A stretch of DNA of 64,000 nucleotides from Streptomyces sp. NBC_01268 (GTDB lineage: Bacteria > Actinomycetota > Actinomycetes > Streptomycetales > Streptomycetaceae), in assembly GCF_036240795.1 (NCBI RefSeq), contig NZ_CP108454.1, forward strand, positions 5,392,001 to 5,456,000. The letters run 5' to 3'. A program made the position numbers and the translations under genes. This document shows, in pieces, positions 1-64,000 of this stretch (the first letter of the stretch is position 1; every line of letters starts with the position of its first letter). The notes beneath the pieces are model-generated. The model saw only the letters and a program-made list of their open reading frames with translations, did not search any database and was not told the DNA's origin.

Positions 1-1044
1 GCCTTCTACGACGACCACGCCGGCTGGCTCTCCAAGCCGGTCGGCAACGGCCCGTACACCGTGGACTCCTACGCCAAGGGCTCCCAGATGGTGCTCAAGA
101 AGTGGGACGGCTACCCCGGCACGGACAAGGCCCAGAACGGCGGCATCACCCTCAAGGTCTACACGGACAACAACACCGCCTACACCGACCTGACGGCCGG
201 CAACCTCGACCTCGTCGACGACATTCCCGCCTCGCAGCTCAAGAACGTCTCCGCCGACCTCGGCGACCGGTACATCAACACCCCGGCCGGCATCATCCAG
301 ACGCTCGCCTTCCCCTTCTACGACCCGGCCTGGAACAAGCCCGGACAGGAGAAGCTGCGCACCGGCCTGTCCATGGCGATCGACCGCAAGCAGATCACCC
401 AGACGATCTTCCAGAACACCCGCACGCCCGCCCAGGACTGGACCTCGCCGGTGCTCGGCGCCGAAGGCGGCTTCAAGGACATCTGCGCGGCGTCCTGCGT
501 GTACAACCCCACCGAGGCGAAGAAGCTGGTCGCCGAGGGCGGCGGCATCCCCGGCGGCACCATGAAGATCTCGTACAACGCCGACACCGGTTCCCACAAG
601 GAGTGGGTGGACGCCGTCTGCAACTCCATCAACCGCGCCCTCGGCAACAACAAGGCCTGCGTCGGCAACCCGATCGGCACCTTCGCCGACTACCGCAACC
701 AGGTCACCCAGTCGAAGCTGAACGGGCCCTTCCGGGCCGGCTGGCAGATGGACTACCCGCTCATCCAGAACTTCCTCCAGCCGCTGTACTTCACCGGCGC
801 CTCGTCCAACGACGGCAAGTACACCAACCCCGAGTTCGACAAGCTGGTCAACCAGGCCAACGCCGAGACCGACACCACCAAGGCCGTCGGGCTCTTCCAG
901 CAGGCCGAGACCGTGCTGAAGAACGACATGGGCGCCATCCCGCTCTGGTACCAGAACGGCAGCGCCGGCTACTCGGAGCAGGTCGAGAACGTGATGCTCA
1001 ACCCGTTCAGCGTCCCGGTCTACGACCAGATCAAGGTCAAGTGA
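1..1044 (+). CDS. Family 5 ABC transporter substrate-binding protein (peptide type), 5' end outside window
   Basis: The open frame enters at base 1 and gives 347 C-terminal residues, so the signal peptide, lipobox and N-terminal lobe are missing. The visible part matches the C-terminal half of SBP_bac_5 (OppA/DppA) proteins. It begins close to the conserved GPY motif, and the LRTGLSMAIDRKQI stretch near residues 118-131 is the family signature in which sites for ligand-binding loops alternate with hinge strands. The protein should be a cell-surface lipoprotein that captures peptides for the two permeases and two ATPases encoded just downstream. The exact ligand cannot be inferred. A CAASC pair near residue 162 could form a disulfide. 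Confidence 0.93.
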   Translation, partial: AFYDDHAGWLSKPVGNGPYTVDSYAKGSQMVLKKWDGYPGTDKAQNGGITLKVYTDNNTAYTDLTAGNLDLVDDIPASQLKNVSADLGDRYINTPAGIIQTLAFPFYDPAWNKPGQEKLRTGLSMAIDRKQITQTIFQNTRTPAQDWTSPVLGAEGGFKDICAASCVYNPTEAKKLVAEGGGIPGGTMKISYNADTGSHKEWVDAVCNSINRALGNNKACVGNPIGTFADYRNQVTQSKLNGPFRAGWQMDYPLIQNFLQPLYFTGASSNDGKYTNPEFDKLVNQANAETDTTKAVGLFQQAETVLKNDMGAIPLWYQNGSAGYSEQVENVMLNPFSVPVYDQIKVK

Positions 1045-1063
1045 CGTCGTAGCAGGTCGGCGG

Positions 1064-1103
1064 CGTACGGCCCGGCCAGCGGAGCTCCGCGCCGGGCCGT
1101 ACG
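1064..1103 (+). repeat. Intercistronic hairpin between binding-protein and permease genes
   Basis: A 12-bp perfect inverted repeat (1065-1076 with 1091-1102) encloses a second palindrome at 1079-1090, giving a long near-continuous stem without a T tract. The position between the substrate-binding gene and the first permease fits a processing or stabiliser hairpin, or a partial terminator, that keeps binding-protein mRNA more abundant than transporter mRNA. That role is inferred. Confidence 0.7.
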
Positions 1104-1154
1104 TGCTCCTCCCGCCCGCCCTTCCGCCTTCCTCCCCCCTTCCCGGAGGCTTCC

Positions 1155-2078
1155 ATGGGTCGATACGTGATCCGGCGGCTGCTGCAGATGATCCCGGTCT
1201 TCTTCGGCGCCACGCTGTTGATCTTCCTGATGGTGAACGTGATGGGCGACCCCATCGCCGGACTCTGCGGCGACCGGGCGTGCGACCCGGCGACCGCCGC
1301 CCAGCTGCAGAAGGAGTTCGGTCTCGACAAGCCGGTCTGGCAGCAATACCTGATCTACATGGGCAACGTCTTCACCGGAGACTTCGGCACCGCCTTCAAC
1401 GGACAGCCCGTCACCGAGCTGATGGCCAGCGCCTTCCCGGTCACCATCCGGCTCACCATCGTCGCGATCTTCTTCGAGATCGTCATCGGCATCAGCCTGG
1501 GCGTCCTCACCGGCCTCAAGCGCGGCCGGCCCGTCGACACCACCGTGCTGCTGCTGACCCTGGTCGTGCTCTCCATCCCCACCTTCGTCACCGGTCTGCT
1601 GGTCCAGCTGCTGCTCGGCGTGAAGTGGGGCTGGATCAAACCGGCGGTGTCGCCCGAGGCGCCCTTCAACGAGCTGATCGTCCCCGGCCTGGTCCTCGCC
1701 TCCGTGTCGCTCGCGTACGTCACCCGGCTCACCCGGACCTCGATCGCCGAGAACAAGCGCGCCGACTACGTCCGCACCGCCGTCGCCAAGGGCCTCCCAC
1801 GCCGCCGGGTCATCACCCGCCACCTGCTGCGCAACAGCCTGATCCCCGTGGTGACCTTCATCGGCGCCGACATCGGCGCGCTGATGGGCGGCGCCATCGT
1901 CACCGAACGGATCTTCAACATCCACGGCGTCGGCTACCAGCTCTACCAGGGCATCGTCCGGCAGAACACCCAGACCGTCGTCGGCTTCGTGACCATCCTC
2001 GTCCTGGTGTTCCTCCTGGCCAACCTGCTGGTCGACCTCCTGTACGCCGTCCTTGACCCGAGGATTCGCTATGCCTGA
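1155..2078 (+). CDS. Peptide ABC transporter permease, DppB/OppB type
   Basis: This 307-residue protein has about six membrane segments and belongs to the BPD_transp_1 permeases. The cytoplasmic coupling loop is visible around residues 206-235 (DYVRTAVAKGLPRRRVI), the EAA-type loop that docks on the ATPases. The N-terminal GRYVIRRLLQMIPVFFG is typical of the B subunit. The ATG is preceded by CGGAGG at a 5-nt gap. The gene overlaps the next permease by 8 nt, so the two are probably translationally coupled. It should form the membrane channel with the product of 2071-3090. Confidence 0.95.
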   Translation: MGRYVIRRLLQMIPVFFGATLLIFLMVNVMGDPIAGLCGDRACDPATAAQLQKEFGLDKPVWQQYLIYMGNVFTGDFGTAFNGQPVTELMASAFPVTIRLTIVAIFFEIVIGISLGVLTGLKRGRPVDTTVLLLTLVVLSIPTFVTGLLVQLLLGVKWGWIKPAVSPEAPFNELIVPGLVLASVSLAYVTRLTRTSIAENKRADYVRTAVAKGLPRRRVITRHLLRNSLIPVVTFIGADIGALMGGAIVTERIFNIHGVGYQLYQGIVRQNTQTVVGFVTILVLVFLLANLLVDLLYAVLDPRIRYA

Positions 2079-3090
2079 GCCGCTTGAACCGTTTGAGCCG
2101 CTTGAGTCGTACGGCGCCGAGGGGCGGGCCATCGCCTCCACCGGAGCCGGGGGCGCCTCCGACCTGGCCACGGCCGAGGCCGAGACCTTGGAGCCGCGTC
2201 CCACCACCGCCCCCGGCGGTCCGGAAGGCAGCGGCCCCGACCGCAAGGCGCGCTCCCTGTGGTCCGACGCCTGGCACGACCTGCGCCGCAACCCGGTCTT
2301 CATCGTGTCCGCGCTGATCATCCTCTTCCTGGTGGTCATCTCCATCTGGCCCTCGCTGATCGCCTCCGGCGACCCCCTCGACTGCGACCTGTCCAAGGCG
2401 CAGGAGGGCTCCCAGCCCGGCCACCCCTTCGGCTTCAACGGCCAGGGCTGCGACGTCTACACCCGGACCGTCTACGGCGCCCGCACCTCCGTCACCGTCG
2501 GCGTCCTCGCCACCCTCGGCGTCGCGATCCTCGGCAGCGCCCTCGGCGGCCTCGCCGGCTTCTTCGGCGGCGCCTGGGACGGCGTCCTGTCGCGCATCAC
2601 GGACGTCTTCTTCGCCATCCCGGTCGTCCTCGGCGGCCTGGTGCTGCTGTCCGTGGTGACCAGCGCCACCGTCTGGCCCGTCATCGGCTTCATGGTGCTG
2701 CTCGGCTGGCCCCAGCTCTCCCGCATCGCCCGGGGCTCCGTCATCACGGCCAAACAGAACGACTACGTCCAGGCCGCCCGCGCCCTCGGCGCCTCCAACT
2801 CCCGGATGCTGCTGCGCCACATCGCGCCGAACGCCGTCGCCCCCGTGATCGTCGTCGCGACCATCGCGCTCGGCACCTACATCTCCCTGGAGGCGACCCT
2901 GTCGTACCTCGGCGTCGGGCTGAAGCCGCCGACGGTGTCCTGGGGCATCGACATCTCCTCGGCCTCGCAGTACATCCGCAACGCCCCGCACATGCTGCTC
3001 TGGCCGGCCGGCGCGCTCGCCGTCACGGTGCTCGCCTTCATCATGCTCGGCGACGCGGTGCGCGACGCCCTCGACCCCAAGCTGAGGTAG
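2071..3090 (+). CDS. Peptide ABC transporter permease, DppC/OppC type
   Basis: This is a 339-residue C-type permease. A hydrophilic N-terminal extension of about 65 residues precedes the first membrane helix (VFIVSALIILFLVVISIW), and the EAA-type loop reads DYVQAARALGASNSRML near residues 231-247. I chose the ATG at 2071, which overlaps the end of the upstream permease by 8 nt; a TTG 18 nt earlier is also open but less likely. The product should pair with the B permease. The gene is followed after 6 nt by the D-type ATPase, consistent with one transcript. Confidence 0.94.
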   Translation: MPEPLEPFEPLESYGAEGRAIASTGAGGASDLATAEAETLEPRPTTAPGGPEGSGPDRKARSLWSDAWHDLRRNPVFIVSALIILFLVVISIWPSLIASGDPLDCDLSKAQEGSQPGHPFGFNGQGCDVYTRTVYGARTSVTVGVLATLGVAILGSALGGLAGFFGGAWDGVLSRITDVFFAIPVVLGGLVLLSVVTSATVWPVIGFMVLLGWPQLSRIARGSVITAKQNDYVQAARALGASNSRMLLRHIAPNAVAPVIVVATIALGTYISLEATLSYLGVGLKPPTVSWGIDISSASQYIRNAPHMLLWPAGALAVTVLAFIMLGDAVRDALDPKLR

Positions 3091-3096
3091 CGGACC

Positions 3097-4080
3097 ATGC
3101 TGCTCGAAGTGCGTGACCTGCACGTGGAGTTCCACACCCGCGAGGGGGTGGCCAAGGCGGTCAACGGCGTCAACTACTCGGTCGACGCGGGGGAGACCCT
3201 CGCGGTGCTCGGCGAGTCGGGCTCCGGCAAGTCCGTCACCGCCCAGGCCGTCATGGGCATCCTCGACATGCCCCCCGGGAAGATCAGTGGCGGCGAGATC
3301 CTCTTCCAGGGGAAGGACCTGCTCAAGCTGAAGGAGGAGGAGCGCAGGAAGATCCGCGGCGCCAAGATGGCGATGGTCTTCCAGGACGCGCTCTCCTCCC
3401 TCAACCCGGTGGTCAGCGTGGGCGATCAGCTCGGCGAGATGTTCCAGGTGCACCGCGGGATGTCGAGGAAGGACTCCCGGGTCAAGGCCGTCGAGCTGAT
3501 GGACCGGGTCCGCATCCCGGCCGCCAAGGAACGGGTCGGGCAGTACCCGCACCAGTTCTCCGGCGGCATGCGGCAGCGCATCATGATCGCGATGGCGCTC
3601 GCCCTCGAACCCGAGCTGATCATCGCCGACGAGCCGACCACCGCCCTCGACGTCACCGTCCAGGCCCAGGTGATGGACCTGCTCGCCGAGCTCCAGCGCG
3701 AGCTCAACATGGGGCTCATCCTGATCACCCACGACCTCGGCGTGGTCGCCGACGTCGCCGACAAGATCGCCGTCATGTACGCGGGCCGGATCGTCGAACA
3801 GGCCCCGGTCCACGAGATCTACAAGGCCCCCGCCCACCCGTACACGCGCGGCCTGCTGGACTCGATCCCGCGGCTCGACCAGAAGGGCCAGGAGCTCTAC
3901 GCGATCAAGGGCCTGCCGCCCAACCTGCTCGCCATCCCGTCCGGCTGCGCCTTCAACCCGCGCTGCCCGCTCGCCCAGGACGTGTGCCGCACCGACGTGC
4001 CGCCGCTGTACGACGTGACCGAATCGCCCGTACCGCGGTCGAGCGCCTGCCACTTCTGGAAGGAGTGCCTCCATGGCTGA
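3097..4080 (+). CDS. Peptide ABC transporter ATP-binding protein, DppD/OppD type
   Basis: This is a 327-residue ATPase. It shows Walker A GESGSGKS near residue 39, signature FSGGMRQR, Walker [12 protein letters not shown] and the H-loop ITHDLG. A C-terminal oligo_HPY domain follows, with the Cys pattern CAFNPRCPLAQDVC...C typical of OppD/OppF pairs, which in some family members binds an Fe-S cluster. It powers import together with the F-type ATPase, with which it overlaps by 8 nt (4073-4080). All catalytic motifs are intact. Confidence 0.96.
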   Translation: MLLEVRDLHVEFHTREGVAKAVNGVNYSVDAGETLAVLGESGSGKSVTAQAVMGILDMPPGKISGGEILFQGKDLLKLKEEERRKIRGAKMAMVFQDALSSLNPVVSVGDQLGEMFQVHRGMSRKDSRVKAVELMDRVRIPAAKERVGQYPHQFSGGMRQRIMIAMALALEPELIIADEPTTALDVTVQAQVMDLLAELQRELNMGLILITHDLGVVADVADKIAVMYAGRIVEQAPVHEIYKAPAHPYTRGLLDSIPRLDQKGQELYAIKGLPPNLLAIPSGCAFNPRCPLAQDVCRTDVPPLYDVTESPVPRSSACHFWKECLHG

Positions 4081-5236
4081 GGCGATTCTCCAGGTCCGCG
4101 ACCTGGTCAAGCACTACCCGCTGACCCAGGGCATCCTCTTCAAGAAGCAGGTCGGCGCGGTCAAGGCGGTGGACGGCGTCGACTTCGACCTCGCCGCGGG
4201 CGAGACCCTCGGCATCGTCGGCGAGTCCGGCTGCGGCAAGTCGACGGTGGCCAAGATGCTGGTCAACCTGGAGCGGCCGACCGCCGGCTCCATCTCGTAC
4301 AAGGGCGAGGACCTCACCACGATGTCCCCGCGCGCCCTCAAGGCGGTGCGCCGCAACATCCAGATGGTGTTCCAGGACCCGTACACCTCGCTGAACCCGC
4401 GCATGACGGTCGGCGACATCATCGGGGAGCCGTACGAGATCCACCCGGAGGTCGCGCCCAAGGGCGACCGGCGCCGCAAGGTCCAGGACCTGCTCGACGT
4501 CGTCGGCCTCAACCCGGAGTACATCAACCGCTATCCGCACCAGTTCTCCGGCGGCCAGCGCCAGCGCATCGGCATCGCCCGCGGCCTCGCCCTGCAGCCC
4601 GAGATCATCGTGGCCGACGAGCCCGTCTCGGCCCTGGACGTCTCCGTCCAGGCCCAGGTGGTCAACCTGCTGGAGCGGCTCCAGAACGAGTTCAGCCTGT
4701 CGTACGTCTTCATCGCGCACGACCTGTCGATCGTCCGGCACATCTCCGACCGGGTCGGCGTCATGTACCTCGGCCGGATCGTGGAGATCGGATCCGACGC
4801 GCAGATCTACGACCACCCCACCCACCCGTACACCCAGGCGCTGCTCTCCGCGGTGCCGGTCCCCGACCCCGAGGCGCGCGCGCACCGCGAGCGGATCATC
4901 CTCACCGGCGACGTGCCCTCACCGGCGAACGTCCCCTCCGGCTGCCGCTTCCGCACCCGCTGCTGGAAGGCCCAGGAGCGCTGCACCCTGGAGGTCCCGC
5001 TGCTCGCCGTCCCGGCGGTCTTCCGGCTGACCGACAGCCCGGCCAAGCACGACTCGGCCTGCCACTTCGCGGAGGAGAAGCAGGTCGTGGCACCGGAGAA
5101 CGGCACCGCGACCGCGGCCACCCCGCCCGGCCCGGTGACTCCGGGCGGCCCGGTCACCCCGCCCGACCCGGTGACCCCGCCCGGCCCTGACACCCCCGAG
5201 ACGCCGGACGCCCCGGAGGCGCCCCCGCAGGCTTAA
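4073..5236 (+). CDS. Peptide ABC transporter ATP-binding protein, DppF/OppF type
   Basis: This 387-residue partner ATPase has Walker A GESGCGKS, signature FSGGQRQR, Walker [12 protein letters not shown]-loop IAHDLS and the C-terminal Cys-bearing oligo_HPY segment (CRFRTRCWKAQERC). A tail of about 45 residues rich in Pro, Thr and Gly (repeated PG/PVTP units) follows the domain and has no counterpart in the D protein; it is probably disordered. This is the last gene of the five-gene importer operon, and an inverted repeat at 5318-5351 follows. Confidence 0.96.
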   Translation: MAEAILQVRDLVKHYPLTQGILFKKQVGAVKAVDGVDFDLAAGETLGIVGESGCGKSTVAKMLVNLERPTAGSISYKGEDLTTMSPRALKAVRRNIQMVFQDPYTSLNPRMTVGDIIGEPYEIHPEVAPKGDRRRKVQDLLDVVGLNPEYINRYPHQFSGGQRQRIGIARGLALQPEIIVADEPVSALDVSVQAQVVNLLERLQNEFSLSYVFIAHDLSIVRHISDRVGVMYLGRIVEIGSDAQIYDHPTHPYTQALLSAVPVPDPEARAHRERIILTGDVPSPANVPSGCRFRTRCWKAQERCTLEVPLLAVPAVFRLTDSPAKHDSACHFAEEKQVVAPENGTATAATPPGPVTPGGPVTPPDPVTPPGPDTPETPDAPEAPPQA

Positions 5237-5317
5237 CGTCCGGGCAACTTCGTGGAATCGGATCCGATATACGGACGCGGGACGCTCGACAGCGTACGGC
5301 CGTGCGGGTGCCGTGGG

Positions 5318-5351
5318 ACCGGTCGGGGCGCGCCATGTCGTCCCGACCGGT
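5318..5351 (+). terminator. Inverted repeat downstream of the first ABC operon
   Basis: ACCGGTCGGG at 5318-5327 pairs perfectly with 5342-5351 across a 14-nt loop. It lies between the end of the ATPase gene and the next coding start, with no U tract. It is a likely GC-type terminator, as is usual in Streptomyces. Confidence 0.55.
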
Positions 5352-5382
5352 CGCTCCGCGAACCGACTTGACGCACCATCCC

Positions 5383-5396
5383 TCCGCATATGCGGA
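5383..5396. promoter_or_regulatory. 14-bp perfect palindrome, possible operator
   Basis: TCCGCATATGCGGA is a perfect palindrome that contains an ATG often taken as the start of the next ORF. A TTGACG element begins 14 nt upstream, around 5369. The site may be an operator, in which case the real coding start is downstream at 5414 or 5438. Confidence 0.4.
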
Positions 5397-5413
5397 ACCG
5401 CTTGTTTCAGCCG

Positions 5414-6370
5414 ATGGCGACCGTGAGTATCGGCCCCGTGACTGTGACACGAACAGCACGTCTCTCCGGCGCCGCCCTGTGCGGCGCGCTCGCCCTCGTC
5501 ATCGCCGTCTGGCTGCTGAGCGACCTGGCCGCCTTCCGGTCGCCCGCCGAACTCCTCTGGTACTGGGCGGGGGACCGGGCCTTCCTGCTCCGCCGCAGGG
5601 CCGCCACCTCGCTCGTCGACCCGCTGCTCCTCGTCGCCTACGTCGCCACCGCGCACGCCGCCCTGCGCTCCTCGCTCGCCGGGCCGGCCCTCGCCGTCAC
5701 GGGGCTCACCACCCTCGCGCTGCGGCTGCCCGGCCTGTGGGCCGCCGGCGTCGACGCCCTGGTCACCAGCCTGCTCGCGCTCGCCCTCGCCGCCGGGCTC
5801 GTCGTCACCGCCGCCGCCGGCCGGCGCGAGGCCCACGAGGGGGAGCCCGGCGGCCCGGACCGCCCGCGCACCGGACCCGCCGTCGCCGCCGGGACGCTCT
5901 GCGGGCTCGCCGCCCTGGTCTGGACGGCCTGGGAGGTGCACTGGGCGAGTGCGCTGCCGGCCGAGTTCACCGTCGACCGGTTCACCGGCGGGCGCTCCCT
6001 GCTGCTGCCCGCGCTCGCCGTCCCGCCCGGCTGGCTCGACGTCGTGCTGACCCTGCTGCTGGCCGCGGCCGCGGGCAGCGCCCTCACCCGGGCCCGGCAC
6101 GCCCGGCCGGTCGGCCTGCTCGCCGGACTGCTGCTCACCGGCTGGGGGACCGGGGGCGTGGCCACCGCGCTGCGCGCCGGCTGGTTCGGCGACTTCCCGC
6201 AGCTGGAGACCGACGCCCTGCTCTCCGTCCTCACCTCGGTCTTCGCCGTCCTCGCCGGGACCGCCGTCATGGTGCTGCTGGCGCGGCCGGGGGAGCGGCG
6301 CAGCTCCCCGTACCGGCCCGCCGCCGCCCTGCCCCCGGCGCCGCCCGCGCAGCCGCCGCCCGGCTGGTGA
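5414..6370 (+). CDS. Polytopic membrane protein of unknown function
   Basis: About 318 residues with roughly seven hydrophobic helices, the first at LSGAALCGALALVIAVWLLS, and a Pro/Ala-rich cytoplasmic-looking tail. I do not recognise the family. The start is uncertain: ATG 5390 lies within a palindrome, ATG 5414 is my choice, and GTG 5423 or 5438 remain possible; none has a clear ribosome site. The gene ends directly against the S9 peptidase gene on the other strand (stop codons at 6368-6370 and 6371-6373, no spacer), so the two are convergent. Confidence 0.75.
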   Translation: MATVSIGPVTVTRTARLSGAALCGALALVIAVWLLSDLAAFRSPAELLWYWAGDRAFLLRRRAATSLVDPLLLVAYVATAHAALRSSLAGPALAVTGLTTLALRLPGLWAAGVDALVTSLLALALAAGLVVTAAAGRREAHEGEPGGPDRPRTGPAVAAGTLCGLAALVWTAWEVHWASALPAEFTVDRFTGGRSLLLPALAVPPGWLDVVLTLLLAAAAGSALTRARHARPVGLLAGLLLTGWGTGGVATALRAGWFGDFPQLETDALLSVLTSVFAVLAGTAVMVLLARPGERRSSPYRPAAALPPAPPAQPPPGW

Positions 6371-8536
6371 TCAGCCCAGGCCCAGCGCCCGCCTGAGGAA
6401 GTCCACCTGGAGCAGCAGCAGGTTCTCCGCCACCTGCTCCTGCGGCGTCATGTGCGTGACGCCCGACAGCGGCAGCACCTCGTGCGGGCGGCCGGCGGCC
6501 AGGAGCGCGGAGGAGAGCCGCAGGGTGTGCGCCACCACCACGTTGTCGTCGGCGAGGCCGTGGACGATCAGCATCGGCCGGGCCGGCTCCACCGCCCCGC
6601 TCAGCCCCTCGTCGGTCACCAGCGAGTTCGCCGCGTAGACGGCCGGCTCCTCGTCCGGGTGGCCCAGATACCGCTCGGTGTAGTGGGTGTCGTAGAGCCG
6701 CCAGTCCGTGACCGGGGCGCCCACCACGGCCGCGTGGAAGACGTCGGGTCGGCGCAGCGCCGCCAGGGCGGCCAGGTATCCGCCGTACGACCAGCCGCGG
6801 ACGGCCACCCGCCCGAGGTCGAGCGGGAAGCGGCCGGCGAGCCCGTGGAGCGCCTCGATCTGGTCGTCGAGGGTGCCGGCGAAGTCCCGGCTGACCGACT
6901 TCTCCCAGGCGGGGGAGCGGCCCGGCATGCCGCGCCCGTCGGCGACGATCACGGCGAAGCCCTGCTCGGCGAACCACCGGGAGGTCAGATACGGGTTGTG
7001 CGCGGCGACCACCCGCTGCCCGTGCGGCCCCCCGTACGGGTCCAGGAGCACCGGCAGCGGACCGTCGCCCTCCGACCAGCCCGAGGGCAGCAGCACCGCG
7101 CACGGGATCCGCCGCGCGCCCGCCTCGACCAGCCGCACCCCGGCCGCGAGCGGGGGAGTCTGCGCGTACGAGGCGACCTCGGCGACCGTCTTCCCGTCCC
7201 GCAGCACCCGCGCCACGCTCCCCGGAACGTCCGGCCGGGCCGAGGACAGCACCGTCACCGCACCGGAACGCACCGCTCCGTGCACCCCGGCGCCCTCCGA
7301 GACCCGCTCGGCGCCCCCGCTGCCCCCGATCCCCACCCGGTACACATGGATCTCACCGATCTCGGAAGCCTCCGCGGCCTCACCCGCCGACGCCGAGATC
7401 AGGACATCTTCCGCGCCCACGTCCAGCACCGCGCGGACATGGAGCGTCCCGTCCGTCCGCGCCCGCTCCCCGACCGCGAGCACCCGCGCCCCGCCCTCGT
7501 CGGCGATCCGCACCAGCCGCCCGTCCGGCGTCCGGGCCGGGACCCCCGTGAACAGCTCCAGCCACGCCGGATCCTCCTCCCGGCGCACCTCCCGCGTCGC
7601 CCCCGACTCCGGGTCGACCTCCAGATACGCCTGCGTGCGCTGGTCCCGGGCCTGGACGAGCAGCAGCGGCGCGCCGTCGCCCGACCAGTGCACCCGGGCC
7701 AGGTACGGGAACGCGGCCCGGTCCCACACCACCTCCGTCCGGGCCCCCGCGAGGTCCACAAGGAACAGCCCGACCTCCGCGTTGGGCGTGCCCGCCGCCG
7801 GGTAGGCCACCGCGTGCGGAGCCCGCTCCGGGTGCGCCGGATCGGCGATCCACCAGCGCCGCACCGGCCGTTCGTCCACCCGCGCCACCAGCAGCCGGTC
7901 CGAGGACGGCGCCCACCAGAAGCCCCGGCTGCGGCTCATCTCCTCCGAGGCCGCGAACTCCGCCAGGCCGTAGCTGACCCCCTCCGCCTCGGGCTCGACC
8001 AGCGCCCGGTCCCCGCCCGCCGCGGAGCCCGGGTCGGTGCCCGTGACCCGCAGCGCCCCGCCCGCCGCGTACGCCACGTACCGCCCGTCCGGCGAGGGCC
8101 GCGGGTCGACCACCGGACCCGGCACGGGCAGTTCGCCCGCCGTGCCCGCCCGCAGCTCCGCCACGAACAGACGTCCGGACAGCGCGAAGGCCGCCAACTC
8201 CACGGCCCCGTCCACGGCATAGCCCACGATCCCGCCCGAGCCCTCCCGGCTGCGCTCCCGGCGGGCCCGCTCCTCCGCGGACAACTCCTCCTCCGCGCCC
8301 GCGAGCAGCGCCCGCGGATCGGCCGCCAGGCGCTCGGCCGGGGCGCCGGCACCGCCGGCCCCTCCGAGGTCCAGCACCCACAGCCCGTGCGAGCGGTCCG
8401 TCCCCGAGGAGGACCGGACGAACACCACCCGCTCGCCGTCCGGGGACACGCTGAAGGCGCGCGGGGCGCCGAGCGTGAACCGCTGCGTCCGCGCGGACCG
8501 GCGGGGGAACGACAGGGAGTCTCGTGACGAAGTCAT
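6371..8536 (-). CDS. S9 family prolyl oligopeptidase (dipeptidyl-peptidase IV-like)
   Basis: This is a 721-residue serine peptidase with an N-terminal beta-propeller (DPPIV_N-like) and a C-terminal alpha/beta hydrolase domain. The triad can be placed by codon: Ser583 in GWSYGG, Asp663 in HGLADDNV and His695 in GVTHMT. The 80- and 32-residue spacings closely match those of DPP4 (Ser630/Asp708/His740). No signal peptide or membrane anchor is visible, so it is probably cytosolic and trims imported or proteolytic peptides, which fits the peptide importer nearby. The ATG at 8536 was chosen because TAGTTT lies 7 nt upstream (leaderless pattern); an upstream frame to 8599 is open but has no signal. 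Confidence 0.93.
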   Translation of the reverse strand: MTSSRDSLSFPRRSARTQRFTLGAPRAFSVSPDGERVVFVRSSSGTDRSHGLWVLDLGGAGGAGAPAERLAADPRALLAGAEEELSAEERARRERSREGSGGIVGYAVDGAVELAAFALSGRLFVAELRAGTAGELPVPGPVVDPRPSPDGRYVAYAAGGALRVTGTDPGSAAGGDRALVEPEAEGVSYGLAEFAASEEMSRSRGFWWAPSSDRLLVARVDERPVRRWWIADPAHPERAPHAVAYPAAGTPNAEVGLFLVDLAGARTEVVWDRAAFPYLARVHWSGDGAPLLLVQARDQRTQAYLEVDPESGATREVRREEDPAWLELFTGVPARTPDGRLVRIADEGGARVLAVGERARTDGTLHVRAVLDVGAEDVLISASAGEAAEASEIGEIHVYRVGIGGSGGAERVSEGAGVHGAVRSGAVTVLSSARPDVPGSVARVLRDGKTVAEVASYAQTPPLAAGVRLVEAGARRIPCAVLLPSGWSEGDGPLPVLLDPYGGPHGQRVVAAHNPYLTSRWFAEQGFAVIVADGRGMPGRSPAWEKSVSRDFAGTLDDQIEALHGLAGRFPLDLGRVAVRGWSYGGYLAALAALRRPDVFHAAVVGAPVTDWRLYDTHYTERYLGHPDEEPAVYAANSLVTDEGLSGAVEPARPMLIVHGLADDNVVVAHTLRLSSALLAAGRPHEVLPLSGVTHMTPQEQVAENLLLLQVDFLRRALGLG

Positions 8537-8543
8537 GTGACCG

Positions 8544-8549
8544 AAACTA
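8544..8549 (-). promoter_or_regulatory. -10 element of the S9 peptidase gene
   Basis: TAGTTT on the minus strand ends 7 nt before the ATG at 8536, so transcription would start at or next to the start codon. No convincing -35 was found. Confidence 0.5.
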
Positions 8550-8692
8550 GCGTCCGTGCGCCCCCTCATGCCCCCGTACACCGATCGATGCGATGGCACG
8601 GATAGTTATGATCCGTAGCGCTAGGTGGGTATGCATCCCCTGGCACATGCCAACTGAAGGTCCGACCCGAAGAAGTATGGAGGTGAACCGCC

Positions 8693-8887
8693 GTGGCACT
8701 CTCGATTTCGGTGGTTGTGCTGCTGGCGATCGTCGTCTTCCTGCTCATCCGGAAATCCGGGCTCAAAGCCGGACACGCGGCGATCTGCGCGCTCCTCGGT
8801 TTCTACCTCGCGAGCTCGTCCATCGCCCCGTCCATCAGCACGCTCACCACGAACGTGGCCAGCATGATCGGCGGACTGAAGTTCTGA
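8693..8887 (+). CDS. Small membrane protein, 64 residues, conserved type unknown
   Basis: The protein is nearly all hydrophobic: one helix at residues 4-18 (SISVVVLLAIVVFLL), a short KSGLKAG loop, and a second hydrophobic stretch near residues 28-45. It starts at GTG 8693, with GGAGGTG at 8679-8685 giving a 7-nt gap, a strong site that supports a real gene. A TATGAT hexamer at 8607-8612 could be its -10. The function is unknown. It lies upstream of mshB but is separated from it by that gene's own leaderless promoter. Confidence 0.8.
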   Translation: MALSISVVVLLAIVVFLLIRKSGLKAGHAAICALLGFYLASSSIAPSISTLTTNVASMIGGLKF

Positions 8888-8916
8888 CCTGCCGCTCCGC
8901 CGGTGGTCCCGCCTCG

Positions 8917-8922
8917 TAGGGT
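8917..8922 (+). promoter_or_regulatory. -10 element of mshB
   Basis: TAGGGT ends 6 nt before the ATG of mshB, and no Shine-Dalgarno sequence is present. This is the leaderless pattern. Confidence 0.55.
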
Positions 8923-8928
8923 GGGGCC

Positions 8929-9819
8929 ATGACGGTTCTCCCTGCCCGTCGTCTGCTCCTGGTGCACGCCCACCCGGACGACGAGTCGATCAACAACGGC
9001 GCCACCATGGCCAGGTACGCGGCCGAGGGCGCCCAGGTCACCCTGGTGACCTGCACCCTGGGCGAGGAGGGCGAGGTCATCCCGCCCGAACTCGCCCACC
9101 TGGCACCCGACCGGGAGGACCGGCTCGGCGAGCACCGGGTCGGTGAGCTCGACGCCGCGATGAAGGAGCTGGGCGTCACCGACCACCGCTTCCTCGGCGG
9201 CCCGGGGCGCTTCCGCGACTCCGGAATGATGGGCGCCGAACAGAACAGGCGCCCGAACGCCTTCTGGAACACGGACGTCGACACCGCCGCGCCGTACCTC
9301 GTCGAGGTGATCCGCGAGACCCGCCCGCAGGTCCTCGTCACCTACGACCCCGAAGGCGGCTACGGCCACCCCGACCACATCCAGGCCCACCGGGTCGCCA
9401 CCCGCGCCGCCGAGCTGGCCGCCGACCCCGCCTACCGGCCCGAGCTCGGCCCCGCCCACGCCATCGCCAAGATCTACTGGAACCGGCTCCCGCGCCCGGT
9501 CGTCGAGGCCGGCTTCGCGCGGCTGCGCGCCGAGGGCTCGGCCTTCCCGGCCGACGCGGAGATCGGCGACCTGCCCGGCGTCGTCGACACCGGCCGGATC
9601 ACCACCGAGATCGACGGCGGCAGCGCCCACGCGGCCCGCAAGACCGCGGCCATGCGCGCCCACGTCACCCAGATCGCCGTCGACGGGCCCTTCTTCGCGC
9701 TCTCGAACAACCTGGGCCAGCCGATCTTCACCACCGAGTACTACGAGCTGGTCCACGGGGTGTCCGGCGCGCCCGCGGGCGAACGCGAGACCGATCTGTT
9801 CGCCGGAGTCGTCTCGTGA
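8929..9819 (+). CDS. mshB: Mycothiol biosynthesis deacetylase MshB
   Basis: 296 residues of the LmbE/PIG-L zinc deacetylase family. The hallmark AHPDDE lies at residues 14-19 (His15 and Asp18 as zinc ligands, Asp17 as general base), and a second HPDH motif lies at residues 147-150. MshB removes acetate from GlcNAc-inositol to give GlcN-inositol, the cysteine acceptor in mycothiol synthesis. The close relative Mca (mycothiol S-conjugate amidase) shares the fold. The MshB call rests on the sequence style and on the small membrane gene that follows in the actinobacterial order, which overlaps its stop by 4 nt. Confidence 0.93.
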
Positions 9820-10160
9820 AGGGGCGTTACGTCTGGTACGCGGTCCTCGTCGTCCTCGGCGCCCTCGTCGGGGCGGCCGGCTCCCTGGTCCAAGCCGCCT
9901 GGTTCCCGGCCGGGTTGCTGCTCGCCCTGCTCGCCTCCGCCGCCGTGTTCTACGGCGGCCGGATCGCCACCGGCACCCAGCTGGGCGTCGCGGCCTCCGG
10001 CGGCGGTTGGCTGATCGCCATCGTGGTGCTCAGCTTCGGGCGCCCGGAGGGTGACGGCCTGTTCGGCGGTGGACTCGGGGAGATGGTCTTCCTGCTCGGC
10101 GGCATGGCCGTCGCTGTGATGTGCGCCACGATGAACCGTCTGTCCCGACCGACCCCGTGA
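9816..10160 (+). CDS. DUF6113-like small integral membrane protein
   Basis: 114 residues with about four hydrophobic helices (for example [19 protein letters not shown] at the N terminus). The GTG at 9816 forms a GTGA overlap with the stop of mshB, so translation is probably coupled. The family is common in actinomycetes next to mshB and has no known function; a role near mycothiol synthesis is only a guess from position. A stem-loop at 10197-10220 ends the pair. Confidence 0.85.
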
Positions 10161-10196
10161 GCAGGCCCACTTGACCGGGCCGTGACCCGACGGCCG

Positions 10197-10220
10197 GGCC
10201 GGACATCCCCCGGTCCGGCC
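10197..10220 (+). terminator. Stem-loop after the mshB pair
   Basis: GGCCGGAC at 10197-10204 pairs with 10213-10220 across an 8-nt loop, 36 nt after the stop codon. Confidence 0.55.
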
Positions 10221-10367
10221 TGACTTCGGCCGGATTGCCCATGGCCGATCCACGCCGGGTCGGGTACAGAGCGGCGGCGGCCAGTATGGTGGTGCGCGCC
10301 GTCGACCGCCCCGATCAGCATGAGCATCAGCAAGAGCGGGCGGCGGAGCCAACCGGGAGATCCTGCT

Positions 10368-12434
10368 TTGAGTCGTGAAACTGGTCGAGAGACTGACAGT
10401 TCGTCCTCCGGCGCCCAGGCGCGCGGCGGGGCCGCGTACCCCTCGGGCACCCCTCCGTACGGGATCCGCCCGGGCCAGGAGGCGATGGAGGAGGCCCCCG
10501 CGGCCTCCGCACCGCCGGAGGAGCCCAAGACCGAGACCACGCTGACGACCCGTATCCGGATCAACATCCCGGGTTCGCGTCCGATCCCGCCCGTGGTCGT
10601 CCGCAAGCCGGTCGCCGACGCCGGCCCCGAAGCCCAGGCCCAGGCCCAGGCCCAGGCCCAGGCCCAGGCCCAGGTCCAGGCCCCCGCCCCGGTGGCCGAG
10701 CCGGAGCCGCCGCGTCCGGAGCCGGTGCCCGAGCCCGAGCCGGCCGCCCCGGCCGAGCCGCCCCGGGCGGAGGAGAAGCCCACCAGCGACTGGTTCGCCC
10801 CGCGCAAGCCGGCCGCGGCCGCCCCCGCCCCGAAGCCCGCCGCCCAGGCCCCCGCGCCGGGCCCGCTCACGGCCCCGGCGCCCACGCCGGCCGCCGCCGC
10901 GCCCGGCTTCGCCGGCGGCTCCGCCTCCGACGGCGTCCCGTCGGCCGCGAGCACCACCCAGAGCATGCCGATCGTCACGCCGCTGACCGGCGGCCCCGGC
11001 CACACGCCCGCGGGCGGCACGCCGGTGTTCGACCCCGGTGCCGGGAACCCGCTCTACGACAGCGGCCCGGGCCACACGCCCGCCGCCGGCACGCCCGTCG
11101 TCACCCCGCCCTCCGGCCCGACCACCGGCCCCGTCACCGGCGGCAGCCCGGTCGTCGGCCCCGGCCACCCGCGGGGCGGCGCCCCGGCGAACGGGACGCC
11201 CGGGATGCCCGGCATGACCGACGCGCTGCGCATGTCGGACGACACCGCGGTCCTGACGCCGCAGAGCCCCGCGCCGCACGACGGCGCCTACGTCTCGGGC
11301 GCCACGCTCACCAGCGGCATCCCGGTCGTCCCGCCGGCCTCGGCACCGGGCCCGGACCTGACCCCGCGGATCCCCGAGCGGCAGGGCGCGCCCTTCGACG
11401 GCGGCTACGACTCCTTCGACGAGCCCGACGCCTACGCCGAGCCCGCGCCCGCCCCGGCCCGCAAGCCCGCCCCGGCCCCCGCCAAGAAGGGCCGCTCCAA
11501 GCTGGTCCTCGTCGGCGTCGGCGTGGTCGGCCTCGTGGGTGTCGCCTACGGCGCCGGACTCCTCCTGAACCACTCCGACGTCCCCAAGGGCACCACCGTG
11601 CTCGGCGTGGACATCGGCGGCGGCACCAAGGAGGAGGCGGTCGGCAAGCTGGAGGCGGCCCTGGGCAAGCGCGCCCACGCCCCGCTCCGGCTCGACGTCG
11701 GCGGCAGGAAGACCGAGCTCGCCCCCGACAAGGCGGGCCTCGCCCTCGACGCGCAGGAGACCGTGCGCGCCGCCGCCGGCAGCGACTACAACCCGATGTC
11801 GGTCATCGGCTCCCTCTTCGGCGGCGAGCGGGTCGCCCAGCCGGTCTTCCCGGTCGACGAGGAGAAGCTGGGCGTCGCCCTCACCGACCTGGCCGGCAGC
11901 TCCGGATCGGCCACCGAGGGCACGATCGTCTTCTCCCCCGGCAAGGTCACCGCCGTCGAGGGCAAGCCGGGCAAGGGCCTGGACGTCCAGCGCTCGATGA
12001 TCGCCGTCAAGGACGCCTACCGCGCCCAGGTCGAGACGGGCGCGGCGAAGTCCGTCGCGCTCCCCGTCGTCACCCGGCAGCCCACCGTCACCAAGGCCGA
12101 GCTGGACCGGGCGATGAAGGAGTTCGCCGAGCCCGCGATGTCCGGCCTCATCCGGATCAAGGCGGGTACGAAGCAGATCGACTTCGGCCCGGCCCGGTCC
12201 CTGCCGAAGATCCTGTCCATGCGGGCCGTCGACGGGAAGCTGGTCGAGGTCTACAACAAGGAAGCGATCACCGACCTCCTCGACGGCGTCTTCGCCGGGG
12301 TCATGATCACCAAGGGCGACGGCAGCAAGCACGAGGTCTCCGCCGACGACGTGGCCTTCGTGATGCGCGACGCCCTGCGCGGCAAGGGCCTGGCCGAGCG
12401 CACCAAGACGATCGACCTCAACGGCGAGGGCTGA
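10368..12434 (+). CDS. Membrane-anchored protein with peptidoglycan-binding-like repeats (PG_binding_4 type)
   Basis: About 688 residues. The first 370 are low complexity (Pro, Ala, Gly, with repeated GHTPA-G-TPV units and an AQ dipeptide run). A single membrane helix at about 377-400 (LVLVGVGVVGLVGVAYGAG) is followed by an extracellular part of about 290 residues with two repeats of the putative peptidoglycan-binding domain found beside VanW or L,D-transpeptidase domains; no catalytic domain is visible. This suggests a type II envelope protein. I chose TTG 10368, with GGGAGA 7 nt upstream, over ATG 10320, which lacks a ribosome site. A TATGGT hexamer at 10285-10290 may be the promoter -10. 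Confidence 0.85.
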   Translation: MSRETGRETDSSSSGAQARGGAAYPSGTPPYGIRPGQEAMEEAPAASAPPEEPKTETTLTTRIRINIPGSRPIPPVVVRKPVADAGPEAQAQAQAQAQAQAQVQAPAPVAEPEPPRPEPVPEPEPAAPAEPPRAEEKPTSDWFAPRKPAAAAPAPKPAAQAPAPGPLTAPAPTPAAAAPGFAGGSASDGVPSAASTTQSMPIVTPLTGGPGHTPAGGTPVFDPGAGNPLYDSGPGHTPAAGTPVVTPPSGPTTGPVTGGSPVVGPGHPRGGAPANGTPGMPGMTDALRMSDDTAVLTPQSPAPHDGAYVSGATLTSGIPVVPPASAPGPDLTPRIPERQGAPFDGGYDSFDEPDAYAEPAPAPARKPAPAPAKKGRSKLVLVGVGVVGLVGVAYGAGLLLNHSDVPKGTTVLGVDIGGGTKEEAVGKLEAALGKRAHAPLRLDVGGRKTELAPDKAGLALDAQETVRAAAGSDYNPMSVIGSLFGGERVAQPVFPVDEEKLGVALTDLAGSSGSATEGTIVFSPGKVTAVEGKPGKGLDVQRSMIAVKDAYRAQVETGAAKSVALPVVTRQPTVTKAELDRAMKEFAEPAMSGLIRIKAGTKQIDFGPARSLPKILSMRAVDGKLVEVYNKEAITDLLDGVFAGVMITKGDGSKHEVSADDVAFVMRDALRGKGLAERTKTIDLNGEG
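10632..10679 (+). repeat. Hexanucleotide tandem repeat, 7 x GCCCAG plus one variant
   Basis: Seven exact copies of GCCCAG are followed by GTCCAG and encode alternating Ala-Gln in the disordered N-terminal part of the protein at 10368-12434. The unit length keeps the frame if copies are gained or lost. Confidence 0.95.
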
Positions 12435-12452
12435 CCCCCGCAGACGGAGACC

Positions 12453-12492
12453 GCGGTACGGGGGGAGGTCCTACCACTCGCCCCCGTACCGC
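12453..12492. terminator. Bidirectional terminator between convergent genes
   Basis: A 12-bp perfect stem (12453-12464 with 12481-12492) is shared by the gene ending at 12434 and the minus-strand gene ending at 12471. Its right arm lies inside the last codons of the latter. Confidence 0.7.
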
Positions 12493-12695
12493 GCCTTCCT
12501 GGCCCGCAGCCAGGCCCGGACCTCCCGGGTCTCGCCCGCGGACGCCGCCCGCAGGTCCTCGGCCCGCACCGTCGCCACGTAGTGCACGAACCGGACCCGC
12601 CGGTGCCGTCCGTCCACGCCGATGACCTTGCCGGGGCCGTACACGTCCGTGCCCGTGTGGGCGACGAAGCTGCCGGGACCGTGGGGGGTTTCCAT
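12471..12695 (-). CDS. Small conserved protein, possible Tudor/SH3-like fold
   Basis: 74 residues. The first half (GSFVAHTGTDVYGPGKVIGV...RRVRFVHYV) looks like a small beta-barrel of the DUF3553/CarD-like sort: a hydrophobic strand, a GxGKV turn, then RVRF. The C-terminal half is a basic helix. The ATG at 12695 is preceded by GGAAGG with a short gap. The function is unknown. It is transcribed away from the SirB1-like pair upstream. Confidence 0.7.
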   Translation of the reverse strand: METPHGPGSFVAHTGTDVYGPGKVIGVDGRHRRVRFVHYVATVRAEDLRAASAGETREVRAWLRARKARYGGEW

Positions 12696-12832
12696 CGCGC
12701 GCCTTCCGCTCGTGACGTCCCTCTGCGACGTCCTGGTCCCACCCTGGCGCGGATCACCCCGCCCCCACAGCGCTACACGCCCCTGGAGGGTGGCCTGTCG
12801 GCCAGGAGGGGCGCGCCCGGCCCCCGTGGGCC

Positions 12833-13651
12833 TCAGTTGAGCAGCGCGCGGGCCGCCTTCGCCCGCTGCCGGATCGCCTCGGCGGCGCTCGGCTCCACCG
12901 CGTCCATGACCGTCGCGTACGCCTCCATCTCGACCGCCCCGGTGAGGAAGTCGCCGCGCTGGACGAGCAGCTCCGCGCGCTCGTAGCGCAGCCGCGCCGG
13001 GTGGGAGGGCAGCATCAGGGAGAGGTCGACCGCCCACAGGGCGACGTCCGAGCACTCGGGGCGGGTGCTGGCCCAGGCCCGGATGTTGTTCAGGACCCGC
13101 AGCACGATCGCGGTGGGCGAGGCGGGGCGCAGCATCGACGGGTCGAGCGCCTCGCCGGTGGCGCCCGCGACGAGGAGTTCGGCGTCCGCGCCGGTCATCG
13201 CCCGGCCGCCGGCGAACGGGTCGGCCAGGTGGAGGTCGCCCGGGTCGCCGAAGCCGACGACGAAGTGGCCGGGCAGGCCGAGCCCGTAGACGTGCGCCCC
13301 GGCCCGGCGGGCGACCTCCATCCACACCACCGACAGCAGGATCGGCAGCCCGCGGCGGCGCCGCAGCACCTCGTGGAGGAGGGAGGACTCGAGCCGCTGG
13401 TAGTCGGCGGGCACGCCCTGGAAGCCCTCACGGCGCCCGAGCAGCTCCGAGAGCGCCGCGACCCACGCGTCGGCCCCGCGCGTCCCGTACGGCACGAGTC
13501 CGGCGAGCCGGTCCAGCTCGATCTCCGCCGCGTCCAGGTCGGCCTGGGTCACCGAGGGGTCGGCCACCGCGCCGACCAGCAGGCAGAGGCGGGCGAGGTC
13601 GGGCTGCTCCGCCCTGGCCTCCTCCGCGAACTCCCGCCGCCAGTCGGTCAT
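12833..13651 (-). CDS. SirB1-like transglutaminase-fold protein
   Basis: 272 residues. It matches the SirB1_N (transglutaminase-like 2) family: helical N-terminal region, then the segment RRRGLPILLSVVWMEVARRAG near residues 110-130 and GLGLPGHFVVGFGD just after, followed by a C-terminal helical repeat region with a TPR-like look (LRYERAELLVQRGDFLTGAVEM). The role of the family is poorly defined. The ATG at 13651 forms an ATGA overlap with the upstream acetyltransferase gene, which fixes the start and implies coupled expression; the in-frame ATG 13663 is a less likely alternative. Confidence 0.85.
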   Translation of the reverse strand: MTDWRREFAEEARAEQPDLARLCLLVGAVADPSVTQADLDAAEIELDRLAGLVPYGTRGADAWVAALSELLGRREGFQGVPADYQRLESSLLHEVLRRRRGLPILLSVVWMEVARRAGAHVYGLGLPGHFVVGFGDPGDLHLADPFAGGRAMTGADAELLVAGATGEALDPSMLRPASPTAIVLRVLNNIRAWASTRPECSDVALWAVDLSLMLPSHPARLRYERAELLVQRGDFLTGAVEMEAYATVMDAVEPSAAEAIRQRAKAARALLN

Positions 13652-14649
13652 GCGCCCGTCCATCGGTAGTGGTGGTAGTGGTGGTGGACCGCGAAGCCCA
13701 TCCCGTCGTACAGCGCCCTGGCGGCGTCGTTGTCCGCCTCCACCTGGAGCCAGGCGGCCGACGCGCCCTCGTCGAGCGCCCGGCGGGCGAGCGCCGTCAT
13801 GACGGACGTGGCCAGGCCGCGGCGCCGGTGGGCGGGGTCGACCTCGACCGCCATGAACCCGGCCCAGCGCCCGTCCACCACACAGCGTCCGATCGCCGCC
13901 GGTATGTCTCCCGTGCCCGGTACGGAGGCGAACCACACACTCGGGCCGCTGCCGAGCACCTGCAGGACCTGCGGGCCGGGCTCGCCGAAGCGCTGGTAGC
14001 GGCGCAGCCAGTCCTCGCCGAAGGAGCGGTCGAGCCGGACCGCGTCGACGTCGGCGTCGGTGTCGCCGATCGGGGCGAGCGCCGCGATCCGCACCTCGGC
14101 GGAGACCTCCCGCCGCCAGTCCCGCCGCTCCAGCTCGGCGCAGAGCAGCTCCTGGGCGTCCGCGGCGCCGGTGGCGGCCTGGACGTAGGCGGGCAGCTCC
14201 CGGGCCGCGTACCACTCCCGTACGCGGTCGAGGGCGGCGTCCAGCGGCAGCCCCGGGTCGCCCAGCGGCAGCGCCGAGTTGGCCCGGCGGGTGAATCCGC
14301 CGGCCGCCCGCAGCGTCCACTCGCCGAGCGGCTCGCTCTCCAGCGGCTGCCAGGCGCGGGCGGTGGCGCGGGCGAGCTCGGGGAAGGTCGCGGCGGGCCC
14401 CCGGCGGCGGGCCGGGGCGGCGGGGACGGTCTTGCCGGCGACGAGGGCGGATTCCGCGATCCGGACGGCCTCACCGGTCCTGCGTGTGATCAGCAGCACA
14501 CCCTCTTCCCACGATGTGAGAACACCGACCGCGTCCGTGAACCTCTCACCCGGCGCACCCGAGTCCGTCAGGTACCGCACGGAGACGCGTTTGCCCACGT
14601 CAGAGCGGCTTATGCGGACTTCGAGACGTCCTCCACCGGCGAATTCCAC
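13648..14649 (-). CDS. GNAT acetyltransferase with N-terminal SH3-like domain (Rv0428c-like)
   Basis: About 333 residues. The N-terminal 60 residues look like the SH3-type domain of Rv0428c-like acetyltransferases (GKRVSVRYL, then WEEGVLLITRRTGEAV). The C-terminal third is a GNAT fold with the acetyl-CoA motif VEVDPAHRRRGLATSVM and the ND..AR.LYDGMGF closing motif. The substrate is unknown; the mycobacterial relative has been called a histone-like protein acetylase. Start: GTG 14649 gives the conserved N terminus; the open frame runs to ATG 14709. AGGAGG lies 12 nt before this GTG. Overlaps the SirB1-like gene by 4 nt. Confidence 0.85.
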   Translation of the reverse strand: MEFAGGGRLEVRISRSDVGKRVSVRYLTDSGAPGERFTDAVGVLTSWEEGVLLITRRTGEAVRIAESALVAGKTVPAAPARRRGPAATFPELARATARAWQPLESEPLGEWTLRAAGGFTRRANSALPLGDPGLPLDAALDRVREWYAARELPAYVQAATGAADAQELLCAELERRDWRREVSAEVRIAALAPIGDTDADVDAVRLDRSFGEDWLRRYQRFGEPGPQVLQVLGSGPSVWFASVPGTGDIPAAIGRCVVDGRWAGFMAVEVDPAHRRRGLATSVMTALARRALDEGASAAWLQVEADNDAARALYDGMGFAVHHHYHHYRWTGA

Positions 14650-14761
14650 AGCTTCTTGGCCCCTCCTGTTCGGATCGCCCCCGAGAACGGAGATACTAGG
14701 GGCGGGCATCGACGACGCCGCGCTCCCGCGCAGACCAGCCCTATCGAGGAGGAACGACAGC

Positions 14762-15082
14762 GTGACCTACGTCATCGCGCAGCCTTGTGTCGACGTGAAG
14801 GACAAGGCGTGCATCGAGGAGTGCCCCGTCGACTGCATCTACGAGGGCCAGCGGTCCTTGTACATCCACCCGGACGAATGCGTCGACTGCGGGGCCTGTG
14901 AGCCGGTCTGCCCGGTCGAGGCGATCTTCTACGAGGACGACACCCCGGACGAGTGGAAGGACTACTACAAGGCGAACGTCGAGTTCTTCGACGAGCTCGG
15001 TTCGCCCGGTGGTGCCTCCAAGCTGGGCCTGATCGAGCGGGACCACCCCTTCATCGCCGCCCTGCCGCCGCAGAACGGCTGA
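14762..15082 (+). CDS. fdxA: Seven-iron ferredoxin
   Basis: 106 residues. The N-terminal half carries CVDVKDKACIEECPVDC and then CVDCGACEPVCP, the ligand pattern of a [3Fe-4S]/[4Fe-4S] ferredoxin, followed by the helical acidic tail typical of actinobacterial FdxA/FdxC. It is a soluble low-potential electron carrier; partners may include cytochromes P450 or oxidoreductases encoded elsewhere. The GTG 14762 is set by GAGGAGG at 14746-14752. The gene diverges from the GNAT gene and is followed by dapC, an order also recalled for M. tuberculosis fdxC and Rv1178. Confidence 0.95.
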   Translation: MTYVIAQPCVDVKDKACIEECPVDCIYEGQRSLYIHPDECVDCGACEPVCPVEAIFYEDDTPDEWKDYYKANVEFFDELGSPGGASKLGLIERDHPFIAALPPQNG

Positions 15083-15192
15083 TCATCCGCCCTCGGTCCC
15101 GTACGGCATCGTCCGCTGTACGGGACCGACGCGTTTGCCGACGCAGACGCCGACGCATCTCCCGCGTACGAAACGAGGAAGTGAGCCAACCC

Positions 15193-16287
15193 GTGAGCGC
15201 AGTCTCTTCGCGCCTGCCCGTCTTCCCCTGGGACAAGCTGGAGCCGTACAAGAAGACGGCGACGGCCCACCCGGACGGGATCGTGGACCTCTCCGTGGGC
15301 ACTCCGGTCGACCCGGTCCCCGCGCTGATCCAGGAGGCCCTGGTCGCGGCGGCGGACTCGCCGGGCTATCCCACGGTGTGGGGCACGAAGGACCTGCGGG
15401 ACGCGCTCACCGGCTGGTGCGAGCGGCGCCTGGGCGCCACGGGCTTCGCCCACGAGAACGTGCTGCCGGTGGTCGGCTCCAAGGAGCTGGTGGCCTGGCT
15501 GCCGACCCAGCTCGGCCTCGGCGCCGGCGACCGGGTCGCCTACCCGCGGCTCGCCTACCCGACGTACGAGGTGGGCGCGCGGCTGTGCGGCGCGGAGGCC
15601 GTCGTCTACGACGACCCGACCGAGCTGGACCCGGCCGGCCTGAAGCTGCTGTGGCTCAACTCCCCGTCCAACCCGACCGGCAGGGTCCTCGGCAAGGACG
15701 AGCTGACCCGGATCGTCGCCTGGGCGCGCGAGCACGGCGTCCTCGTCTTCTCCGACGAGTGCTACCTGGAGCTGGGCTGGGAGGCCGACCCGGTCTCGGT
15801 GCTGCACCCGGACGTCTCCGGCGGCTCGTACGAGGGCATCGTCGCCGTCCACTCGCTGTCCAAGCGCTCCAACCTGGCCGGCTACCGGGCCGCGTTCGTC
15901 GCGGGCGACGCGGCCGTCCTGGGGGAGCTGCTCCAGATCCGCAAGCACGGCGGCATGATGACCGCCGCCCCGGTCCAGGCGGCCACGGTCGCCGCGCTCG
16001 GCGACGACGCGCACGTGGCCGAGCAGCGCGAGCGGTACGCGGCCCGGCGCGCCGCCCTGCGCGCGGCGCTGGAGGCGCACGGCTTCCGGATCGAGCACAG
16101 CGAGGCCAGCCTCTACCTGTGGGCGACCCGCGACGAGCCCTGCTGGGACACGGTGGCCTACCTCGCGGAGAAGGGCGTCCTGGTGGCGCCCGGCGACTTC
16201 TACGGCGAGGCGGGCGGGCGTTTCGTGCGGGTCGCGTTCACGGCGACCGACGAGCGGGTCGAGGCCGCGGTCAAGCGCCTGGGCTGA
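15193..16287 (+). CDS. dapC: Succinyldiaminopimelate transaminase DapC
   Basis: 364 residues, a fold-type I class I/II aminotransferase. It has SPSNPTG near residue 157, the Asp-containing VFSDECYLELGW segment, and the PLP lysine Lys224 in SLSKRSNLAG. DapC converts N-succinyl-2-amino-6-ketopimelate to N-succinyl-diaminopimelate in the succinylase branch of lysine and meso-DAP synthesis. The next enzyme, DapE, is encoded 1.9 kb downstream, which supports the specific name. The GTG 15193 has GAGGAAG about 10 nt upstream; GTG 15181 is too close to that site. Confidence 0.92.
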   Translation: MSAVSSRLPVFPWDKLEPYKKTATAHPDGIVDLSVGTPVDPVPALIQEALVAAADSPGYPTVWGTKDLRDALTGWCERRLGATGFAHENVLPVVGSKELVAWLPTQLGLGAGDRVAYPRLAYPTYEVGARLCGAEAVVYDDPTELDPAGLKLLWLNSPSNPTGRVLGKDELTRIVAWAREHGVLVFSDECYLELGWEADPVSVLHPDVSGGSYEGIVAVHSLSKRSNLAGYRAAFVAGDAAVLGELLQIRKHGGMMTAAPVQAATVAALGDDAHVAEQRERYAARRAALRAALEAHGFRIEHSEASLYLWATRDEPCWDTVAYLAEKGVLVAPGDFYGEAGGRFVRVAFTATDERVEAAVKRLG

Positions 16288-16300
16288 CCGGCGGACACGA

Positions 16301-16337
16301 GTGAGGGCCCGGGGGGCGGTGCTCCCCGGGCCCTCAC
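16301..16337. terminator. Strong bidirectional terminator after dapC
   Basis: A 14-bp perfect GC stem (16301-16314 with 16324-16337) with a 9-nt loop lies between the convergent dapC and the secreted-protein gene. Confidence 0.8.
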
Positions 16338-16353
16338 GTGTGTGCGGCGGAGG

Positions 16354-16824
16354 TCAGCCGCCGATCGGCAGGCCGCCGCCGAGCGGGAGGGTCGGGGCGG
16401 GCACGCCCTGGACGGGCAGACCGCCCAGGCTGCCGCCGGTGGGGCCCTCGGCGCTCTCGGCGGCCGCGCCCGCGGTCTGGCCGACGACCTCGCCCGCGCT
16501 GCCGGCGGCGTCGCCCGCGACCTGCTGGGCGGCGGGGGTGGCGGTCTTGCCCGCCGTGCCCAGGGTCTTGCCGGCGGCCGGGACGGCCGTGCCGACGGCC
16601 TTGCTGCCGGTCTCGCCGACGACGCCGGTCGCGGTCTGCGAGGCGGTGTCGAGGGCGGAGCCGGTGGCGGCACCGTCGAGCTGGGTCAGACCCGGCAGGG
16701 CGCCGGTCGGGGCGAGGGACGGCTCCACGGCGCTCGCGGAGCCGGCCGCACCGACCACCGGCGCTGCTCCGGCCGCGACGAGCAGGGCGGCGCGGGCGAT
16801 CCGACGGGTCAGGGGGAGGGACAT
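16354..16824 (-). CDS. Secreted Ala/Gly/Thr-rich low-complexity protein
   Basis: 156 residues. It has a clear Sec signal peptide (SLPLTRRIARAALLVAAG, with probable cleavage after GSASA near residue 32). The mature part is low complexity, with repeated G-VG-T--KAVGT and PTLPLGGGLPIGG-like segments and no Cys or recognisable domain. GAAGGAG 4-5 nt before ATG 16824 supports expression. The function is unknown; a small structural or surface-associated exoprotein is possible. Confidence 0.8.
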   Translation of the reverse strand: MSLPLTRRIARAALLVAAGAAPVVGAAGSASAVEPSLAPTGALPGLTQLDGAATGSALDTASQTATGVVGETGSKAVGTAVPAAGKTLGTAGKTATPAAQQVAGDAAGSAGEVVGQTAGAAAESAEGPTGGSLGGLPVQGVPAPTLPLGGGLPIGG

Positions 16825-17133
16825 GGTGCTCCTTCAGCGGAGGGGGCGTTTGCGGTTGGACGCAGTGACAACCGGCCGTGGGCAGGGGGAGGTTGCGGAC
16901 GCCGAAGGCAAAGACTGGGTAATGCGTCGTATTGTCGGGTGGGGAGGAAAGCGGACGAACACGTCAATGCGCCGCTGCCTGCCGAACCGTCACTTCCCTT
17001 GCGCCGCAAGGGGATTGCCGTGACATGACACGCAGCGGGAAAGCTGCCCGGAGAGCTCTGCGGCGCGCGCGCCGGATGACACGTCCGGGGGACGGTCCGT
17101 ACGACTGCCCGGGCGGTCTTTCGGAGAGCGGCG
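16825..17133. other. 309-bp intergenic region
   Basis: It holds the ribosome site and presumably the promoter of the gene at 16354-16824, and a stem-loop at 16996-17012 for the gene ending at 17134. I see no further ORF with coding character. Confidence 0.7.
16996..17012 (-). terminator. Short stem-loop downstream of the lysozyme-fold gene
   Basis: CCCTTGC (16996-17002) pairs with GCAAGGG (17006-17012) across a 3-nt loop, about 120 nt past the stop codon at 17134. Confidence 0.45.
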
Positions 17134-18108
17134 CTATCTGGCGGTGAGCCTGAGCCGGACCCAGGAGCCGTCGGTACCGCCGGCGCCGCCGGTGCTCTCG
17201 GCCCCCTTGGCGCCGCCGCTCTTCACGCGCTCCCACCCGCCCGACGAGTCGTCCGCCCGCCAGACCCGGTCCCCGTACGCCACCTCGGCGAGACGCAGCT
17301 CGTCCGCCCGCGCCACCGCCCACTGCGCCAGCTCCCAGCCGCGCTGCTCCCGGGACCCGGTGGCCGCCCGCACCGGTACGGCGAGCTCGACGGCCGCGGC
17401 CCCCGCGCCCGGGGCGCCCGAAGGCGCGCCCTTGGACCCCTGGGGCTCCGTCCGGGGCTTCGCCCGCTCGCCGAAGGCGCGGACCACCTCGTCCCGCACC
17501 CGCGCCGGATCGCCCGGCCGGCCCTCCGCCACGTCCGCCGTGCACGCCAGCGAGGCCGGCGCCCGGCCGGTCAGCGCCGCCGACAGCAGCGCCGCGTCCG
17601 GCTCGTGCTTCGCGTACGCCTGCGGGAAACCGCTGCGCTGCACCTTCTGCGCCGCCACCGTCAGCGGCAGCCGCGAATACCCCGGGACCTTCTCCAGGCC
17701 CTCGTAGAACCTCCCCGACGCGTACACCGGGTCGAGGATCTGCTCGGGCGTCCCCCAGCCCTGCGAGGGGCGTTGCTGGAACAGCCCGAGGGAGTCACGG
17801 TCGCCGTGCTCGATGTTGTACAGCGCCGACTCCTGCAGCGCCGTCGCCAGGGCGATCGTCACCGCCCGCTCCGGCATCCCGCGGGTGGTGCCCACGGCCG
17901 CGATCGTCGCCGCGTTGGACGCCTGCTCCGGGGTGAACTCGTACTGGTTCGCCCCGCTTCCGACACTGCACCGCGGCGCGCCCTTGCTCCCCGTGACGTA
18001 ATGCACGGTGACATAGGCGACCAGCCCGAGGAGCACGGCGAACGCGGCCGTGAACCGGGTGAGACGCCCGCGACGTGCGGGGCTGGGGGGACGGGTGGGC
18101 TCGGACAC
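17134..18108 (-). CDS. Membrane-anchored lysozyme-fold-like protein (often misnamed heavy metal transporter)
   Basis: 324 residues. A short basic N terminus and one membrane helix (FTAAFAVLLGLVAYVTVHYV, about residues 19-38) are followed by an extracellular domain with ATALQESALYN and GLFQQRPSQGWG. These resemble the catalytic Glu region and GLFQ motif of the soluble lytic transglycosylase/lysozyme superfamily. A C-terminal domain of about 100 residues has no assignment. A cell-wall role is inferred from the fold signs; Glu in LQESA is the candidate catalytic residue. Start GTG 18108 is preceded by TACGGT at a 7-nt gap (leaderless); GTG 18117 lies inside that hexamer. Confidence 0.82.
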   Translation of the reverse strand: MSEPTRPPSPARRGRLTRFTAAFAVLLGLVAYVTVHYVTGSKGAPRCSVGSGANQYEFTPEQASNAATIAAVGTTRGMPERAVTIALATALQESALYNIEHGDRDSLGLFQQRPSQGWGTPEQILDPVYASGRFYEGLEKVPGYSRLPLTVAAQKVQRSGFPQAYAKHEPDAALLSAALTGRAPASLACTADVAEGRPGDPARVRDEVVRAFGERAKPRTEPQGSKGAPSGAPGAGAAAVELAVPVRAATGSREQRGWELAQWAVARADELRLAEVAYGDRVWRADDSSGGWERVKSGGAKGAESTGGAGGTDGSWVRLRLTAR

Positions 18109-18115
18109 GCGCCCC

Positions 18116-18140
18116 ACCGTACTGGAGGCCGCGTTAGGGT
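18116..18140. promoter_or_regulatory. Back-to-back divergent leaderless promoters
   Basis: The minus-strand TACGGT at 18116-18121 lies 7 nt before GTG 18108. The plus-strand TAGGGT at 18135-18140 lies 6 nt before the ATG of dapE at 18147. Only 13 bp separate the two hexamers, so each -35 region must fall in or beyond the other gene's start. Confidence 0.55.
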
Positions 18141-18146
18141 CGGCAC

Positions 18147-19241
18147 ATGGCTGACACCGCTCCTGGAGAGACTCCGCTGGACCTCACGCTCGACGGCGCC
18201 GCGCTGACCGCCGCCCTGGTCGACTTCCCGTCCGTCAGCGGCACCGAGAAGCCGCTCGCCGACGCGATCGAGCAGGCCCTGCGCGGACTGCCGCACCTCA
18301 CCGTCGACCGGTACGGCAACAACGTCGTCGCGCGCACCCGCCTCGGCCACGACGAGCGGGTCGTCCTCGCCGGACACATCGACACCGTCCCCATCGCCGA
18401 CAACGTGCCCTCCCGGCTCGACGAGGACGGCATCCTGTGGGGCTGCGGCACCTCCGACATGAAGTCGGGCGTCGCCGTCCAGCTGCGGATCGCCGCCACC
18501 GTCCCCGCGCCCAACCGCGACCTCACCTTCGTCTTCTACGACAACGAGGAGGTCGCCGCCCACCTCAACGGCCTCGGCAAGATCGCCGACGCCCACCCGG
18601 ACTGGCTCGCGGGCGACTTCGCGGTCCTTCTGGAGCCCTCCTACGGAGAGGTCGAGGGAGGCTGCCAGGGCACCCTGCGCGTCAAGCTGCACACGACGGG
18701 TGAGCGGGCCCACTCCGCGCGCTCCTGGATGGGCTCCAACGCCATCCACGCCGCCGCCCCCATCCTGGCCCGGCTCGCCGCCTACGAGCCGCGCAAGCCC
18801 GTCATCGACGGCCTGGAGTTCCACGAGGGCCTCAACGCCGTCGGCATCGAGGGCGGCGTCGCCACCAACGTCATCCCCGACGCCTGCGTGGTGACCGTCA
18901 ACTACCGCTACGCCCCCGACCTCTCCCCGGAGCAGGCCGTGGCCCACGTCCGCGAGGTCTTCGCGGACTGCGGCGTCGCGGAGTTCGAGATCGACGACGA
19001 GAGCGGCGGCGCCCTGCCCGGCCTCTCGCACCCCGCCGCCGCGGCCTTCATGAAGGCGGTCGGCGGCAGCGCCCGCCCCAAGTTCGGCTGGACCGACGTC
19101 GCCCGCTTCAGCGCGCTGGGCGTCCCCGCGGTCAACTACGGGCCCGGCGACCCCATCTACGCGCACAAGCGCGACGAGCACGTGCACGTCGAGCGGATCC
19201 ACCACTGCGAGGCAAGGCTCCGCGACTGGCTGACCGACTGA
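18147..19241 (+). CDS. dapE: Succinyl-diaminopimelate desuccinylase DapE
   Basis: 364 residues of the M20 metallopeptidase family. Visible features are GHIDTVP at residues 76-82 with His77 and Asp79, the bridging-Asp motif CGTSDMKSG, the catalytic Glu pair DNEEV, and a C-terminal His in YAHKRDEHV. It hydrolyses N-succinyl-LL-diaminopimelate to LL-DAP and succinate for lysine and cell-wall synthesis, working after DapC (15193-16287). TAGGGT 6 nt before the ATG and the lack of a Shine-Dalgarno point to a leaderless mRNA. Confidence 0.95.
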   Translation: MADTAPGETPLDLTLDGAALTAALVDFPSVSGTEKPLADAIEQALRGLPHLTVDRYGNNVVARTRLGHDERVVLAGHIDTVPIADNVPSRLDEDGILWGCGTSDMKSGVAVQLRIAATVPAPNRDLTFVFYDNEEVAAHLNGLGKIADAHPDWLAGDFAVLLEPSYGEVEGGCQGTLRVKLHTTGERAHSARSWMGSNAIHAAAPILARLAAYEPRKPVIDGLEFHEGLNAVGIEGGVATNVIPDACVVTVNYRYAPDLSPEQAVAHVREVFADCGVAEFEIDDESGGALPGLSHPAAAAFMKAVGGSARPKFGWTDVARFSALGVPAVNYGPGDPIYAHKRDEHVHVERIHHCEARLRDWLTD

Positions 19242-19325
19242 TTCCCGGAATTTCGCTTTTCGTCACCTCTGTGGACCTACCCTGACCGGACCGGAAGATC
19301 AGTGGAACGGCGAAAGGAGCAGGCC

Positions 19326-20075
19326 ATGGGTGTACCCGAGGAGCCCAGGAAGCCCGAGGAGCAGAGGCTGGGGCCGGTGCTCAGGCGCCGCGACCAGGTC
19401 CAGCCCGGCACCACGGACCAGCGTCTGCTCGACACCGAGGGCGACTCGGAGTGGGTGCACACCGACCCCTGGCGGGTCATGCGCATCCAGTCCGAGTTCG
19501 TCGAGGGCTTCGGCGCCCTGGCCGAACTGCCGAGCGCGATCAGCGTCTTCGGCTCGGCCCGCACCAAGCCCGACTCGCCCGAGTACGAGGCCGGCGTGCG
19601 CATCGGCCGCGCGCTCGTGGAAGCGGGCTTCGCGGTCATCACCGGCGGCGGCCCGGGCGCCATGGAGGCGGCCAACAAGGGCGCCCGGGAGGCCAAGGGC
19701 GTCTCCGTGGGCCTCGGCATCGAGCTCCCCTTCGAGCAGGGCCTCAACCCGCACGTCGACATCGGCGTGAACTTCCGCTACTTCTTCGTCCGCAAGACGA
19801 TGTTCGTGAAGTACGCGCAGGGCTTCGTCGTCCTGCCCGGCGGCCTCGGCACCCTCGACGAGCTCTTCGAGGCCCTGACCCTGGTCCAGACCAGCAAGGT
19901 CACCCGCTTCCCGATCGTCCTCTTCGGCACGGAGTACTGGAAGGGCCTCGTCGACTGGCTCCGCGACTCGGTCGTCGCCGGCGGCAAGGCCTCCGAACAC
20001 GACCTGCTCCTCTTCCACCTCACGGACGACGTGGACGAGGCGGTCGCGCTGGTGACGAAGGAGGTCGGGCGGTAG
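19326..20075 (+). CDS. LOG-family (TIGR00730) nucleotide 5'-monophosphate hydrolase-like protein
   Basis: 249 residues with a Rossmann-like fold. It carries both hallmark motifs of the lysine-decarboxylase-like/LOG family: GGGPGAMEAANKGA and PGGLGTLDELFEAL (PGGxGTxxE). Relatives release cytokinin-type bases or hydrolyse nucleotide monophosphates; the older lysine decarboxylase label is wrong. A charged N-terminal extension of about 55 residues precedes the domain. ATG 19326 has GAAAGGAG 7 nt upstream. It follows dapE in the same order as I recall for Rv1202/Rv1205. Confidence 0.9.
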   Translation: MGVPEEPRKPEEQRLGPVLRRRDQVQPGTTDQRLLDTEGDSEWVHTDPWRVMRIQSEFVEGFGALAELPSAISVFGSARTKPDSPEYEAGVRIGRALVEAGFAVITGGGPGAMEAANKGAREAKGVSVGLGIELPFEQGLNPHVDIGVNFRYFFVRKTMFVKYAQGFVVLPGGLGTLDELFEALTLVQTSKVTRFPIVLFGTEYWKGLVDWLRDSVVAGGKASEHDLLLFHLTDDVDEAVALVTKEVGR

Positions 20076-20136
20076 GCCCGCGCGGGCCGGGCCGCCCCGG
20101 CCCGTCCGGTGCCTGAGGACACGACCGCAGGCCGTA

Positions 20137-20161
20137 CGGTCCGGGGCGGAGCCCCGGACCG
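20137..20161. terminator. Terminator between LOG-family gene and folP2
   Basis: An 11-bp perfect stem (20137-20147 with 20151-20161) with a GGA loop lies between convergent genes. Confidence 0.7.
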
Positions 20162-20224
20162 GGAAGGGGTCGGGTGGGGGCCCGGTGGGGGAGAGACCGC
20201 GAAGGCGCCCCACCCCCCGCCCGA

Positions 20225-21085
20225 CTACGCCAGCCCGCGCCGGGCGACGGCAGGCGCCCGGTGTCCGGCGATGGACGCGACCATGTCCAGGACCTGCCGT
20301 GTCTCGGCGACCTCGTGCACCCGGTACACCTGCGCCCCCAGCCACGCCGAAACCGCCGTCGTGGCGAGCGTCCCCAGCACCCGCTCCTTCACCGGCCGGT
20401 CCAGGGTCTCCCCGACGAAGTCCTTGTTGGACAGCGAGACGAGCACCGGCCACCCGGTCGACGTCATCTCCCCGAGCCGCCGCGTCGCCTCCAGGCTGTG
20501 CCGCGTGTTCTTCCCGAAGTCGTGACCCGGGTCGATCATGATCCCGTCGCGCCGCACACCCAGCGCCACCGCCCGCTCGGCGAGCCCGACCGTGACCCGC
20601 AGGATGTCGGCCATCACGTCCTCGTACTCCGTACGGTGCGGCCGGGTCCGCGGCTCCACACCGCCCGCGTGGGTGCAGACGAGCCCCGCTCCGTACTTCG
20701 CGGCGACCTCCGCGAGCCGCGGGTCGACCCCGCCCCACGCGTCGTTCAGGACGTCCGCGCCGGCCTCGCACACCGCCTCGCCGACATCCGCCCGCCAGGT
20801 GTCCACGCTGATCACCACGTCCGGGTGGCGCCGCCGCACCTCGGCCACGAAGCCGACCGTGCGCCGCGCCTCCTCCTCGGCCGTGACCTCCTCGCCGGGG
20901 CCCGCCTTGACGCCGCCGATGTCGATGATCGCGGCGCCCTCGGCCACGGCCTGCTCCACCCGGGCGAGGGCCGGCTCGTCCGTGAAGGTCGCCCCCTGGT
21001 CGTAGAAGGAGTCCGGGGTCCGGTTCACGATCGCCATGATCACCGGCTCGTGCGGCCCGAATTCACGCGGTCCCAAGCGCAGCAT
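20225..21085 (-). CDS. folP2: Dihydropteroate synthase paralogue, FolP2 type
   Basis: 286 residues with the pterin-binding TIM-barrel plan of dihydropteroate synthase: NRTPDSFYDQG at residues 21-31, IDIGG, SVDTW, NDAWGG, IDPGHDFGKN, a loop-6 segment SLSNKDF, and RVHEV near the C terminus. Several positions differ from a standard DHPS: NVTPDSFSDGG, IDPGxGFGK and SRK are expected. This matches the actinobacterial FolP2 group, whose mycobacterial members are reported not to act as DHPS. The biological reaction is therefore open. GGAGG lies 9-10 nt before the ATG, and the ACCCTA at 21128-21133 reads TAGGGT on this strand as a probable -10. Confidence 0.87.
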   Translation of the reverse strand: MLRLGPREFGPHEPVIMAIVNRTPDSFYDQGATFTDEPALARVEQAVAEGAAIIDIGGVKAGPGEEVTAEEEARRTVGFVAEVRRRHPDVVISVDTWRADVGEAVCEAGADVLNDAWGGVDPRLAEVAAKYGAGLVCTHAGGVEPRTRPHRTEYEDVMADILRVTVGLAERAVALGVRRDGIMIDPGHDFGKNTRHSLEATRRLGEMTSTGWPVLVSLSNKDFVGETLDRPVKERVLGTLATTAVSAWLGAQVYRVHEVAETRQVLDMVASIAGHRAPAVARRGLA

Positions 21086-21199
21086 CCCTTATGTCCTCCC
21101 TTGCGGCCGGTCGCCGCATCGTCTGCGACCCTAACTGTCGGTGCCGCATGGCACGATCGGCACCGGACGTTTTCCACGGACGGGGAGAGGCGCGCGCTG

Positions 21200-21547
21200 G
21201 TGTTCTGGTTTCTGCTGATCACGATGGTCGTGGTCGTCGCGGCGGTCACCCTGGCGGTGGTCGGCGGCGGCGACAGTGAGGTGCTGCCCGAGGCGGCGCC
21301 CGAGCAACTGGTCGATCCGCTCCCCGCGACCCGCCCGGTCGGCCAGGCCGACGTCGAGGCGCTGCGGCTGCCCGTCACCGTCCGGGGCTACCGGATGGCG
21401 GACGTGGACGACGTCCTCGGCCGGCTCGGCGCCGAGCTCGCCGAGCGCGACGCCCGGATCGTGGAGCTGGAGGCGGCCCTGTCCGGCCCCGGGCCCCGGG
21501 ACGCCGCTCCGGGCGACGCCCCACGGGACGGGGAGGACGGCGCGTGA
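21200..21547 (+). CDS. Small membrane protein with DivIVA-like segment (Rv1209-like)
   Basis: 115 residues. An N-terminal membrane helix (FWFLLITMVVVVAAVTLAVV) is followed by a linker and a DivIVA-type motif, RGYRMADVDDVLGRLGAEL near residues 62-80, leading into a short predicted coiled coil. Such proteins may sit at curved membranes or in cell-wall synthesis complexes; this is inferred. GTG 21200 has GGAGAGG upstream. The last codons overlap tag by 4 nt (GTGA), so the two are coupled. Confidence 0.82.
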   Translation: MFWFLLITMVVVVAAVTLAVVGGGDSEVLPEAAPEQLVDPLPATRPVGQADVEALRLPVTVRGYRMADVDDVLGRLGAELAERDARIVELEAALSGPGPRDAAPGDAPRDGEDGA

Positions 21548-22134
21548 GCGAGGGCGCGGCGGTCGCGGGACCCGACGGGCTGCTGCGCTGCCCGTGGGGC
21601 CTGTCGGCCGAGGACTACGTGGCGTACCACGACGAGGAGTGGGGCCGCCCGGTCCACGGTGACGACGCCCTGTTCGAGCGCCTGTGCCTGGAGGCCTTCC
21701 AGTCCGGGCTGTCGTGGATCACGATCCTGCGCCGCCGTGAGGGCTTCAGGAAGGCCTTCTCCGGCTTCCGGATCGCCGAGGTGGCCCGGTTCACCGACAC
21801 CGACCGGGAACGGCTCCTGGGCGACGAGGGGATCATCCGCAACCGCGCCAAGATCGACGCCACCATCGCCAACGCGCAGGTGCTCGTCGGCTGGGCCCCC
21901 GGCGAGCTGGACGAGCTGATCTGGTCGTACGCGCCGGACCCGGCGACCCGCCCGGTCCCGGCCGGCACGGGCGAGGTGCCGGCCGTGACGGACGAGTCGA
22001 CGGCCCTGTCCAAGGCGCTCAAGAAGCGCGGACTGCGGTTCATCGGCCCGACCACGGCGTACGCGCTGATGCAGGCCTGCGGTCTGGTCGACGACCACGT
22101 CGCCGGCTGCGTGGCGCGCGGCGCCGGCCGCTGA
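21544..22134 (+). CDS. tag: DNA-3-methyladenine glycosylase I
   Basis: 196 residues of the Tag family. It has the N-terminal CPWGLSAEDYVAYHDEEWG motif, SGLSWITILRRREGFRKAF, and the C-terminal MQACGLVDDHVAGC. Cys and His in the first and last motifs match the zinc-snap ligands of E. coli Tag. It excises 3-methyladenine from alkylated DNA. It is coupled to the upstream DivIVA-like gene by a GTGA overlap, an order also recalled for Rv1209-tagA. Confidence 0.95.
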   Translation: MSEGAAVAGPDGLLRCPWGLSAEDYVAYHDEEWGRPVHGDDALFERLCLEAFQSGLSWITILRRREGFRKAFSGFRIAEVARFTDTDRERLLGDEGIIRNRAKIDATIANAQVLVGWAPGELDELIWSYAPDPATRPVPAGTGEVPAVTDESTALSKALKKRGLRFIGPTTAYALMQACGLVDDHVAGCVARGAGR

Positions 22135-22155
22135 GCCGGCGCCCCCGCGGGCCCC

Positions 22156-22959
22156 TCAGCGGCCCAGGTACTTCGGCTTCTCCTTGGCGATGAAGGCCTG
22201 CACGGCGATCGTGTGGTCCTCGGACGCGCCGGCCTTCGTCTGGAGCTCGTCCTCCTTCTCCAGCGCCTCGGCGAGCGAGTGGTCCGCCCCGTACGCGAGG
22301 GACTCCTTCAGCGCCGCGTAGGCGACGGTCGGGCCCTCGGCCAGCTTGCGGGCCACCTTCGCGGCCTCCTCGGCGAGCGACGCGGCCGGGACGAGCCGGT
22401 TCACGATGCCCAGCTCGTACGCCTCCTGGGCGCCGATCGAGCGCGGGAAGAGCAGCAGGTCGGCGGCCCGGCTGTGGCCGATCAGTCGGGGGAGGGTCCA
22501 GGACATGCCCGAGTCGGCGGTGAGGGCGACCCCGGCGAACGAGGTGTTGAAGCCGGCCGTGTCCGCCACCACCCGGTAGTCCGCCGCCAGCGCGAAGCCG
22601 AAACCGGCCCCGGCGGCCACGCCGTTGACCGCCGCGACGACCGGCTTCGCCATGCCGGTGAGCGCCCGCACGATCGGGTTGTAGTGGTCGCGCACCGTGT
22701 TCATCGTGGCCTGCGTGCCGGACTCCTGGTCCTGGAGCAGCAGCCCGACGTGCTCCTTCAGGTCCTGGCCCACACAGAACGCGCGGTCGCCGGCGGCGGT
22801 CAGCAGCACCGCCCGGACGTCCGGGTCGGCGGCGGCCGCCTCGACCGCCTCGCGCAGGGCGACCTTCGCCGCCACGTTCATGGCGTTCATGGCCTCGGGG
22901 CGGTTGATGGTGATGGTGGCGAGCCCGTCGCTCACCTCGTACAGCACCGTGTCGGCCAT
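22156..22959 (-). CDS. Enoyl-CoA hydratase/isomerase family protein
   Basis: 267 residues of the crotonase superfamily. Features are ITINRPEAMNAMN at residues 15-27, the oxyanion-hole segment DRAFCVGQDLKEH, and VNGVAAGAGFGFALAADYRV. The active-site region has Asp/Glu positions compatible with either hydratase or PaaG-like isomerase activity; substrate assignment is not possible. A GAAGGGA element lies about 11 nt before ATG 22959. It is convergent with tag with a 21-nt spacer. Confidence 0.9.
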   Translation of the reverse strand: MADTVLYEVSDGLATITINRPEAMNAMNVAAKVALREAVEAAAADPDVRAVLLTAAGDRAFCVGQDLKEHVGLLLQDQESGTQATMNTVRDHYNPIVRALTGMAKPVVAAVNGVAAGAGFGFALAADYRVVADTAGFNTSFAGVALTADSGMSWTLPRLIGHSRAADLLLFPRSIGAQEAYELGIVNRLVPAASLAEEAAKVARKLAEGPTVAYAALKESLAYGADHSLAEALEKEDELQTKAGASEDHTIAVQAFIAKEKPKYLGR

Positions 22960-23240
22960 CGCGGGGGTCCCTTCGCCTCATTGCGTCGATTGACGCCCCC
23001 AGCATGGCGGAGATCACCGGCCCGCAGCATGTGACCTGTGTCAAAGAATCAGCGCCCGAACATGGAGCGGCAGCGGCGCAGTATCGCAGGTGGATCGGCG
23101 AAATATGCGGTTTTGTGAAAGCGCGTTGCGGAAGCGATGCCACCTGATGTTGGTCATCGGGTCCTCTGATGCGGGATAATGACCGGGAAGCAATCGTGTT
23201 CGATGCTTTGGATGAGCTGGTTTCAGGAAGGGGAACGAGC

Positions 23241-23408
23241 ATGGCGGCCATGAAGCCGCGGACGGGTGACGGCCCGCTCGAGGTGACCAAGGAGGGGCGG
23301 GGCATCGTCATGCGCGTTCCGCTCGAAGGCGGCGGCCGGCTCGTCGTCGAGCTGACCCCGGACGAGGCGAAGGCGCTCGGTGACGCACTGAAGGACGTCG
23401 TCGGCTGA
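23241..23408 (+). CDS. DUF3117 small protein (Rv1211-like)
   Basis: 55 residues, highly conserved in actinobacteria: MAAMKPRTGDGPLEVTKEGR, a GIVMRVPLEGGGRLVVEL beta segment, then TPDEAKALGDAL, a helix. The fold is probably a small beta-sheet plus helix; the function is unknown. ATG 23241 is chosen because AGGAAGGGG lies 7 nt upstream; the frame is open 72 nt further but lacks a ribosome site. A hairpin at 23434-23469 ends the transcript. Confidence 0.88.
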   Translation: MAAMKPRTGDGPLEVTKEGRGIVMRVPLEGGGRLVVELTPDEAKALGDALKDVVG

Positions 23409-23433
23409 CGCGCCCCTGCCACGGATTTCCACT

Positions 23434-23469
23434 TCTGCCCCGGTACGGTACCCACCGTGCCGGGGCAGA
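23434..23469. terminator. Terminator after the DUF3117 gene
   Basis: A 16-bp stem with one G-U pair (23434-23449 with 23454-23469) and a 4-nt loop. It lies between convergent genes and may serve both. Confidence 0.75.
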
Positions 23470-23544
23470 GGTGTACCGGGCCCCGGCCGTACCGGCGGAG
23501 CGGCCGCGGCGGGTGTCCTGCCGATCGGACGGGGTTCGCGGCGG

Positions 23545-24183
23545 CTAGCCGCCCCTGCGGACCGCGCACAGCAGGCCGTCGCCGACCGGCAGCAGGGTCG
23601 GCAGCAGCGCCGGGCTCTCCCGCACCGTGCGCAGCAGCTCGCGTATCCGCAGCACCTCGGCCGGCTGGGCCGCCGAGTCCACCGTGCGGCCGTCCGCGAA
23701 GACGCCCTCGAAGCAGACCAGACCGCCCGGTCGCAGCAGGCGCAACGATTCAGCGAGATAGTCCAGGGACTCCGTGCGGTCGCCGTCGCAGAACACGAGG
23801 TCGTACCCGCCGTCCGCCAGCCGGGGCAGCACCTCCAGGGCACGGCCCGGGATGAACCGCGCCCGGTTGCCCGCGAAGCCCGCCGCGCGGAACGCCGCCT
23901 TCGCGTGCGCCTGCCGCTCCGGGTCCATGTCCACGGTGGTCAGCACCCCGTCCGGACGCATCCCGAGCAGCAGATAGATCCCCGACACGCCCGTGCCCGT
24001 ACCTATCTCCGCCACCGCCTTGGCGTCCGCCGTGGCGGCCAGCAGCCGCAGGGCGGCGCCCGTTCCCGGCGACACCGAGGGCACCCCTGCCTCCCGGGCC
24101 CGGTCACGGGCCCAGCGCAGCGCTTCGTCCTCGGCGACAAAGGCGTCGGCGAACGCCATGCTCGTCTGCCGGTTGGCGGTAAT
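23545..24183 (-). CDS. Class I SAM O-methyltransferase (Rv1220c-like), probable ATT start
   Basis: About 212 residues. SAM motif I reads VAEIGTGTGVSGIYLL, followed by VDMDPERQ, FIPGRALEVLPRL, DLVFCDGDR (acidic loop) and LLRPGGLVCFEGVF; this is the caffeoyl-CoA O-methyltransferase-like family. Start: a -10-like TACAGT at 24232-24237 places the 5' end near 24225, so GTG 24294 is out. The remaining choices are ATT 24183, with AGGAGAGG ending 3 nt upstream (AGGAG about 6 nt upstream), and ATG 24159, which has no ribosome site and truncates the conserved NRQTS segment. I prefer ATT. It is divergent from sigE, as recalled for Rv1220c/Rv1221. Confidence 0.85.
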   Translation of the reverse strand: MTANRQTSMAFADAFVAEDEALRWARDRAREAGVPSVSPGTGAALRLLAATADAKAVAEIGTGTGVSGIYLLLGMRPDGVLTTVDMDPERQAHAKAAFRAAGFAGNRARFIPGRALEVLPRLADGGYDLVFCDGDRTESLDYLAESLRLLRPGGLVCFEGVFADGRTVDSAAQPAEVLRIRELLRTVRESPALLPTLLPVGDGLLCAVRRGG

Positions 24184-24231
24184 GGCCCTCTCCTGTCCCC
24201 GTGCCTGTCCCCGTAGTTGACGCAGGCGTCG

Positions 24232-24237
24232 ACTGTA
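24232..24237 (-). promoter_or_regulatory. -10-like element of the O-methyltransferase gene
   Basis: TACAGT on the minus strand lies about 50 nt before the proposed ATT start. It excludes the upstream GTG at 24294 if it is the only promoter. Confidence 0.45.
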
Positions 24238-24367
24238 TCCGCTGCGCGCGGGAACCCGCAGATGGGACCGCGCGTTCCTAGAGACAGGAAGCACGACGGG
24301 ACGGCGGCATGAGCCGGCCCCAAATTCGCGTAAAGATTCTTATCCGGAGCTAACGGGCGAGGTGGCT

Positions 24368-25126
24368 ATGGTAGGGGCTCCACTGGACACCACCAGAGCC
24401 GACAGGGGAGGTGCGGCTGCGCCTGTGGATCGGAGAGGGAGGCTTCGGCGCCTTCTCGGATCGGCGGGTGAGCCGAAATCCGTGACCGACACCGCTGACC
24501 GTTCCCGCACCGCCGACTCCGCACCCACCACCGCGACCTTCGCATCGGATGCGGAATCGCAGGCGTGGACTCCGCCCAGCTGGGAGGAGATCGTCAGCAC
24601 GCACAGCGGCCGGGTCTACCGACTCGCGTACCGTCTGACGGGCAACCAGCACGATGCCGAGGACCTGACCCAGGAGGTCTTCGTCCGGGTCTTCCGCTCG
24701 TTGTCGTCCTACACGCCCGGCACCTTCGAGGGCTGGCTGCACCGCATCACGACCAACCTGTTCCTGGACATGGTCCGCCGCAAGCAGCGCATCCGTTTCG
24801 ACGCGCTCGCCGACGACGCCGCCGAGCGGCTGCCCAGCCGCGAGCCGTCCCCGCAGCAGGCGTTCAACGACACCCACTTCGACGCCGACGTGCAGCAGGC
24901 CCTGGACACCCTCGCGCCCGAGTTCCGTGCCGCGGTCGTCCTCTGCGACATCGAGGGCCTCTCCTACGAGGAGATCGCCGCGACCCTCGGCGTGAAGCTG
25001 GGCACCGTCCGCAGCCGCATCCACCGCGGCCGCTCCCACCTGCGCAAGGCGCTCAAGCACCGCTCGCCCGAGGCGCGCGCGGAGCGGGCGCTCGCCGTAG
25101 TCGGCTGGGAGGGCGGATCGGCGTGA
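24368..25126 (+). CDS. sigE: ECF sigma factor, SigE (Rv1221) type
   Basis: 252 residues. A disordered N terminus of about 70 residues precedes sigma region 2 ([21 protein letters not shown], then [19 protein letters not shown]) and region 4 ([20 protein letters not shown] and [11 protein letters not shown] helix-turn-helix). It directs RNA polymerase to envelope-stress promoters in relatives. The next gene, a zinc-finger anti-sigma factor, overlaps by 4 nt, and HtrA and TatB follow, matching the mycobacterial sigE-rseA-htrA-tatB block. ATG 24368 has GGGCGAGG 5 nt upstream. The symbol follows the mycobacterial naming and does not mean the S. coelicolor CseA/B-controlled SigE. Confidence 0.92.
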
Positions 25127-25842
25127 GCGGCACCCGTCCGTCAGCCAACCCGGCAGAGCAGCACCTCGCCGGGCAGAACCTCGCGGATCAGCACCTCGGA
25201 GACCGGCTCGCCGCGCTCGTCGACGGAGAGCTCGGCCATGACGCCCGTGAACGGGTCCTCGCCCACCTCGCCACCTGTGCCAAGTGCAAGGCCGAGGCGG
25301 ACGCCCAGCGCAGCCTGAAGAGCGTCTTCGCCGCCAGTGCACCCCCTCCGCCCTCGGAGGGGCTGTTGGCGCGGCTCCAGGGGCTGCCGGGGGGACCGAG
25401 TGACCCGGGGGGTCCCTTCGACGACCTCCTGCGCGGCGGAGGGCTGCGGTCCGACGGCTTCGCCACGGCCGCGCCGGTCACCCCGCACTCCGGCTTCCGG
25501 ATCCACGAGGTCGGCGACCGCTCCTCGGGGCGGGGTCGCCGGTTCGCCTTCGCGGCGGCGAGCGCGGTCTCCTTCGCCGCGATCGCGCTGGGCGGCACGC
25601 TGCCGCTCGAAGGTGCGCGCGGCCAGAGCACCGGCAACAACGTGACCCCGCTGCGGGCCCCGGCGACCTTCGCCTCGGGCTCCCGCCGGGAGCCGCCCGC
25701 CGAGGCGGCGGCCCCCACCGTGGTGCCGGCCCGCCTGGAACTGTCCCCGTTCATACGCCCGGCGGCTCCCGCGCTCAGGCTCTCCTACGCGCCCGGAACC
25801 GCCCCGACCGCCACCCCCGCCCCCAGCCCCTCCCACCGCTGA
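25123..25842 (+). CDS. rseA: Zinc-finger anti-sigma factor (RseA-like)
   Basis: 239 residues. The N-terminal ZAS domain has HLATCAKC (HxxxCxxC) near residue 48. A linker leads to one membrane helix ([18 protein letters not shown], near residues 142-160) and an extracytoplasmic Pro/Ala-rich tail of about 75 residues. It should bind and silence the sigma factor encoded by the overlapping upstream gene (GTGA), possibly in a redox- or proteolysis-controlled way as in mycobacteria. The extracytoplasmic tail is longer than in the mycobacterial protein as I recall it. Confidence 0.9.
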
Positions 25843-25924
25843 CCGGTGACCTGGTTGAATCCAGGGGCAGGGGCGCGCCCGACGAACCGGTGGGCGCGGA
25901 CAGGTCATCTGTTGCGGGGAGAGC

Positions 25925-27679
25925 ATGAAGAACGGGAAGCCGACCTGGTGGAGCCGTCCGTCGACCACACCCATCCCGCCGCCTGACCAGCCCCCGGCCC
26001 CGTCCCCGGACGCGGCGGGGGACCGGGAGGGGGACACGGACTTCACCCTGGCGGCACCGGCACCGGCACCGGCACCGGCTGCGGAGCCGGTCCCGGCCGA
26101 GCCCGAGGCGCCCGCGCGCCCGGAGACCCCGGCACCGGCGGACGCGATACCGACGCCGGTCGCGCCCGAGCCCGCCGCGCCCGCCCCGGAGTCGGCCGAC
26201 CCGCGCCAGACCGAGCCGCTCCCGGCCGAGCCGGTCGTCACGGAGCCGCTCGTCACGGAGCCGCTCTCCGCCGGGTCTCCCTCGGTGGAGCCCGTCCCGG
26301 CCGAGCCGCTCCCCGCCGCGCCCGCGGCGGCGGCACCCGTCGGGGACCGGCCGCCCGTGCCCGCCCCCGTACCGGCGCAGCAGCAAGCGGAGCCGCAGCC
26401 CCTGCACGCCCCCGATCCCTACCGGACCCCGCCCTACGGCGGGCCGGGGCCGTGGGCGCCCGCGCCTCCCGTGCAGCGGCCCATGGTCGTGGCGCCGGCG
26501 TACGACCCGTGGGCGGCCGCCGCGCCGCTCGCCGCGGGGCCGGTCGTCCCGCCGGTCACCGTGAAGCCCAGGAAGTCGCGGCGCGGCCTCGCGCTCGTCG
26601 GCGCCCTGGCCTTCGCGCTGGTCACCGGAGTCGTCGGCGGCGGCGTCGGCGCGTACATCGAGCGCAACGGCGGGATCACCAGCGTCGAGCTGCCCCAGGC
26701 GGGCCCCGAGGCGTCGGGCCGCGCGCCCGACAGCGTCGCCGGGATCGCCGCGGGAGCCCTGCCGGGCGTCGTCACCATCCATGTGAGCGGCAGCGGTTCC
26801 TCCGGCACCGGCACCGGCTTCGTGCTCGACACCCGCGGCAACATCCTCACCAACAACCACGTCGTGGACGCGGCGGCCGCCTCCGGCGAGATCTCCGTCA
26901 CCTTCAGCAACGGAGAGTCGGCCCGCGCCAAGCTGATCGGCCGCGACACCGGCTACGACCTCGCCGTGATCCGGGTCTCCGGCGTCTCGGGCCTCAAGCC
27001 GCTGCCGCTGGGCAACTCCGACACCGTCCGCGTCGGCGACCCGGTCGTCGCCATCGGCGCCCCCTTCGACCTGTCCAACACGGTCACCTCCGGCATCATC
27101 AGCGCCAAGGAGCGCCCGATCACCGCCGGCGGCGAGAAGGGCGACGGCACCGACATCAGCTACGTCGACGCCCTCCAGACCGACGCCCCGATAAACCCCG
27201 GCAACTCCGGCGGCCCGCTGCTCGACTCCAAGGGCCGGGTGATCGGCATCAACAGCGCGATCCGCGCCGCGAGCAACAGCTCCGAGAGCGGCGGCCAGTC
27301 CGGCTCCATCGGCCTCGGCTTCGCCATCCCGGTCAACCAGGGCAAGCGGGTCGCCGAGGAACTCATCAACACCGGCAAGGCCACCCACCCGGTGATCGGC
27401 GTGAGCCTCGACATGCAGTACACCGGCGACGGGGCCAAGGTCGGCGCGAAGGGCAAGGACGGCACGTCGTCCGTCACGCCCGACGGCCCCGCGGCCCGCG
27501 CCGGGATCAGGCCGGGCGACGTCATCACCAAGGTCGACGGGCAGCGGGTGCACAGCGGCGAGGAGCTGATCGTGAAGATCCGCGCGCACCGTCCCGGCGA
27601 CCGCCTGAAGCTGACGCTGACCCGCGACGGCAAAGAGCAGACAAAGACGTTGACGCTCGGTTCCTCCTCGGGCGCCTAG
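25925..27679 (+). CDS. htrA: HtrA/DegP-like membrane-anchored serine protease with PDZ domain
   Basis: 584 residues. About 215 cytoplasmic residues rich in Pro, Ala and Glu (with repeated EPLVTEPL units) precede one membrane helix (GLALVGALAFALVTGVVGGG). The extracellular S1C protease domain has its triad at His312 (NNHVV), Asp345 (GYDLAVI) and Ser428 (GNSGGP), and a C-terminal PDZ domain contains AGIRPGDVITKVDGQRV. It probably handles misfolded envelope proteins and may cut the neighbouring anti-sigma factor; the latter is inferred from context. GGGGAG is close to ATG 25925. Confidence 0.94.
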   Translation: MKNGKPTWWSRPSTTPIPPPDQPPAPSPDAAGDREGDTDFTLAAPAPAPAPAAEPVPAEPEAPARPETPAPADAIPTPVAPEPAAPAPESADPRQTEPLPAEPVVTEPLVTEPLSAGSPSVEPVPAEPLPAAPAAAAPVGDRPPVPAPVPAQQQAEPQPLHAPDPYRTPPYGGPGPWAPAPPVQRPMVVAPAYDPWAAAAPLAAGPVVPPVTVKPRKSRRGLALVGALAFALVTGVVGGGVGAYIERNGGITSVELPQAGPEASGRAPDSVAGIAAGALPGVVTIHVSGSGSSGTGTGFVLDTRGNILTNNHVVDAAAASGEISVTFSNGESARAKLIGRDTGYDLAVIRVSGVSGLKPLPLGNSDTVRVGDPVVAIGAPFDLSNTVTSGIISAKERPITAGGEKGDGTDISYVDALQTDAPINPGNSGGPLLDSKGRVIGINSAIRAASNSSESGGQSGSIGLGFAIPVNQGKRVAEELINTGKATHPVIGVSLDMQYTGDGAKVGAKGKDGTSSVTPDGPAARAGIRPGDVITKVDGQRVHSGEELIVKIRAHRPGDRLKLTLTRDGKEQTKTLTLGSSSGA

Positions 27680-27732
27680 GCGCCATGTGGAGGACACCAC
27701 GAGGTACCCGCCAGGCAGTTTCGGCGGGTACC
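27671..27732 (+). repeat. Stop-codon palindrome plus stem-loop between htrA and tatB
   Basis: GGCGCCTAGGCGCC (27671-27684) is a 14-bp perfect palindrome centred on the htrA stop codon. It is followed by a 10-bp perfect stem (27703-27712 with 27723-27732, loop of 10 nt). Together they could terminate or attenuate htrA transcription ahead of tatB. Confidence 0.65.
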
Positions 27733-27770
27733 GTGGACCGGGCCCGGGACCGGCGTGAAGGAGCTACAGG

Positions 27771-28223
27771 GTGTTCAGCGACATAGGCGCACTCGAGCTG
27801 GTGACGCTCGTGGTGCTCGCCGTGCTCATCTTCGGCCCCGAGAAGCTGCCGAAGATGATCCAGGACGTCTCACGCTTCGTCCGCAAGATCCGGGAGTTCT
27901 CGGACAGCGCCAAGGCGGACATCCGCAGCGAGCTCGGCCCGGAGTTCAAGGACTTCGAGTTCGAGGACCTCAACCCGAAGAACTTCATCCGCAAGCAGCT
28001 CGCGGAGAACCAGGACTTCAAGGAGCTCAACGAACTCCGCTCCAGCTTCGACCTGAAGAAGGAGATGAACGAGGTCGCCGACGCCGTCCACGGCCGCGAG
28101 ACCGCGCCGGCCGCGCCCACCGCGCCCGCCGCGGTGAACGGCTCCGGCCAGCCGGACCTCCTGAAGAAGCAGGACAAGCCGGACACCGGCGAGCGCCCGC
28201 CGTACGACTCCGACGCCACCTGA
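27771..28223 (+). CDS. tatB: Twin-arginine translocase subunit TatB
   Basis: 150 residues. An N-terminal membrane helix carries the conserved Gly-Pro hinge (LVTLVVLAVLIFGPEKLPKM), followed by an amphipathic helix and a charged helical stretch (LNPKNFIRKQLAENQDF) and a disordered Ala/Pro tail. TatB binds Tat signal peptides with TatC, which is not in this window. A FGPEKLPKMIQDVSRFVRKI segment distinguishes it from the shorter TatA. It starts at GTG 27771, with GGAG 10-11 nt upstream. Confidence 0.93.
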   Translation: MFSDIGALELVTLVVLAVLIFGPEKLPKMIQDVSRFVRKIREFSDSAKADIRSELGPEFKDFEFEDLNPKNFIRKQLAENQDFKELNELRSSFDLKKEMNEVADAVHGRETAPAAPTAPAAVNGSGQPDLLKKQDKPDTGERPPYDSDAT

Positions 28224-28272
28224 CGACGGCCTGTCACCGTACCGGTGCGGCTCGGTGGCTATCCTCCCTCCT

Positions 28273-28300
28273 GGGGGTACCCCCGGACGAGGTCCGGGGG
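28273..28300. repeat. Two overlapping perfect palindromes
   Basis: GGGGGTACCCCC (28273-28284) shares its right arm with a 9-bp stem (28280-28288 with 28292-28300, loop GAG). The element lies between tatB and the next gene. It resembles GC-rich mobile or terminator-like repeats seen in many streptomycete intergenic regions, from memory. Confidence 0.6.
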
Positions 28301-28321
28301 CGTGACGAGGAGGCGGCCGAG

Positions 28322-28924
28322 ATGAAGACGACGAGTCGGGTGGAGACCGAGGGGTTTCTGCGCGCGCCCTTCGCCTGGTACGGGCTCGACGAGGCGTTCA
28401 CCGGCCCGCGCCGGCTGATGCAGATCGGCACGGCCGCGGACGGCACCGTCCAGTACGGCTCGATGGGCCACGGTGACGAGCCGTCGATAAAGTCCGAGGC
28501 CGCCGGCACGGAGAAGGAGCGCTTCGCCGTCGTCGTGACCGTCGCCGCGAACCCCGTGCGCCGCACCGGCGACGGCACGGGCGTCCTGGAGGCCACCACG
28601 GTCTCCTCCGCGGCCTGGCTGGCCGGCTCGGGGCTGCTCGCCCACACCTGGCCCGCCAACCTCGACCACACGCGGCGGGACAACTGGCTGGACCAGCAGA
28701 CGGAGACGGCCTTCGAGCTCGCCGACGACCTGGAAGGCCCGGCCTGGTCGACGCTCTCGCTGCCCGTGGACGGGGTCCCGGTGCCGTTCCACTACCGCGA
28801 GTCCGAGTTCGGCTGGGTGCTGGCCGGTTCGGCGACCGGCGTGCACATCGGGGCCTACGGGCGCGGGATGAGCGCGTACGGCCTGGGCTTCGCGACCGTC
28901 AAGGACCTGGGCGGATACGCCTGA
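28322..28924 (+). CDS. Protein of unknown function, 200 residues
   Basis: I do not recognise the family. The protein appears soluble and beta-rich: VVVTVAANPVRR, then GVLEATTVSSAAWLAGSGLL, and a C-terminal half with WSTLSLPVDGVPVPFHYRES and GWVLAGSATGVHIGAYGRGM. There is no signal peptide, metal motif or membrane segment. ATG 28322 is preceded by GAGGAGG at 28307-28313 with an 8-nt gap, a good site. A strong bidirectional terminator follows. Confidence 0.75.
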   Translation: MKTTSRVETEGFLRAPFAWYGLDEAFTGPRRLMQIGTAADGTVQYGSMGHGDEPSIKSEAAGTEKERFAVVVTVAANPVRRTGDGTGVLEATTVSSAAWLAGSGLLAHTWPANLDHTRRDNWLDQQTETAFELADDLEGPAWSTLSLPVDGVPVPFHYRESEFGWVLAGSATGVHIGAYGRGMSAYGLGFATVKDLGGYA

Positions 28925-28954
28925 CGGCACGCCGGCCAAAGCCCGCGGACACGC

Positions 28955-28982
28955 GAAAGGGCGCCCCGAAGGGCGCCCTTTC
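28955..28982. terminator. Bidirectional terminator before mrp
   Basis: A 12-bp perfect stem with a CGAA tetraloop (28955-28966 with 28971-28982), flanked by A and T runs so that it can work on both strands between convergent genes. Confidence 0.9.
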
Positions 28983-28988
28983 CCCGTC

Positions 28989-30122
28989 TCAGAACTTGTT
29001 GCGCGGCGTGATGCCCAGGCTCATGCCCGACAGGCCGCGCTGGCGGCCGCCCAGCTTGCCGGCGATGGCGCGCAGGGCCGCGCCGGCCGGGGAGTCCGGG
29101 TCGGACAGGACGACCGGCTTGCCGTCGTCGCCGCCCTCGCGCAGCCGCACGTCGATCGGGATCGAGCCGAGCACCGGAACGGTCGCGCCGGTGGTCTTCG
29201 TCAGCCCGTCGGCGACCTTCTGGCCACCGCCCGTGCCGAACACGTCGACCATCTCGTCGCAGTGCGGACACGGCAGGCCCGCCATGTTCTCGACCACACC
29301 GACGATCTTCTGGTGGGTCTGCACGGCGATCGAACCGGCCCGCTCGGCCACCTCCGCCGCCGCCTGCTGCGGGGTGGTGACGACCAGGATCTCCGCGTTC
29401 GGCACCAGCTGGGCGACGGAGATCGCGATGTCGCCGGTGCCCGGCGGCAGGTCGAGCAGCAGGACGTCCAGGTCGCCCCAGTACACGTCGGCGAGGAACT
29501 GCTGGAGCGCGCGGTGCAGCATCGGGCCGCGCCACACCACCGGGGCGTTGCCCGGGGTGAACATGCCGATGGAGATGACCTTCACACCGTTCGCCGACGG
29601 CGGCATGATCATGTTCTCGACCTGGGTCGGACGCCCGTCCGCGCCCAGCATGCGCGGCACGCTGTGACCGTAGATGTCGGCGTCCACGACACCGACCTTC
29701 AGCCCGTCGGCCGCCATCGCCGCCGCCAGGTTGACCGTCACCGAGGACTTGCCGACGCCGCCCTTGCCGGAGGCCACCGCGTACACACGGGTGAGCGATC
29801 CGGGCTTGGCGAACGGGACCTCGCGTTCGGCGGTGGTGCCGCGCAGCGCGGAGGCGAGCTCCTTGCGCTGCTCGTCGCTCATCACGTCGAGCGTGACGTC
29901 GACACCCGTGACGCCCTCGACGCGGGAGACGGCGTCCGTCACGCGCTGGGTGATGGTGTCGCGCATCGGGCAGCCGGAGACCGTGAGATAGACCGTGACG
30001 GCGACCCTGCCGTCGGATCCGATCTCCACCGACTTCACCATGCCGAGCTCGGTGATCGGTTTGTTGATCTCGGGGTCGTTCACCGTCGCCAGTGCCTCAA
30101 GCACCGCGTCTTCCGTAGCCAT
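28989..30122 (-). CDS. mrp: Mrp/NBP35-type P-loop ATPase, iron-sulfur cluster carrier
   Basis: 377 residues. The N-terminal MIP18/DUF59 domain of about 95 residues has a Cys in the SGCPMRD motif. The ParA-like ATPase domain follows, with deviant Walker A GKGGVGKS near residue 127, DADIYGHS, the LLLDLPPGTGD switch region and the CxxC pair in LPCPHCDE that binds a bridging cluster between two subunits. It loads or transfers Fe-S clusters to apoproteins. The start ATG 30122 has TACCAT 7 nt upstream, a leaderless pattern; the earlier in-frame ATG at 30170 lies upstream of it. Confidence 0.95.
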   Translation of the reverse strand: MATEDAVLEALATVNDPEINKPITELGMVKSVEIGSDGRVAVTVYLTVSGCPMRDTITQRVTDAVSRVEGVTGVDVTLDVMSDEQRKELASALRGTTAEREVPFAKPGSLTRVYAVASGKGGVGKSSVTVNLAAAMAADGLKVGVVDADIYGHSVPRMLGADGRPTQVENMIMPPSANGVKVISIGMFTPGNAPVVWRGPMLHRALQQFLADVYWGDLDVLLLDLPPGTGDIAISVAQLVPNAEILVVTTPQQAAAEVAERAGSIAVQTHQKIVGVVENMAGLPCPHCDEMVDVFGTGGGQKVADGLTKTTGATVPVLGSIPIDVRLREGGDDGKPVVLSDPDSPAGAALRAIAGKLGGRQRGLSGMSLGITPRNKF

Positions 30123-30129
30123 AGAACAG

Positions 30130-30135
30130 ATGGTA
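30130..30135 (-). promoter_or_regulatory. -10 element of mrp
   Basis: TACCAT on the minus strand ends 7 nt before the ATG. It lies in the 44-nt gap between mrp and the DUF1003 gene, so mrp has its own promoter. Confidence 0.5.
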
Positions 30136-30166
30136 CGGCGACGACCACCGGCCCATGAAAGCCCTG

Positions 30167-30751
30167 TCAACGGTCGGGTACGTCACTCCCCCGCGAGCCG
30201 TCTCCCGGGAATAGATCCCGGCGCTCCCCATCGCCGCGGGGATTGCGCTCTTCCAGCTCCTTCAGCAGGTCCTGGAGCTCCGAGCGCATCCAGTCGCGGG
30301 TGGCCACCTCGCCCAGGCCCATCCGCAGCGCCGCGATCTCCCGGGTCAGGTACTCGGTGTCCGCGATCGAGCGCTCGTTCTGCTTGCGGTCCTGTTCGAG
30401 GTTGACCCGGTCCCGGTCGTCCTGCCGGTTCTGGGCGAGCAGGATCAGCGGCGCCGCGTACGAGGCCTGCAGCGACAGCATCAGGGTCAGGAAGATGAAC
30501 GGGTACGTGTCGAAGCGCAGCGAGTCCGGGACGGAGACGTTCCACACCACCCAGGCGATGATGATCACCGTCATCCAGACGATGAACCGCCCCGTCCCCA
30601 GGAAGCGCGCGATCCGCTCCGAGAGGCGCCCGAAGGCCTCCGGGTCGTACTCGGGCAGGAACCGGGGGCGCCGCACGCGCGGCTGGTCCAGCCGGATCCG
30701 GGGCAGCTGCCGCTCCCGCTCGCGGTCCCGCTCCTGCGTGCGCTCAGCCAC
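30167..30751 (-). CDS. DUF1003 membrane protein
   Basis: 194 residues. A charged N terminus precedes two membrane helices (FIVWMTVIIIAWVVWNV and FIFLTLMLSLQASYAAPLILLA), then a Gln/Arg/Glu-rich helix that should be cytoplasmic (NRQDDRDRVNLEQDRKQNE). This is the classic DUF1003 pattern; the function is unknown, though a link to ion homeostasis is likely from its place behind an MgtE-N/CBS gene. GTG 30751 overlaps the upstream gene by 8 nt. Confidence 0.93.
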   Translation of the reverse strand: MAERTQERDRERERQLPRIRLDQPRVRRPRFLPEYDPEAFGRLSERIARFLGTGRFIVWMTVIIIAWVVWNVSVPDSLRFDTYPFIFLTLMLSLQASYAAPLILLAQNRQDDRDRVNLEQDRKQNERSIADTEYLTREIAALRMGLGEVATRDWMRSELQDLLKELEERNPRGDGERRDLFPGDGSRGSDVPDR

Positions 30752-32024
30752 GGTGCACCCCCTCCTCGTGGAACTCGGTCTCGCGCCAGTCGTCCGGCAG
30801 CAGGTGGTCGAGCACGTCGTCCACCGTCACCGCCCCGAGCAGGGAGCCGCTCTCGTCCACCACCGGCGCCGCCACCAGGTTGTACGCGGCGAAGTAGCTG
30901 GTGACGGCCGGCAGCGGGGTGCCGGGGCCGAGCGGCGGCAGATCGCTGTCGACGAGCGAGCTGACCAGCGTGAACGGCGGGTCCCGCAGCAGCCGCTGGA
31001 AGTGCACCGTGCCCAGGTACTTGCCCGTCGGCGTCTCGTCCGGCGGGCGGCACACGTAGACCTGCGCGGCCAGCGCGGGGGAGAGGTCCTGCTGGCGCAC
31101 CCGGGCCAGCGCGTCGGCGACCGTCGCGTCCGGGCGCAGCACGATCGGCTCGGTGGTCATCAGACCGCCCGCGGTCCGCTCCTCGTACGACATGAGCCGG
31201 CGCACGTCCGCGGCGTCGTCCGGCTGCATGAGCGTCAGCAGCCGCTCCTTGTCCTCCTCCGGCAGCTCGGACAGCAGGTCGGCCGCGTCGTCCGGGTCCA
31301 TCGCCTCCAGGACGTCCGCGGCCCGCTCCTCCTTCAGCTTGCCCAGGATCTCGATCTGGTCGTCCTCCGGCAGCTCCTCCAGGACGTCGGCGAGCCGGTC
31401 GTCGTCGAGGGCCGCCGCGACCTCGGCCCGGCGCTTGGGGGTGAGGTGGTGCAGCACGTTGGCGAGGTCGGCGGGGCGCAGCTTCTCGAAGGTGGCCACC
31501 AGGTTCTCGGCGCCCTGGCCGTGCTCCTCCAGGGAGAAGCCGGTGACGGCGGACCACTCCACGGTCAGCGTCTCGCCCTTGCGGCGCAGCGCTCCGCCCT
31601 TGCCGCGCCGGACGAAGACCTTGTCGATCTCCCAGTCGCGGCGGGCCGGCAGCTGCTGGATGGCCACGTCCAGGACGGTGACCTCCTCGCCCTCCTGGCC
31701 CTGCGGCCCGACCAGACGGACCCGCCGGTCGAGGAGCTCGCCGAGCACGAGCCGCTCGGTCGGGCGCTGTTCGAAGCGGCGCATGTTGACGACGCCGGTG
31801 GTGATGACCTGTCCGGACTCGACGCCGGTGATCCGGGTCATGGGCACGAACACCCGGCGCCGGGAGAGCACCTCCACGACCATGCCGAGCAGCCGCGGCG
31901 GGCGCCGGCCCACCCGCAGCATGGCCACCAGGTCGCTGACCCGGCCGACCTGGTCGCCCACGGGGTCGAAGACGGGGACGCCGGCGAGGTGCGAGACGAA
32001 GATCCGGGGGGCGCCTGCCGCCAT
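30744..32024 (-). CDS. MgtE N-domain and CBS-pair protein lacking the channel domain
   Basis: 426 residues. An N-terminal PRC-barrel-like part (residues about 8-150) is followed by an MgtE_N superhelix with repeated L-D-D-ADVLEELP units (about 180-290) and a CBS pair (about 300-420). True MgtE channels continue with five membrane helices, which are absent here. It may be a cytosolic Mg2+ or nucleotide sensor acting on the DUF1003 partner or on CorA nearby (inferred). GAGGAGG lies about 7 nt before ATG 32024. Confidence 0.9.
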   Translation of the reverse strand: MAAGAPRIFVSHLAGVPVFDPVGDQVGRVSDLVAMLRVGRRPPRLLGMVVEVLSRRRVFVPMTRITGVESGQVITTGVVNMRRFEQRPTERLVLGELLDRRVRLVGPQGQEGEEVTVLDVAIQQLPARRDWEIDKVFVRRGKGGALRRKGETLTVEWSAVTGFSLEEHGQGAENLVATFEKLRPADLANVLHHLTPKRRAEVAAALDDDRLADVLEELPEDDQIEILGKLKEERAADVLEAMDPDDAADLLSELPEEDKERLLTLMQPDDAADVRRLMSYEERTAGGLMTTEPIVLRPDATVADALARVRQQDLSPALAAQVYVCRPPDETPTGKYLGTVHFQRLLRDPPFTLVSSLVDSDLPPLGPGTPLPAVTSYFAAYNLVAAPVVDESGSLLGAVTVDDVLDHLLPDDWRETEFHEEGVHRG

Positions 32025-32234
32025 GCCACGCGCCTCCTCGGTGCCGCACGATTCGGGTCATTTCCAGCTGTGCCTGGTTCAGGCTAGCCCGTGCCGCCGT
32101 ACGCCGCTCCGGCAGAGCGCCCGTCCGGCTGCCTGCGGGTACGTCACCCGGCACGGGTACGCTGCGGTCTGCCGTTCCCACCGGCATCCGGCTCCCACTG
32201 GCCCGTCCCCCCACCGACCCGAGAGGCAGCCCTG

Positions 32235-32993
32235 GTGACCGTTCGCCTTCCGTCCTCGCGCATCCGCAGGGCCGCCCTGCCCCTGGCGCTCTGCGCGGGC
32301 CTCGCGGCCTCCCTGACCGCCTGCGCCGCCGACCCGGACGAGGGGACCAACGGCGTCGGAAGACTGTCCCCGACGGCCATCGAGGAGAAGGCGCAGTCGG
32401 CCGCGGACGGCGCGAAGGCGGTGCGTCTCGCGGGCACGCTGGTCAGCAAGGGCGGCACGTACAAGCTGAACATGCGGCTCAAGCAGGACGGCGCGAGCGG
32501 CTCGGTGATCACGAAGAACAGCACCTTCGAGCTGCTGCGGGTCGGCGAGGCGCTCTACATGAAGGCCGACGCGGGCTTCTGGGCGCACGAGGACGCCTCC
32601 ACCGAGGCGCCGTCGGAGGCCGGTTCCGAGGCGGCCGACAAGCTGGACGACATGTACGTGAAGGTGCCGCAGGACGACCCCTCGTACAAGCAGCTGCGCG
32701 GCTTCACCGACATGGACCTGCTGCTCGACGGACTCATCGGGCTGCACGGGGAGGTCGTGAAGGGCGACCACGACAAGATCGGCGGCATCCGCACGGTCAA
32801 CGTCAAGGGCGGCGAGGACGCCGAGGGCGGCTCGCTCGACGTGGCCCTGGAGGGCACCCCGTTCCCGCTGCGCTTCGCGCGCGGCGGCGGTGCGGGCGTG
32901 GTGATGCTCTCCGAGTGGAACAAGGACTTCCCGCTCGCCGCCCCGTCGAAGAGCCAGACCCTGGACTACGGCAAGCAGTTGCCGCGCGCCTGA
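32235..32993 (+). CDS. Lipoprotein of unknown function
   Basis: 252 residues with a lipoprotein signal: basic N terminus, hydrophobic core LPLALCAGLAA and lipobox SLTAC near residue 31. The mature part has beta-rich repeats (GTYKLNMRLKQDGASGSVI and ALYMKADAGFW) that weakly resemble the LppX/LprG LolA-like lipoproteins, which carry lipids or hydrophobic ligands. The ligand is unknown. GTG 32235 was chosen for the complete signal peptide. It diverges from the MgtE-N/CBS gene. Confidence 0.85.
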   Translation: MTVRLPSSRIRRAALPLALCAGLAASLTACAADPDEGTNGVGRLSPTAIEEKAQSAADGAKAVRLAGTLVSKGGTYKLNMRLKQDGASGSVITKNSTFELLRVGEALYMKADAGFWAHEDASTEAPSEAGSEAADKLDDMYVKVPQDDPSYKQLRGFTDMDLLLDGLIGLHGEVVKGDHDKIGGIRTVNVKGGEDAEGGSLDVALEGTPFPLRFARGGGAGVVMLSEWNKDFPLAAPSKSQTLDYGKQLPRA

Positions 32994-33060
32994 GGCCCGG
33001 TCCGGGTCCGGGACGTCGCGCCCGTCGCTGCGGGCGGACGGCGCCGCCCACCCGGCCCGA

Positions 33061-33573
33061 CTAGCTCTTCCGGCGCCTCTTGAAGAGCAGCTTCGGCAGG
33101 CCCGCCGGGATCGGCCGGCGGGTGAGCACCGGCGACGGCAGCGGTACGGCGGCCAGGGAGCCGTCCGGCAGGTCGGTGGTGGAGGAGCGGGGCTCCAGGC
33201 GCACCACCCGGCATTCGCGCGCCCAGCGCTCGGGCATCGCCTCGCCGTCGTGCGCGTTGAGCCGCTTGCCCTTCAGTTCGGCGACCGCCGCCTCCCAGGC
33301 CTCGCCGCGCGGGGCGAGCTCGCTCACCGTGGCGGTCCAGGCGACGATCCGGCCGCCCTTGTCCTTGCTGCGGACGGTGACCTCGGCGGTGCCGCCGTCG
33401 ACCAGTCCGGGCAGCGGCTGCTCGCCGGGGCCGTCGCCGACGACGAGCGCGGCGCCGTCGGCCCAGACGTGCCAGAGCGCACGGGCGGCGGAGTCCTCGC
33501 CCCGTACCCAGATGAGGCCGGACTTCTTGGTGGCCTCCTCGACGAGGGCGGACCCGAGCAGCGCGTCTGTCAT
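33061..33573 (-). CDS. Small cytosolic protein, possible split-barrel fold
   Basis: 170 residues. The order of strands (SGLIWVRG, ALWHVWADGAALVVGDGPGEQ, TAEVTVRSKDKGGRIVAWT) and the following amphipathic helix (WEAAVAELKGKR) suggest a split-barrel of the pyridoxamine-5'-phosphate-oxidase/flavin-binding type, but no cofactor motif is clear; the call is tentative. A basic C terminus ends KRRRKS. TAGGCT lies 7 nt before ATG 33573, so the mRNA is probably leaderless and separate from corA upstream. Confidence 0.78.
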   Translation of the reverse strand: MTDALLGSALVEEATKKSGLIWVRGEDSAARALWHVWADGAALVVGDGPGEQPLPGLVDGGTAEVTVRSKDKGGRIVAWTATVSELAPRGEAWEAAVAELKGKRLNAHDGEAMPERWARECRVVRLEPRSSTTDLPDGSLAAVPLPSPVLTRRPIPAGLPKLLFKRRRKS

Positions 33574-33580
33574 GCCCCGC

Positions 33581-33586
33581 AGCCTA
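33581..33586 (-). promoter_or_regulatory. -10 element of the gene at 33061-33573
   Basis: TAGGCT on the minus strand ends 7 nt before the ATG, in the short gap after corA. Confidence 0.5.
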
Positions 33587-33609
33587 TCGAGCGGCGTGCG
33601 CGGCCCGCG

Positions 33610-34743
33610 CTACAGCCAGCCGTTGCGCTTGAGGGTGCGGTGGATGGTGAAACAGATGGCGGCGATGCCGACCAGCACCATCGGGTAGCCGTACCGCCAC
33701 TCCAGCTCCGGCATGTGCTTGAAGTTCATGCCGTAGACGCCGCAGACGGCCGTCGGGACGGCGACGATCGCCGCCCACGAGGTGATCTTGCGCATGTCCT
33801 CGTTCTGCGCGACGGTCGCCTGCGCCAGGTTGGCCTGGAGGATCGAGTTCAGCAGCTCGTCGAAGCCGACGACCTGCTCCTGGACGCGTGCGAGGTGGTC
33901 GGCGACGTCGCGGAAGTACTTCTGGATGTCGGGGTCGACCAGCCGCATCGGGCGCTCGCTCAGCAGCTGCATCGGGCGCAGCAGCGGCGTCACGGCCCGC
34001 TTGAACTCCAGGACCTCGCGCTTGAGCTGGTAGATCCGGCCGGTGTCGGCGCCGCGCGTGGAACCCTTGGCGGGCGGCGAGAAGACGTCGATCTCGATCT
34101 GGTCGATGTCGAGCTCGACGGCGTCGGCGACCGCGATGTAGCCGTCGACGACGTGGTCGGCGATGGCGTGCAGCACGGCCGAGGGGCCCTTGGCGAGCAG
34201 CTCCGGCTCGCCCTGGAGGCGGTGCCGGAGGTTGCGCAACGAGCCCTGGCCGCCGTGCCGGACGGTGATGACGAAGTCGGGGCCGGTGAAGCACATGACC
34301 TCGCCGGTCTCGACGACCTCGCTGGTCGCGGTGAGTTCGGCGTGCTCGACGTAGTGGATCGTCTTGAAGACGGTGAAGAGGGTGTCGTCGTACCGCTCCA
34401 GCTTGGGCCGCTGGTGGGCGTGGACGGCGTCCTCGACGGCCAGCGGGTGCAGCCCGAACTCGGCGGCGATACCGGCGAATTCGGCCTCGGTCGGCTCGTG
34501 CAGGCCGATCCAGGCGAAGCCGCCGGCGTCCCGTACCTGGCGCATCGCGCCGCGCGGCGTGAGGCAGTCCCGGTCGTCGATCCGGCGTCCGTCGCGGTAG
34601 ACGGCGCAGTCGACGACGGCGGTGGCGGCCGTGGGGTCGCGGGTGGCGTCGTAGTTGGCGTACGGGGAGGCGGCGTCGGTCTTGCGCAGGGGGTGCCGCA
34701 GGGAGGGGCGGACGGCGGCGCGCAGGTCACGGATCATCGACAT
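33610..34743 (-). CDS. corA: CorA family magnesium/metal transporter
   Basis: 377 residues. A large cytoplasmic funnel domain has the long stalk helix (IYQLKREVLEFKRAVTPLL and on). Two C-terminal membrane helices carry the selectivity motif YGMNF near residue 334, followed by the MPE loop, with a basic tail. It should form a pentameric Mg2+ (or Co2+/Ni2+) channel. Start: ATG 34743 has GAAGGAG 7 nt upstream; ATG 34749 is too close to it. The region upstream is a 415-nt divergent gap. Confidence 0.94.
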   Translation of the reverse strand: MSMIRDLRAAVRPSLRHPLRKTDAASPYANYDATRDPTAATAVVDCAVYRDGRRIDDRDCLTPRGAMRQVRDAGGFAWIGLHEPTEAEFAGIAAEFGLHPLAVEDAVHAHQRPKLERYDDTLFTVFKTIHYVEHAELTATSEVVETGEVMCFTGPDFVITVRHGGQGSLRNLRHRLQGEPELLAKGPSAVLHAIADHVVDGYIAVADAVELDIDQIEIDVFSPPAKGSTRGADTGRIYQLKREVLEFKRAVTPLLRPMQLLSERPMRLVDPDIQKYFRDVADHLARVQEQVVGFDELLNSILQANLAQATVAQNEDMRKITSWAAIVAVPTAVCGVYGMNFKHMPELEWRYGYPMVLVGIAAICFTIHRTLKRNGWL

Positions 34744-35158
34744 GGGCATGCTCCTTCACGGAGAGGCCGTCGGCGAGCGTGGCGCAGCCCGGAATGGGGA
34801 CGTGGTGGTACGTCGTCCACAAAGCGGGCGGCACCGAAGGATCGCGATGACGGCGTTCGCTACAGACAGGCAAAGAGAGACGTGCTCTTCCGTCGTGCGA
34901 GATGCCGGAGAGGAGGGGCCCGAACGGGGCCCGCGTCACCGGAGGGAGGAACGCACCGGGCTGGGGTGCGGGGCGGAAGAGCGCTTGGTACTGCCCGATC
35001 GACTTCGATCCACCGCAGTCCCACCTCCTCCGGCCGGTCCCTCGTGAGGGATGACGTGTGACGAGCAGTCGGGAATCCCGACCAGTGGCCAAGACTATCA
35101 GCCGACAGAGGGTCAATCCCTTACTTTGCCCGTTCCATACGCGCTTTATGCTCGCCGC
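34744..35158. other. 415-bp divergent intergenic region, corA leader and SUFU promoter
   Basis: On the minus strand it holds the corA leader, including a GGGCCC-based stem-loop near 34917-34936. On the plus strand it ends with the leaderless promoter of the SUFU gene. I looked for an M-box (ykoK) magnesium riboswitch and saw no convincing match by eye. No ORF with coding character was found. Confidence 0.6.
35147..35152 (+). promoter_or_regulatory. -10 element of the SUFU-domain gene
   Basis: TATGCT ends 6 nt before ATG 35159, with no ribosome site between. Confidence 0.55.
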
Positions 35159-35749
35159 ATGGGAGAAATTCTTGCGCTGGTCGAGGCCCGGCTCCGCACG
35201 GCTCTCGGCGAGCCGGACGCGCGGGCCGCGGTCACCTTTCTCGGCACCGACCGCATCGAGGTCCTGCGCTTCGTCGACGCCGACGCGGGCCTGGTGCGCT
35301 ACGCCACCCTCGGCATGTCCGCCCAGCCGATGGCCGACCCGACCGCCGTGCTCGCGGACCCGGTGAAGGGCCCGCGCGCCGAGCTGGTCCTCTCGGTACG
35401 GAACGGGCTCGCCGACACCGACAAGGTGCTGCGCCCGCTCGCGGTGCTGGCCGCCACCCCGCAGGTGGAGGGCGTGGTCGTGGCCCCCGGCGCCTCGCTC
35501 GACGTGGGGGAGCCGCTGTGGCCGGGCGCCCCGTTCAGTTCGGTGCTGGTCGCCGAGTCGGGCGGGCTCGTCGAGGACCTGGACCTCGACGAGCCGCTGG
35601 ACCCGGTGCGCTTCCTGCCGCTGCTGCCGATGACCTCCAACGAGGCGGCGTGGAAGCGGGTGCACGGGGCGCAGGCCCTGGAGGAGCGCTGGCTGGCGAA
35701 CGGCACGGACCTGCGCGATCCGCTGCGCAGGTCGGTGACGCTGGACTAG
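35159..35749 (+). CDS. Suppressor-of-fused (SUFU) domain protein
   Basis: 196 residues matching the bacterial SUFU domain: an N-terminal helix (EILALVEARLRTAL), then VRYATLGMSAQPM, AELVLSVR, PFSSVLVAE, FLPLLPMTSNEAAWKRVHG. The ending LPMTSNE.W is the family hallmark, where the eukaryotic protein binds Gli factors. Bacterial SUFU proteins often act as immunity factors to toxins, but this isolated housekeeping copy has no toxin neighbour. The ATG fits a leaderless transcript. Confidence 0.88.
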   Translation: MGEILALVEARLRTALGEPDARAAVTFLGTDRIEVLRFVDADAGLVRYATLGMSAQPMADPTAVLADPVKGPRAELVLSVRNGLADTDKVLRPLAVLAATPQVEGVVVAPGASLDVGEPLWPGAPFSSVLVAESGGLVEDLDLDEPLDPVRFLPLLPMTSNEAAWKRVHGAQALEERWLANGTDLRDPLRRSVTLD

Positions 35750-35935
35750 CCGGGTCGCGGCGCGAGGAACGCGTGGGTGCGGAGTCCTCGCGCACGACGG
35801 CGCCCCTGAAGTGCGGTGGCCGGATCTGTGCGGGCCGTGCTCGGGTCCGACCGAGGGTGAACGTCCCGGGCCGGACGGGTGATCATTGGTGATCGTCCTT
35901 GACGCGGGGCTCCGGTGGTAGGACCGTTGAGCCCT

Positions 35936-36574
35936 ATGAGGGGCGAACCCAGTTGCCCGAAGTGCGGTGGCCGGGTCAGGGCGCCCGGTCTCTTTGCCGA
36001 CTCCTGGCAGTGCGACGTGCATGGCTCGGTGCACCCGCTGCAGCCCGTGATCCCGCCCAGCGTCGAGGCCCTCGGTGTCGTGGTGCACCGGGCCCACGTG
36101 CCGGTCTGGATGCCGTGGCCCCTGCCCGTCGGATGGCTCTTCACCGGCGTCGCGTACGCCGGTGACGACCGCAGCGGCGGACGCGCGACCGCCGTCGCCT
36201 GTTCCGGCCCCGGTCCGCTCGGCGGCATCGGGGAACTGCTCCTCGTCGCCGAGGAGCTCGGAGTCGGACTCGGCGCGCGGTACGCGGGCATCGACGGACC
36301 CGATCCCGGACCCGGGATGGCGATCGACAAAGCGCCCCAGGTCAAGGTGCTCGCCGCCGGCCGCCCGACCCCGCTCTGGCACGTCTCCGGCGCCCCGCAG
36401 GACCGCGCGGTCTTCGCGGGCGAGGCGCGCGGACTGTGGCTGTGGGCCATCGTGTGGCCCGAGCAGTCCGGGCTCCTGATGTACGACGAGCTGGTCCTGA
36501 CCGACCTGCGGGACGCGGGCTCGGAGGTCGAGCTGCTGCCGTGCGGGGCGCTGACGCCGAGGCTGCTCGCGTAA
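35936..36574 (+). CDS. DUF6758 family protein with N-terminal zinc ribbon
   Basis: 212 residues. The N-terminal zinc-ribbon-like knuckles CPKCGG and CDVHGS (about residues 6-33) are followed by a domain with conserved WMPWPLPVGWLFTGVAYAGD and a C-terminal WLWAIVWPEQSGLLMYDELV. The family is a streptomycete protein of unknown function. The start is uncertain between TTG 35927 and ATG 35936; TAGGAC at 35919-35924 may be a -10 just upstream, which would leave a leader of only a few nucleotides. Confidence 0.83.
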   Translation: MRGEPSCPKCGGRVRAPGLFADSWQCDVHGSVHPLQPVIPPSVEALGVVVHRAHVPVWMPWPLPVGWLFTGVAYAGDDRSGGRATAVACSGPGPLGGIGELLLVAEELGVGLGARYAGIDGPDPGPGMAIDKAPQVKVLAAGRPTPLWHVSGAPQDRAVFAGEARGLWLWAIVWPEQSGLLMYDELVLTDLRDAGSEVELLPCGALTPRLLA

Positions 36575-36672
36575 GGGGCGAGCGCTTTTCCGACTCCGTA
36601 CGGAAGTGTTCGATTCGCCCGTTATCCTTGAGCGTTGCCTCAGTCCGCCCCGAGCCCCTGGAGTCACGCGTC

Positions 36673-37533
36673 GTGCGCATCGACCTGCACACCCACTCCA
36701 CGGCTTCGGACGGTACGGACACCCCGGCGGAGCTGGTGCGCAACGCCGCCGCCGCCGGGCTCGACGTGGTCGCGCTGACCGACCACGACACCACTCGCGG
36801 CTACGCGGAGGCCGTCGCCGCGCTGCCCGAGGGACTGACCCTGGTCACCGGAGCCGAGCTGTCCTGCCGGCTCGACGGCGTGAGCCTGCACATGCTGGCC
36901 TACCTCTTCGACCCCGACGAGCCCGCCTTCGCCGCCGAGCGCGAGCTGGTGCGTGACGACCGGGTGCCGCGGGCGCGGGCCATGGTCGGCAAGCTGCGCG
37001 AGCTCGGCGTCCCGGTCACCTGGGAGCAGGTCGCCCGGATCGCGGGCGACGGCTCCGTGGGCCGCCCGCACGTCGCCGAGGCGCTGGTCGAGCTCGGGGT
37101 CGTGCCCGACGTCTCCGGCGCCTTCACGCTCGAGTGGCTGGCCGACGGCGGCCGGGCCCACGTGGAGAAGCACGAGCTGGACCCGGTCGAGGCGATCCGC
37201 CTGGTCAAGGCGGCCGGCGGCGTGACGGTCTTCGCCCACCCGCTGGCGGTCAAGCGCGGCGAGTGCGTGCCCGAGTCCGCGATCGCCCGGCTCGCCGAGG
37301 CCGGTCTCGACGGCATCGAGGTCGACCACATGGACCACGACCTGCCCACCCGGGCCAGGCTCCGCGGTCTGGCGGGCGAGCTCGGTCTGCTGGCCACCGG
37401 CTCCAGCGACTACCACGGCAGCCGCAAGACCTGCGGCCTCGGGGACTGCACGACGGACCCCGAGATCTACGGCGAGATCACCCGCCGGGCCACGGGCGCG
37501 TTCCCGGTCCCGGGCGCGGGCGGACCCGCCTAG
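36673..37533 (+). CDS. PHP domain phosphoesterase (TrpH/RnaseAM-like)
   Basis: 286 residues. Metal-binding motifs of the PHP superfamily are all visible: DLHTHSTASDG at the N terminus, LTDHDT, GAELSC, then FAHPLAV and GSSDYHG near the C terminus. Relatives hydrolyse 3',5'-nucleotide bisphosphates or trim RNA 5' ends. The GTG start at 36673 leaves no extra residues before the first metal motif; GGAG lies about 10 nt upstream. It follows DUF6758 with a 98-nt gap. Confidence 0.9.
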   Translation: MRIDLHTHSTASDGTDTPAELVRNAAAAGLDVVALTDHDTTRGYAEAVAALPEGLTLVTGAELSCRLDGVSLHMLAYLFDPDEPAFAAERELVRDDRVPRARAMVGKLRELGVPVTWEQVARIAGDGSVGRPHVAEALVELGVVPDVSGAFTLEWLADGGRAHVEKHELDPVEAIRLVKAAGGVTVFAHPLAVKRGECVPESAIARLAEAGLDGIEVDHMDHDLPTRARLRGLAGELGLLATGSSDYHGSRKTCGLGDCTTDPEIYGEITRRATGAFPVPGAGGPA

Positions 37534-37728
37534 CACGCCCCGGCCCCGGACCTCTCCGGGCCCGGCTCCCTCCGGCCCTCCCGGGTCCGGCCGTCCGCGG
37601 TCCGGCCCGCAGGGTCCGGCCTTCCCTCCTCGGGGCCCAGGCCCCCGCGGGGCATCATCCTGCCCTCTCTCCGGAACCCTCGGTTCCGGATGTTCTTGTA
37701 CGCCCCTTTCCCGCAAGGCCCCATCACC

Positions 37729-38334
37729 GTGTTCGACGTCGCCGTCTTCGGCTCCCTGTTCCTCACCCTTTTTGTGATCATGGATCCCCCCGGGATCACC
37801 CCGATCTTCCTCGCCCTCACCTCCGGCCGAGCCGCCAAGGTCCAGCGCCGCATGGCCTGGCAGGCCGTGGCCGTCGCCTTCGGCGTCATCACCGTCTTCG
37901 GCATCCTCGGCCAGCAGATCCTGGCCTACCTGCACGTCTCCGTCCCCGCGCTGATGATCGCGGGCGGTCTGCTCCTGCTGCTGATCGCGCTCGACCTGCT
38001 CACCGGCAAGACCGACGAGCCCAAGCAGACCAAGGACGTCAACGTCGCGCTCGTACCGCTGGGCATGCCGCTGCTCGCGGGGCCCGGTGCCATCGTGTCG
38101 GTCATCCTCGCGGTGCAGCACGCCGACAGCGTGGCCTCCCAGGTCTCCGTGTGGGCCGCCATCGCCGCCATGCACGTCGTGCTCTGGCTGACCATGCGCT
38201 ACTCGCTGCTGATCATCCGGGTCATCAAGGACGGCGGCGTGGTCCTCGTGACCCGGCTCGCCGGCATGATGCTCTCGGCCATCGCCGTGCAGCAGATCAT
38301 CAACGGCGTCACCCAGGTCATCCAGGGCTCCTGA
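37729..38334 (+). CDS. MarC family integral membrane protein
   Basis: 201 residues with six hydrophobic helices. The N-terminal FGSLFLTLFVIMDPPGITPIF is the MarC signature. Other family marks are VALVPLGMPLLAGPGAI (fourth segment) and the C-terminal TRLAGMMLSAIAVQQIINGV. The transport function is not established (the multiple-antibiotic-resistance link was withdrawn for E. coli MarC). Start: GTG 37729 matches family N termini; ATG 37690 is open but lies right after a perfect CCGGAACC/GGTTCCGG hairpin at 37671-37689. Confidence 0.88.
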   Translation: MFDVAVFGSLFLTLFVIMDPPGITPIFLALTSGRAAKVQRRMAWQAVAVAFGVITVFGILGQQILAYLHVSVPALMIAGGLLLLLIALDLLTGKTDEPKQTKDVNVALVPLGMPLLAGPGAIVSVILAVQHADSVASQVSVWAAIAAMHVVLWLTMRYSLLIIRVIKDGGVVLVTRLAGMMLSAIAVQQIINGVTQVIQGS

Positions 38335-38378
38335 CGCCCCGGACCGTCCAGGGCGCCTGACGACCCCCGGACACCACT

Positions 38379-38423
38379 GCGCCCCCGTACGGATTCCGCT
38401 CTGCGGAGTCCATGCGGGGGCGC
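38379..38423. terminator. Long bidirectional terminator after the MarC gene
   Basis: A 21-bp stem with two G-U pairs and one mismatch (38379-38399 with 38403-38423, loop TCT), between convergent genes. Confidence 0.8.
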
Positions 38424-38438
38424 GGTGCGCTCTACGGG

Positions 38439-38591
38439 TTACGAGGCCGAGGTCTCGGCCGGGCGGATCCAGATGCGCTGACCGATTGCGGCGGCCTGCT
38501 GCACGATCCGGTTGACGGAGGCGGCGTCCACGACGGTCCGGTCGACGGGCGTACCGTCGATGTCGTCGAGTCGCAGGATTTCGAAGCGCAC
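38439..38591 (-). CDS. Small conserved protein, 50 residues
   Basis: A 50-residue ORF starting at GTG 38591: RFEILRLDDIDG at the N terminus, then TVVDAASVNRIVQQAAAIGQ, and RIWIRPAETSAS at the end. A GAAGGGAG ribosome site with a 6-nt gap and a TAA stop support a real gene. It resembles small ORFs I recall beside NYN-domain genes in streptomycetes. It diverges from the NYN gene, and the 108-nt gap between them is unusually AT-rich. The function is unknown. Confidence 0.75.
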   Translation of the reverse strand: MRFEILRLDDIDGTPVDRTVVDAASVNRIVQQAAAIGQRIWIRPAETSAS

Positions 38592-38699
38592 GGGCTTCTC
38601 CCTTCGTCTGAGGTGTTCCTCCTGGAGGAGAACTGTCTTACGTACCTGTACAACGACATGCATCCTGCAAACATTCCCTACGCTAAGGAAATTTTTCGG

Positions 38700-39626
38700 A
38701 TGACTAACTACGTGCCGGTGGGGAAGGCCGGGACGGACCGGACGGACGCGCTGGAAGCCCGTCTGGAGCGCACCAACGAACTCCTGCGGCGGATGCTGGT
38801 CGAGGTGGCGAAGACCCCCTCGACCCATGCCATCTTCGTCGACGCGGGTTACGTCTATGCTTCGGCCGGATTGCTGGTCGCGGGCACCGAGGACCGGCGC
38901 TCCTTCGACCTCGACGCCGAAGGGCTGATCGAGGCCTTCATCGACACCGCCCGCACGATCTTCGCGGACAGCAGGCTGCTGCGCGTCTACTGGTACGACG
39001 GCGCCCGGCGCCGCATCCACACCCCCGAGCAGCAGTCCATCGCCGAGCTCCCCGACGTCAAGGTCCGCCTCGGCAACCTCAACGCGAACAACCAGCAGAA
39101 GGGCGTCGACTCCCTCATCCGCTCCGACCTGGAGTCCCTCGCCCGCCACCGCGCCATCAGCGACGCCGCCCTCGTCGGCGGCGACGAGGACCTGGTCTCC
39201 GCCGTCGAGGCCGCCCAGGGCTACGGCGCCCGCGTCCACCTGTGGGGCATCGAGGCCGCCGAGGGCCGCAACCAGGCCGAGGCACTGCTCTGGGAGGTCG
39301 ACAGCCAGCGCACCTTCGAGCTCGACTTCTGCCGTCCCTACGTCACCCGCAAGCCCGTCACCATGTTCGAGAACGAGGGCGAGCCGCCGCCCTCACGCGA
39401 CGAGGTGCGCTTCGTCGGCGCCCAGATCGCCGCGACCTGGCTCGCCGAGCGCGGCCGCGACCAGCTCGCCGAACTGCTCCCCGGGCGCCCCTACCTGCCG
39501 GGCCCCGTCGACCAGGAGCTCCTGGTCGAGGCGGAACGGTTGCTCAGCCGCTCGCTGCGGGGCCACGCCGCACTGCGCCGCGCGCTGCGCGACGGCTTCT
39601 GGCAGCACCTGCAGACCCAGTACTGA
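38700..39626 (+). CDS. NYN domain (PIN-like) ribonuclease-type protein
   Basis: 308 residues. A short N-terminal coiled coil (ALEARLERTNELLRRML) precedes the NYN domain: HAIFVDAGYVYASAG (first Asp), RVYWYDGA, KGVDSLIRSDL (second Asp) and DAALVGGDEDL (third Asp), an arrangement of acidic residues expected for metal-dependent RNA cleavage. A C-terminal helical region follows. ATG 38700 has AAGGAA about 9 nt upstream in an AT-rich leader; an in-frame ATG 42 nt earlier is possible. Its last 83 bp overlap the 3' end of the opposite-strand hydrolase. Confidence 0.88.
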   Translation: MTNYVPVGKAGTDRTDALEARLERTNELLRRMLVEVAKTPSTHAIFVDAGYVYASAGLLVAGTEDRRSFDLDAEGLIEAFIDTARTIFADSRLLRVYWYDGARRRIHTPEQQSIAELPDVKVRLGNLNANNQQKGVDSLIRSDLESLARHRAISDAALVGGDEDLVSAVEAAQGYGARVHLWGIEAAEGRNQAEALLWEVDSQRTFELDFCRPYVTRKPVTMFENEGEPPPSRDEVRFVGAQIAATWLAERGRDQLAELLPGRPYLPGPVDQELLVEAERLLSRSLRGHAALRRALRDGFWQHLQTQY

Positions 39627-40488
39627 GCTGCGCGGCCCGGTCCCAGAACGCGGTGAGCCGGTCCGCGAGCTCCTGCGGGTGCGACACGTTGGGGGAGTGG
39701 CCCGCGCCCGCCACCACCGTGTGGTGCGCGTCCGTGCGGGCCGCCGCCGCGGCCAGCTCCGGCACCGGCCAGACCGTCTCCTCGTCGCCGTACGCGAGGT
39801 GCAGCGGCAACGGCAGGGCCGCGAGCGCCGCGGTACCGTCCGGATCGCCGAGCAGCAGCCGGCCCGCGCCCGCCAGCTGGGCGATCCGGGTGCGCATCCA
39901 GCGCCGGCGCAGGAAGCCCACGATCTCCGGCGGATCCGAGGCGCCCGGCTCCTCGCCCCGGCTGTCCAGCCAGCGCGTCGCCCGCCACACCCGCTCCTTC
40001 GGCAGCAGCGCGAGCGCCGTGCGCAGCGCCCGGACCCGCACCCGCTGGGAGCGCGCGACCCGGCCGGGCCCCGAGGACAACAGGGTCAGCGAGCGGAACG
40101 CGTCCGGTGCGAGCTGCGCGGCCGCGCGGGCCACCAGACCGCCGAACGAGTGGCCCAGCAGGTGCACCGGCCCGTCGCCGAGCGCCGCCGCCTGCGCCAC
40201 CGCGTCCAGCGCCAGCGCCTTCCGCCGGTACGCGGCCCGGCCGCGCGGACCCGGCGTCTCGTGCTGCCCGCGCCCGTCGACGGCCACCGCGCGGTAACCG
40301 GCCTCGCTCAGCGGAGCGAGCAGGGCCAGGAAGTCCTCCTTGCTGCCCGTGTAACCGGGCAGCAGCAGGGCGGTGCCGCGCGGCGCGCCCTCGGGGGTCG
40401 TGTCGAGGACGGCGAAGGAGCCGCGCGCGGTCAGCAGGCGGTAGGCACGGGTACGGGGCGGCAGCGCCAGGGACCGGGGCTTGCTCAT
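39544..40488 (-). CDS. Alpha/beta hydrolase
   Basis: 314 residues. The alpha/beta hydrolase fold has an oxyanion segment LLLPGYTGS, the nucleophile elbow GHSFGG (Ser near 115) and a C-terminal catalytic His in GAGHSPNVSHP. No signal peptide is present. The substrate is unknown. The final 28 codons (an Arg/Ala/Gly-rich tail) are encoded antisense to the end of the NYN gene, so the tail may be a recent extension. TACAGT 6 nt before ATG 40488 marks a leaderless transcript. Confidence 0.87.
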   Translation of the reverse strand: MSKPRSLALPPRTRAYRLLTARGSFAVLDTTPEGAPRGTALLLPGYTGSKEDFLALLAPLSEAGYRAVAVDGRGQHETPGPRGRAAYRRKALALDAVAQAAALGDGPVHLLGHSFGGLVARAAAQLAPDAFRSLTLLSSGPGRVARSQRVRVRALRTALALLPKERVWRATRWLDSRGEEPGASDPPEIVGFLRRRWMRTRIAQLAGAGRLLLGDPDGTAALAALPLPLHLAYGDEETVWPVPELAAAAARTDAHHTVVAGAGHSPNVSHPQELADRLTAFWDRAAQLSTGSAGAARSRRAARGAVRRGPAASG

Positions 40489-40494
40489 ACAGGG

Positions 40495-40500
40495 ACTGTA
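40495..40500 (-). promoter_or_regulatory. -10 element of the alpha/beta hydrolase gene
   Basis: TACAGT on the minus strand ends 6 nt before the ATG at 40488. Confidence 0.55.
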
Positions 40501-40567
40501 ACCGGAGGCGAACGCACCGCGGCCCGGCCCCTCGACGAGGGACCGGGCCGCGGTGACGGCTGCGCGC

Positions 40568-43522
40568 TTACGCCTCCGGCTCGGCGACCTTCTTGGCGGC
40601 CCGCTTGCGCGGCGCCTTCGGGGCCTCGGCGGTCTCGGCCGGAGCCTCGGCCGCCTTCTTCGTCGTACGCCGACGGGTGGGCGTCTTCGGCTCCGAGGCG
40701 TCCGGCGCCACGGCGGCGACGGCCTTCCTGGCGGCCCGCTTGCGCGGGGCCTTCGGGGCCTCGGCCTCCACGGCCGGGGTCTCGGCGACGGCGGCCACCG
40801 GCTCGACGGCCTTCTTGACGGCCCGCTTGCGCGGGGCCTTCGGGGCCTCGGCCTCCACGGCCGGGGTCTCGAAGGCGGCAGCCGGCTCGGCGACCTTCTT
40901 GACGGCCCGCTTGCGCGGCGCCTTCGGAGCCTCGGCGGTCTCGGTCGCCGCCACGGCGACGGCCTTCCTGACGGCCCGCTTGCGCGGGGCCTTCGGCGCC
41001 TCGGCCTCGACGGCCGGAGCCGCGTCGACAGGAGCCGCGACGGCCGGAGCCTCGACGACGGGAGCCTCGACGACCGGGGCCTTCGGGGCCTCGACCACCA
41101 TGACGGCCTCGACCGCCGGGGTGGTCGTGACCGGGCTGGACGCCTTGCGCGTCGCCCGACGGCGCGGCCGGGGAGCCGCCTCCTCGACCGGCGCGGGGGC
41201 CACGGGGGCCTCCGGGGCCGCGGGGGCCTCGGCGATCACCGCACCCGGGCTGGTGGCCGGCCGGGTGGCACGGCGGCGCGCCCGGGGAGCCGGGGACGTC
41301 TGCGCCGGCACGGAGGCCTCAGCCACCGGGGCGGCGGCGACCGGTTCGGCGGCCTGGGCCGCGGGAGCGGCGACGACGGGCTCGGCGGCCTGCGCCGGGA
41401 CCGGGGTCTCCGCCGAGGCGGTGGCCTTGCGGGTCGCACGGCGCCGGGGGGCCTTGGGCTCCTCGGCGACCGGGGCCTTGGGCGCCTCGACCGGCTGAGT
41501 CGTCTGGGCCGGGACGGTGGCGGTACGGCGGTCGGCGGCGAGCGCCGCGGCGGCCGTCTCGACCGTCTGGAACGTCACGGTGTCCTCGACCGGACGCGGC
41601 CGGGTCCGACGCCGACGCGGCGCCGCGGCCTGAGCCTCGGCGGGAGCGGCGGCGGCCACCGGAGCGGCGCTCTCGGTGCGCCCGCCACGGCCCCGGCGCC
41701 GACGCGGCTTCGCCTCGGCGGGAGCCTCGGCGGACCGGAACTCGGCGACCGGAGCGGACGCGGCGGGAGCCTCGGCCACGGGGGCCTCGGCGGTGCGGGT
41801 CCTGGCGACCGGGGCCTCGGCGACCGGGGCCTCGACCGTGCGGGTCTCGGCGGCCGGAGCCTCGGCGGTGCGGACCTCGGCGGCGCGCGGCTCGGCCTTG
41901 GGCGCGACGGACTCCGCCACCGGGGCGGCGGCCGGCTCGGCGGCCGAGACCTGGATCGCGCCGGCGACCGGCACGCCGGTCTGGCCCGTGGCGCGGGTGC
42001 GGCGACGGCGGCGCGGGGTGCGCGGCGTGGTCGCCTCGGCGGGAGCTGCGGACTCGGCGGGAGCGGCGGACTCGGTGGGCGCGGCGGACTCGACCGGCGT
42101 CGCCGCCGGCGTCTCCACGGCGGAACCGGCCTCGGAGCCACCACGGGTGCGGCGGCGCTGGCGCGGGGTCCGGGTGCGCTCGGGACGCTCCTCGGTCTTC
42201 TCCTGCTTCTCCTGGCGCGGGCCGCGGGCCCGACGGCCGCCCGGCTCGCCCAGGTCCTCGAGCACCTCGGCGTCGAGACCGGCACGGGTCCGCTCGGCGC
42301 GCGGCAGGATGCCCTTGGTGCCCTCGGGGATGTCCAGCTCGCTGTAGAGGTGCGGCGAGCTGGAGTAGGTCTCGACCGGGTTGTTGAAGTCCAGCTCGAG
42401 CGCCTTGTTGATCAGCTGCCAGCGCGGGATGTCGTCCCAGTCGACCAGCGTGATCGCCGTACCGCTCGCGCCCGCGCGGCCGGTGCGGCCGATGCGGTGG
42501 AGGTAGGTCTTCTCGTCCTCGGGGGACTGGTAGTTGATGACGTGCGTGACGCCCTCGACGTCGATGCCGCGGGCGGCCACGTCGGTGGCGACGAGGACGT
42601 CGACCTTGCCGTTGCGGAAGGCGCGCAGCGCCTGCTCGCGGGCGCCCTGGCCGAGGTCGCCGTGGACCGCGCCGGAGGCGAAGCCGCGGCGCTCCAGCTG
42701 CTCGGCGATGTCGGCCGCCGTGCGCTTGGTACGGCAGAAGATCATCGCGAGTCCGCGGCCACGGGCCTGCAGGATGCGGGAGACCATCTCCGGCTTGTCC
42801 ATGTTGTGCGCGCGGTAGACGCGCTGCGTGATGTTCTTGTGGGTCGCGCCCTGGTCGTCCGGCTCGGTGGCGCGGATGTGCGTGGGCCTCGACATGTAGC
42901 GGCGGGCCAGGCCGATGACGGCGCCCGGCATGGTCGCCGAGAACAGCATGGTCTGGCGCGTCGCCGGAAGCATGTTGATGATCTTCTCGACGTCGGGCAG
43001 GAAGCCCAGGTCGAGCATCTCGTCCGCCTCGTCCAGGACCAGGGCCCTCACGTGGGAGAGGTCCAGCTTGCGCTGACCGGCCAGGTCGAGCAGGCGGCCG
43101 GGGGTGCCGACGATCACGTCGACGCCCTTCTTCAGCGCCTCGACCTGCGGCTCGTACGCGCGGCCGCCGTAGATGGCGAGGACGCGCACGTTGCGCACCT
43201 TGCCGGCGGTCAGCAGGTCGTTGGTGACCTGCTGGCACAGCTCACGGGTGGGGACGACGACGAGCGCCTGCGGGGCGTCGGTCAGCTGCTCGGGCGTCGC
43301 CCGGCCGGCCTCGACGTCCGCGGGGACCGTCACGCGCTCCAGGATGGGGAGGCCGAAACCGAGGGTCTTGCCCGTGCCGGTCTTGGCCTGGCCGATGACG
43401 TCGGTGCCCGAGAGGGCGACCGGGAGCGTCATCTCCTGGATCGGGAAGGGGGAAACGATGCCGACGGCTTCCAGGGCCTCGGCCGTCTCGGGAAGAATCC
43501 CGAGGTCTCGGAACGTAGTCAG
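40568..43522 (-). CDS. DEAD-box RNA helicase (RhlE/CshA-like) with long repetitive C-terminal tail, CTG start
   Basis: 984 residues from CTG 43522. The Q motif lies at about residues 3-30 (FRDLGILPETAEAL, then GIVSPFPIQE). Motif I is AKTGTGKT, II is LDEADEML, III is SAT and VI is HRIGRTGRAG; all are intact. After about residue 430 the protein is a disordered tail of about 550 residues rich in Ala, Pro, Glu, Lys and Arg with repeated EAPKAPRKRAVKK units, probably RNA-binding. No ATG, GTG or TTG exists in frame upstream of ATG 43432, which would remove the Q motif. CTG 43522 has AGAGG 7 nt upstream and overlaps a preceding ORF as CTGA. The leader may be about 275 nt. Confidence 0.92.
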   Translation of the reverse strand: MTTFRDLGILPETAEALEAVGIVSPFPIQEMTLPVALSGTDVIGQAKTGTGKTLGFGLPILERVTVPADVEAGRATPEQLTDAPQALVVVPTRELCQQVTNDLLTAGKVRNVRVLAIYGGRAYEPQVEALKKGVDVIVGTPGRLLDLAGQRKLDLSHVRALVLDEADEMLDLGFLPDVEKIINMLPATRQTMLFSATMPGAVIGLARRYMSRPTHIRATEPDDQGATHKNITQRVYRAHNMDKPEMVSRILQARGRGLAMIFCRTKRTAADIAEQLERRGFASGAVHGDLGQGAREQALRAFRNGKVDVLVATDVAARGIDVEGVTHVINYQSPEDEKTYLHRIGRTGRAGASGTAITLVDWDDIPRWQLINKALELDFNNPVETYSSSPHLYSELDIPEGTKGILPRAERTRAGLDAEVLEDLGEPGGRRARGPRQEKQEKTEERPERTRTPRQRRRTRGGSEAGSAVETPAATPVESAAPTESAAPAESAAPAEATTPRTPRRRRRTRATGQTGVPVAGAIQVSAAEPAAAPVAESVAPKAEPRAAEVRTAEAPAAETRTVEAPVAEAPVARTRTAEAPVAEAPAASAPVAEFRSAEAPAEAKPRRRRGRGGRTESAAPVAAAAPAEAQAAAPRRRRTRPRPVEDTVTFQTVETAAAALAADRRTATVPAQTTQPVEAPKAPVAEEPKAPRRRATRKATASAETPVPAQAAEPVVAAPAAQAAEPVAAAPVAEASVPAQTSPAPRARRRATRPATSPGAVIAEAPAAPEAPVAPAPVEEAAPRPRRRATRKASSPVTTTPAVEAVMVVEAPKAPVVEAPVVEAPAVAAPVDAAPAVEAEAPKAPRKRAVRKAVAVAATETAEAPKAPRKRAVKKVAEPAAAFETPAVEAEAPKAPRKRAVKKAVEPVAAVAETPAVEAEAPKAPRKRAARKAVAAVAPDASEPKTPTRRRTTKKAAEAPAETAEAPKAPRKRAAKKVAEPEA
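40595..41060 (-). repeat. Degenerate tandem repeats in the helicase tail
   Basis: At least five copies of a unit encoding EAPKAPRKRAVKK-like basic blocks separated by Ala/Glu/Val spacers. Two neighbouring copies near 40735-40790 and 40820-40870 are almost identical over about 50 bp. Confidence 0.8.
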
Positions 43523-43776
43523 GGAACTGCCTCTTCTGTGAGACGCGGCGTGAGGCGAACGCTGGGGGTCGTACCGTGCCGGATCACTTCCGGTCTGGCC
43601 TTGAAGGCCGTGACCGGGTGGCGCGGGACCACTGCCGTCGCTCGAGCGTCGTGCCGCTGAGGGACCCCTCGGCGGGTGCGCCGGAAGGGTTGTCGGGCCG
43701 GAGCCGATCGGGCCACCGACCGGGCATCCTCATTCATGAGTCGGCCCACGGAGTACGTCCGAACGTGCGAAAGCAT
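43519..43776 (-). other. Upstream ORF overlapping the helicase start (85 codons)
   Basis: An open frame from ATG 43776 to a TGA whose first two bases are the last two of the helicase CTG codon. The product would be Arg-rich with no recognisable domain. Third-position GC is about 73 percent by my count, lower than neighbouring genes, so it may be a regulatory uORF, not a protein gene. No clear ribosome site precedes it. Confidence 0.35.
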
Positions 43777-43913
43777 GTCCGCATACTCAACAGGCGCCTT
43801 ACCACTGTACCCCGGAATCGCGCATGTGTGTTGGGAGAATTTCCGACGAGGCCACGGTCACAGTCACTGACCAGCGCCTGGGCGGGGTACGGGAGCGGGC
43901 TATTGTGCGCTTC
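43523..43913. other. 391-bp divergent region with helicase leader and two promoters
   Basis: The minus-strand TACAGT at 43804-43809 is a candidate -10 for a helicase leader of about 275 nt, which contains the uORF. The plus-strand TATTGT at 43901-43906 lies 7 nt before ATG 43914 and fits a leaderless transcript of the ferritin-like gene. Confidence 0.5.
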
Positions 43914-44645
43914 ATGGAGACGCCTGACAACGCCACACCCACCGGTATCGCCGCCCAGGACTGGGCCACGGCCTCCGCCGTGCCGCAGTACCGCGCTGCC
44001 GTGATCGACCTGCTCGGCGCCCTCGCCTACGGCGAGCTGGCCGCCTTCGAGCGGCTCGCCGAGGACGCCAAGCTGGCGCCGACCCTCGCGGACAAGGCGG
44101 AGCTGGCGAAGATGGCCTCCGCCGAGTTCCACCACTTCGAGCGGCTGCGCGACCGGCTCGCCGCCGTGGAGGCCGAGCCGACCACGGCGATGGAGCCGTT
44201 CGCCAAGGCGCTGGACGACTTCCACCGCCTGACCGCCCCGTCGGACTGGCTGGAGGGCCTGGTCAAGGCCTACGTGGGCGACTCGATCGCGAGCGACTTC
44301 TACCGCGAGGTCGCGGCCCGCCTCGACTCCGACACCCGCGGCCTGGTGCTGTCCGTGCTCGACGACACCGGCCACGGCAACTTCGCCGTGGAGAAGGTCC
44401 GCGCCGCGATCGACGCCGACCCCCGCGTCGGCGGCCGGCTCGCGCTGTGGGCCCGCCGGCTGATGGGTGAGGCGCTCTCGCAGGCCCAGCGCGTGGTGGC
44501 CGAGCGCGACGCGCTGTCGACGATGCTGGTCGGCGGCGTGGACGGGATGGCCGCGGGCTTCGACCTGGCCGAGGTCGGCCGGATGTTCTCCCGGATCACC
44601 GAGGCGCACACCAAGCGGATGGCCGCGCTGGGCCTGGCGGCCTAG
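43914..44645 (+). CDS. Ferritin-like fold protein (MiaE-like, Rv3210c type)
   Basis: 243 residues, almost entirely helical. It has paired carboxylate and His positions of a four-helix di-iron bundle: LAYGELAAFERLAED, then KMASAEFHHFERLRDRLAAVE (EFHHFE as the ExxH-type ligand site), and DDTGHGNFAVEKV as a later ligand helix. Relatives are annotated as tRNA hydroxylase MiaE-like; the substrate is not proven. The start was fixed at ATG 43914 by the 7-nt spacing to TATTGT. It diverges from the DEAD-box gene, as recalled for Rv3210c/Rv3211. Confidence 0.85.
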   Translation: METPDNATPTGIAAQDWATASAVPQYRAAVIDLLGALAYGELAAFERLAEDAKLAPTLADKAELAKMASAEFHHFERLRDRLAAVEAEPTTAMEPFAKALDDFHRLTAPSDWLEGLVKAYVGDSIASDFYREVAARLDSDTRGLVLSVLDDTGHGNFAVEKVRAAIDADPRVGGRLALWARRLMGEALSQAQRVVAERDALSTMLVGGVDGMAAGFDLAEVGRMFSRITEAHTKRMAALGLAA

Positions 44646-44662
44646 CGTCGCGTCGCGGGCCG

Positions 44663-44690
44663 TGACCGGGGGACGCAGGCGCCCCGGTCA
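44663..44690. terminator. Bidirectional stem-loop between convergent genes
   Basis: A 9-bp perfect stem (44663-44671 with 44682-44690, 10-nt loop). Its right arm covers the stop codon of the minus-strand gene at 44688. Confidence 0.65.
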
Positions 44691-44960
44691 GCCCGCCGCG
44701 GCTGATCGGCGCAGCCGTCGCGAGGCCGGCCGGACGAGCAGCGAGAGCAGCACCGCCGCCACCGCGACCGCGCCGGTCAGGGTGGCGAGGACGTGGCCGG
44801 GACCCAGGGCCCCGTGGGTCACCAGGGCGCCGAAGACGGCGCCGAGCGAGCCCGTGACGAGGACGGCGCCCCGTGCGGGGAGGCGGTCGGGCAGCCGGAG
44901 CACGGCGGCCCAGGCCAGGGCGAAGCCGAGCAGGGCGGAACCGAGAGCTTCCAGGAACAC
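44688..44960 (-). CDS. Small membrane protein, 90 residues
   Basis: Three hydrophobic helices (ALGSALLGFALAWAAVL, GAVLVTGSLGAVFGALV, LATLTGAVAVAAVLLSLLV) and an Arg-rich tail. GTG 44960 is preceded by GAGGTGATC, an excellent match to the anti-Shine-Dalgarno at a 5-nt gap, which supports a real gene. The family is unknown. It is convergent with the ferritin-like gene. Confidence 0.75.
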   Translation of the reverse strand: MFLEALGSALLGFALAWAAVLRLPDRLPARGAVLVTGSLGAVFGALVTHGALGPGHVLATLTGAVAVAAVLLSLLVRPASRRLRRSAAAG

Positions 44961-45067
44961 GGCGGATCACCTCGCGTGCGGGGCGGGGCGGGCAGTTCGG
45001 TCACAGCCGTCCTACCCGGCGGGCCCCGAACACAATCCTCCCCGTACCCCCTGACGTGGGCATACGA

Positions 45068-45098
45068 AAGGCCCGGTGGACCTGGTCCACCGGGCCTT
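45068..45098 (-). terminator. Terminator of the DUF3107 gene
   Basis: A 13-bp perfect stem (45068-45080 with 45086-45098) with a 5-nt loop, just past the stop codon at 45117 on the minus strand. Confidence 0.85.
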
Positions 45099-45116
45099 CC
45101 GCCGTTCTGGTCCCGC

Positions 45117-45344
45117 TCAGAGCGCGCCGAAGCCCACCCGGCGGACCTCGGGCTCACCGAGCTCGACGTACGCGATCTTGTCGGCCGGAACGAGGACCTT
45201 GCGGCCCTTCTCGTCCGTCAGGCTGAGCAGCGGCGTCTTGCCGGCCAGCGCGTCGGCCACCGCGCTCTCGACGTCCTCGGCGGACTGCCCGCTCTCCAGA
45301 ACGATCTCCCGGGGTGCGTACTGCACGCCGATCTTGACCTCCAC
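45117..45344 (-). CDS. DUF3107 small protein (TB9.4/Rv3208A-like)
   Basis: 75 residues: EVKIGVQYAPREIVLESGQ, a helix SAEDVESAVADALAG, then LLSLTDEKGRKVLVPADKIAYVELG and a short tail. The pattern matches the actinobacterial DUF3107/TB9.4 family, small and of unknown function. GTG 45344 has GGAGGGA about 7 nt upstream. It lies downstream of the TetR gene on the same strand, as recalled for Rv3208/Rv3208A. Confidence 0.93.
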   Translation of the reverse strand: MEVKIGVQYAPREIVLESGQSAEDVESAVADALAGKTPLLSLTDEKGRKVLVPADKIAYVELGEPEVRRVGFGAL

Positions 45345-45482
45345 GGCTATGTCCCTCCGAACGGTCGGCTGTGCGCGGGATACCGCGCCGTACGCTGCAC
45401 ACATTAGCCCGGTGAGGGGACGCGTACGGCGCAGCCGCCGCACGCCAGGAGCGAACAGACGGCGCGGCGTGGGCGGATCGGG

Positions 45483-46142
45483 TCAGTGCCCCTCGGCGGT
45501 CAGCTGTCCGTCCACCGGGTGCAGCGGGAAGCCCGCGATGCCGCGCCAGGCGAGCGAGGTCAGCAGCGCCACGGCCTTGTCGCGGGGGACCGGGGACTCG
45601 CTGGAGAGCCAGTAGCGGGCGACGACCTGGGAGACGCCGCCGAGGCCGACGGCGAGCAGCATCGACTCGTCCTTCGCCAGGCCGGTGTCCTCGGCGATCA
45701 CGTCGGAGATCGCCTCGGCGCACTGCAGGCTCACCCGGTCGACGCGCTCGCGCACCGCCGGCTCGTTGGTGAGGTCGGACTCGAAGACGAGCCGGAAGGC
45801 GCCGCCCTCGTCCTCCACGTACGCGAAGTAGGCGTCCATGGTGGCGGCCACGCGCAGCTTGTTGTCCGAGGTGGACGCCAGGGCCGTGCGGACCGACACG
45901 AGCAGCGCCTCGCAGTGCTGGTCGAGCAGGGCGAGGTAGAGCTCCAGCTTGCCCGGGAAGTGCTGGTAAAGGACCGGCTTGCTGACTCCGGCCCGCTCGG
46001 CGATGTCGTCCATGGCGGCCGAGTGGTACCCCTGGGCGACGAACACCTCCTGGGCGGCGCCGAGGAGCTGGTTGCGTCGTGCACGGCGCGGCAGGCGCGT
46101 GCCCCGAGGGCGTGCTGCCTCTGTCTGCTCGATGGCGCTCAC
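45483..46142 (-). CDS. TetR family transcriptional regulator (Rv3208-like)
   Basis: 219 residues. The N-terminal TetR helix-turn-helix reads QLLGAAQEVFVAQGYHSAAM, then DDIAERAGVSKPVLYQHFPG. A C-terminal ligand-binding helical domain follows, with VARYWLSSESPVPRDKAVALL near the end. The effector is unknown. GTG 46142 has GGAGG 5-6 nt upstream. It probably regulates itself or the divergent region at 46143-46759; no operator repeat was clear. Confidence 0.93.
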   Translation of the reverse strand: MSAIEQTEAARPRGTRLPRRARRNQLLGAAQEVFVAQGYHSAAMDDIAERAGVSKPVLYQHFPGKLELYLALLDQHCEALLVSVRTALASTSDNKLRVAATMDAYFAYVEDEGGAFRLVFESDLTNEPAVRERVDRVSLQCAEAISDVIAEDTGLAKDESMLLAVGLGGVSQVVARYWLSSESPVPRDKAVALLTSLAWRGIAGFPLHPVDGQLTAEGH

Positions 46143-46388
46143 GCCGCCTCCAAATATCGATCCATGCGCGCATTGGCGTCGCGCCGCCATCGTACTTTTG
46201 GGTAACCCGGCTGTGCGCGGTGCGAACGCAGAATTTCACGGACCGGACGCCCAGGGCGAGAGCGGATTCACGATCGAAGCGAACGGAACAGGGGAAGCCG
46301 GCCCGTCGACACGCCGCCGGACACGCTCCCGGACACGCTCCGGACACGGCTTCGCGGCGACGCGCGGCTCACCGCGCCGTCGCCCTCG

Positions 46389-46604
46389 TCAGCGGTAGTC
46401 GTCCTCGTCGAGGGTGACCACCCTGGTCTGCTCCACGGCGTCCGCGTCGTCCGCCGACTCGTGCGCGAGCCGGGGGAGCGGCTCGTCCTCGCGCTGCTGC
46501 AGCTCGGCGTGCTGTTCGGCCGCGTCGGCCTCCGGGATCTCCTCGTCGAGCACGACGTCCTCCTTCTCGGCGAACGTGTCCGGCTCGGTCGGGTCGGCAG
46601 TCAT
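46389..46604 (-). CDS. Small acidic protein, 71 residues
   Basis: Very acidic (many Glu and Asp, few basic residues), with no domain: it starts TADPTEPDTFAEKED and ends TRVVTLDEDDYR. Composition suggests disorder. ATG 46604 has GGAAGGAA about 5 nt upstream, a good site. It is divergent from the alpha/beta hydrolase at 46760. The function is unknown. Confidence 0.75.
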   Translation of the reverse strand: MTADPTEPDTFAEKEDVVLDEEIPEADAAEQHAELQQREDEPLPRLAHESADDADAVEQTRVVTLDEDDYR

Positions 46605-46746
46605 GCGGTTCCTTCCGGCGCTCGGGGGTCCGCGGGGCCTGGCGGGTCCTGCCTGATGACCCTCTCCTCCGAGCGTAGGAGCTCCTTGGGCCCGCCGCAC
46701 CCGATCCTGTGACGCCACCCACACGCGCCCGGGCGTGATCGTCTCG

Positions 46747-46752
46747 TAATAT
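46747..46752 (+). promoter_or_regulatory. -10 element of the alpha/beta hydrolase-DUF3152 pair
   Basis: TAATAT ends 7 nt before ATG 46760, with no ribosome site, indicating a leaderless start. Confidence 0.6.
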
Positions 46753-46759
46753 CGCTGCC

Positions 46760-47743
46760 ATGTCCTCGACCGAGCTGCCGGAAACCCGGACCGCCGCATC
46801 GCCCGCGACCCGGTCGCGCGCCGTCCGGGTCGCCGACGGCGAGGAGCTGCGCTCCGTCGCACTGCCCGGACTCACGCTGACCGTCCGCGCGCGGCCCGGC
46901 ACGACGCCCGGCCTTCCGCCCGCGCTGTACGTGCACGGCCTCGGCGGCTCCTCGCAGAACTGGTCGGCCCTGATGCCGCTGCTCGCCGACCTCGTCGACG
47001 GCGAGGCGCTCGATCTGCCCGGCTTCGGCGACTCGCCGCCGCCGGACGACGGGAACTACTCCGTCACCGGGCACGCCAGGGCCGTCATCCGGCTCCTGGA
47101 CTCCGCCGGCCGCGGCCCCGTGCACCTGGTCGGCAACTCGCTGGGCGGCGCGGTCGCCACCCGGGTCGCCGCGGTCCGGCCGGACCTGGTCCGCACCCTG
47201 ACGCTGGTCTCCCCGGCGCTGCCCGAGCTGCGCGCCCAGAAGACCGCCTGGCCGACCGCGCTGCTCGCGCTGCCGGGCGTCGCCCCGCTGTTCGCCCGCC
47301 TCACCGAGGGGTGGACGGCGGAGCAGCGGGTCCGCGGGGTGCTGTCGCTCTGTTACGGGGACCCCGGCCAGGTCACCGACGAGGGCTTGCGACACGCCGT
47401 CGAGGAGATGGAGCGGCGCCTGGAGCTGCCGTACTTCTGGGACGCGATGGCCCGTTCCTCGCGCGGCATCGTCGACGCCTACACGCTGGGCGGCCAGCAC
47501 GGTCTGTGGCGGCAGGCGGAGCGGGTGCTCGCGCCGACGCTGCTCGTGTACGGCGGGCGCGACCAGCTCGTCTCGTACCGGATGGCACGCAAGGCCGCCG
47601 CGGCCTTCCGCGGTTCGCGGCTGCTCACGCTCCCGGAGGCCGGGCACGTGGCGATGATGGAGTATCCGGAGACGGTCGCCGCCGCCGTGCGGGAGCTGAT
47701 CACCGATGCCGCGGAAGCGGCGTCGGCCGAGGGCGGGAGCTGA
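46760..47743 (+). CDS. Alpha/beta hydrolase
   Basis: 327 residues. Oxyanion segment YVHGLGGSSQNW, nucleophile elbow GNSLGG (Ser near 125), acid residue near VYGGRDQLV and catalytic His in EAGHVAMMEYPE. The type is common among esterases and C-C bond hydrolases; the substrate is unknown. There is no export signal. The DUF3152 gene starts 8 nt after its stop, so they likely share the leaderless transcript from TAATAT. Confidence 0.88.
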   Translation: MSSTELPETRTAASPATRSRAVRVADGEELRSVALPGLTLTVRARPGTTPGLPPALYVHGLGGSSQNWSALMPLLADLVDGEALDLPGFGDSPPPDDGNYSVTGHARAVIRLLDSAGRGPVHLVGNSLGGAVATRVAAVRPDLVRTLTLVSPALPELRAQKTAWPTALLALPGVAPLFARLTEGWTAEQRVRGVLSLCYGDPGQVTDEGLRHAVEEMERRLELPYFWDAMARSSRGIVDAYTLGGQHGLWRQAERVLAPTLLVYGGRDQLVSYRMARKAAAAFRGSRLLTLPEAGHVAMMEYPETVAAAVRELITDAAEAASAEGGS

Positions 47744-47751
47744 ACCGGACC

Positions 47752-48966
47752 GTGGGACGACATAGTCGCAAGGGGCCCGCCGCACCGGTGACCGACACCG
47801 GGCAGGGGGAGGCAGCGGGGCAGGGACCGGGGACGGGGCGACGCAGGCGGGGCGCGGGGCAGCAGCCCGAGTACCCGGGTGCGTACGACACGCCGATGCA
47901 CGGCACCCCCCGCTACCAGGGCCCGTACGACCCGGACGCCGACCCCTTCGTACGCGGAGGGCACCCGGTCCACGACGAGCAGGCCGCGCCGCCCGCCCGC
48001 TATCCGTACCCGTCCGCCGCGCCCGCGGCCCCGTTCATCCCCGCGCCGCGCCGGGAGGCGCCCGCCGCGCCGGCGCCGGCCGCGCAGGCCGATCCCGCCG
48101 CGCGGCCGCGCACGCGGAAGGCGGTCCGGGCCGGAGGGCTCGGCCGCACCCTCACCGGCGTCGCCGCGGCGGCCGTCACCACCGTCCTCGCCATCGTCGT
48201 CGCCGGCCAGGTCTCCGGGGGCGAGCCGGACGGGACGCCGCGGTCGCACGCGGCCGACGGCTCCGCGGACCGGGCCGACGCCGCGCACCAGGCGTCCCGC
48301 TCCGACGACCGGGACGTGCCGGCGAAGGACGACGCGCCGGCGAAACCGGTGCCGGCCGCGCCGCCCTCGTACGAGCAGCTGATGGCACGGCAGTTCCCGA
48401 TCGACCCGAAGCTGAAGGGCTCGGCGGAGTTCGCGCCCGTCCCCGGCTTCGACAAGGCGCCCGGCAAGGGCCGCAAGATCCGCTACCGGGTCGACGTCGA
48501 GAAGGGCCTCGCCCTCGACGGGGCGCTCTTCGCGCAGGCCGTGCAGAAGACCCTCAACGACCGGCGCAGCTGGGCCGGTGACGGCGAGATGACCTTCGAG
48601 CGGATCTCCACCGGTGAGCCGGAGTTCGTGATCACCCTGGCCAGCCCGGGGACCACCGGCGAGTGGTGCAAGAAGTCCGGCCTGGACACCACCGTCGACA
48701 ACGTGTCCTGCGACTCGGCCTCCACCCAGCGCGTGATGATCAACGCCTTCCGCTGGGCGCAGGGGTCGGTGACCTTCGGCCCGAAGGCGATGCACGCCTA
48801 CCGGCAGATGCTCATCAACCACGAGGTGGGGCACCGGTTGGGGCACGGGCATGTGAGCTGCAGCACGCCGGGCGCGCTCGCTCCGGTGATGCAGCAGCAG
48901 ACGAAGTCGCTGGACATCGACGACATCAAGTGCCGCCCCAACCCGTGGGTGCACCCCGGGAGTTGA
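47752..48966 (+). CDS. DUF3152 membrane-anchored protein with metzincin-type zinc motif (Rv3207c-like)
   Basis: 404 residues. About 125 cytoplasmic residues rich in Pro, Gly and Tyr precede one membrane helix (LTGVAAAAVTTVLAIVVAGQ), an Asp/Ala/Pro linker and an extracellular DUF3152 domain of about 200 residues. That domain contains INHEVGHRLGHGHVSC, an exact HExxHxxGxxH motif of metzincin proteases, with Cys residues nearby. A secreted zinc protease is a fair inference. GTG 47752 gives a conserved GRHSRKGP start; the ribosome site is weak and coupling to the upstream gene is likely. Confidence 0.88.
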   Translation: MGRHSRKGPAAPVTDTGQGEAAGQGPGTGRRRRGAGQQPEYPGAYDTPMHGTPRYQGPYDPDADPFVRGGHPVHDEQAAPPARYPYPSAAPAAPFIPAPRREAPAAPAPAAQADPAARPRTRKAVRAGGLGRTLTGVAAAAVTTVLAIVVAGQVSGGEPDGTPRSHAADGSADRADAAHQASRSDDRDVPAKDDAPAKPVPAAPPSYEQLMARQFPIDPKLKGSAEFAPVPGFDKAPGKGRKIRYRVDVEKGLALDGALFAQAVQKTLNDRRSWAGDGEMTFERISTGEPEFVITLASPGTTGEWCKKSGLDTTVDNVSCDSASTQRVMINAFRWAQGSVTFGPKAMHAYRQMLINHEVGHRLGHGHVSCSTPGALAPVMQQQTKSLDIDDIKCRPNPWVHPGS

Positions 48967-49040
48967 CGGCGCGTCCGGAGGGCCGGACCGCCGGATGTCC
49001 GGCATCTGAGACAGGTGTCTCATAAGCACGCTCGGGCGCG

Positions 49041-49069
49041 TTGACATCGTTCTGGCGTTCGTTCATATT
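49041..49069 (+). promoter_or_regulatory. Near-consensus housekeeping sigma promoter
   Basis: TTGACA at 49041-49046, a 17-nt spacer, then CATATT at 49064-49069. This is the best sigma-70-like promoter seen in the window and would start transcription at about the ATG at 49077. Confidence 0.75.
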
Positions 49070-49076
49070 TCTCGGC

Positions 49077-49172
49077 ATGTCGCCCCGCCACGCCGTATCC
49101 GATCGCGCCGCCCTTGAGCTGGCGCTCTTCGGCGTGACCGGACACGCGGTCGCCGACATCCTCTGTCGCTGA
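49077..49172 (+). CDS. Putative 31-residue leader peptide
   Basis: ATG 49077 lies 7 nt after the -10 hexamer, so it would be translated from a leaderless mRNA. The peptide begins SPRHAVSDRAALELALFG and ends DILCR, with one Cys next to the last codon. Codons end in G or C in about 25 of 30 cases, like real genes. It stops 186 nt before the ABC binding-protein gene. A translation-dependent attenuator or uORF role is inferred; the -LCR ending recalls Cys-bearing leader peptides of actinomycetes. Confidence 0.5.
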   Translation: MSPRHAVSDRAALELALFGVTGHAVADILCR

Positions 49173-49310
49173 CGCAGCCCGCGCGCTCGTCGGCCGTCTC
49201 GTACCGCCGTCCCCTCTTCCCGCGCCCGGGCCGTCCCCGACCCGCAGGCGCGCGTTCCCCCCTCCCGAGCGTTCTCGGCAACGGCTGCGCCGTGCCTGCG
49301 GACATCCCTT

Positions 49311-49340
49311 GCCGTTTGCGGCAGTTCACCGCAGTTCACT
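49311..49340 (+). repeat. Alternative hairpins and 10-bp tandem repeat before the ABC operon
   Basis: GCCG/CGGC (49311-49314 with 49319-49322) and TGCGG/CCGCA (49317-49321 with 49329-49333) share bases and cannot form together. GCAGTTCAC occurs twice with a 10-bp period (49321-49329 and 49331-49339). The site is in the transcribed leader, so it may act as RNA switch or operator. Confidence 0.45.
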
Positions 49341-49358
49341 CCGAGAGGCTCCCTTCCC

Positions 49359-51104
49359 ATGCGTCAACCGTCCGTCATCTCGCGCCGCGCGGCAGCGGCC
49401 GCCGTCAGTCTCGTCCTGGCCTCGGGCGCCGTCGCCTGCGCCGGACCTCAGGACGCCGGTGGAAAGGGCGCCTCCGGCAAGGCCGAGGGCGGCCCGCAGA
49501 AGGGCGGCACCCTCACCGTCCTGAACGCCGAGGCGCAGGAGGACTTCGACCCGGCCCGCCTCTACACCTCCGGCGGCGGCAACGTCCCCTCGCTCGTCTT
49601 CCGCACCCTCACCACCCGCAACCGCGAGGCGGGCGCCGCCGGCACCGAGGTCGTCCCCGACCTCGCCACCGACACCGGCCGCCCCAACAAGGACGCCACC
49701 GAGTGGACGTACACCCTCAAGGACGGGCTGAAGTTCGAGGACGGCACGCCCATCACGAGCGCCGACATCAAGTACGGCATCGAGCGCTCCTTCGCGGCCG
49801 AGCTCTCCGGCGGCGCCCCCTACCTGCGTGACTGGCTCGTCGGCGGCGACACCTACCAGGGCCCCTACAAGGCCGCGCCCGACGGGAAGAAGGGGAAGGG
49901 CCTCGCGTCGATCGTCACCCCCGACGCGAAGACCATCGTCTTCAAGCTGAAGAAGCCCGAGGGCGAGTTCCCCTTCGTCGCCACCCAGACCCAGTTCGCC
50001 CCCGTCCCGAAGGCCAAGGACACCGGCGCCACGTACGAGGAGCACCCCGTCTCCTCCGGCCCGTACAAGGTCGTCAGGAACGAGAACGACGGCCAGCGCC
50101 TCGTCCTGGACCGCAACCCGCACTGGGACCCGAAGACGGACGCCGAGCGCAAGGCCTACCCCGACTCGATCGACGTCAAGTCGGGCCTGGACGAGGCCGT
50201 CATCAACCAGCGGCTGTCCACCTCCGCGGGCGCCGACGCCGCCGCCGTCACCACCGACACCAACCTCGGCCCGGCCGAGCTCGCCCAGGTCGGCTCCGAC
50301 AAGGAGCTCGCGGCCCGCGTCGGCACCGGCCACTTCGGCTACACCAACTACCTCGCCTTCAACCCGAAGGTGAAGCCCTTCGACAACCCGAAGGTGCGCC
50401 AGGCGATCTCCTACGCCATCAACCGCACCAGCGTCGTCAACGCGGCCGGCGGCTCCGCCCTCGCCGAGGCCGCCACCACCTTCCTGCCCGAGCAGAAGTC
50501 CTTCGGCTTCACCGCCTACGACCACTTCCCGGCCGGCAGGACCGGTGACCCGGAGAAGGCCAAGCAGGTCCTGAAGGAGGCCGGCTACCCCAACGGGCTG
50601 ACCGTCACCCTGCTGCACTCCACCGCGCAGAACCGCGCCACCAGCCCCGAGGTCGCCACCGCCGTCCAGGAGGCCCTCGCCAAGGCCGGCATCACCGTCA
50701 AGCTGGACGGCCAGGAGCCCAACTCCTTCAACGAGAAGCGCTGGAGCGTCAAGGACGCGCCCGGCTTCTTCCTCTCCCGCTGGGGTGCCGACTGGCCGGC
50801 CGGCGGCCCGTTCCTCGCGCCGATCTTCGACGGCCGCCAGATCGTCACCGACGGCTCCAACTACAACCACGCGCAGCTGAACGACCCGGCGGTCAACCAG
50901 GAGATCGACGAGATCAACAAGCTGACCGACCTCAAGGCCGCCGCCGCCCGCTGGGGCGCCCTGGACAAGAAGATCGGCGAGCAGGCGCTCGACGTGCCGC
51001 TCTTCCACCCCGTCTACAAGCGGCTCGTCGGCAAGGACGTCAAGAACGTCGTCATCAGCGACTGGACCGGAGTCCTCGACGTCTCGCAGGTCGCGGTCAA
51101 GTGA
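49359..51104 (+). CDS. Family 5 peptide ABC transporter substrate-binding lipoprotein
   Basis: 581 residues. The lipoprotein signal runs from RRAAAAAVSLVLASGAVAC, with the lipobox Cys near residue 27. The mature protein is SBP_bac_5: GGTLTVLNAEAQEDFDPARL at the start, then TYTLKDGLKFEDGTPITSAD, NAPL-equivalent loops, and AISYAINRTSVVNA. It binds peptides or similar solutes outside the cell. The next gene begins in a GTGA overlap. Sequence is clearly different from the truncated paralogue at 1-1044. Confidence 0.95.
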   Translation: MRQPSVISRRAAAAAVSLVLASGAVACAGPQDAGGKGASGKAEGGPQKGGTLTVLNAEAQEDFDPARLYTSGGGNVPSLVFRTLTTRNREAGAAGTEVVPDLATDTGRPNKDATEWTYTLKDGLKFEDGTPITSADIKYGIERSFAAELSGGAPYLRDWLVGGDTYQGPYKAAPDGKKGKGLASIVTPDAKTIVFKLKKPEGEFPFVATQTQFAPVPKAKDTGATYEEHPVSSGPYKVVRNENDGQRLVLDRNPHWDPKTDAERKAYPDSIDVKSGLDEAVINQRLSTSAGADAAAVTTDTNLGPAELAQVGSDKELAARVGTGHFGYTNYLAFNPKVKPFDNPKVRQAISYAINRTSVVNAAGGSALAEAATTFLPEQKSFGFTAYDHFPAGRTGDPEKAKQVLKEAGYPNGLTVTLLHSTAQNRATSPEVATAVQEALAKAGITVKLDGQEPNSFNEKRWSVKDAPGFFLSRWGADWPAGGPFLAPIFDGRQIVTDGSNYNHAQLNDPAVNQEIDEINKLTDLKAAAARWGALDKKIGEQALDVPLFHPVYKRLVGKDVKNVVISDWTGVLDVSQVAVK

Positions 51105-52105
51105 CCTCGCTCACCTCACCGTCCGACGTGTCGGCGCCCGCGGCGGTCACCCCCGCCACGGGCGCCGCCCGGCAGCTCTGGCGGCGGCTCCGCACCCGGC
51201 CCTCCGCCGTCGCCGCCGCCTCCGTGCTCGCCCTGCTCGTCCTGCTGGCCCTCGCCGCCCCGCTGCTCGCGGCCCTCGCGGGCCAGGACCCGCACACGTA
51301 CCACGACGACCTCGTCGACTCCGCCCGCGGCGGCGTCCCGTACGGCTCCTTCGGCGGGATCAGCGCCGACCACTGGCTCGGCGTCGAACCCGGCACCGGC
51401 CGCGACCTGTTCGTCCGGCTCCTGTACGGCGCCCGGGTCTCCCTGCTCGTCGCCGTCGGCGCCACCGCCGTGCAGATCCTCATCGGCCTGCTCATCGGCC
51501 TCGCCGCCGGACTCGGAAGCCGCTGGGTCGACGCCGTCCTGAGCCGGATCACCGACGTGTTCGTCGCCCTGCCGTTCCTCGTCCTGGCCATCGCGCTCAC
51601 CGCGGTCGTGCCGCGCGACTTCCCGCGTCCGCTGCTGCTGATCCTGGTCATCGGCCTGCTCGGCTGGGCCGGCACCTCCCGGATCGTGCGCGCCCAGACC
51701 CTCACCCTCAAGAGCCTCGACTTCGTCGCCGCCTCCCGGCTGGCCGGCTCGGGGCGCGGACGGACCGCCCGGCGCGAACTGGTCCCCTCGCTGGCCGCGC
51801 CCGTCATCACCTACGCGGCGATCCTCGTCCCCACCAACATCGTCGTCGAGGCCTCGCTCTCCTTCCTCGGCGTGGGCGTCACCCCGCCCACCCCGTCCTG
51901 GGGGCAGATGCTGTCCACCGCGCAGACCTGGTTCCGCGCCGACCCGGCGTACGTCCTGCTGCCCGCCGGACTGCTCTTCGTGACCGTGCTCGCCTTCACC
52001 GTGCTCGGCGACGCCGTCCGGACGGCCCTCGACCCGCGAGAGGCCAGCCGCCTCGCCGTGGGCACCGCCCGCGAGAAGCGGGCCCGCAAGGAGAAGACCT
52101 CATGA
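51101..52105 (+). CDS. Peptide ABC transporter permease, DppC/OppC type
   Basis: 334 residues with about six helices. The N-terminal cytoplasmic segment precedes AAASVLALLVLLALAAPLL, and the EAA-type coupling loop (VAASRLAGSGRGRTARREL) and later GVGVTPPTPSWGQML are C-type permease marks. GTG 51101 overlaps the binding-protein stop by 4 nt, and its own end overlaps the next permease (ATGA). The C-type gene comes before the B-type gene here, opposite to the first operon. Confidence 0.95.
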   Translation: MTSLTSPSDVSAPAAVTPATGAARQLWRRLRTRPSAVAAASVLALLVLLALAAPLLAALAGQDPHTYHDDLVDSARGGVPYGSFGGISADHWLGVEPGTGRDLFVRLLYGARVSLLVAVGATAVQILIGLLIGLAAGLGSRWVDAVLSRITDVFVALPFLVLAIALTAVVPRDFPRPLLLILVIGLLGWAGTSRIVRAQTLTLKSLDFVAASRLAGSGRGRTARRELVPSLAAPVITYAAILVPTNIVVEASLSFLGVGVTPPTPSWGQMLSTAQTWFRADPAYVLLPAGLLFVTVLAFTVLGDAVRTALDPREASRLAVGTAREKRARKEKTS

Positions 52106-53091
52106 CCCGCTACCTCCTGAAGCGGCTCGCGGGCGCCGCCCTCGTGCTGCTCGTGCTGTCGGCTCTGGTCTACGGGCTGTTCTACCTGCTGCCCGGCGAC
52201 CCCGCCCGGCTCGCCTGCGGCGAACGCTGCAACCCGCAGCAGATCGCCCAGGTCCGCGAGCAGCTCGGCCTGAACGACGGCATCCTCGTGCAGTACCTGC
52301 ACTTCCTCCAGGGCGTCGTGACCGGCCGCGACTACTCCACCGGCACCGCGCTCACCCACTGCGACGCACCCTGCCTCGGCCTCTCGTACCAGAACGACCA
52401 GCAGGTCACGCAGCTCATCCTGGAGCGGCTGCCCGCCACCGCCTCCCTCGCGCTCGGCGCCATGGTCATCTGGCTGGTCGTCGGCGTCGGCACCGGACTG
52501 CTCTCCGCGCTCCGCCGCGGCGGACTCACCGAGCGGACCCTGACCGTGCTCACCCTCGCCGGCACCGGCACGCCCGTCTTCATCCTGGGCCTGCTCCTGC
52601 TCATGGTGGTCTGCGCCTACCTCCAGTGGCTGCCCTTCCCGACCTACGTGCCGCTCGGCGAGGACCCCGAGCAGTGGGCCTGGAACATGCTGCTGCCCTG
52701 GCTCACCCTCGGCTTCTTCGAGTCCGCGAAGTACGCCCGGATGACCCGCAGTTCGACCCTGGAGACGCTCGCCGAGGACCACATCCGCACCTTCCGCGCG
52801 TACGGCGTGGGGGAGCGGGCCGTCGTCACCCGGCACGCCCTGCGCGGAGCCGTACCGCCGGTGATCGCGCTCAGCGCGCTCGACCTCGGCACGATGTTCG
52901 GCGGCGCCGTGCTCACCGAGTCGCTGTTCGGCATCCCCGGGCTCGGCAAGACCCTGATCGACTCCGTCCGGCACATCGACCTGCCGGTGGTCGTGGGCGT
53001 CGTGCTCCTCATGGGAGTCGCCGTGGTCGTCGCGAACGTCGTCGCCGACCTCCTCTACGCGCTCGCCGACCGAAGGGTGGTCCTGACATGA
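52102..53091 (+). CDS. Peptide ABC transporter permease, DppB/OppB type
   Basis: 329 residues. The N-terminal TRYLLKRLAGAALVLLVLSA and GLFYLLPGDPARLACG are B-type signatures; an EAA-type loop occurs as DHIRTFRAYGVGERAVVTRH near residue 229. A periplasmic segment with Cys residues (HCDAPC) suggests a disulfide. Overlaps both neighbours by 4 nt (ATGA), indicating tight translational coupling along the operon. Confidence 0.95.
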   Translation: MTRYLLKRLAGAALVLLVLSALVYGLFYLLPGDPARLACGERCNPQQIAQVREQLGLNDGILVQYLHFLQGVVTGRDYSTGTALTHCDAPCLGLSYQNDQQVTQLILERLPATASLALGAMVIWLVVGVGTGLLSALRRGGLTERTLTVLTLAGTGTPVFILGLLLLMVVCAYLQWLPFPTYVPLGEDPEQWAWNMLLPWLTLGFFESAKYARMTRSSTLETLAEDHIRTFRAYGVGERAVVTRHALRGAVPPVIALSALDLGTMFGGAVLTESLFGIPGLGKTLIDSVRHIDLPVVVGVVLLMGVAVVVANVVADLLYALADRRVVLT

Positions 53092-54797
53092 GCGTCCCCG
53101 ACCCGCACCTGCCCGACGCCGGTGCCCCGCTGGTCACCGTCGACGGCCTCACCGTCGAGTTCGAGGGTGGCGTACGCGCCGTGGACGGGCTGTCCTTCAC
53201 CCTGGAGGCCGGCCGGGCGCTCGCCCTCGTCGGCGAGTCCGGCAGCGGCAAGTCCACCGTGGCCGGCGCCCTCCTCGGCCTGCACCACGGCACCGGCGCC
53301 CGCGTCGGCGGACGCGTCACCGTCGGCGGCGTCGACGTCGGCGCCGCCGGACCGGCCGAACTGCGCCGGCTGCGCGGCGGAGTGGCCGCCATGGTCTTCC
53401 AGGACCCGCTCTCCGCGCTCGACCCCTACTACGCGATCGGCGAACAGATCGCCGAGGTGTACCGGATCCACCACCAGGGCTCCCGGAAGGCCGCCCGCGC
53501 CCGCGCGGTGGAGGTGCTCGACCGGGTCGGCATCCCCGACGCGGCCCGCCGCGCCCGCTCCCGCCCGCACGAGTTCAGCGGCGGCATGCGCCAGCGCGCC
53601 CTCATCGCGATGGCCCTCGCCTGCGCGCCCCGCCTCCTCGTCGCCGACGAACCCACCACCGCCCTCGACGTCACCGTCCAGGCCCAGATCCTCGACCTGC
53701 TCCACGAGCTGCGCCGCGAGACCGGCACCGGCCTGCTGCTCGTCACCCACGACGTGGGCGTCGCCGCCGAGAGCGTGGACGAGGTCCTGGTGATGCGCGG
53801 CGGACGCGAGGTCGAACGCGGGCCCGTGGCGCGGGTGCTCGGCGCACCCGCGGAGCCGTACACCCGTGAGCTCCTCGCCGCCGTGCCCCGCCTCGACGGG
53901 CCGGCGCGGCGGACGGTCCCGGTGCCCGCGCCCGCCGCACCGGCGGCCCCGGCCGGTCCGGCACCGGGCGAGGTGCTGCTCGAAGCCGTCGACCTGCGGC
54001 GGGAGTTCGGGCGGGGCAAGGACCGGTTCACCGCCGTCGACGGCGTGTCGCTGACCGTGCGCGCCGGGGAGACGCTGGGCGTCGTCGGCGAGTCCGGCAG
54101 CGGCAAGACCACCCTGGGCCGGATGCTGGTGCGGCTCCTCGACCCGACGTCCGGCGGACTCCGTTACGGGGGTACGGAGATCGGCGGACTGTCCGAGAAG
54201 GAGCTGCGCCCGCACCGGCGGGAGCTCCAGATGGTGTTCCAGGACCCCGTCTCCTCGCTCAACCCGCGCCGCTCGGTGGGCGAGTCCGTCGCCGACCCGC
54301 TGCGCGTGGCGGGCGACCTGGACGACACGCGGATCCGCGACCGGGTGCGCGCACTCCTCGACCGGGTGGGGCTCGACCCCGACCGCTACGACGCCTACCC
54401 GCACGAGTTCAGCGGCGGCCAGCGCCAGCGCGTCGGCATCGCCCGCGCACTCGCCGCCGAACCCCGCCTGATCGTCTGCGACGAGCCCGTCTCGGCCCTC
54501 GACGTCACCACCCAGGCCCAGGTCACGGCGCTGCTCGCGGACCTCCAGGCCGAACTCGGCCTGGCGCTCGTCTTCATCGCCCACGACCTGTCCGTGGTGC
54601 GGCAGGTCAGCGACCGGGTCGCCGTCATGCGCGCCGGCCGGATCGTCGAGCAGGGCACCGTCGACGCGGTGTACGGCAGCCCCCGGGACCCGTACACCCA
54701 GCGGCTCCTGGCAGCGGTCCCCTCGCTCGACCCGGTGCTCGCCGCGGACCGCCGGGAACGGCGCCGGACCCTCGGCGAGGAGCTGGCCGCAGCCTGA
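53088..54797 (+). CDS. Peptide ABC transporter ATPase, fused D-F type (two ABC domains)
   Basis: 569 residues with two complete ABC domains joined by a short Pro/Ala linker near residue 285. The first has Walker A GESGSGKS, signature FSGGMRQR and [11 protein letters not shown]. The second has [16 protein letters not shown] and [10 protein letters not shown]. It replaces the separate D and F subunits of the first operon. The Cys-bearing C-terminal segments typical of OppD/OppF are missing from both halves. It starts in an ATGA overlap, and a stem-loop at 54816-54844 closes the operon. Confidence 0.95.
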
Positions 54798-54815
54798 CCG
54801 AGCGTGACCGAAGCA

Positions 54816-54844
54816 CCCCGTAGCGCCACGGAACGCTACCGGGG
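54816..54844 (+). terminator. Stem-loop after the second ABC operon
   Basis: CCCCGTAGCG pairs with CGCTAC-C-GGGG (54816-54825 with 54834-54844, one bulged C, 8-nt loop). It lies 18 nt after the stop, and no U tract follows. It could also serve as an operator for the next gene. Confidence 0.6.
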
Positions 54845-54988
54845 CGGGAAAGTTACGTGCATTCACCCCTTCCGGTGGCGCGACGGACAACCGTCCATCG
54901 CGCCACCGGCATATCCGCTTACGTTCTTCCCGCTGCGGGTCACCGGACCGAAAGGTGGCCGCCGACACGGGAGATCGGGGGTGTGCAC

Positions 54989-56770
54989 ATGCGGATCGGA
55001 CTGCTCACGGAAGGTGGCTATCCGTACGCCACGGGTGAGTCCGGGCTTTGGTGCGACCGGCTCGTACGCGGCCTCGCCCCGCACGAGTTCGACGTCTACG
55101 CCCTCAGCCAGGACGCCCGCCACGAGGCCGCCGGCCGGCTGCCCCTCCCGCCCAACGTCCGCGAGGTGCGCACCGCCTCGCTCTGGGCCCCCGACGACGA
55201 CGGGCGCGGCCACGGCCGCCGCGAACGCCGCCGCTTCGAGGCCGCCTTCCGCGAGCTCGCCGCCGGCATCTGCGCCGACCGGCCGGTCACTGCGGCCGGT
55301 GCCGAAGAGGCCGGGGCCGGTGCGGCCGCCGGGGGACCGCGGGCCGCCGCGACCGGCGAGAGACCCGGGACCCGACCCGTCGCGGGGGAACCCTGGGGCG
55401 AACGGGCCGCCCGGGAGCCGCGGGCGGCGGACGCCGCCGCGGACGCCCCCGAGCGATTCGCCGCCGGGCTCTACGGACTCGCCGAACTCGCCCGCTCCCA
55501 CGGCGGACTGCGCGCCGCGCTCCGGTCCGAGACCGCCGTGCGGGTCCTGGAGTCCGCGGGCCGGGCCCCCGGAGCGCGCCGCGGCCTCGCCGCCGCCACC
55601 GTCCCCGATCACCTCGCCTTCCTCGACCGGCTGGAGCGCGCCCTGCGCCCGCTCTCCCTCGACTGGTACGACGAGGAGGGCGCGGGCCTCGGCCGGGCGG
55701 ACCTCTGCCACGCCGCCTCGGCCGGGGCGGCGGCGCTCCCCGGCCTCCTGGCCAAACGCTTCTTCGGCACCCCGCTGCTCGTCACCGAGTACGGCGTCCA
55801 GCTGCGCGCCCACTACCTCGCCGCCGCCGACGCCCCGCTCGCCACCCCGGTCCGCGCCCTGCTCGCCGCCTTCCACGGGCGGCTCGCCGGCGAGGTCTAC
55901 CGCCAGGCCGCCCTCCTCACCCCCGGCAACGCCCACGCCCGCCGCTGGCAGGAGCGCTGCGGCGCCGACCGCGCCAAGCTGCGCACCGTCCACCCCGGCA
56001 TGGCCGCCGAACGCTTCGCCGAGGTCGGCGAGGACGAGGAGAGCGGCGACCCGGCGACCCTCTCCTGGATCGGCCGCGTCGAGCCCGCCAAGGACCTCAT
56101 CGCCCTGTTGCACGCCTTCGCCGACGTCCGCCGCCGCCAGCCCGACGCCCGGCTGCGGATCATCGCCGCGCCGCTGCGCGAACCCGGCGCCGCCGCGTAC
56201 CTCGCGCACTGCCGCAACCTCGCCGAACAGCTCTTCCCCGACGAGGCCGCTGGCCGGCACGCCATCGGCGAGAACCCGGTCTCCTTCGAGGAGCTGGGCG
56301 GCCCCGAGGCCCCGACCCTGGAGGAGGCCTACGCCTCCAGTGCCGTCGTCGTCCTGTCCAGCGTCGTCGAGGGCTTCCCCGTGAGCCTCGTCGAGGCGAT
56401 GTTCTGCGCCCGGGCCACCGTCTCCACCGACGTCGGCGCGGTCGTCGAGGTCATCGGCGGCACCGGACTCGTCGTCCCCCCGCGCAACCCCAAGGCGCTC
56501 GCCGACGCCTGCCTCGCACTGCTGCGCGACCCCGAGCGCCGGCACCGCCTGGGCGCCGCCGCCCGCGCCCGCGCCCTGGAGCTCTTCACCGTCGAACAGA
56601 ACCTCGCGGCGTTCCGCGGCATCTACCTCGAACTCCTCTCCCGCGCACCGGTGTGCCGCCGCACCGCCCGGGCCGTGCCCTTCGCACACCCGGCCGAGGC
56701 GTACGTGCCGGGCAGCTGGGCGGACCAGCCCGTCACCGCCGCGGCCGGTACGGGAGACCCCGATGCCTGA
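54989..56770 (+). CDS. GT4 glycosyltransferase with N-terminal DUF3492 (PelF-like)
   Basis: 593 residues. The N terminus IGLLTEGGYPYATGESGLWC is the DUF3492 motif of PelF-type glycosyltransferases. The C-terminal half is a GT-B/GT4 donor domain: SWIGRVEPAKDLIALLHAF, EELGGPEAPTLEEAY, and the EGFPVSLVE (Ex7E) motif, followed by VVPPRNPKALADAC. A variable Ala/Arg/Gly insert lies near residues 95-160. In Pel systems PelF adds N-acetylhexosamine units from a UDP-sugar; that role here is inferred. ATG 54989 is likely; GTG 54983 is an alternative. Confidence 0.88.
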   Translation: MRIGLLTEGGYPYATGESGLWCDRLVRGLAPHEFDVYALSQDARHEAAGRLPLPPNVREVRTASLWAPDDDGRGHGRRERRRFEAAFRELAAGICADRPVTAAGAEEAGAGAAAGGPRAAATGERPGTRPVAGEPWGERAAREPRAADAAADAPERFAAGLYGLAELARSHGGLRAALRSETAVRVLESAGRAPGARRGLAAATVPDHLAFLDRLERALRPLSLDWYDEEGAGLGRADLCHAASAGAAALPGLLAKRFFGTPLLVTEYGVQLRAHYLAAADAPLATPVRALLAAFHGRLAGEVYRQAALLTPGNAHARRWQERCGADRAKLRTVHPGMAAERFAEVGEDEESGDPATLSWIGRVEPAKDLIALLHAFADVRRRQPDARLRIIAAPLREPGAAAYLAHCRNLAEQLFPDEAAGRHAIGENPVSFEELGGPEAPTLEEAYASSAVVVLSSVVEGFPVSLVEAMFCARATVSTDVGAVVEVIGGTGLVVPPRNPKALADACLALLRDPERRHRLGAAARARALELFTVEQNLAAFRGIYLELLSRAPVCRRTARAVPFAHPAEAYVPGSWADQPVTAAAGTGDPDA

Positions 56771-56783
56771 AGGAGGCACCCCC

Positions 56784-58028
56784 ATGCGCGGCCCCGCCGC
56801 ACCCACCAGCCCGGGTCCCTGGGATCCCCGCTCCGAGGCCCTGCTCCGGCTCGCCGCCCCGGCCGCGCTCGCCCCGCCGGTCCCGGCCGGCCCCGCCGAA
56901 GCGATTCAGCAGCCCGCCCCCGCACTCGGCCCGCGCGCCCCCCGGCGCGCCACCGCCGACCCGGTCAAAGCCCTGATGCACCGCCACCGCGAGCTGTGCG
57001 AACGGGCCGTCGACCCGCTGGAGATCGCCGCCGGACTCGAAGCCCACGGCGTCACCGACCGCACCGCCGCGCGCTTCCGGCACCGCGACGTCTTCTCGCT
57101 CGCCGAGGAGCTGTACGCCCGGGTGCCCCGCGGCGACTCCGCGCCCGCCCGCCCCGCCCCCGAGGCGCCCGCCCCCGGCGGAACGGCGGCCTGGGCGCTC
57201 GCCGCCTGCGCCCCCGGCACCGTCGCCGTGCTCACCACCGCGGGCCTCGCCCTCACCCAGGGGGCGCTGCGCGGCGCGGTCGGCGCGCTCGGGGCCCTCG
57301 GCCTCGCCGCCGCCCTCCTCGTCGCCGTACGCCGCGGCCCCCTGCACGCCGACGGGCGCACCGCGCCCGCCGCCCGGCTCTGGACCCTCTGGCTGCTCGC
57401 CTACGCGGTGGCCGGCGACGGCCTCCTCGACCAGCTCCTGACCGGCGGCCCCGACGGCGCCGCCTGGAGCCTCGTCACCCCCGGCGGCCCCGCCGCCCCG
57501 GCCGACGGCGCCTGGCTCCTCGACACCGGCCCCCTGCTCGCCCTCGCCCTGGCCGTCGCCCCCGCCGCCTGGTGTGCCCGGCTCTTCGCCGTCCGCGCCC
57601 GCCGCCGGCTGGCCGCCAGCCGCGGCCTGGCCGACTTCGCGGCGGGCGTCCGACCCCTGCTGCTCTCCACCGTCGCGCTCCCCCTCGCGCTGCTCGCCGG
57701 GCTCCTCGCCCTCACCGGCTTCAGCCCCGGCGCGCTCGCCCTCGGCGCCCTGCTGCTGCTCGCCCGGCTCCTCACCGTGCACGGGCCGCCGGAGACCGCA
57801 GCCCACGGCCTCGCCGCCGCCTGCGCCGCCGAGGCCCTCTCCCTCGCCCTCGTCCTCGCCGCCCGGCTCCCGGGCTGTGCCTTCCTCGACTCCCCGGTCC
57901 GCGCCGCCGTCGACACCTGGGGACCCGCCGCCGTGCCCGCCCTCGCGTGCGGCGCCGCGGCCCTCGCCCTGCTGGCCCACGCCACCACCGCACTCTCCCG
58001 GGCCTCGGCGCACGCCACCGCCCGCTGA
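56784..58028 (+). CDS. Polytopic membrane protein of the glycosyltransferase cluster
   Basis: 414 residues. A cytoplasmic N-terminal region has a helical conserved-looking stretch (HRHRELCERAVDPLEIAAGL, then FRHRDVFSLAEELYARVP) at about residues 60-115. About eight to ten hydrophobic helices follow to the end. I do not recognise the family; it takes the place of the PelG or PelE membrane partner in Pel-like loci but is not an obvious homologue. ATG 56784 has GGAGG 7 nt upstream; ATG 56763 overlaps the previous stop. Confidence 0.82.
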   Translation: MRGPAAPTSPGPWDPRSEALLRLAAPAALAPPVPAGPAEAIQQPAPALGPRAPRRATADPVKALMHRHRELCERAVDPLEIAAGLEAHGVTDRTAARFRHRDVFSLAEELYARVPRGDSAPARPAPEAPAPGGTAAWALAACAPGTVAVLTTAGLALTQGALRGAVGALGALGLAAALLVAVRRGPLHADGRTAPAARLWTLWLLAYAVAGDGLLDQLLTGGPDGAAWSLVTPGGPAAPADGAWLLDTGPLLALALAVAPAAWCARLFAVRARRRLAASRGLADFAAGVRPLLLSTVALPLALLAGLLALTGFSPGALALGALLLLARLLTVHGPPETAAHGLAAACAAEALSLALVLAARLPGCAFLDSPVRAAVDTWGPAAVPALACGAAALALLAHATTALSRASAHATAR

Positions 58029-58105
58029 TCCCCGGCGCACCCGCGGGGCCGACGCCGCGGGCGCTCCCCCCTCCACCTGGACCATCCCAAGGAGACCCAA
58101 CAGAC

Positions 58106-58159
58106 ATGACGCGCCAACCCCACGCCACGGCCGGTCGGCACGAAGGGGCCGCACGATGA
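58106..58159 (+). CDS. Possible 17-residue coupling ORF before the epimerase gene
   Basis: ATG 58106 has GGAG 9 nt upstream. The peptide TRQPHATAGRHEGAAR ends in a TGA that overlaps the epimerase ATG (ATGA at 58156-58159). It may only serve to deliver ribosomes to the next start. Confidence 0.4.
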   Translation: MTRQPHATAGRHEGAAR

Positions 58160-59115
58160 GGGTGCTGCTGCTCGGAGCCAACGGATTCATCGGCCGCTTC
58201 GTCGCCGACCGGTTGCTCGCCGACCCGGCGGTGCACCTCACCGCCCTCGGTCGAGGCGACGACGCCGACGTACGGTTCGACCTCGCGACCGGCAGCCCCG
58301 GTGCCCTGACCCGGTTCCTCGACGCCGTCCACCCCGGAGTCGTCGTCAACTGCGCGGGCGCCACCCGCGGTGGAGCCCGCGAGCTGACCCGGCACAACAC
58401 CGTCGCCGTCGCCACCGTCTGCGAGGCCCTGCGCCGCAGCGGCTGCGGCGCCCGCCTGGTCCAGGTCGGCTGCGCCTCCGAGTACGGGCCCAGCCAGCCC
58501 GGCTCGTCCACCGCCGAGGACGCCGTGCCCCGCCCCGGCGGCCCGTACGGCGTGTCCAAGCTGGCCGCGACCGAACTCGTCCTGGGCTCCGGCCTGGACG
58601 CCGTCGTCCTGCGGGTCTTCTCACCCGTCGGCCCCGGCACCCCGGCCGGCTCCCCGCTCGGCCGGCTCGCCGAGGCCATGCGCCGCGCCATGCAGGCCGG
58701 CGACGGTGAGCTCAAGCTCAGCGGCCTGGGCGTGCAGCGCGACTTCGTGGACGTACGGGACGTCGCCCGCGCCGTCCACGCCGCCTCGCTCTCCGCCGCG
58801 CAGGGCGTCGTCAACATCGGCACCGGCCGCGCGGTCCGGCTCCGGGACGCCGCCGCCGTCCTCGCCCGCGTCGCCGGATTCGCCGGCACGCTCCACGAGT
58901 TGGACGGGCCGCCGCCGCGCCCGGTCATCGGCGCCCCGCGCACCGAGACCATCGCCGAGCAGCTGGCCGCCGCCCCCTTCCCGTACCCCGACGGCTGCGG
59001 GCCCTGGCAGCAGGCCGACGTGCGCACCGCCCGCGACCGGCTCGGCTGGCGGCCGCGGATCAACCTGGAGGAGTCGCTGGCGGACATCTGGATGGAGGCG
59101 GCATGCCGCATCTAG
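58156..59115 (+). CDS. NAD-dependent epimerase/dehydratase (extended SDR)
   Basis: 319 residues. The N-terminal Rossmann motif is LLLGANGFIGRFVADRLL (GxxGxxG). Later comes NCAGATRGG, the active-site Tyr-x3-Lys as YGVSKLAA near residue 138 preceded by a Ser in CASEYGPS, then VRDVARAV and a C-terminal helix-rich domain. In hexosamine polymer loci such enzymes make UDP-GalNAc from UDP-GlcNAc or similar; this reaction is inferred only from neighbours. The end overlaps the next gene by 13 nt. Confidence 0.87.
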   Translation: MRVLLLGANGFIGRFVADRLLADPAVHLTALGRGDDADVRFDLATGSPGALTRFLDAVHPGVVVNCAGATRGGARELTRHNTVAVATVCEALRRSGCGARLVQVGCASEYGPSQPGSSTAEDAVPRPGGPYGVSKLAATELVLGSGLDAVVLRVFSPVGPGTPAGSPLGRLAEAMRRAMQAGDGELKLSGLGVQRDFVDVRDVARAVHAASLSAAQGVVNIGTGRAVRLRDAAAVLARVAGFAGTLHELDGPPPRPVIGAPRTETIAEQLAAAPFPYPDGCGPWQQADVRTARDRLGWRPRINLEESLADIWMEAACRI

Positions 59116-59855
59116 CCGCCACCGGCACGGCCCTGGCGATGGGGGTGGGCGTGCCCGGCTACGCCCACCCGCTGCTCGCCCCCGTCGAGTGGGCCGAGCT
59201 CACCCGCCCCGGCACCCCCGTCCACTGGGCCGTCCTGAACGTCGCGGAGGGGCCCGGCGCCCGGCCCGACCCGCACTGCCTGGAGGCCGCCGGGAAGCTG
59301 CGCAACGCGGGCGTCCGGGTGCTCGGCCACATCGACCTGCGGCACGGCTCCCGCCCCTTCGGCGAGGTCGTCTCGGACGCCCAGCGCTTCCTGGACTGGT
59401 ACAAGGCCGACGGCTTCTACCTGGACCGCGCCCCCGCCGACCGGGCCGACCTGCCGGCGGTGCGACGGATCTCGGCGACGCTGGAGGCGCTGCTCGACGG
59501 GGAGCGGGGGAACCGGGGCGCCCATCTCGTCCTGGGCCACGGCACCCACCCGTACCCCGGCTACGCGGAGGCGGCCGACCAGCTCGTCACCTTCTCCGGG
59601 GCCTGGGCGGACTACCGCTGGTCGCAGGTGGCGGAGTGGACGGCCGACTACCCGGCGGGGAAGTTCGTCCACCTGGTCCACGGGGTGCCCCGGACCCATC
59701 TGGAGGAGGCCCTGCGGATCGCCCGCTGGCAGGGCGCGGCGACGGTCTTCTTCACCGACCGCCGGGGCCGGCCGGGACAAACCGACCAATTCCACACGCT
59801 GCCCGGCTACTGGGACGAAATCGTCTCGCGTATCGGACGGGGTGTCTCGGAATGA
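59103..59855 (+). CDS. Spherulation-specific family 4 (spherulin-4, GH135-like) protein
   Basis: 250 residues. It fits the Spherulin4 family: GVGVPGYAHPLLAPVEWAEL at the N terminus, HWAVLNVAEGPG, VLGHIDLRHGSRPFGEV, WYKADGFYLDRAPAD and HLVLGHGTHPYPGYAE, then TVFFTDRRGRPGQTDQFHTL. The fungal relative Sph3 (GH135) is a glycosidase for galactosaminogalactan, and PelA carries a related hydrolase domain. Asp in FYLDR is a candidate catalytic residue. No signal peptide is visible, which is unusual for an enzyme acting on an exported polymer. Confidence 0.87.
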   Translation: MPHLAATGTALAMGVGVPGYAHPLLAPVEWAELTRPGTPVHWAVLNVAEGPGARPDPHCLEAAGKLRNAGVRVLGHIDLRHGSRPFGEVVSDAQRFLDWYKADGFYLDRAPADRADLPAVRRISATLEALLDGERGNRGAHLVLGHGTHPYPGYAEAADQLVTFSGAWADYRWSQVAEWTADYPAGKFVHLVHGVPRTHLEEALRIARWQGAATVFFTDRRGRPGQTDQFHTLPGYWDEIVSRIGRGVSE

Positions 59856-59926
59856 GGAGGGGCGTGGCAGTGTTGTCGACAGAACCACCGTAGTGAAATA
59901 CCGACCAGAGTATTGATGAGGTCTCC

Positions 59927-61105
59927 GTGTCGCTGCCACCCCTGGTCGAGCCGGCTGCCGAGCTCACCGTTGACGAGGTCCGCAGGTACTCCCGCCACCT
60001 GATCATCCCGGACGTCGGGATGGACGGGCAGAAGCGGCTCAAGAACGCGAAGGTGCTCTGTGTGGGCGCGGGCGGCCTCGGCTCGCCCGCTCTCATGTAC
60101 CTGGCCGCGGCCGGTGTCGGCACGCTCGGCATCGTGGAGTTCGACGAGGTCGACGAGTCGAACCTGCAGCGCCAGATCATCCACAGCCAGGCGGACATCG
60201 GCCGTTCCAAGGCGGCGTCCGCGAGGGACTCGGTCCTCGGCATCAACCCGTACGTGAACGTGATCCTCCACGAAGAGCGGCTCGAGGCCGACAACGTGAT
60301 GGACATCTTCAGCCAGTACGACCTGATCGTCGACGGCACCGACAACTTCGCGACCCGGTACCTGGTCAACGACGCCTGCGTGCTGCTCAACAAGCCGTAC
60401 GTCTGGGGCTCGATCTACCGCTTCGACGGCCAGGCCTCGGTCTTCTGGTCCGAGTACGGCCCCTGCTACCGCTGCCTCTACCCGGAGCCCCCGCCGCCGG
60501 GCATGGTCCCCTCCTGCGCCGAGGGCGGCGTGCTGGGCGTGCTCTGCGCGTCCATCGGCTCCATCCAGGTCACCGAGGCCATCAAGGTCCTGGCCGGCGT
60601 GGGCGACCCGCTGGTCGGCCGCCTGATGATCTACGACGCCCTGGAGATGCAGTACCGCCAGGTCAAGGTCCGCAAGGACCCCGGCTGCGCGGTCTGCGGC
60701 GAGAACCCGACCGTCACCGAGCTCATCGACTACGAGGCCTTCTGCGGCGTCGTGTCCGAGGAGGCCCAGGAGGCGGCGCTCGGCTCGACGATCACTCCCA
60801 AGCAGCTCAAGGAGTGGATCGACGACGGCGAGAACATCGACATCATCGACGTCCGCGAGCCGAACGAGTACGAGATCGTCTCGATCCCCGGCGCGCGCCT
60901 GATCCCGAAGAACGAGTTCCTGATGGGCACCGCCCTCCAGGACCTCCCGCAGGACAAGCGGATCGTCCTGCACTGCAAGACGGGTGTCCGCAGTGCGGAG
61001 GTCCTCGCCGTGCTCAAGGCCGCGGGCTTCGCGGACGCCGTGCACGTCGGCGGCGGCGTGATCGGCTGGGTCCACCAGATCGAGCCCGAGAAGCCGGTCT
61101 ACTAG
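59927..61105 (+). CDS. moeZ: Adenylyltransferase/sulfurtransferase MoeZ
   Basis: 392 residues. The N-terminal E1-like ThiF/MoeB domain has GAGGLGSPALMY near residues 46-57, NLQRQIIH and DGTDNFATRYL; the CxxC zinc pairs lie in CYRCLYPEP and CAVCGENP. The C-terminal rhodanese domain has active-site Cys350 in LHCKTGV. MoeZ adenylates and thiolates sulfur-carrier proteins (MoaD, ThiS, CysO-type) for molybdopterin, thiamine, cysteine and thiosugar synthesis. GTG 59927 follows a GATGAGG element. An AATAC/GTATT inverted repeat lies just upstream. Confidence 0.95.
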   Translation: MSLPPLVEPAAELTVDEVRRYSRHLIIPDVGMDGQKRLKNAKVLCVGAGGLGSPALMYLAAAGVGTLGIVEFDEVDESNLQRQIIHSQADIGRSKAASARDSVLGINPYVNVILHEERLEADNVMDIFSQYDLIVDGTDNFATRYLVNDACVLLNKPYVWGSIYRFDGQASVFWSEYGPCYRCLYPEPPPPGMVPSCAEGGVLGVLCASIGSIQVTEAIKVLAGVGDPLVGRLMIYDALEMQYRQVKVRKDPGCAVCGENPTVTELIDYEAFCGVVSEEAQEAALGSTITPKQLKEWIDDGENIDIIDVREPNEYEIVSIPGARLIPKNEFLMGTALQDLPQDKRIVLHCKTGVRSAEVLAVLKAAGFADAVHVGGGVIGWVHQIEPEKPVY

Positions 61106-61133
61106 GACCTGCCGGACGGCCGACCGCTCCGAA

Positions 61134-61173
61134 CGGAAGGGCCCGGACCTCGTACGAGGTCCGGGCCCTTCCG
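61134..61173. terminator. Perfect 40-bp palindromic terminator
   Basis: Bases 61134-61173 form a perfect palindrome (20-bp arms, centre CGTACG) between convergent moeZ and the hydrolase gene. It should terminate transcription from both sides. Confidence 0.9.
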
Positions 61174-61212
61174 CGTGCCGTGCCGCCCTCACCGACGGGT
61201 GCCGCCGGGCGC

Positions 61213-62778
61213 TCAGGAGCACGTCGTGCCGTACGCGGGCACCTTCCCGTCCAGGAGGTACGCGTCGACCGTCCGCGTCACGCACGCGGACGCGCCGTAC
61301 GCCCCGTGCCCCTCGCCCCGGTTGCTGACGAGCACGCCGACCCCGCTGCCCAGCGCCTTCGCCATCCGCTCCGCACCCTCGTACGGAGTGGCCGGGTCGC
61401 CGGTGGTGCCGACGACCAGGATCGGCGCGGCGCCCGGCGCGCGCACGTCCAGGGTCGTGTCCGCGCCCCGCACCGGCCAGTCGGCGCACCAGCCGGCCGT
61501 GTCCCAGGCGAGGAACTCGCCGAAGACGGGGGAGAGGCGGCGGAACCCGGGCAGCAGCGCGCGGGCCTGGGCGGGCGTCGGGCGCTCGGCCGAGTCGGCG
61601 CAGGAGATGGCCCGTTGGGAGTGGGACTGGGTGGAGTAGTGGCCGGACTCGTCCCGGTCGTCGTACCAGTCGGCGAGCCGCAGGAGCTCCTTGCCGTCGC
61701 CGTTCTCCGCCCGGGACAGCGCGCTGGTGAGCAGCGGCCAGCTCTGCTGCGAGTAGAGCGGCATCACCACGCCGGTCAGGGCGAGCGACTGCGTCAGCTT
61801 CCGGTCGCCGACGGCGAGCGGCGCCCGGTCGAGCCGCGCGAGCAGCCGCACGATCCGCTCCGAACCGGCCTTCGGGTCCTGCCCGGTGGACCGCAGGTAG
61901 TTGTCGAGGGCCCGCTGGAAGCCGATCGTCTGGTTGCGGGCGTGCCCGACGCTGTCGGCGGTCGGGTCCACGACGGCGTCGAGGACGAACCGCCCCACGT
62001 TCTTCGGGAAGAGATGGGCGTACGCGGCGCCGAGCTGCGTCCCGTAGGACATGCCGAAGTAGTGCAGCCGGTCGTCGCCGAGGACCTGGCGGACCAGATC
62101 GAGGTCGCGGGCCGTGTCGGCGGTCGTGGTGTGCGGCAGCAGCTTCCCGGAGCGGCGGGCGCAGCCGGCCGCGAAGGCCGCGGCGTCGTCGAGGAAACGC
62201 TTCTCCTCGGCGGCCGTGTCCGGCGTGGAGTCGACCGTCCGCTCGGCGGCGTCCTGTTCGGCGTCGTCGCGGCAGACCACACCGGCGCTGCGCTGGACCC
62301 CGCGCGGGTCGAAGCCGACCAGGTCGAAGCGGCGCCCGAGGCTGCCGTACTCGCTCGCCGCGCGGGGCAGGATGTCGACGCCGGAGGCACCGGGCCCGCC
62401 GAAGTTGAACAGCAGCGACCCGAGCCGCCCGTCCTTGTCCCCGGCCTCCTTGCGGATCAGCGCGACCGGGATCGTCTCGCCGTCCGGCCGGGCGTAGTCG
62501 AGGGGCACCCGGACGTCCGCGCACCGCCACGCCGAGCCGGGCTCCGCGCCACCCTCGGGGGCCGCGCAGCGCTTCCAGTCGGGGCGCTGCCCGGTGAGCG
62601 AGGCCGGCAGCCCGCCGGAGGGCTTGGGGTCGCCGGACGCCGGGGGAGCGGTGGAGGAGGCGGGTGCCGACGGGGGCGCACCGTCCGGGCCGCCGGGGCT
62701 CGCGCACCCGGCGGCGAGGATCCCCACGAGGGCGAGCACCGCGCCCCCGGTCTGCCTGCGTCTGCCCGCACCCGACAT
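61213..62778 (-). CDS. Secreted lipoprotein alpha/beta hydrolase, tripeptidyl aminopeptidase family
   Basis: 521 residues. The lipoprotein signal has GILAAGC near residue 25, then a Pro/Ser-rich linker. The triad is Ser244 in GMSYGTQLG, Asp461 in GTTGDPATPY and His491 in GEGHGAYG. The C-terminal TAP-like domain is present. Relatives in Streptomyces (SlpD/SlpE/Tap) cleave N-terminal tripeptides from secreted proteins or peptides. Cys pairs probably form disulfides. It is tandem with a paralogue upstream on the same strand, with a 54-nt gap. Confidence 0.93.
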   Translation of the reverse strand: MSGAGRRRQTGGAVLALVGILAAGCASPGGPDGAPPSAPASSTAPPASGDPKPSGGLPASLTGQRPDWKRCAAPEGGAEPGSAWRCADVRVPLDYARPDGETIPVALIRKEAGDKDGRLGSLLFNFGGPGASGVDILPRAASEYGSLGRRFDLVGFDPRGVQRSAGVVCRDDAEQDAAERTVDSTPDTAAEEKRFLDDAAAFAAGCARRSGKLLPHTTTADTARDLDLVRQVLGDDRLHYFGMSYGTQLGAAYAHLFPKNVGRFVLDAVVDPTADSVGHARNQTIGFQRALDNYLRSTGQDPKAGSERIVRLLARLDRAPLAVGDRKLTQSLALTGVVMPLYSQQSWPLLTSALSRAENGDGKELLRLADWYDDRDESGHYSTQSHSQRAISCADSAERPTPAQARALLPGFRRLSPVFGEFLAWDTAGWCADWPVRGADTTLDVRAPGAAPILVVGTTGDPATPYEGAERMAKALGSGVGVLVSNRGEGHGAYGASACVTRTVDAYLLDGKVPAYGTTCS

Positions 62779-62832
62779 GAGCGACCCCCCGTGATCCGTA
62801 CCGGACCGCCATCGTAGGCGGCCGACCCGCGC

Positions 62833-64000
62833 CTACTGGCAGACGGTCCCGGAGGCCGGCACCCTGCCGCCGAGGAGGTACGCGTCGGTGGCCCCCTTCA
62901 CACAGGCGTTGCCGCTGCTGTAGGCGCCGTGGCCCTGTCCCTTGTACGTCAGCTCCACGCCGACGCCCTTGCCGAGGGCGTCGACCATCGAGCGGGCTCC
63001 CGCGTACGGGGTGGCCGGGTCGCCGGTGTTGCCGATGACCAGGATCGGGGCGGAACCGGCGGCGGCGACGTTCGGGTGCTCCCAGGTGCCGGGCACCGGC
63101 CACTGGGCGCAGCTGGACAGCGCCCAGGCCATGAAGTCGCCGAAGACGGCGGAGGCCTGACGGAACTCCGGGACGCGCTCCTTGGCCTGCCCGAGCGTGT
63201 AGCGCTGCTTGAAGTCCACGCAGTTGATGGCGGCGTTGGCGGCCTGGATGTTGCTGTAACTGCCCGTCTGGTTGCGCCCGTTCATGGAGTCGGACAGGGC
63301 GAGCAGCAGCGCGCCGTTGCCGCCGTCGGCCTCGTCGAGCCCCTGCTCCAGATAGGGCCAGAACTCCTTCGAGTACAGCGCCTGCGCGATGCCGTTGGTG
63401 GCCTGTGTCTGGGTGAGCATCCGGTCGCCGATGCCGGGGATCGGCTTCTTGTCGAGCCGGGCGAGCAGCTCGGTGATGAACGCCTCGATCCCGGCGACGC
63501 TGTCTCCGGGCAGCACGCACGCGTCGCCCCGGTCCACGCAGTCCCGGGCGAAGTTGTCGAGCGCCAGCTGGAAGCCCTTGGTCTGTCCGAGCGCACCCTC
63601 CTCGACCCCGGCGGCGGGGTCGACGACGGCGTCGAACACGGCGCGCCCCACGTTCTTCGGGAAGAGGTGGGCGTAGACGCCGCCGAGCTCGGTCCCGTAC
63701 GAGATGCCGAAGTAGTGCAGCTTGTCGTCGCCCAGGACCCGCCGCATCAGGTCCATGTCGCGGGCGGCGTTCTCGGTGCCGACGTAGGGGAGTTCGGGCC
63801 CGGCGTCCTTCTCGCAGCCGGCCGCGTACTTCTTCTGCGCCTCGTCCAGGGTGCGCTCCTCGGCCGCGTCGTCGGGCGTGAAGTCGAGGGCGTAGTAGGC
63901 GTCGAGTTCCTTGTCGGTCGCGCACTCTACGGGTTCGCTGCGGCCGACGCCGCGCGGGTCGAAGGAGACCAGGTCGTAGCGGGAGCGCAGCGACTCGAAG
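62833..64000 (-). CDS. Alpha/beta hydrolase, tripeptidyl aminopeptidase family, 5' end outside window
   Basis: The frame stays open to the window edge, so at least 389 residues are visible and the N terminus with any signal peptide is missing. It shares the layout of the neighbouring gene: FDPRGVGRS, nucleophile GISYGTELG, LFPKNVGR, GNTGDPATPY and GQGHGAYS, with a C-terminal VCQ. It is a clear paralogue of the 61213-62778 protein. The ATG at 63756 is internal, because conserved FDPRG and Cys motifs lie upstream of it. Confidence 0.92.
   Translation of the reverse strand, partial: FESLRSRYDLVSFDPRGVGRSEPVECATDKELDAYYALDFTPDDAAEERTLDEAQKKYAAGCEKDAGPELPYVGTENAARDMDLMRRVLGDDKLHYFGISYGTELGGVYAHLFPKNVGRAVFDAVVDPAAGVEEGALGQTKGFQLALDNFARDCVDRGDACVLPGDSVAGIEAFITELLARLDKKPIPGIGDRMLTQTQATNGIAQALYSKEFWPYLEQGLDEADGGNGALLLALSDSMNGRNQTGSYSNIQAANAAINCVDFKQRYTLGQAKERVPEFRQASAVFGDFMAWALSSCAQWPVPGTWEHPNVAAAGSAPILVIGNTGDPATPYAGARSMVDALGKGVGVELTYKGQGHGAYSSGNACVKGATDAYLLGGRVPASGTVCQ

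Follow-up and report, generated by a model that had tools for sequence, protein, structure and literature searches.

Four adjacent genes of Streptomyces sp. NBC_01268 have been likened to the loci for Pel and for fungal galactosaminogalactan (GAG), which raises the question of whether they make and trim an alpha-linked GalNAc-type polymer, as a preliminary description proposed, or whether the machinery has been put to another use. The genes lie in a stretch of 64,000 nucleotides, referred to here as the window.

Organization and conservation of the locus

All four open reading frames were confirmed on the plus strand, as had been claimed. The first (54989..56770, with an alternative in-frame GTG at 54857) encodes a GT4 glycosyltransferase (GT) of the PelF family with a DUF3492 domain; it scores 95.9 bits against DUF3492 in Pfam (cut-off 23.3), also matches Glyco_trans_1_4, and reaches 105 bits with the NCBIfam PelF model NF038011 (cut-off 100). 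This gene overlaps by 8 bases the gene for a polytopic membrane protein (MP; 56763..58028), a putative exporter. A Pfam search returned nothing for the MP, in agreement with its earlier description as a membrane protein without a clear family. Following a gap of 127 bases is an extended, RMD-like SDR (58156..59115; Pfam Epimerase, 127 bits), whose start was placed at the first ATG of the homologous part, and a 13-base overlap joins it to the gene for a Spherulin-4 protein of the GH135 fold (59103..59855; Pfam Spherulin4, 81.3 bits, cut-off 30.2). The Pfam and NCBIfam scores thus bear out the family assignments made for the GT, the SDR and the Spherulin-4 protein. The constant downstream neighbor, a moeB-like gene with ThiF and rhodanese domains (59927..61105, plus strand), is outside the glycan system.

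A survey of their neighborhoods upholds the view that the four genes are conserved together. In 21 of 21 loci read, the block of the window's type ("type A") sits directly upstream of moeB. Among 80 named Streptomyces loci collected via the SDR, the SDR and moeB are present in all 80 and the full order GT-MP-SDR-Spherulin-4-moeB in 73, so the four-gene arrangement is far beyond chance. Of the named loci, L071, L081, L092 and L107 are short records without the GT side, L133 and L136 have no Spherulin-4 gene, and in the full-length L140 neither GT nor MP could be detected. The 21-locus set was chosen to include losses, and in it the Spherulin-4 gene is missing in five loci and a remnant in one; L023-L027 keep GT, MP and SDR without it. 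Across 104 genomes of the same genus, a Spherulin-4 protein of type A strength was found in 95 and DUF3492 in 103.

Relationship to Agd3-type loci and other known systems

A second locus of the same genome, at 2.39 Mb, encodes an Agd3-like deacetylase, a DUF3492 GT, an MP, a Spherulin-4 protein and a GH114 protein, the Agd3-like gene scoring 24.1 bits, under the cut-off of 27.6. Loci of this type have already been reported by Bamford et al. 2020 (PMC7229062), in the accessible text of which actinobacterial Agd3 (CE18) operons combine a cytoplasmic GT with a multi-spanning membrane protein and, in some cases, spherulin-4. The 2.39 Mb locus fits that description as far as the text goes, and its GT, MP and Spherulin-4 are paralogues of those in the window: the GTs are 37% identical over 547 aligned positions, the Spherulin-4 proteins 43% over 181 aligned positions, and the N-terminal regions of the MPs 41% over 100 positions. 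In the GT tree, type A occupies one side of a branch (SH-aLRT 100, stem 1.41). The type A locus of the window contains neither an Agd3-like deacetylase gene nor a GH114 gene and, judged by these alignments, is a divergent paralogue of the Agd3-like locus. The claimed kinship to Pel/GAG-type loci is supported, because paralogues of GT, MP and Spherulin-4 stand beside Agd3-like and GH114 genes in the same genome, but the Pel/GAG-like machine proper is the locus at 2.39 Mb and not the one in the window.

Comparison with characterized systems shows both what was retained and what was changed. With the Agd3 operons, as portrayed in the accessible portion of their source, the window locus shares a homologous GT and multi-spanning MP (the latter by its N-terminal domain); it differs in the absence of Agd3-like and GH114 genes, a Spherulin-4 protein without its acid/base residue, an added SDR and an altered GT loop. 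The fungal GAG cluster (uge3, sph3, gtb3, ega3, agd3) likewise has a synthase GT, a nucleotide-sugar SDR and an Sph3-fold protein, whereas the window locus has no agd3 or ega3, its SDR is RMD-like, and its Spherulin-4 protein is catalytically incomplete and shows no visible membrane anchor. The Gram-positive Pel locus pelDEADAFG, according to the part of PMC7112168 that is accessible, also has a polytopic membrane protein next to its PelF-family GT; in contrast, no match to PelG (PF16933) occurs anywhere in the window genome at E<=0.001, in line with the earlier remark that no PelG-like exporter is recognizable. Pfam detected no PelA-type, PelD or PelE domain in the four window proteins.

Spherulin-4 and the membrane protein

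Similar to GH135 (Sph3), the window protein has the Spherulin4 Pfam domain and the nucleophile Asp (Asp108). In contrast, the acid/base Glu, which is Glu222 in GH135 according to the accessible text of PMC12054363, is replaced by Ser165. This Glu occurs in 0 of 15 readable type A copies and in 0 of 74 readable copies from the named loci (a set that may overlap the 15), while both catalytic residues are present in 18 of 18 Spherulin-4 proteins of locus types B, C and E. The nucleophile Asp is also lost in 6 of the 15 readable type A copies and in 14 of 75 parsed named-locus copies. Inspection by eye revealed no signal peptide, as previously noted, and no signal anchor; the type A protein is probably cytoplasmic. 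The proposal that the locus would "make and trim" is unsupported, because every readable orthologue is without the acid/base Glu and the locus has no deacetylase or GH114. Nevertheless, dN/dS values of 0.20-0.33 for Spherulin-4 in the five full pairs run (0.06-0.10 for the SDR) point to purifying selection on this protein despite loss of the catalytic Glu. The full-text literature searched, which excludes supplements and most subscription papers, mentions neither the type A paralogue nor the disappearance of the Glu.

The MP begins with a cytosolic N-terminal helical domain common to Agd3-type loci, followed by about nine helices of transmembrane length in the model and seven transmembrane segments by hydropathy. 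BLAST against the MP of the Agd3-type locus found homology in the N-terminal region only, and none for the membrane part.

Proposed function and alternatives

The reading that we favor, with moderate confidence, is that type A is a neofunctionalized glycan synthase, a paralogue set derived from a bacterial GAG/Pel-like ancestor in which Spherulin-4 is non-catalytic. The Agd3-like deacetylase and GH114 genes would have been lost from the common ancestor. The GT, its donor/acceptor pocket remodeled, may polymerize a sugar from a nucleotide donor that the SDR would prepare, and the MP may carry the chain across the membrane. Rather than trimming, Spherulin-4 would bind the chain or help assembly on the cytoplasmic side, as a subunit without catalysis, and the reproductive hyphae would make a surface glycan that is not deacetylated. 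Counting against this reading are the altered GGVS loop and the partial loss of the R/K in type A GTs, the Cys of the SDR (both described below), MP homology confined by BLAST to the N-terminal region, and the loci that lack Spherulin-4 or, in L140, GT and MP. More tentatively, type A may serve development throughout the genus as a glycan machine whose GH135 fold, now a pseudo-glycosidase in the cytoplasm, binds the growing chain or links GT, SDR and MP to one another; a dead hydrolase may thus be a subunit of a synthase-dependent system whose polymer is neither GAG nor Pel. If confirmed, the conservation of a pseudo-hydrolase within a synthase of Pel/GAG descent would bear on non-cutting roles of the puzzling hydrolases of such systems. 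It would also mean that a biofilm polysaccharide machine has split into paralogues with and without a deacetylase, in a genus with fungus-like hyphae.

The sugar may be of another kind than GalNAc. The nearest solved relatives of the SDR by sequence in the PDB are GDP-4-keto-6-deoxyhexose reductases (RMD; 2pk3, 6x3b), with which it shares the extended SDR architecture, YxxxK and an RxF..xGPG stretch. Furthermore, SDR relatives with 40-46% identity sit in a third locus type (B), beside a LegB-like 4,6-dehydratase (455 bits in L043, cut-off 475) and a nucleotidyltransferase. If the SDR were a 4-keto-6-deoxyhexose reductase, the glycan would have a 6-deoxy sugar as its building block, perhaps a 6-deoxy-N-acetylhexosamine, an idea that can be combined with the glycan synthase but that we regard as rather unlikely. 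Type A loci have no LegB-like or nucleotidyltransferase partners, and a LegB-like gene is present at E<=1e-60 in 49 of 104 same-genus genomes (27 of these with only a type-B-like copy of 54-59%), leaving 55 without this partner at that threshold. The active site also argues against it. Type A SDRs keep GxxGxxG and YxxxK but differ from the RMD enzymes, and from SDRs of types B and D, in having Cys for Ser four positions before the Tyr of EYG in all 21 type A and all 80 named copies. By comparison with GalE and RMD, we take this position to be the Ser/Thr of the Ser/Thr-Tyr-Lys catalytic set, which is therefore incomplete, and the SDR could be something other than a normal enzyme.

That the locus is an active Pel/GAG-like system, making an alpha-linked GalNAc-type polymer and trimming it with Spherulin-4, is distinctly improbable. 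The PelF score, the Spherulin-4 fold with its Asp in the window copy, and the kin locus with Agd3-like and GH114 genes are in its favor; however, it is contradicted by the catalytic losses in Spherulin-4, by a locus without deacetylase or GH114 in a genome without PelG, and by an SDR nearest to RMD.

Another rival is a wholly non-catalytic type A set, forming a membrane-bound sensor or scaffold that would respond to nucleotide sugars or NAD(H) during development. All three enzyme families are altered at sites conserved in other locus types, and the accessible part of PMC7112168 describes other Gram-positives in which the epimerase domain of PelD has changed active-site residues. For the GT, the altered site lies in the GGVS loop: its second Gly is present in all 21 non-A GTs, whereas 20 of the 21 type A sequences have E or D there (E17 in the window copy), a change that could impair donor binding. 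The EX7E motif and the R/K of GRVxPxK are important in GT4 enzymes. The window GT keeps both. EX7E is retained by every one of the 21 type A GTs and by 74 of the 75 GTs from named loci, and all 75 of the latter have the R/K, although 6 of the 21 type A GTs have no R or K, or are unaligned, there. Together with GxxGxxG and YxxxK in the SDR, this retention makes a sensor or scaffold decidedly unlikely. Finally, a slowly decaying relic of a GAG-like operon, suggested by the missing or remnant Spherulin-4 genes in a set chosen to include losses and by GT motifs that have eroded in some lineages, is very improbable given near-universal presence in the genus sample and a dN/dS far under 1 for each of the four genes, with the SDR below moeB in each of the five full pairs.

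Expression and the upstream element

The glycan synthase reading acquires a developmental context from S. coelicolor, with SCO numbers assigned to the type A genes by gene order and annotation, not by sequence. In the accessible text of PMC3610822, SCO5174, SCO5175 and SCO5177 have log2 MII/MI values of 2.2-3.8, up in reproductive mycelium; SCO5176, the would-be SDR by gene order, was not found in that portion of the paper, and SCO5178 is moeB according to the accessible text of PMC4340878. The block is present in most sampled Streptomyces, and its gene-order counterparts in S. coelicolor are strongly induced in the reproductive phase.

A conserved 5' element (54825..54959, plus strand) precedes the GT gene and contains an inverted repeat (about 15 bp) that flanks an AACC loop. 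Rfam yielded nothing for it at the gathering score, and its covariation was not clear of shuffled controls. Of the 21 type A loci, 19 contain the core 12-mer of the element, and a search of the 8.5 Mb genome for a 35-nt pattern drawn from the element, tolerating as many as three mismatches, gave a single hit.

The Type A Locus and Its Distribution

The block under study (type A) is real and is a paralogue, found almost throughout the genus, of a locus type that was already known; its apparently dead hydrolase was unexpected. The host genome is a single contig of 8,505,003 bases (window, 5392001–5456000). The four plus-strand open reading frames have coding-like codon composition and encode a glycosyltransferase (GT; 54989–56770; Pfam DUF3492 + GT4), a polytopic membrane protein matching no Pfam family (MP; 56763–58028), an extended SDR (58156–59115; Epimerase), and a Spherulin-4 protein (59103–59855; Spherulin4). 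On the upstream side the block adjoins an Opp-type ABC transporter, and on the downstream side a moeB-like gene (ThiF/rhodanese). The families first proposed for the GT and Spherulin-4 were upheld, as the GT falls just over the NCBIfam PelF threshold (105 vs 100 bits) and the Sph3 structure 5c5g aligns with the Spherulin-4 protein (E 8.8e-6).

Of the 42 loci inspected, 21 are type A, 10 type C, 7 type B, 2 type D, and 2 type E; the window block is among the type A loci, and L006, the second locus of the window genome, is among type C. The co-conservation anticipated in the preliminary description is evident, with the order GT-MP-SDR-(Spherulin-4)-moeB in 21/21 type A loci; these were chosen partly for absent Spherulin-4, which is missing from L023–L027 and a remnant in L022. 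A second set of 80 Streptomyces loci was retrieved via the SDR; these are close to the window (SDR at least 87%), are not independent, and may have species in common with the first set. Spherulin-4 was detected in 78 of the 80. One full-length member (L140) has the SDR, Spherulin-4, and moeB, with the type A GT and MP undetected.

The order-level survey comprised 119 genomes, of which 104 belong to the same genus and 15 to other families. Of the 119, 105 match the type A Spherulin-4 profile (E ≤ 0.001), and matches of type A strength (E ≤ 5e-89) occur in 95 of the 104. DUF3492 is found in 103/104 same-genus genomes and 0/15 of the others; the sole same-genus genome without a match (G284) carries a type A Spherulin-4. 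Among 198 genomes sampled across the phylum, Spherulin4 occurs in 7, DUF3492 in 14, and PelG in 5 (2 above cut-off). Full-text literature searches found no description of the type A paralogue.

Relationship to Agd3-Type Loci

The window genome contains two DUF3492 and two Spherulin-4 genes, arranged as two pairs. The second pair lies in L006 (2.39 Mb; Agd3-like - GT - MP - Spherulin-4 - GH114), flanked by what we take to be a pepA-like gene and by cobS. The L006 GT scores 178 against PelF, and the GH114 protein matches 6oj1 (E 1.8e-57), which is named Ega3 in PMC7229062. Because the Agd3-like protein scores slightly below the Agd3_CE cut-off (24.1 vs 27.6 bits) and a PDB sequence search gave no match at E ≤ 0.01, its label leans also on context. 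Bacterial operons of this kind were already described by Bamford et al. 2020 (PMC7229062), where all are reported to contain a cytoplasmic GT and a multi-spanning membrane protein, the GH114 gene is highly consistent, and spherulin-4 occurs in some Actinobacteria. Three products of such operons have paralogues in the window: the GT (37% identical to that of L006), Spherulin-4 (43%), and the MP (41%, N-terminal region). Beside the L006 locus, a large protein with repeated CAKCQGLAF/HDH-like units (L006:5689-7617, +) matches no family above its cut-off.

The type C order is Agd3-like - GT - MP - Spherulin-4 (9/10) - GH114 (5/10). Type B loci (L037–L043) read Agd3-like - GT - MP - LegB-like 4,6-dehydratase - nucleotidyltransferase - SDR - Spherulin-4 - GH114. 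The dehydratase is present by coordinates in 7/7 (455 bits in L043, cut-off 475; internal stop codon in L037), the nucleotidyltransferase in all four loci listed gene by gene (L037, L039, L041, L043), and GH114 in 3/7. The dehydratase, the nucleotidyltransferase, and an RMD-like SDR in an Agd3-like locus suggest that the type B product is a deacetylated 6-deoxy-hexosamine polymer instead of galactosaminogalactan (GAG). The window genome also encodes a LegB-like dehydratase (L059; G000:C1:7259156-7260079, minus strand; 436 bits, cut-off 475), 56% identical to a type B copy and distant from both DUF3492 loci. Type E (L046, L047), from another actinobacterial family, is a Pel/GAG hybrid locus that unites a PelF-type GT, PelG (464 bits in L046), an Agd3-like gene (26–27%), and a Spherulin-4 with a hydrophobic N-terminal stretch; a GAF/GGDEF-type (PelD-like) protein is encoded upstream in L046.

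A quick-search GT tree places each of the five types on one side of a branch (SH-aLRT 79 for B, 99–100 for the others), with type A on a long stem beside B + C; the end branch of L020 is long, and the tool flagged types D and E as a point where long branches meet. The simplest reading, which is no proof, is that type A lost the deacetylase and GH114, both of which it lacks.

Active Site Residues and Selection

We take the Sph3 nucleophile to be Asp166, and the 5c5g alignment agrees with an offset of 50 and with Asp166, Glu167, and Glu222. The general acid/base is given as Glu222 in PMC12054363, which prints the nucleophile as Asp196. Both the Asp and the Glu are kept in 18/18 Spherulin-4 proteins of types B, C, and E. 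Among 15 readable type A copies (the L022 remnant is unreadable and not counted), the Asp is present in 9 and the Glu in none, being replaced by S, R, A, Q, or C. The 80-locus set is similar: Glu is absent from all 74 parsed Glu positions (S in 34, R in 20, A and Q in 6 each, T and C in 4 each), and the 75 parsed Asp positions hold D in 61, A in 8, and G in 6. Trimming of the polymer by Spherulin-4, as originally envisaged, is not supported. Despite the missing Glu, type A Spherulin-4 is constrained, as indicated by its dN/dS of 0.20–0.33 (NG86, five full locus pairs). Corresponding values are 0.06–0.10 for the SDR, 0.10–0.15 for moeB, 0.23–0.31 for the GT (0.14 in a sixth, GT-only pair), and 0.34–0.50 for the MP.

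The second Gly of the GT GGVS loop is G in 21/21 non-A proteins and E/D in 20/21 of type A (57 E, 7 D, and 1 Q among 65 parsed in the 80-locus set). EX7E is intact in 21/21 type A GTs and in 74 of the 75 found in the 80-locus set. The R and K of GRVxPxK are present in 75/75 of the latter and both present in 15/21 of the former; the six exceptions, replaced or unalignable (one is an alignment gap), are L014, L018, L019, L020, L023, and L026. These changes make it possible that GT activity was lost in some lineages. In the SDR, YxxxK is unchanged (21/21), and the residue four before the Tyr of EYG is Cys in 21/21 and 80/80 type A copies and Ser in 9/9 of types B/D; this Ser is presumably catalytic, by GalE and RMD.

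Proposed Mechanism

It is proposed that the GT-MP pair would still make a glycan and pass it onward, that the SDR may prepare the donor, and that Spherulin-4 would act on the cytoplasmic side without hydrolysis. Several points weigh against this mechanism. The GT, with its acidic GGVS loop, and the SDR, with its Cys, could be altered or inactive; some lineages do without Spherulin-4; and the LegB-like partner is missing at the threshold used in 55 of 104 same-genus genomes.

Expression and the 5' Element

By gene order and annotation, SCO5174–5177 of S. coelicolor probably represent type A, and moeB is SCO5178 (PMC4340878). SCO5174 (transferase), SCO5175, and SCO5177 are reported to be up by log2 2.2–3.8 in the second, reproductive mycelium (PMC3610822), and SCO5174 mutants to make less actinorhodin (PMC6585502); the full-text literature search found no mention of SCO5176.

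A conserved element (54825–54959) containing an inverted repeat of ~15 bp with an AACC loop precedes the type A GT. Its core 12-mer is present in 19/21 type A loci (L020 lacks it) and somewhere in 70 of the 80 SDR-retrieved loci, and a 35-nt pattern from the element occurs once in the window genome. The element could be an operator, an attenuator, or an RNA element.
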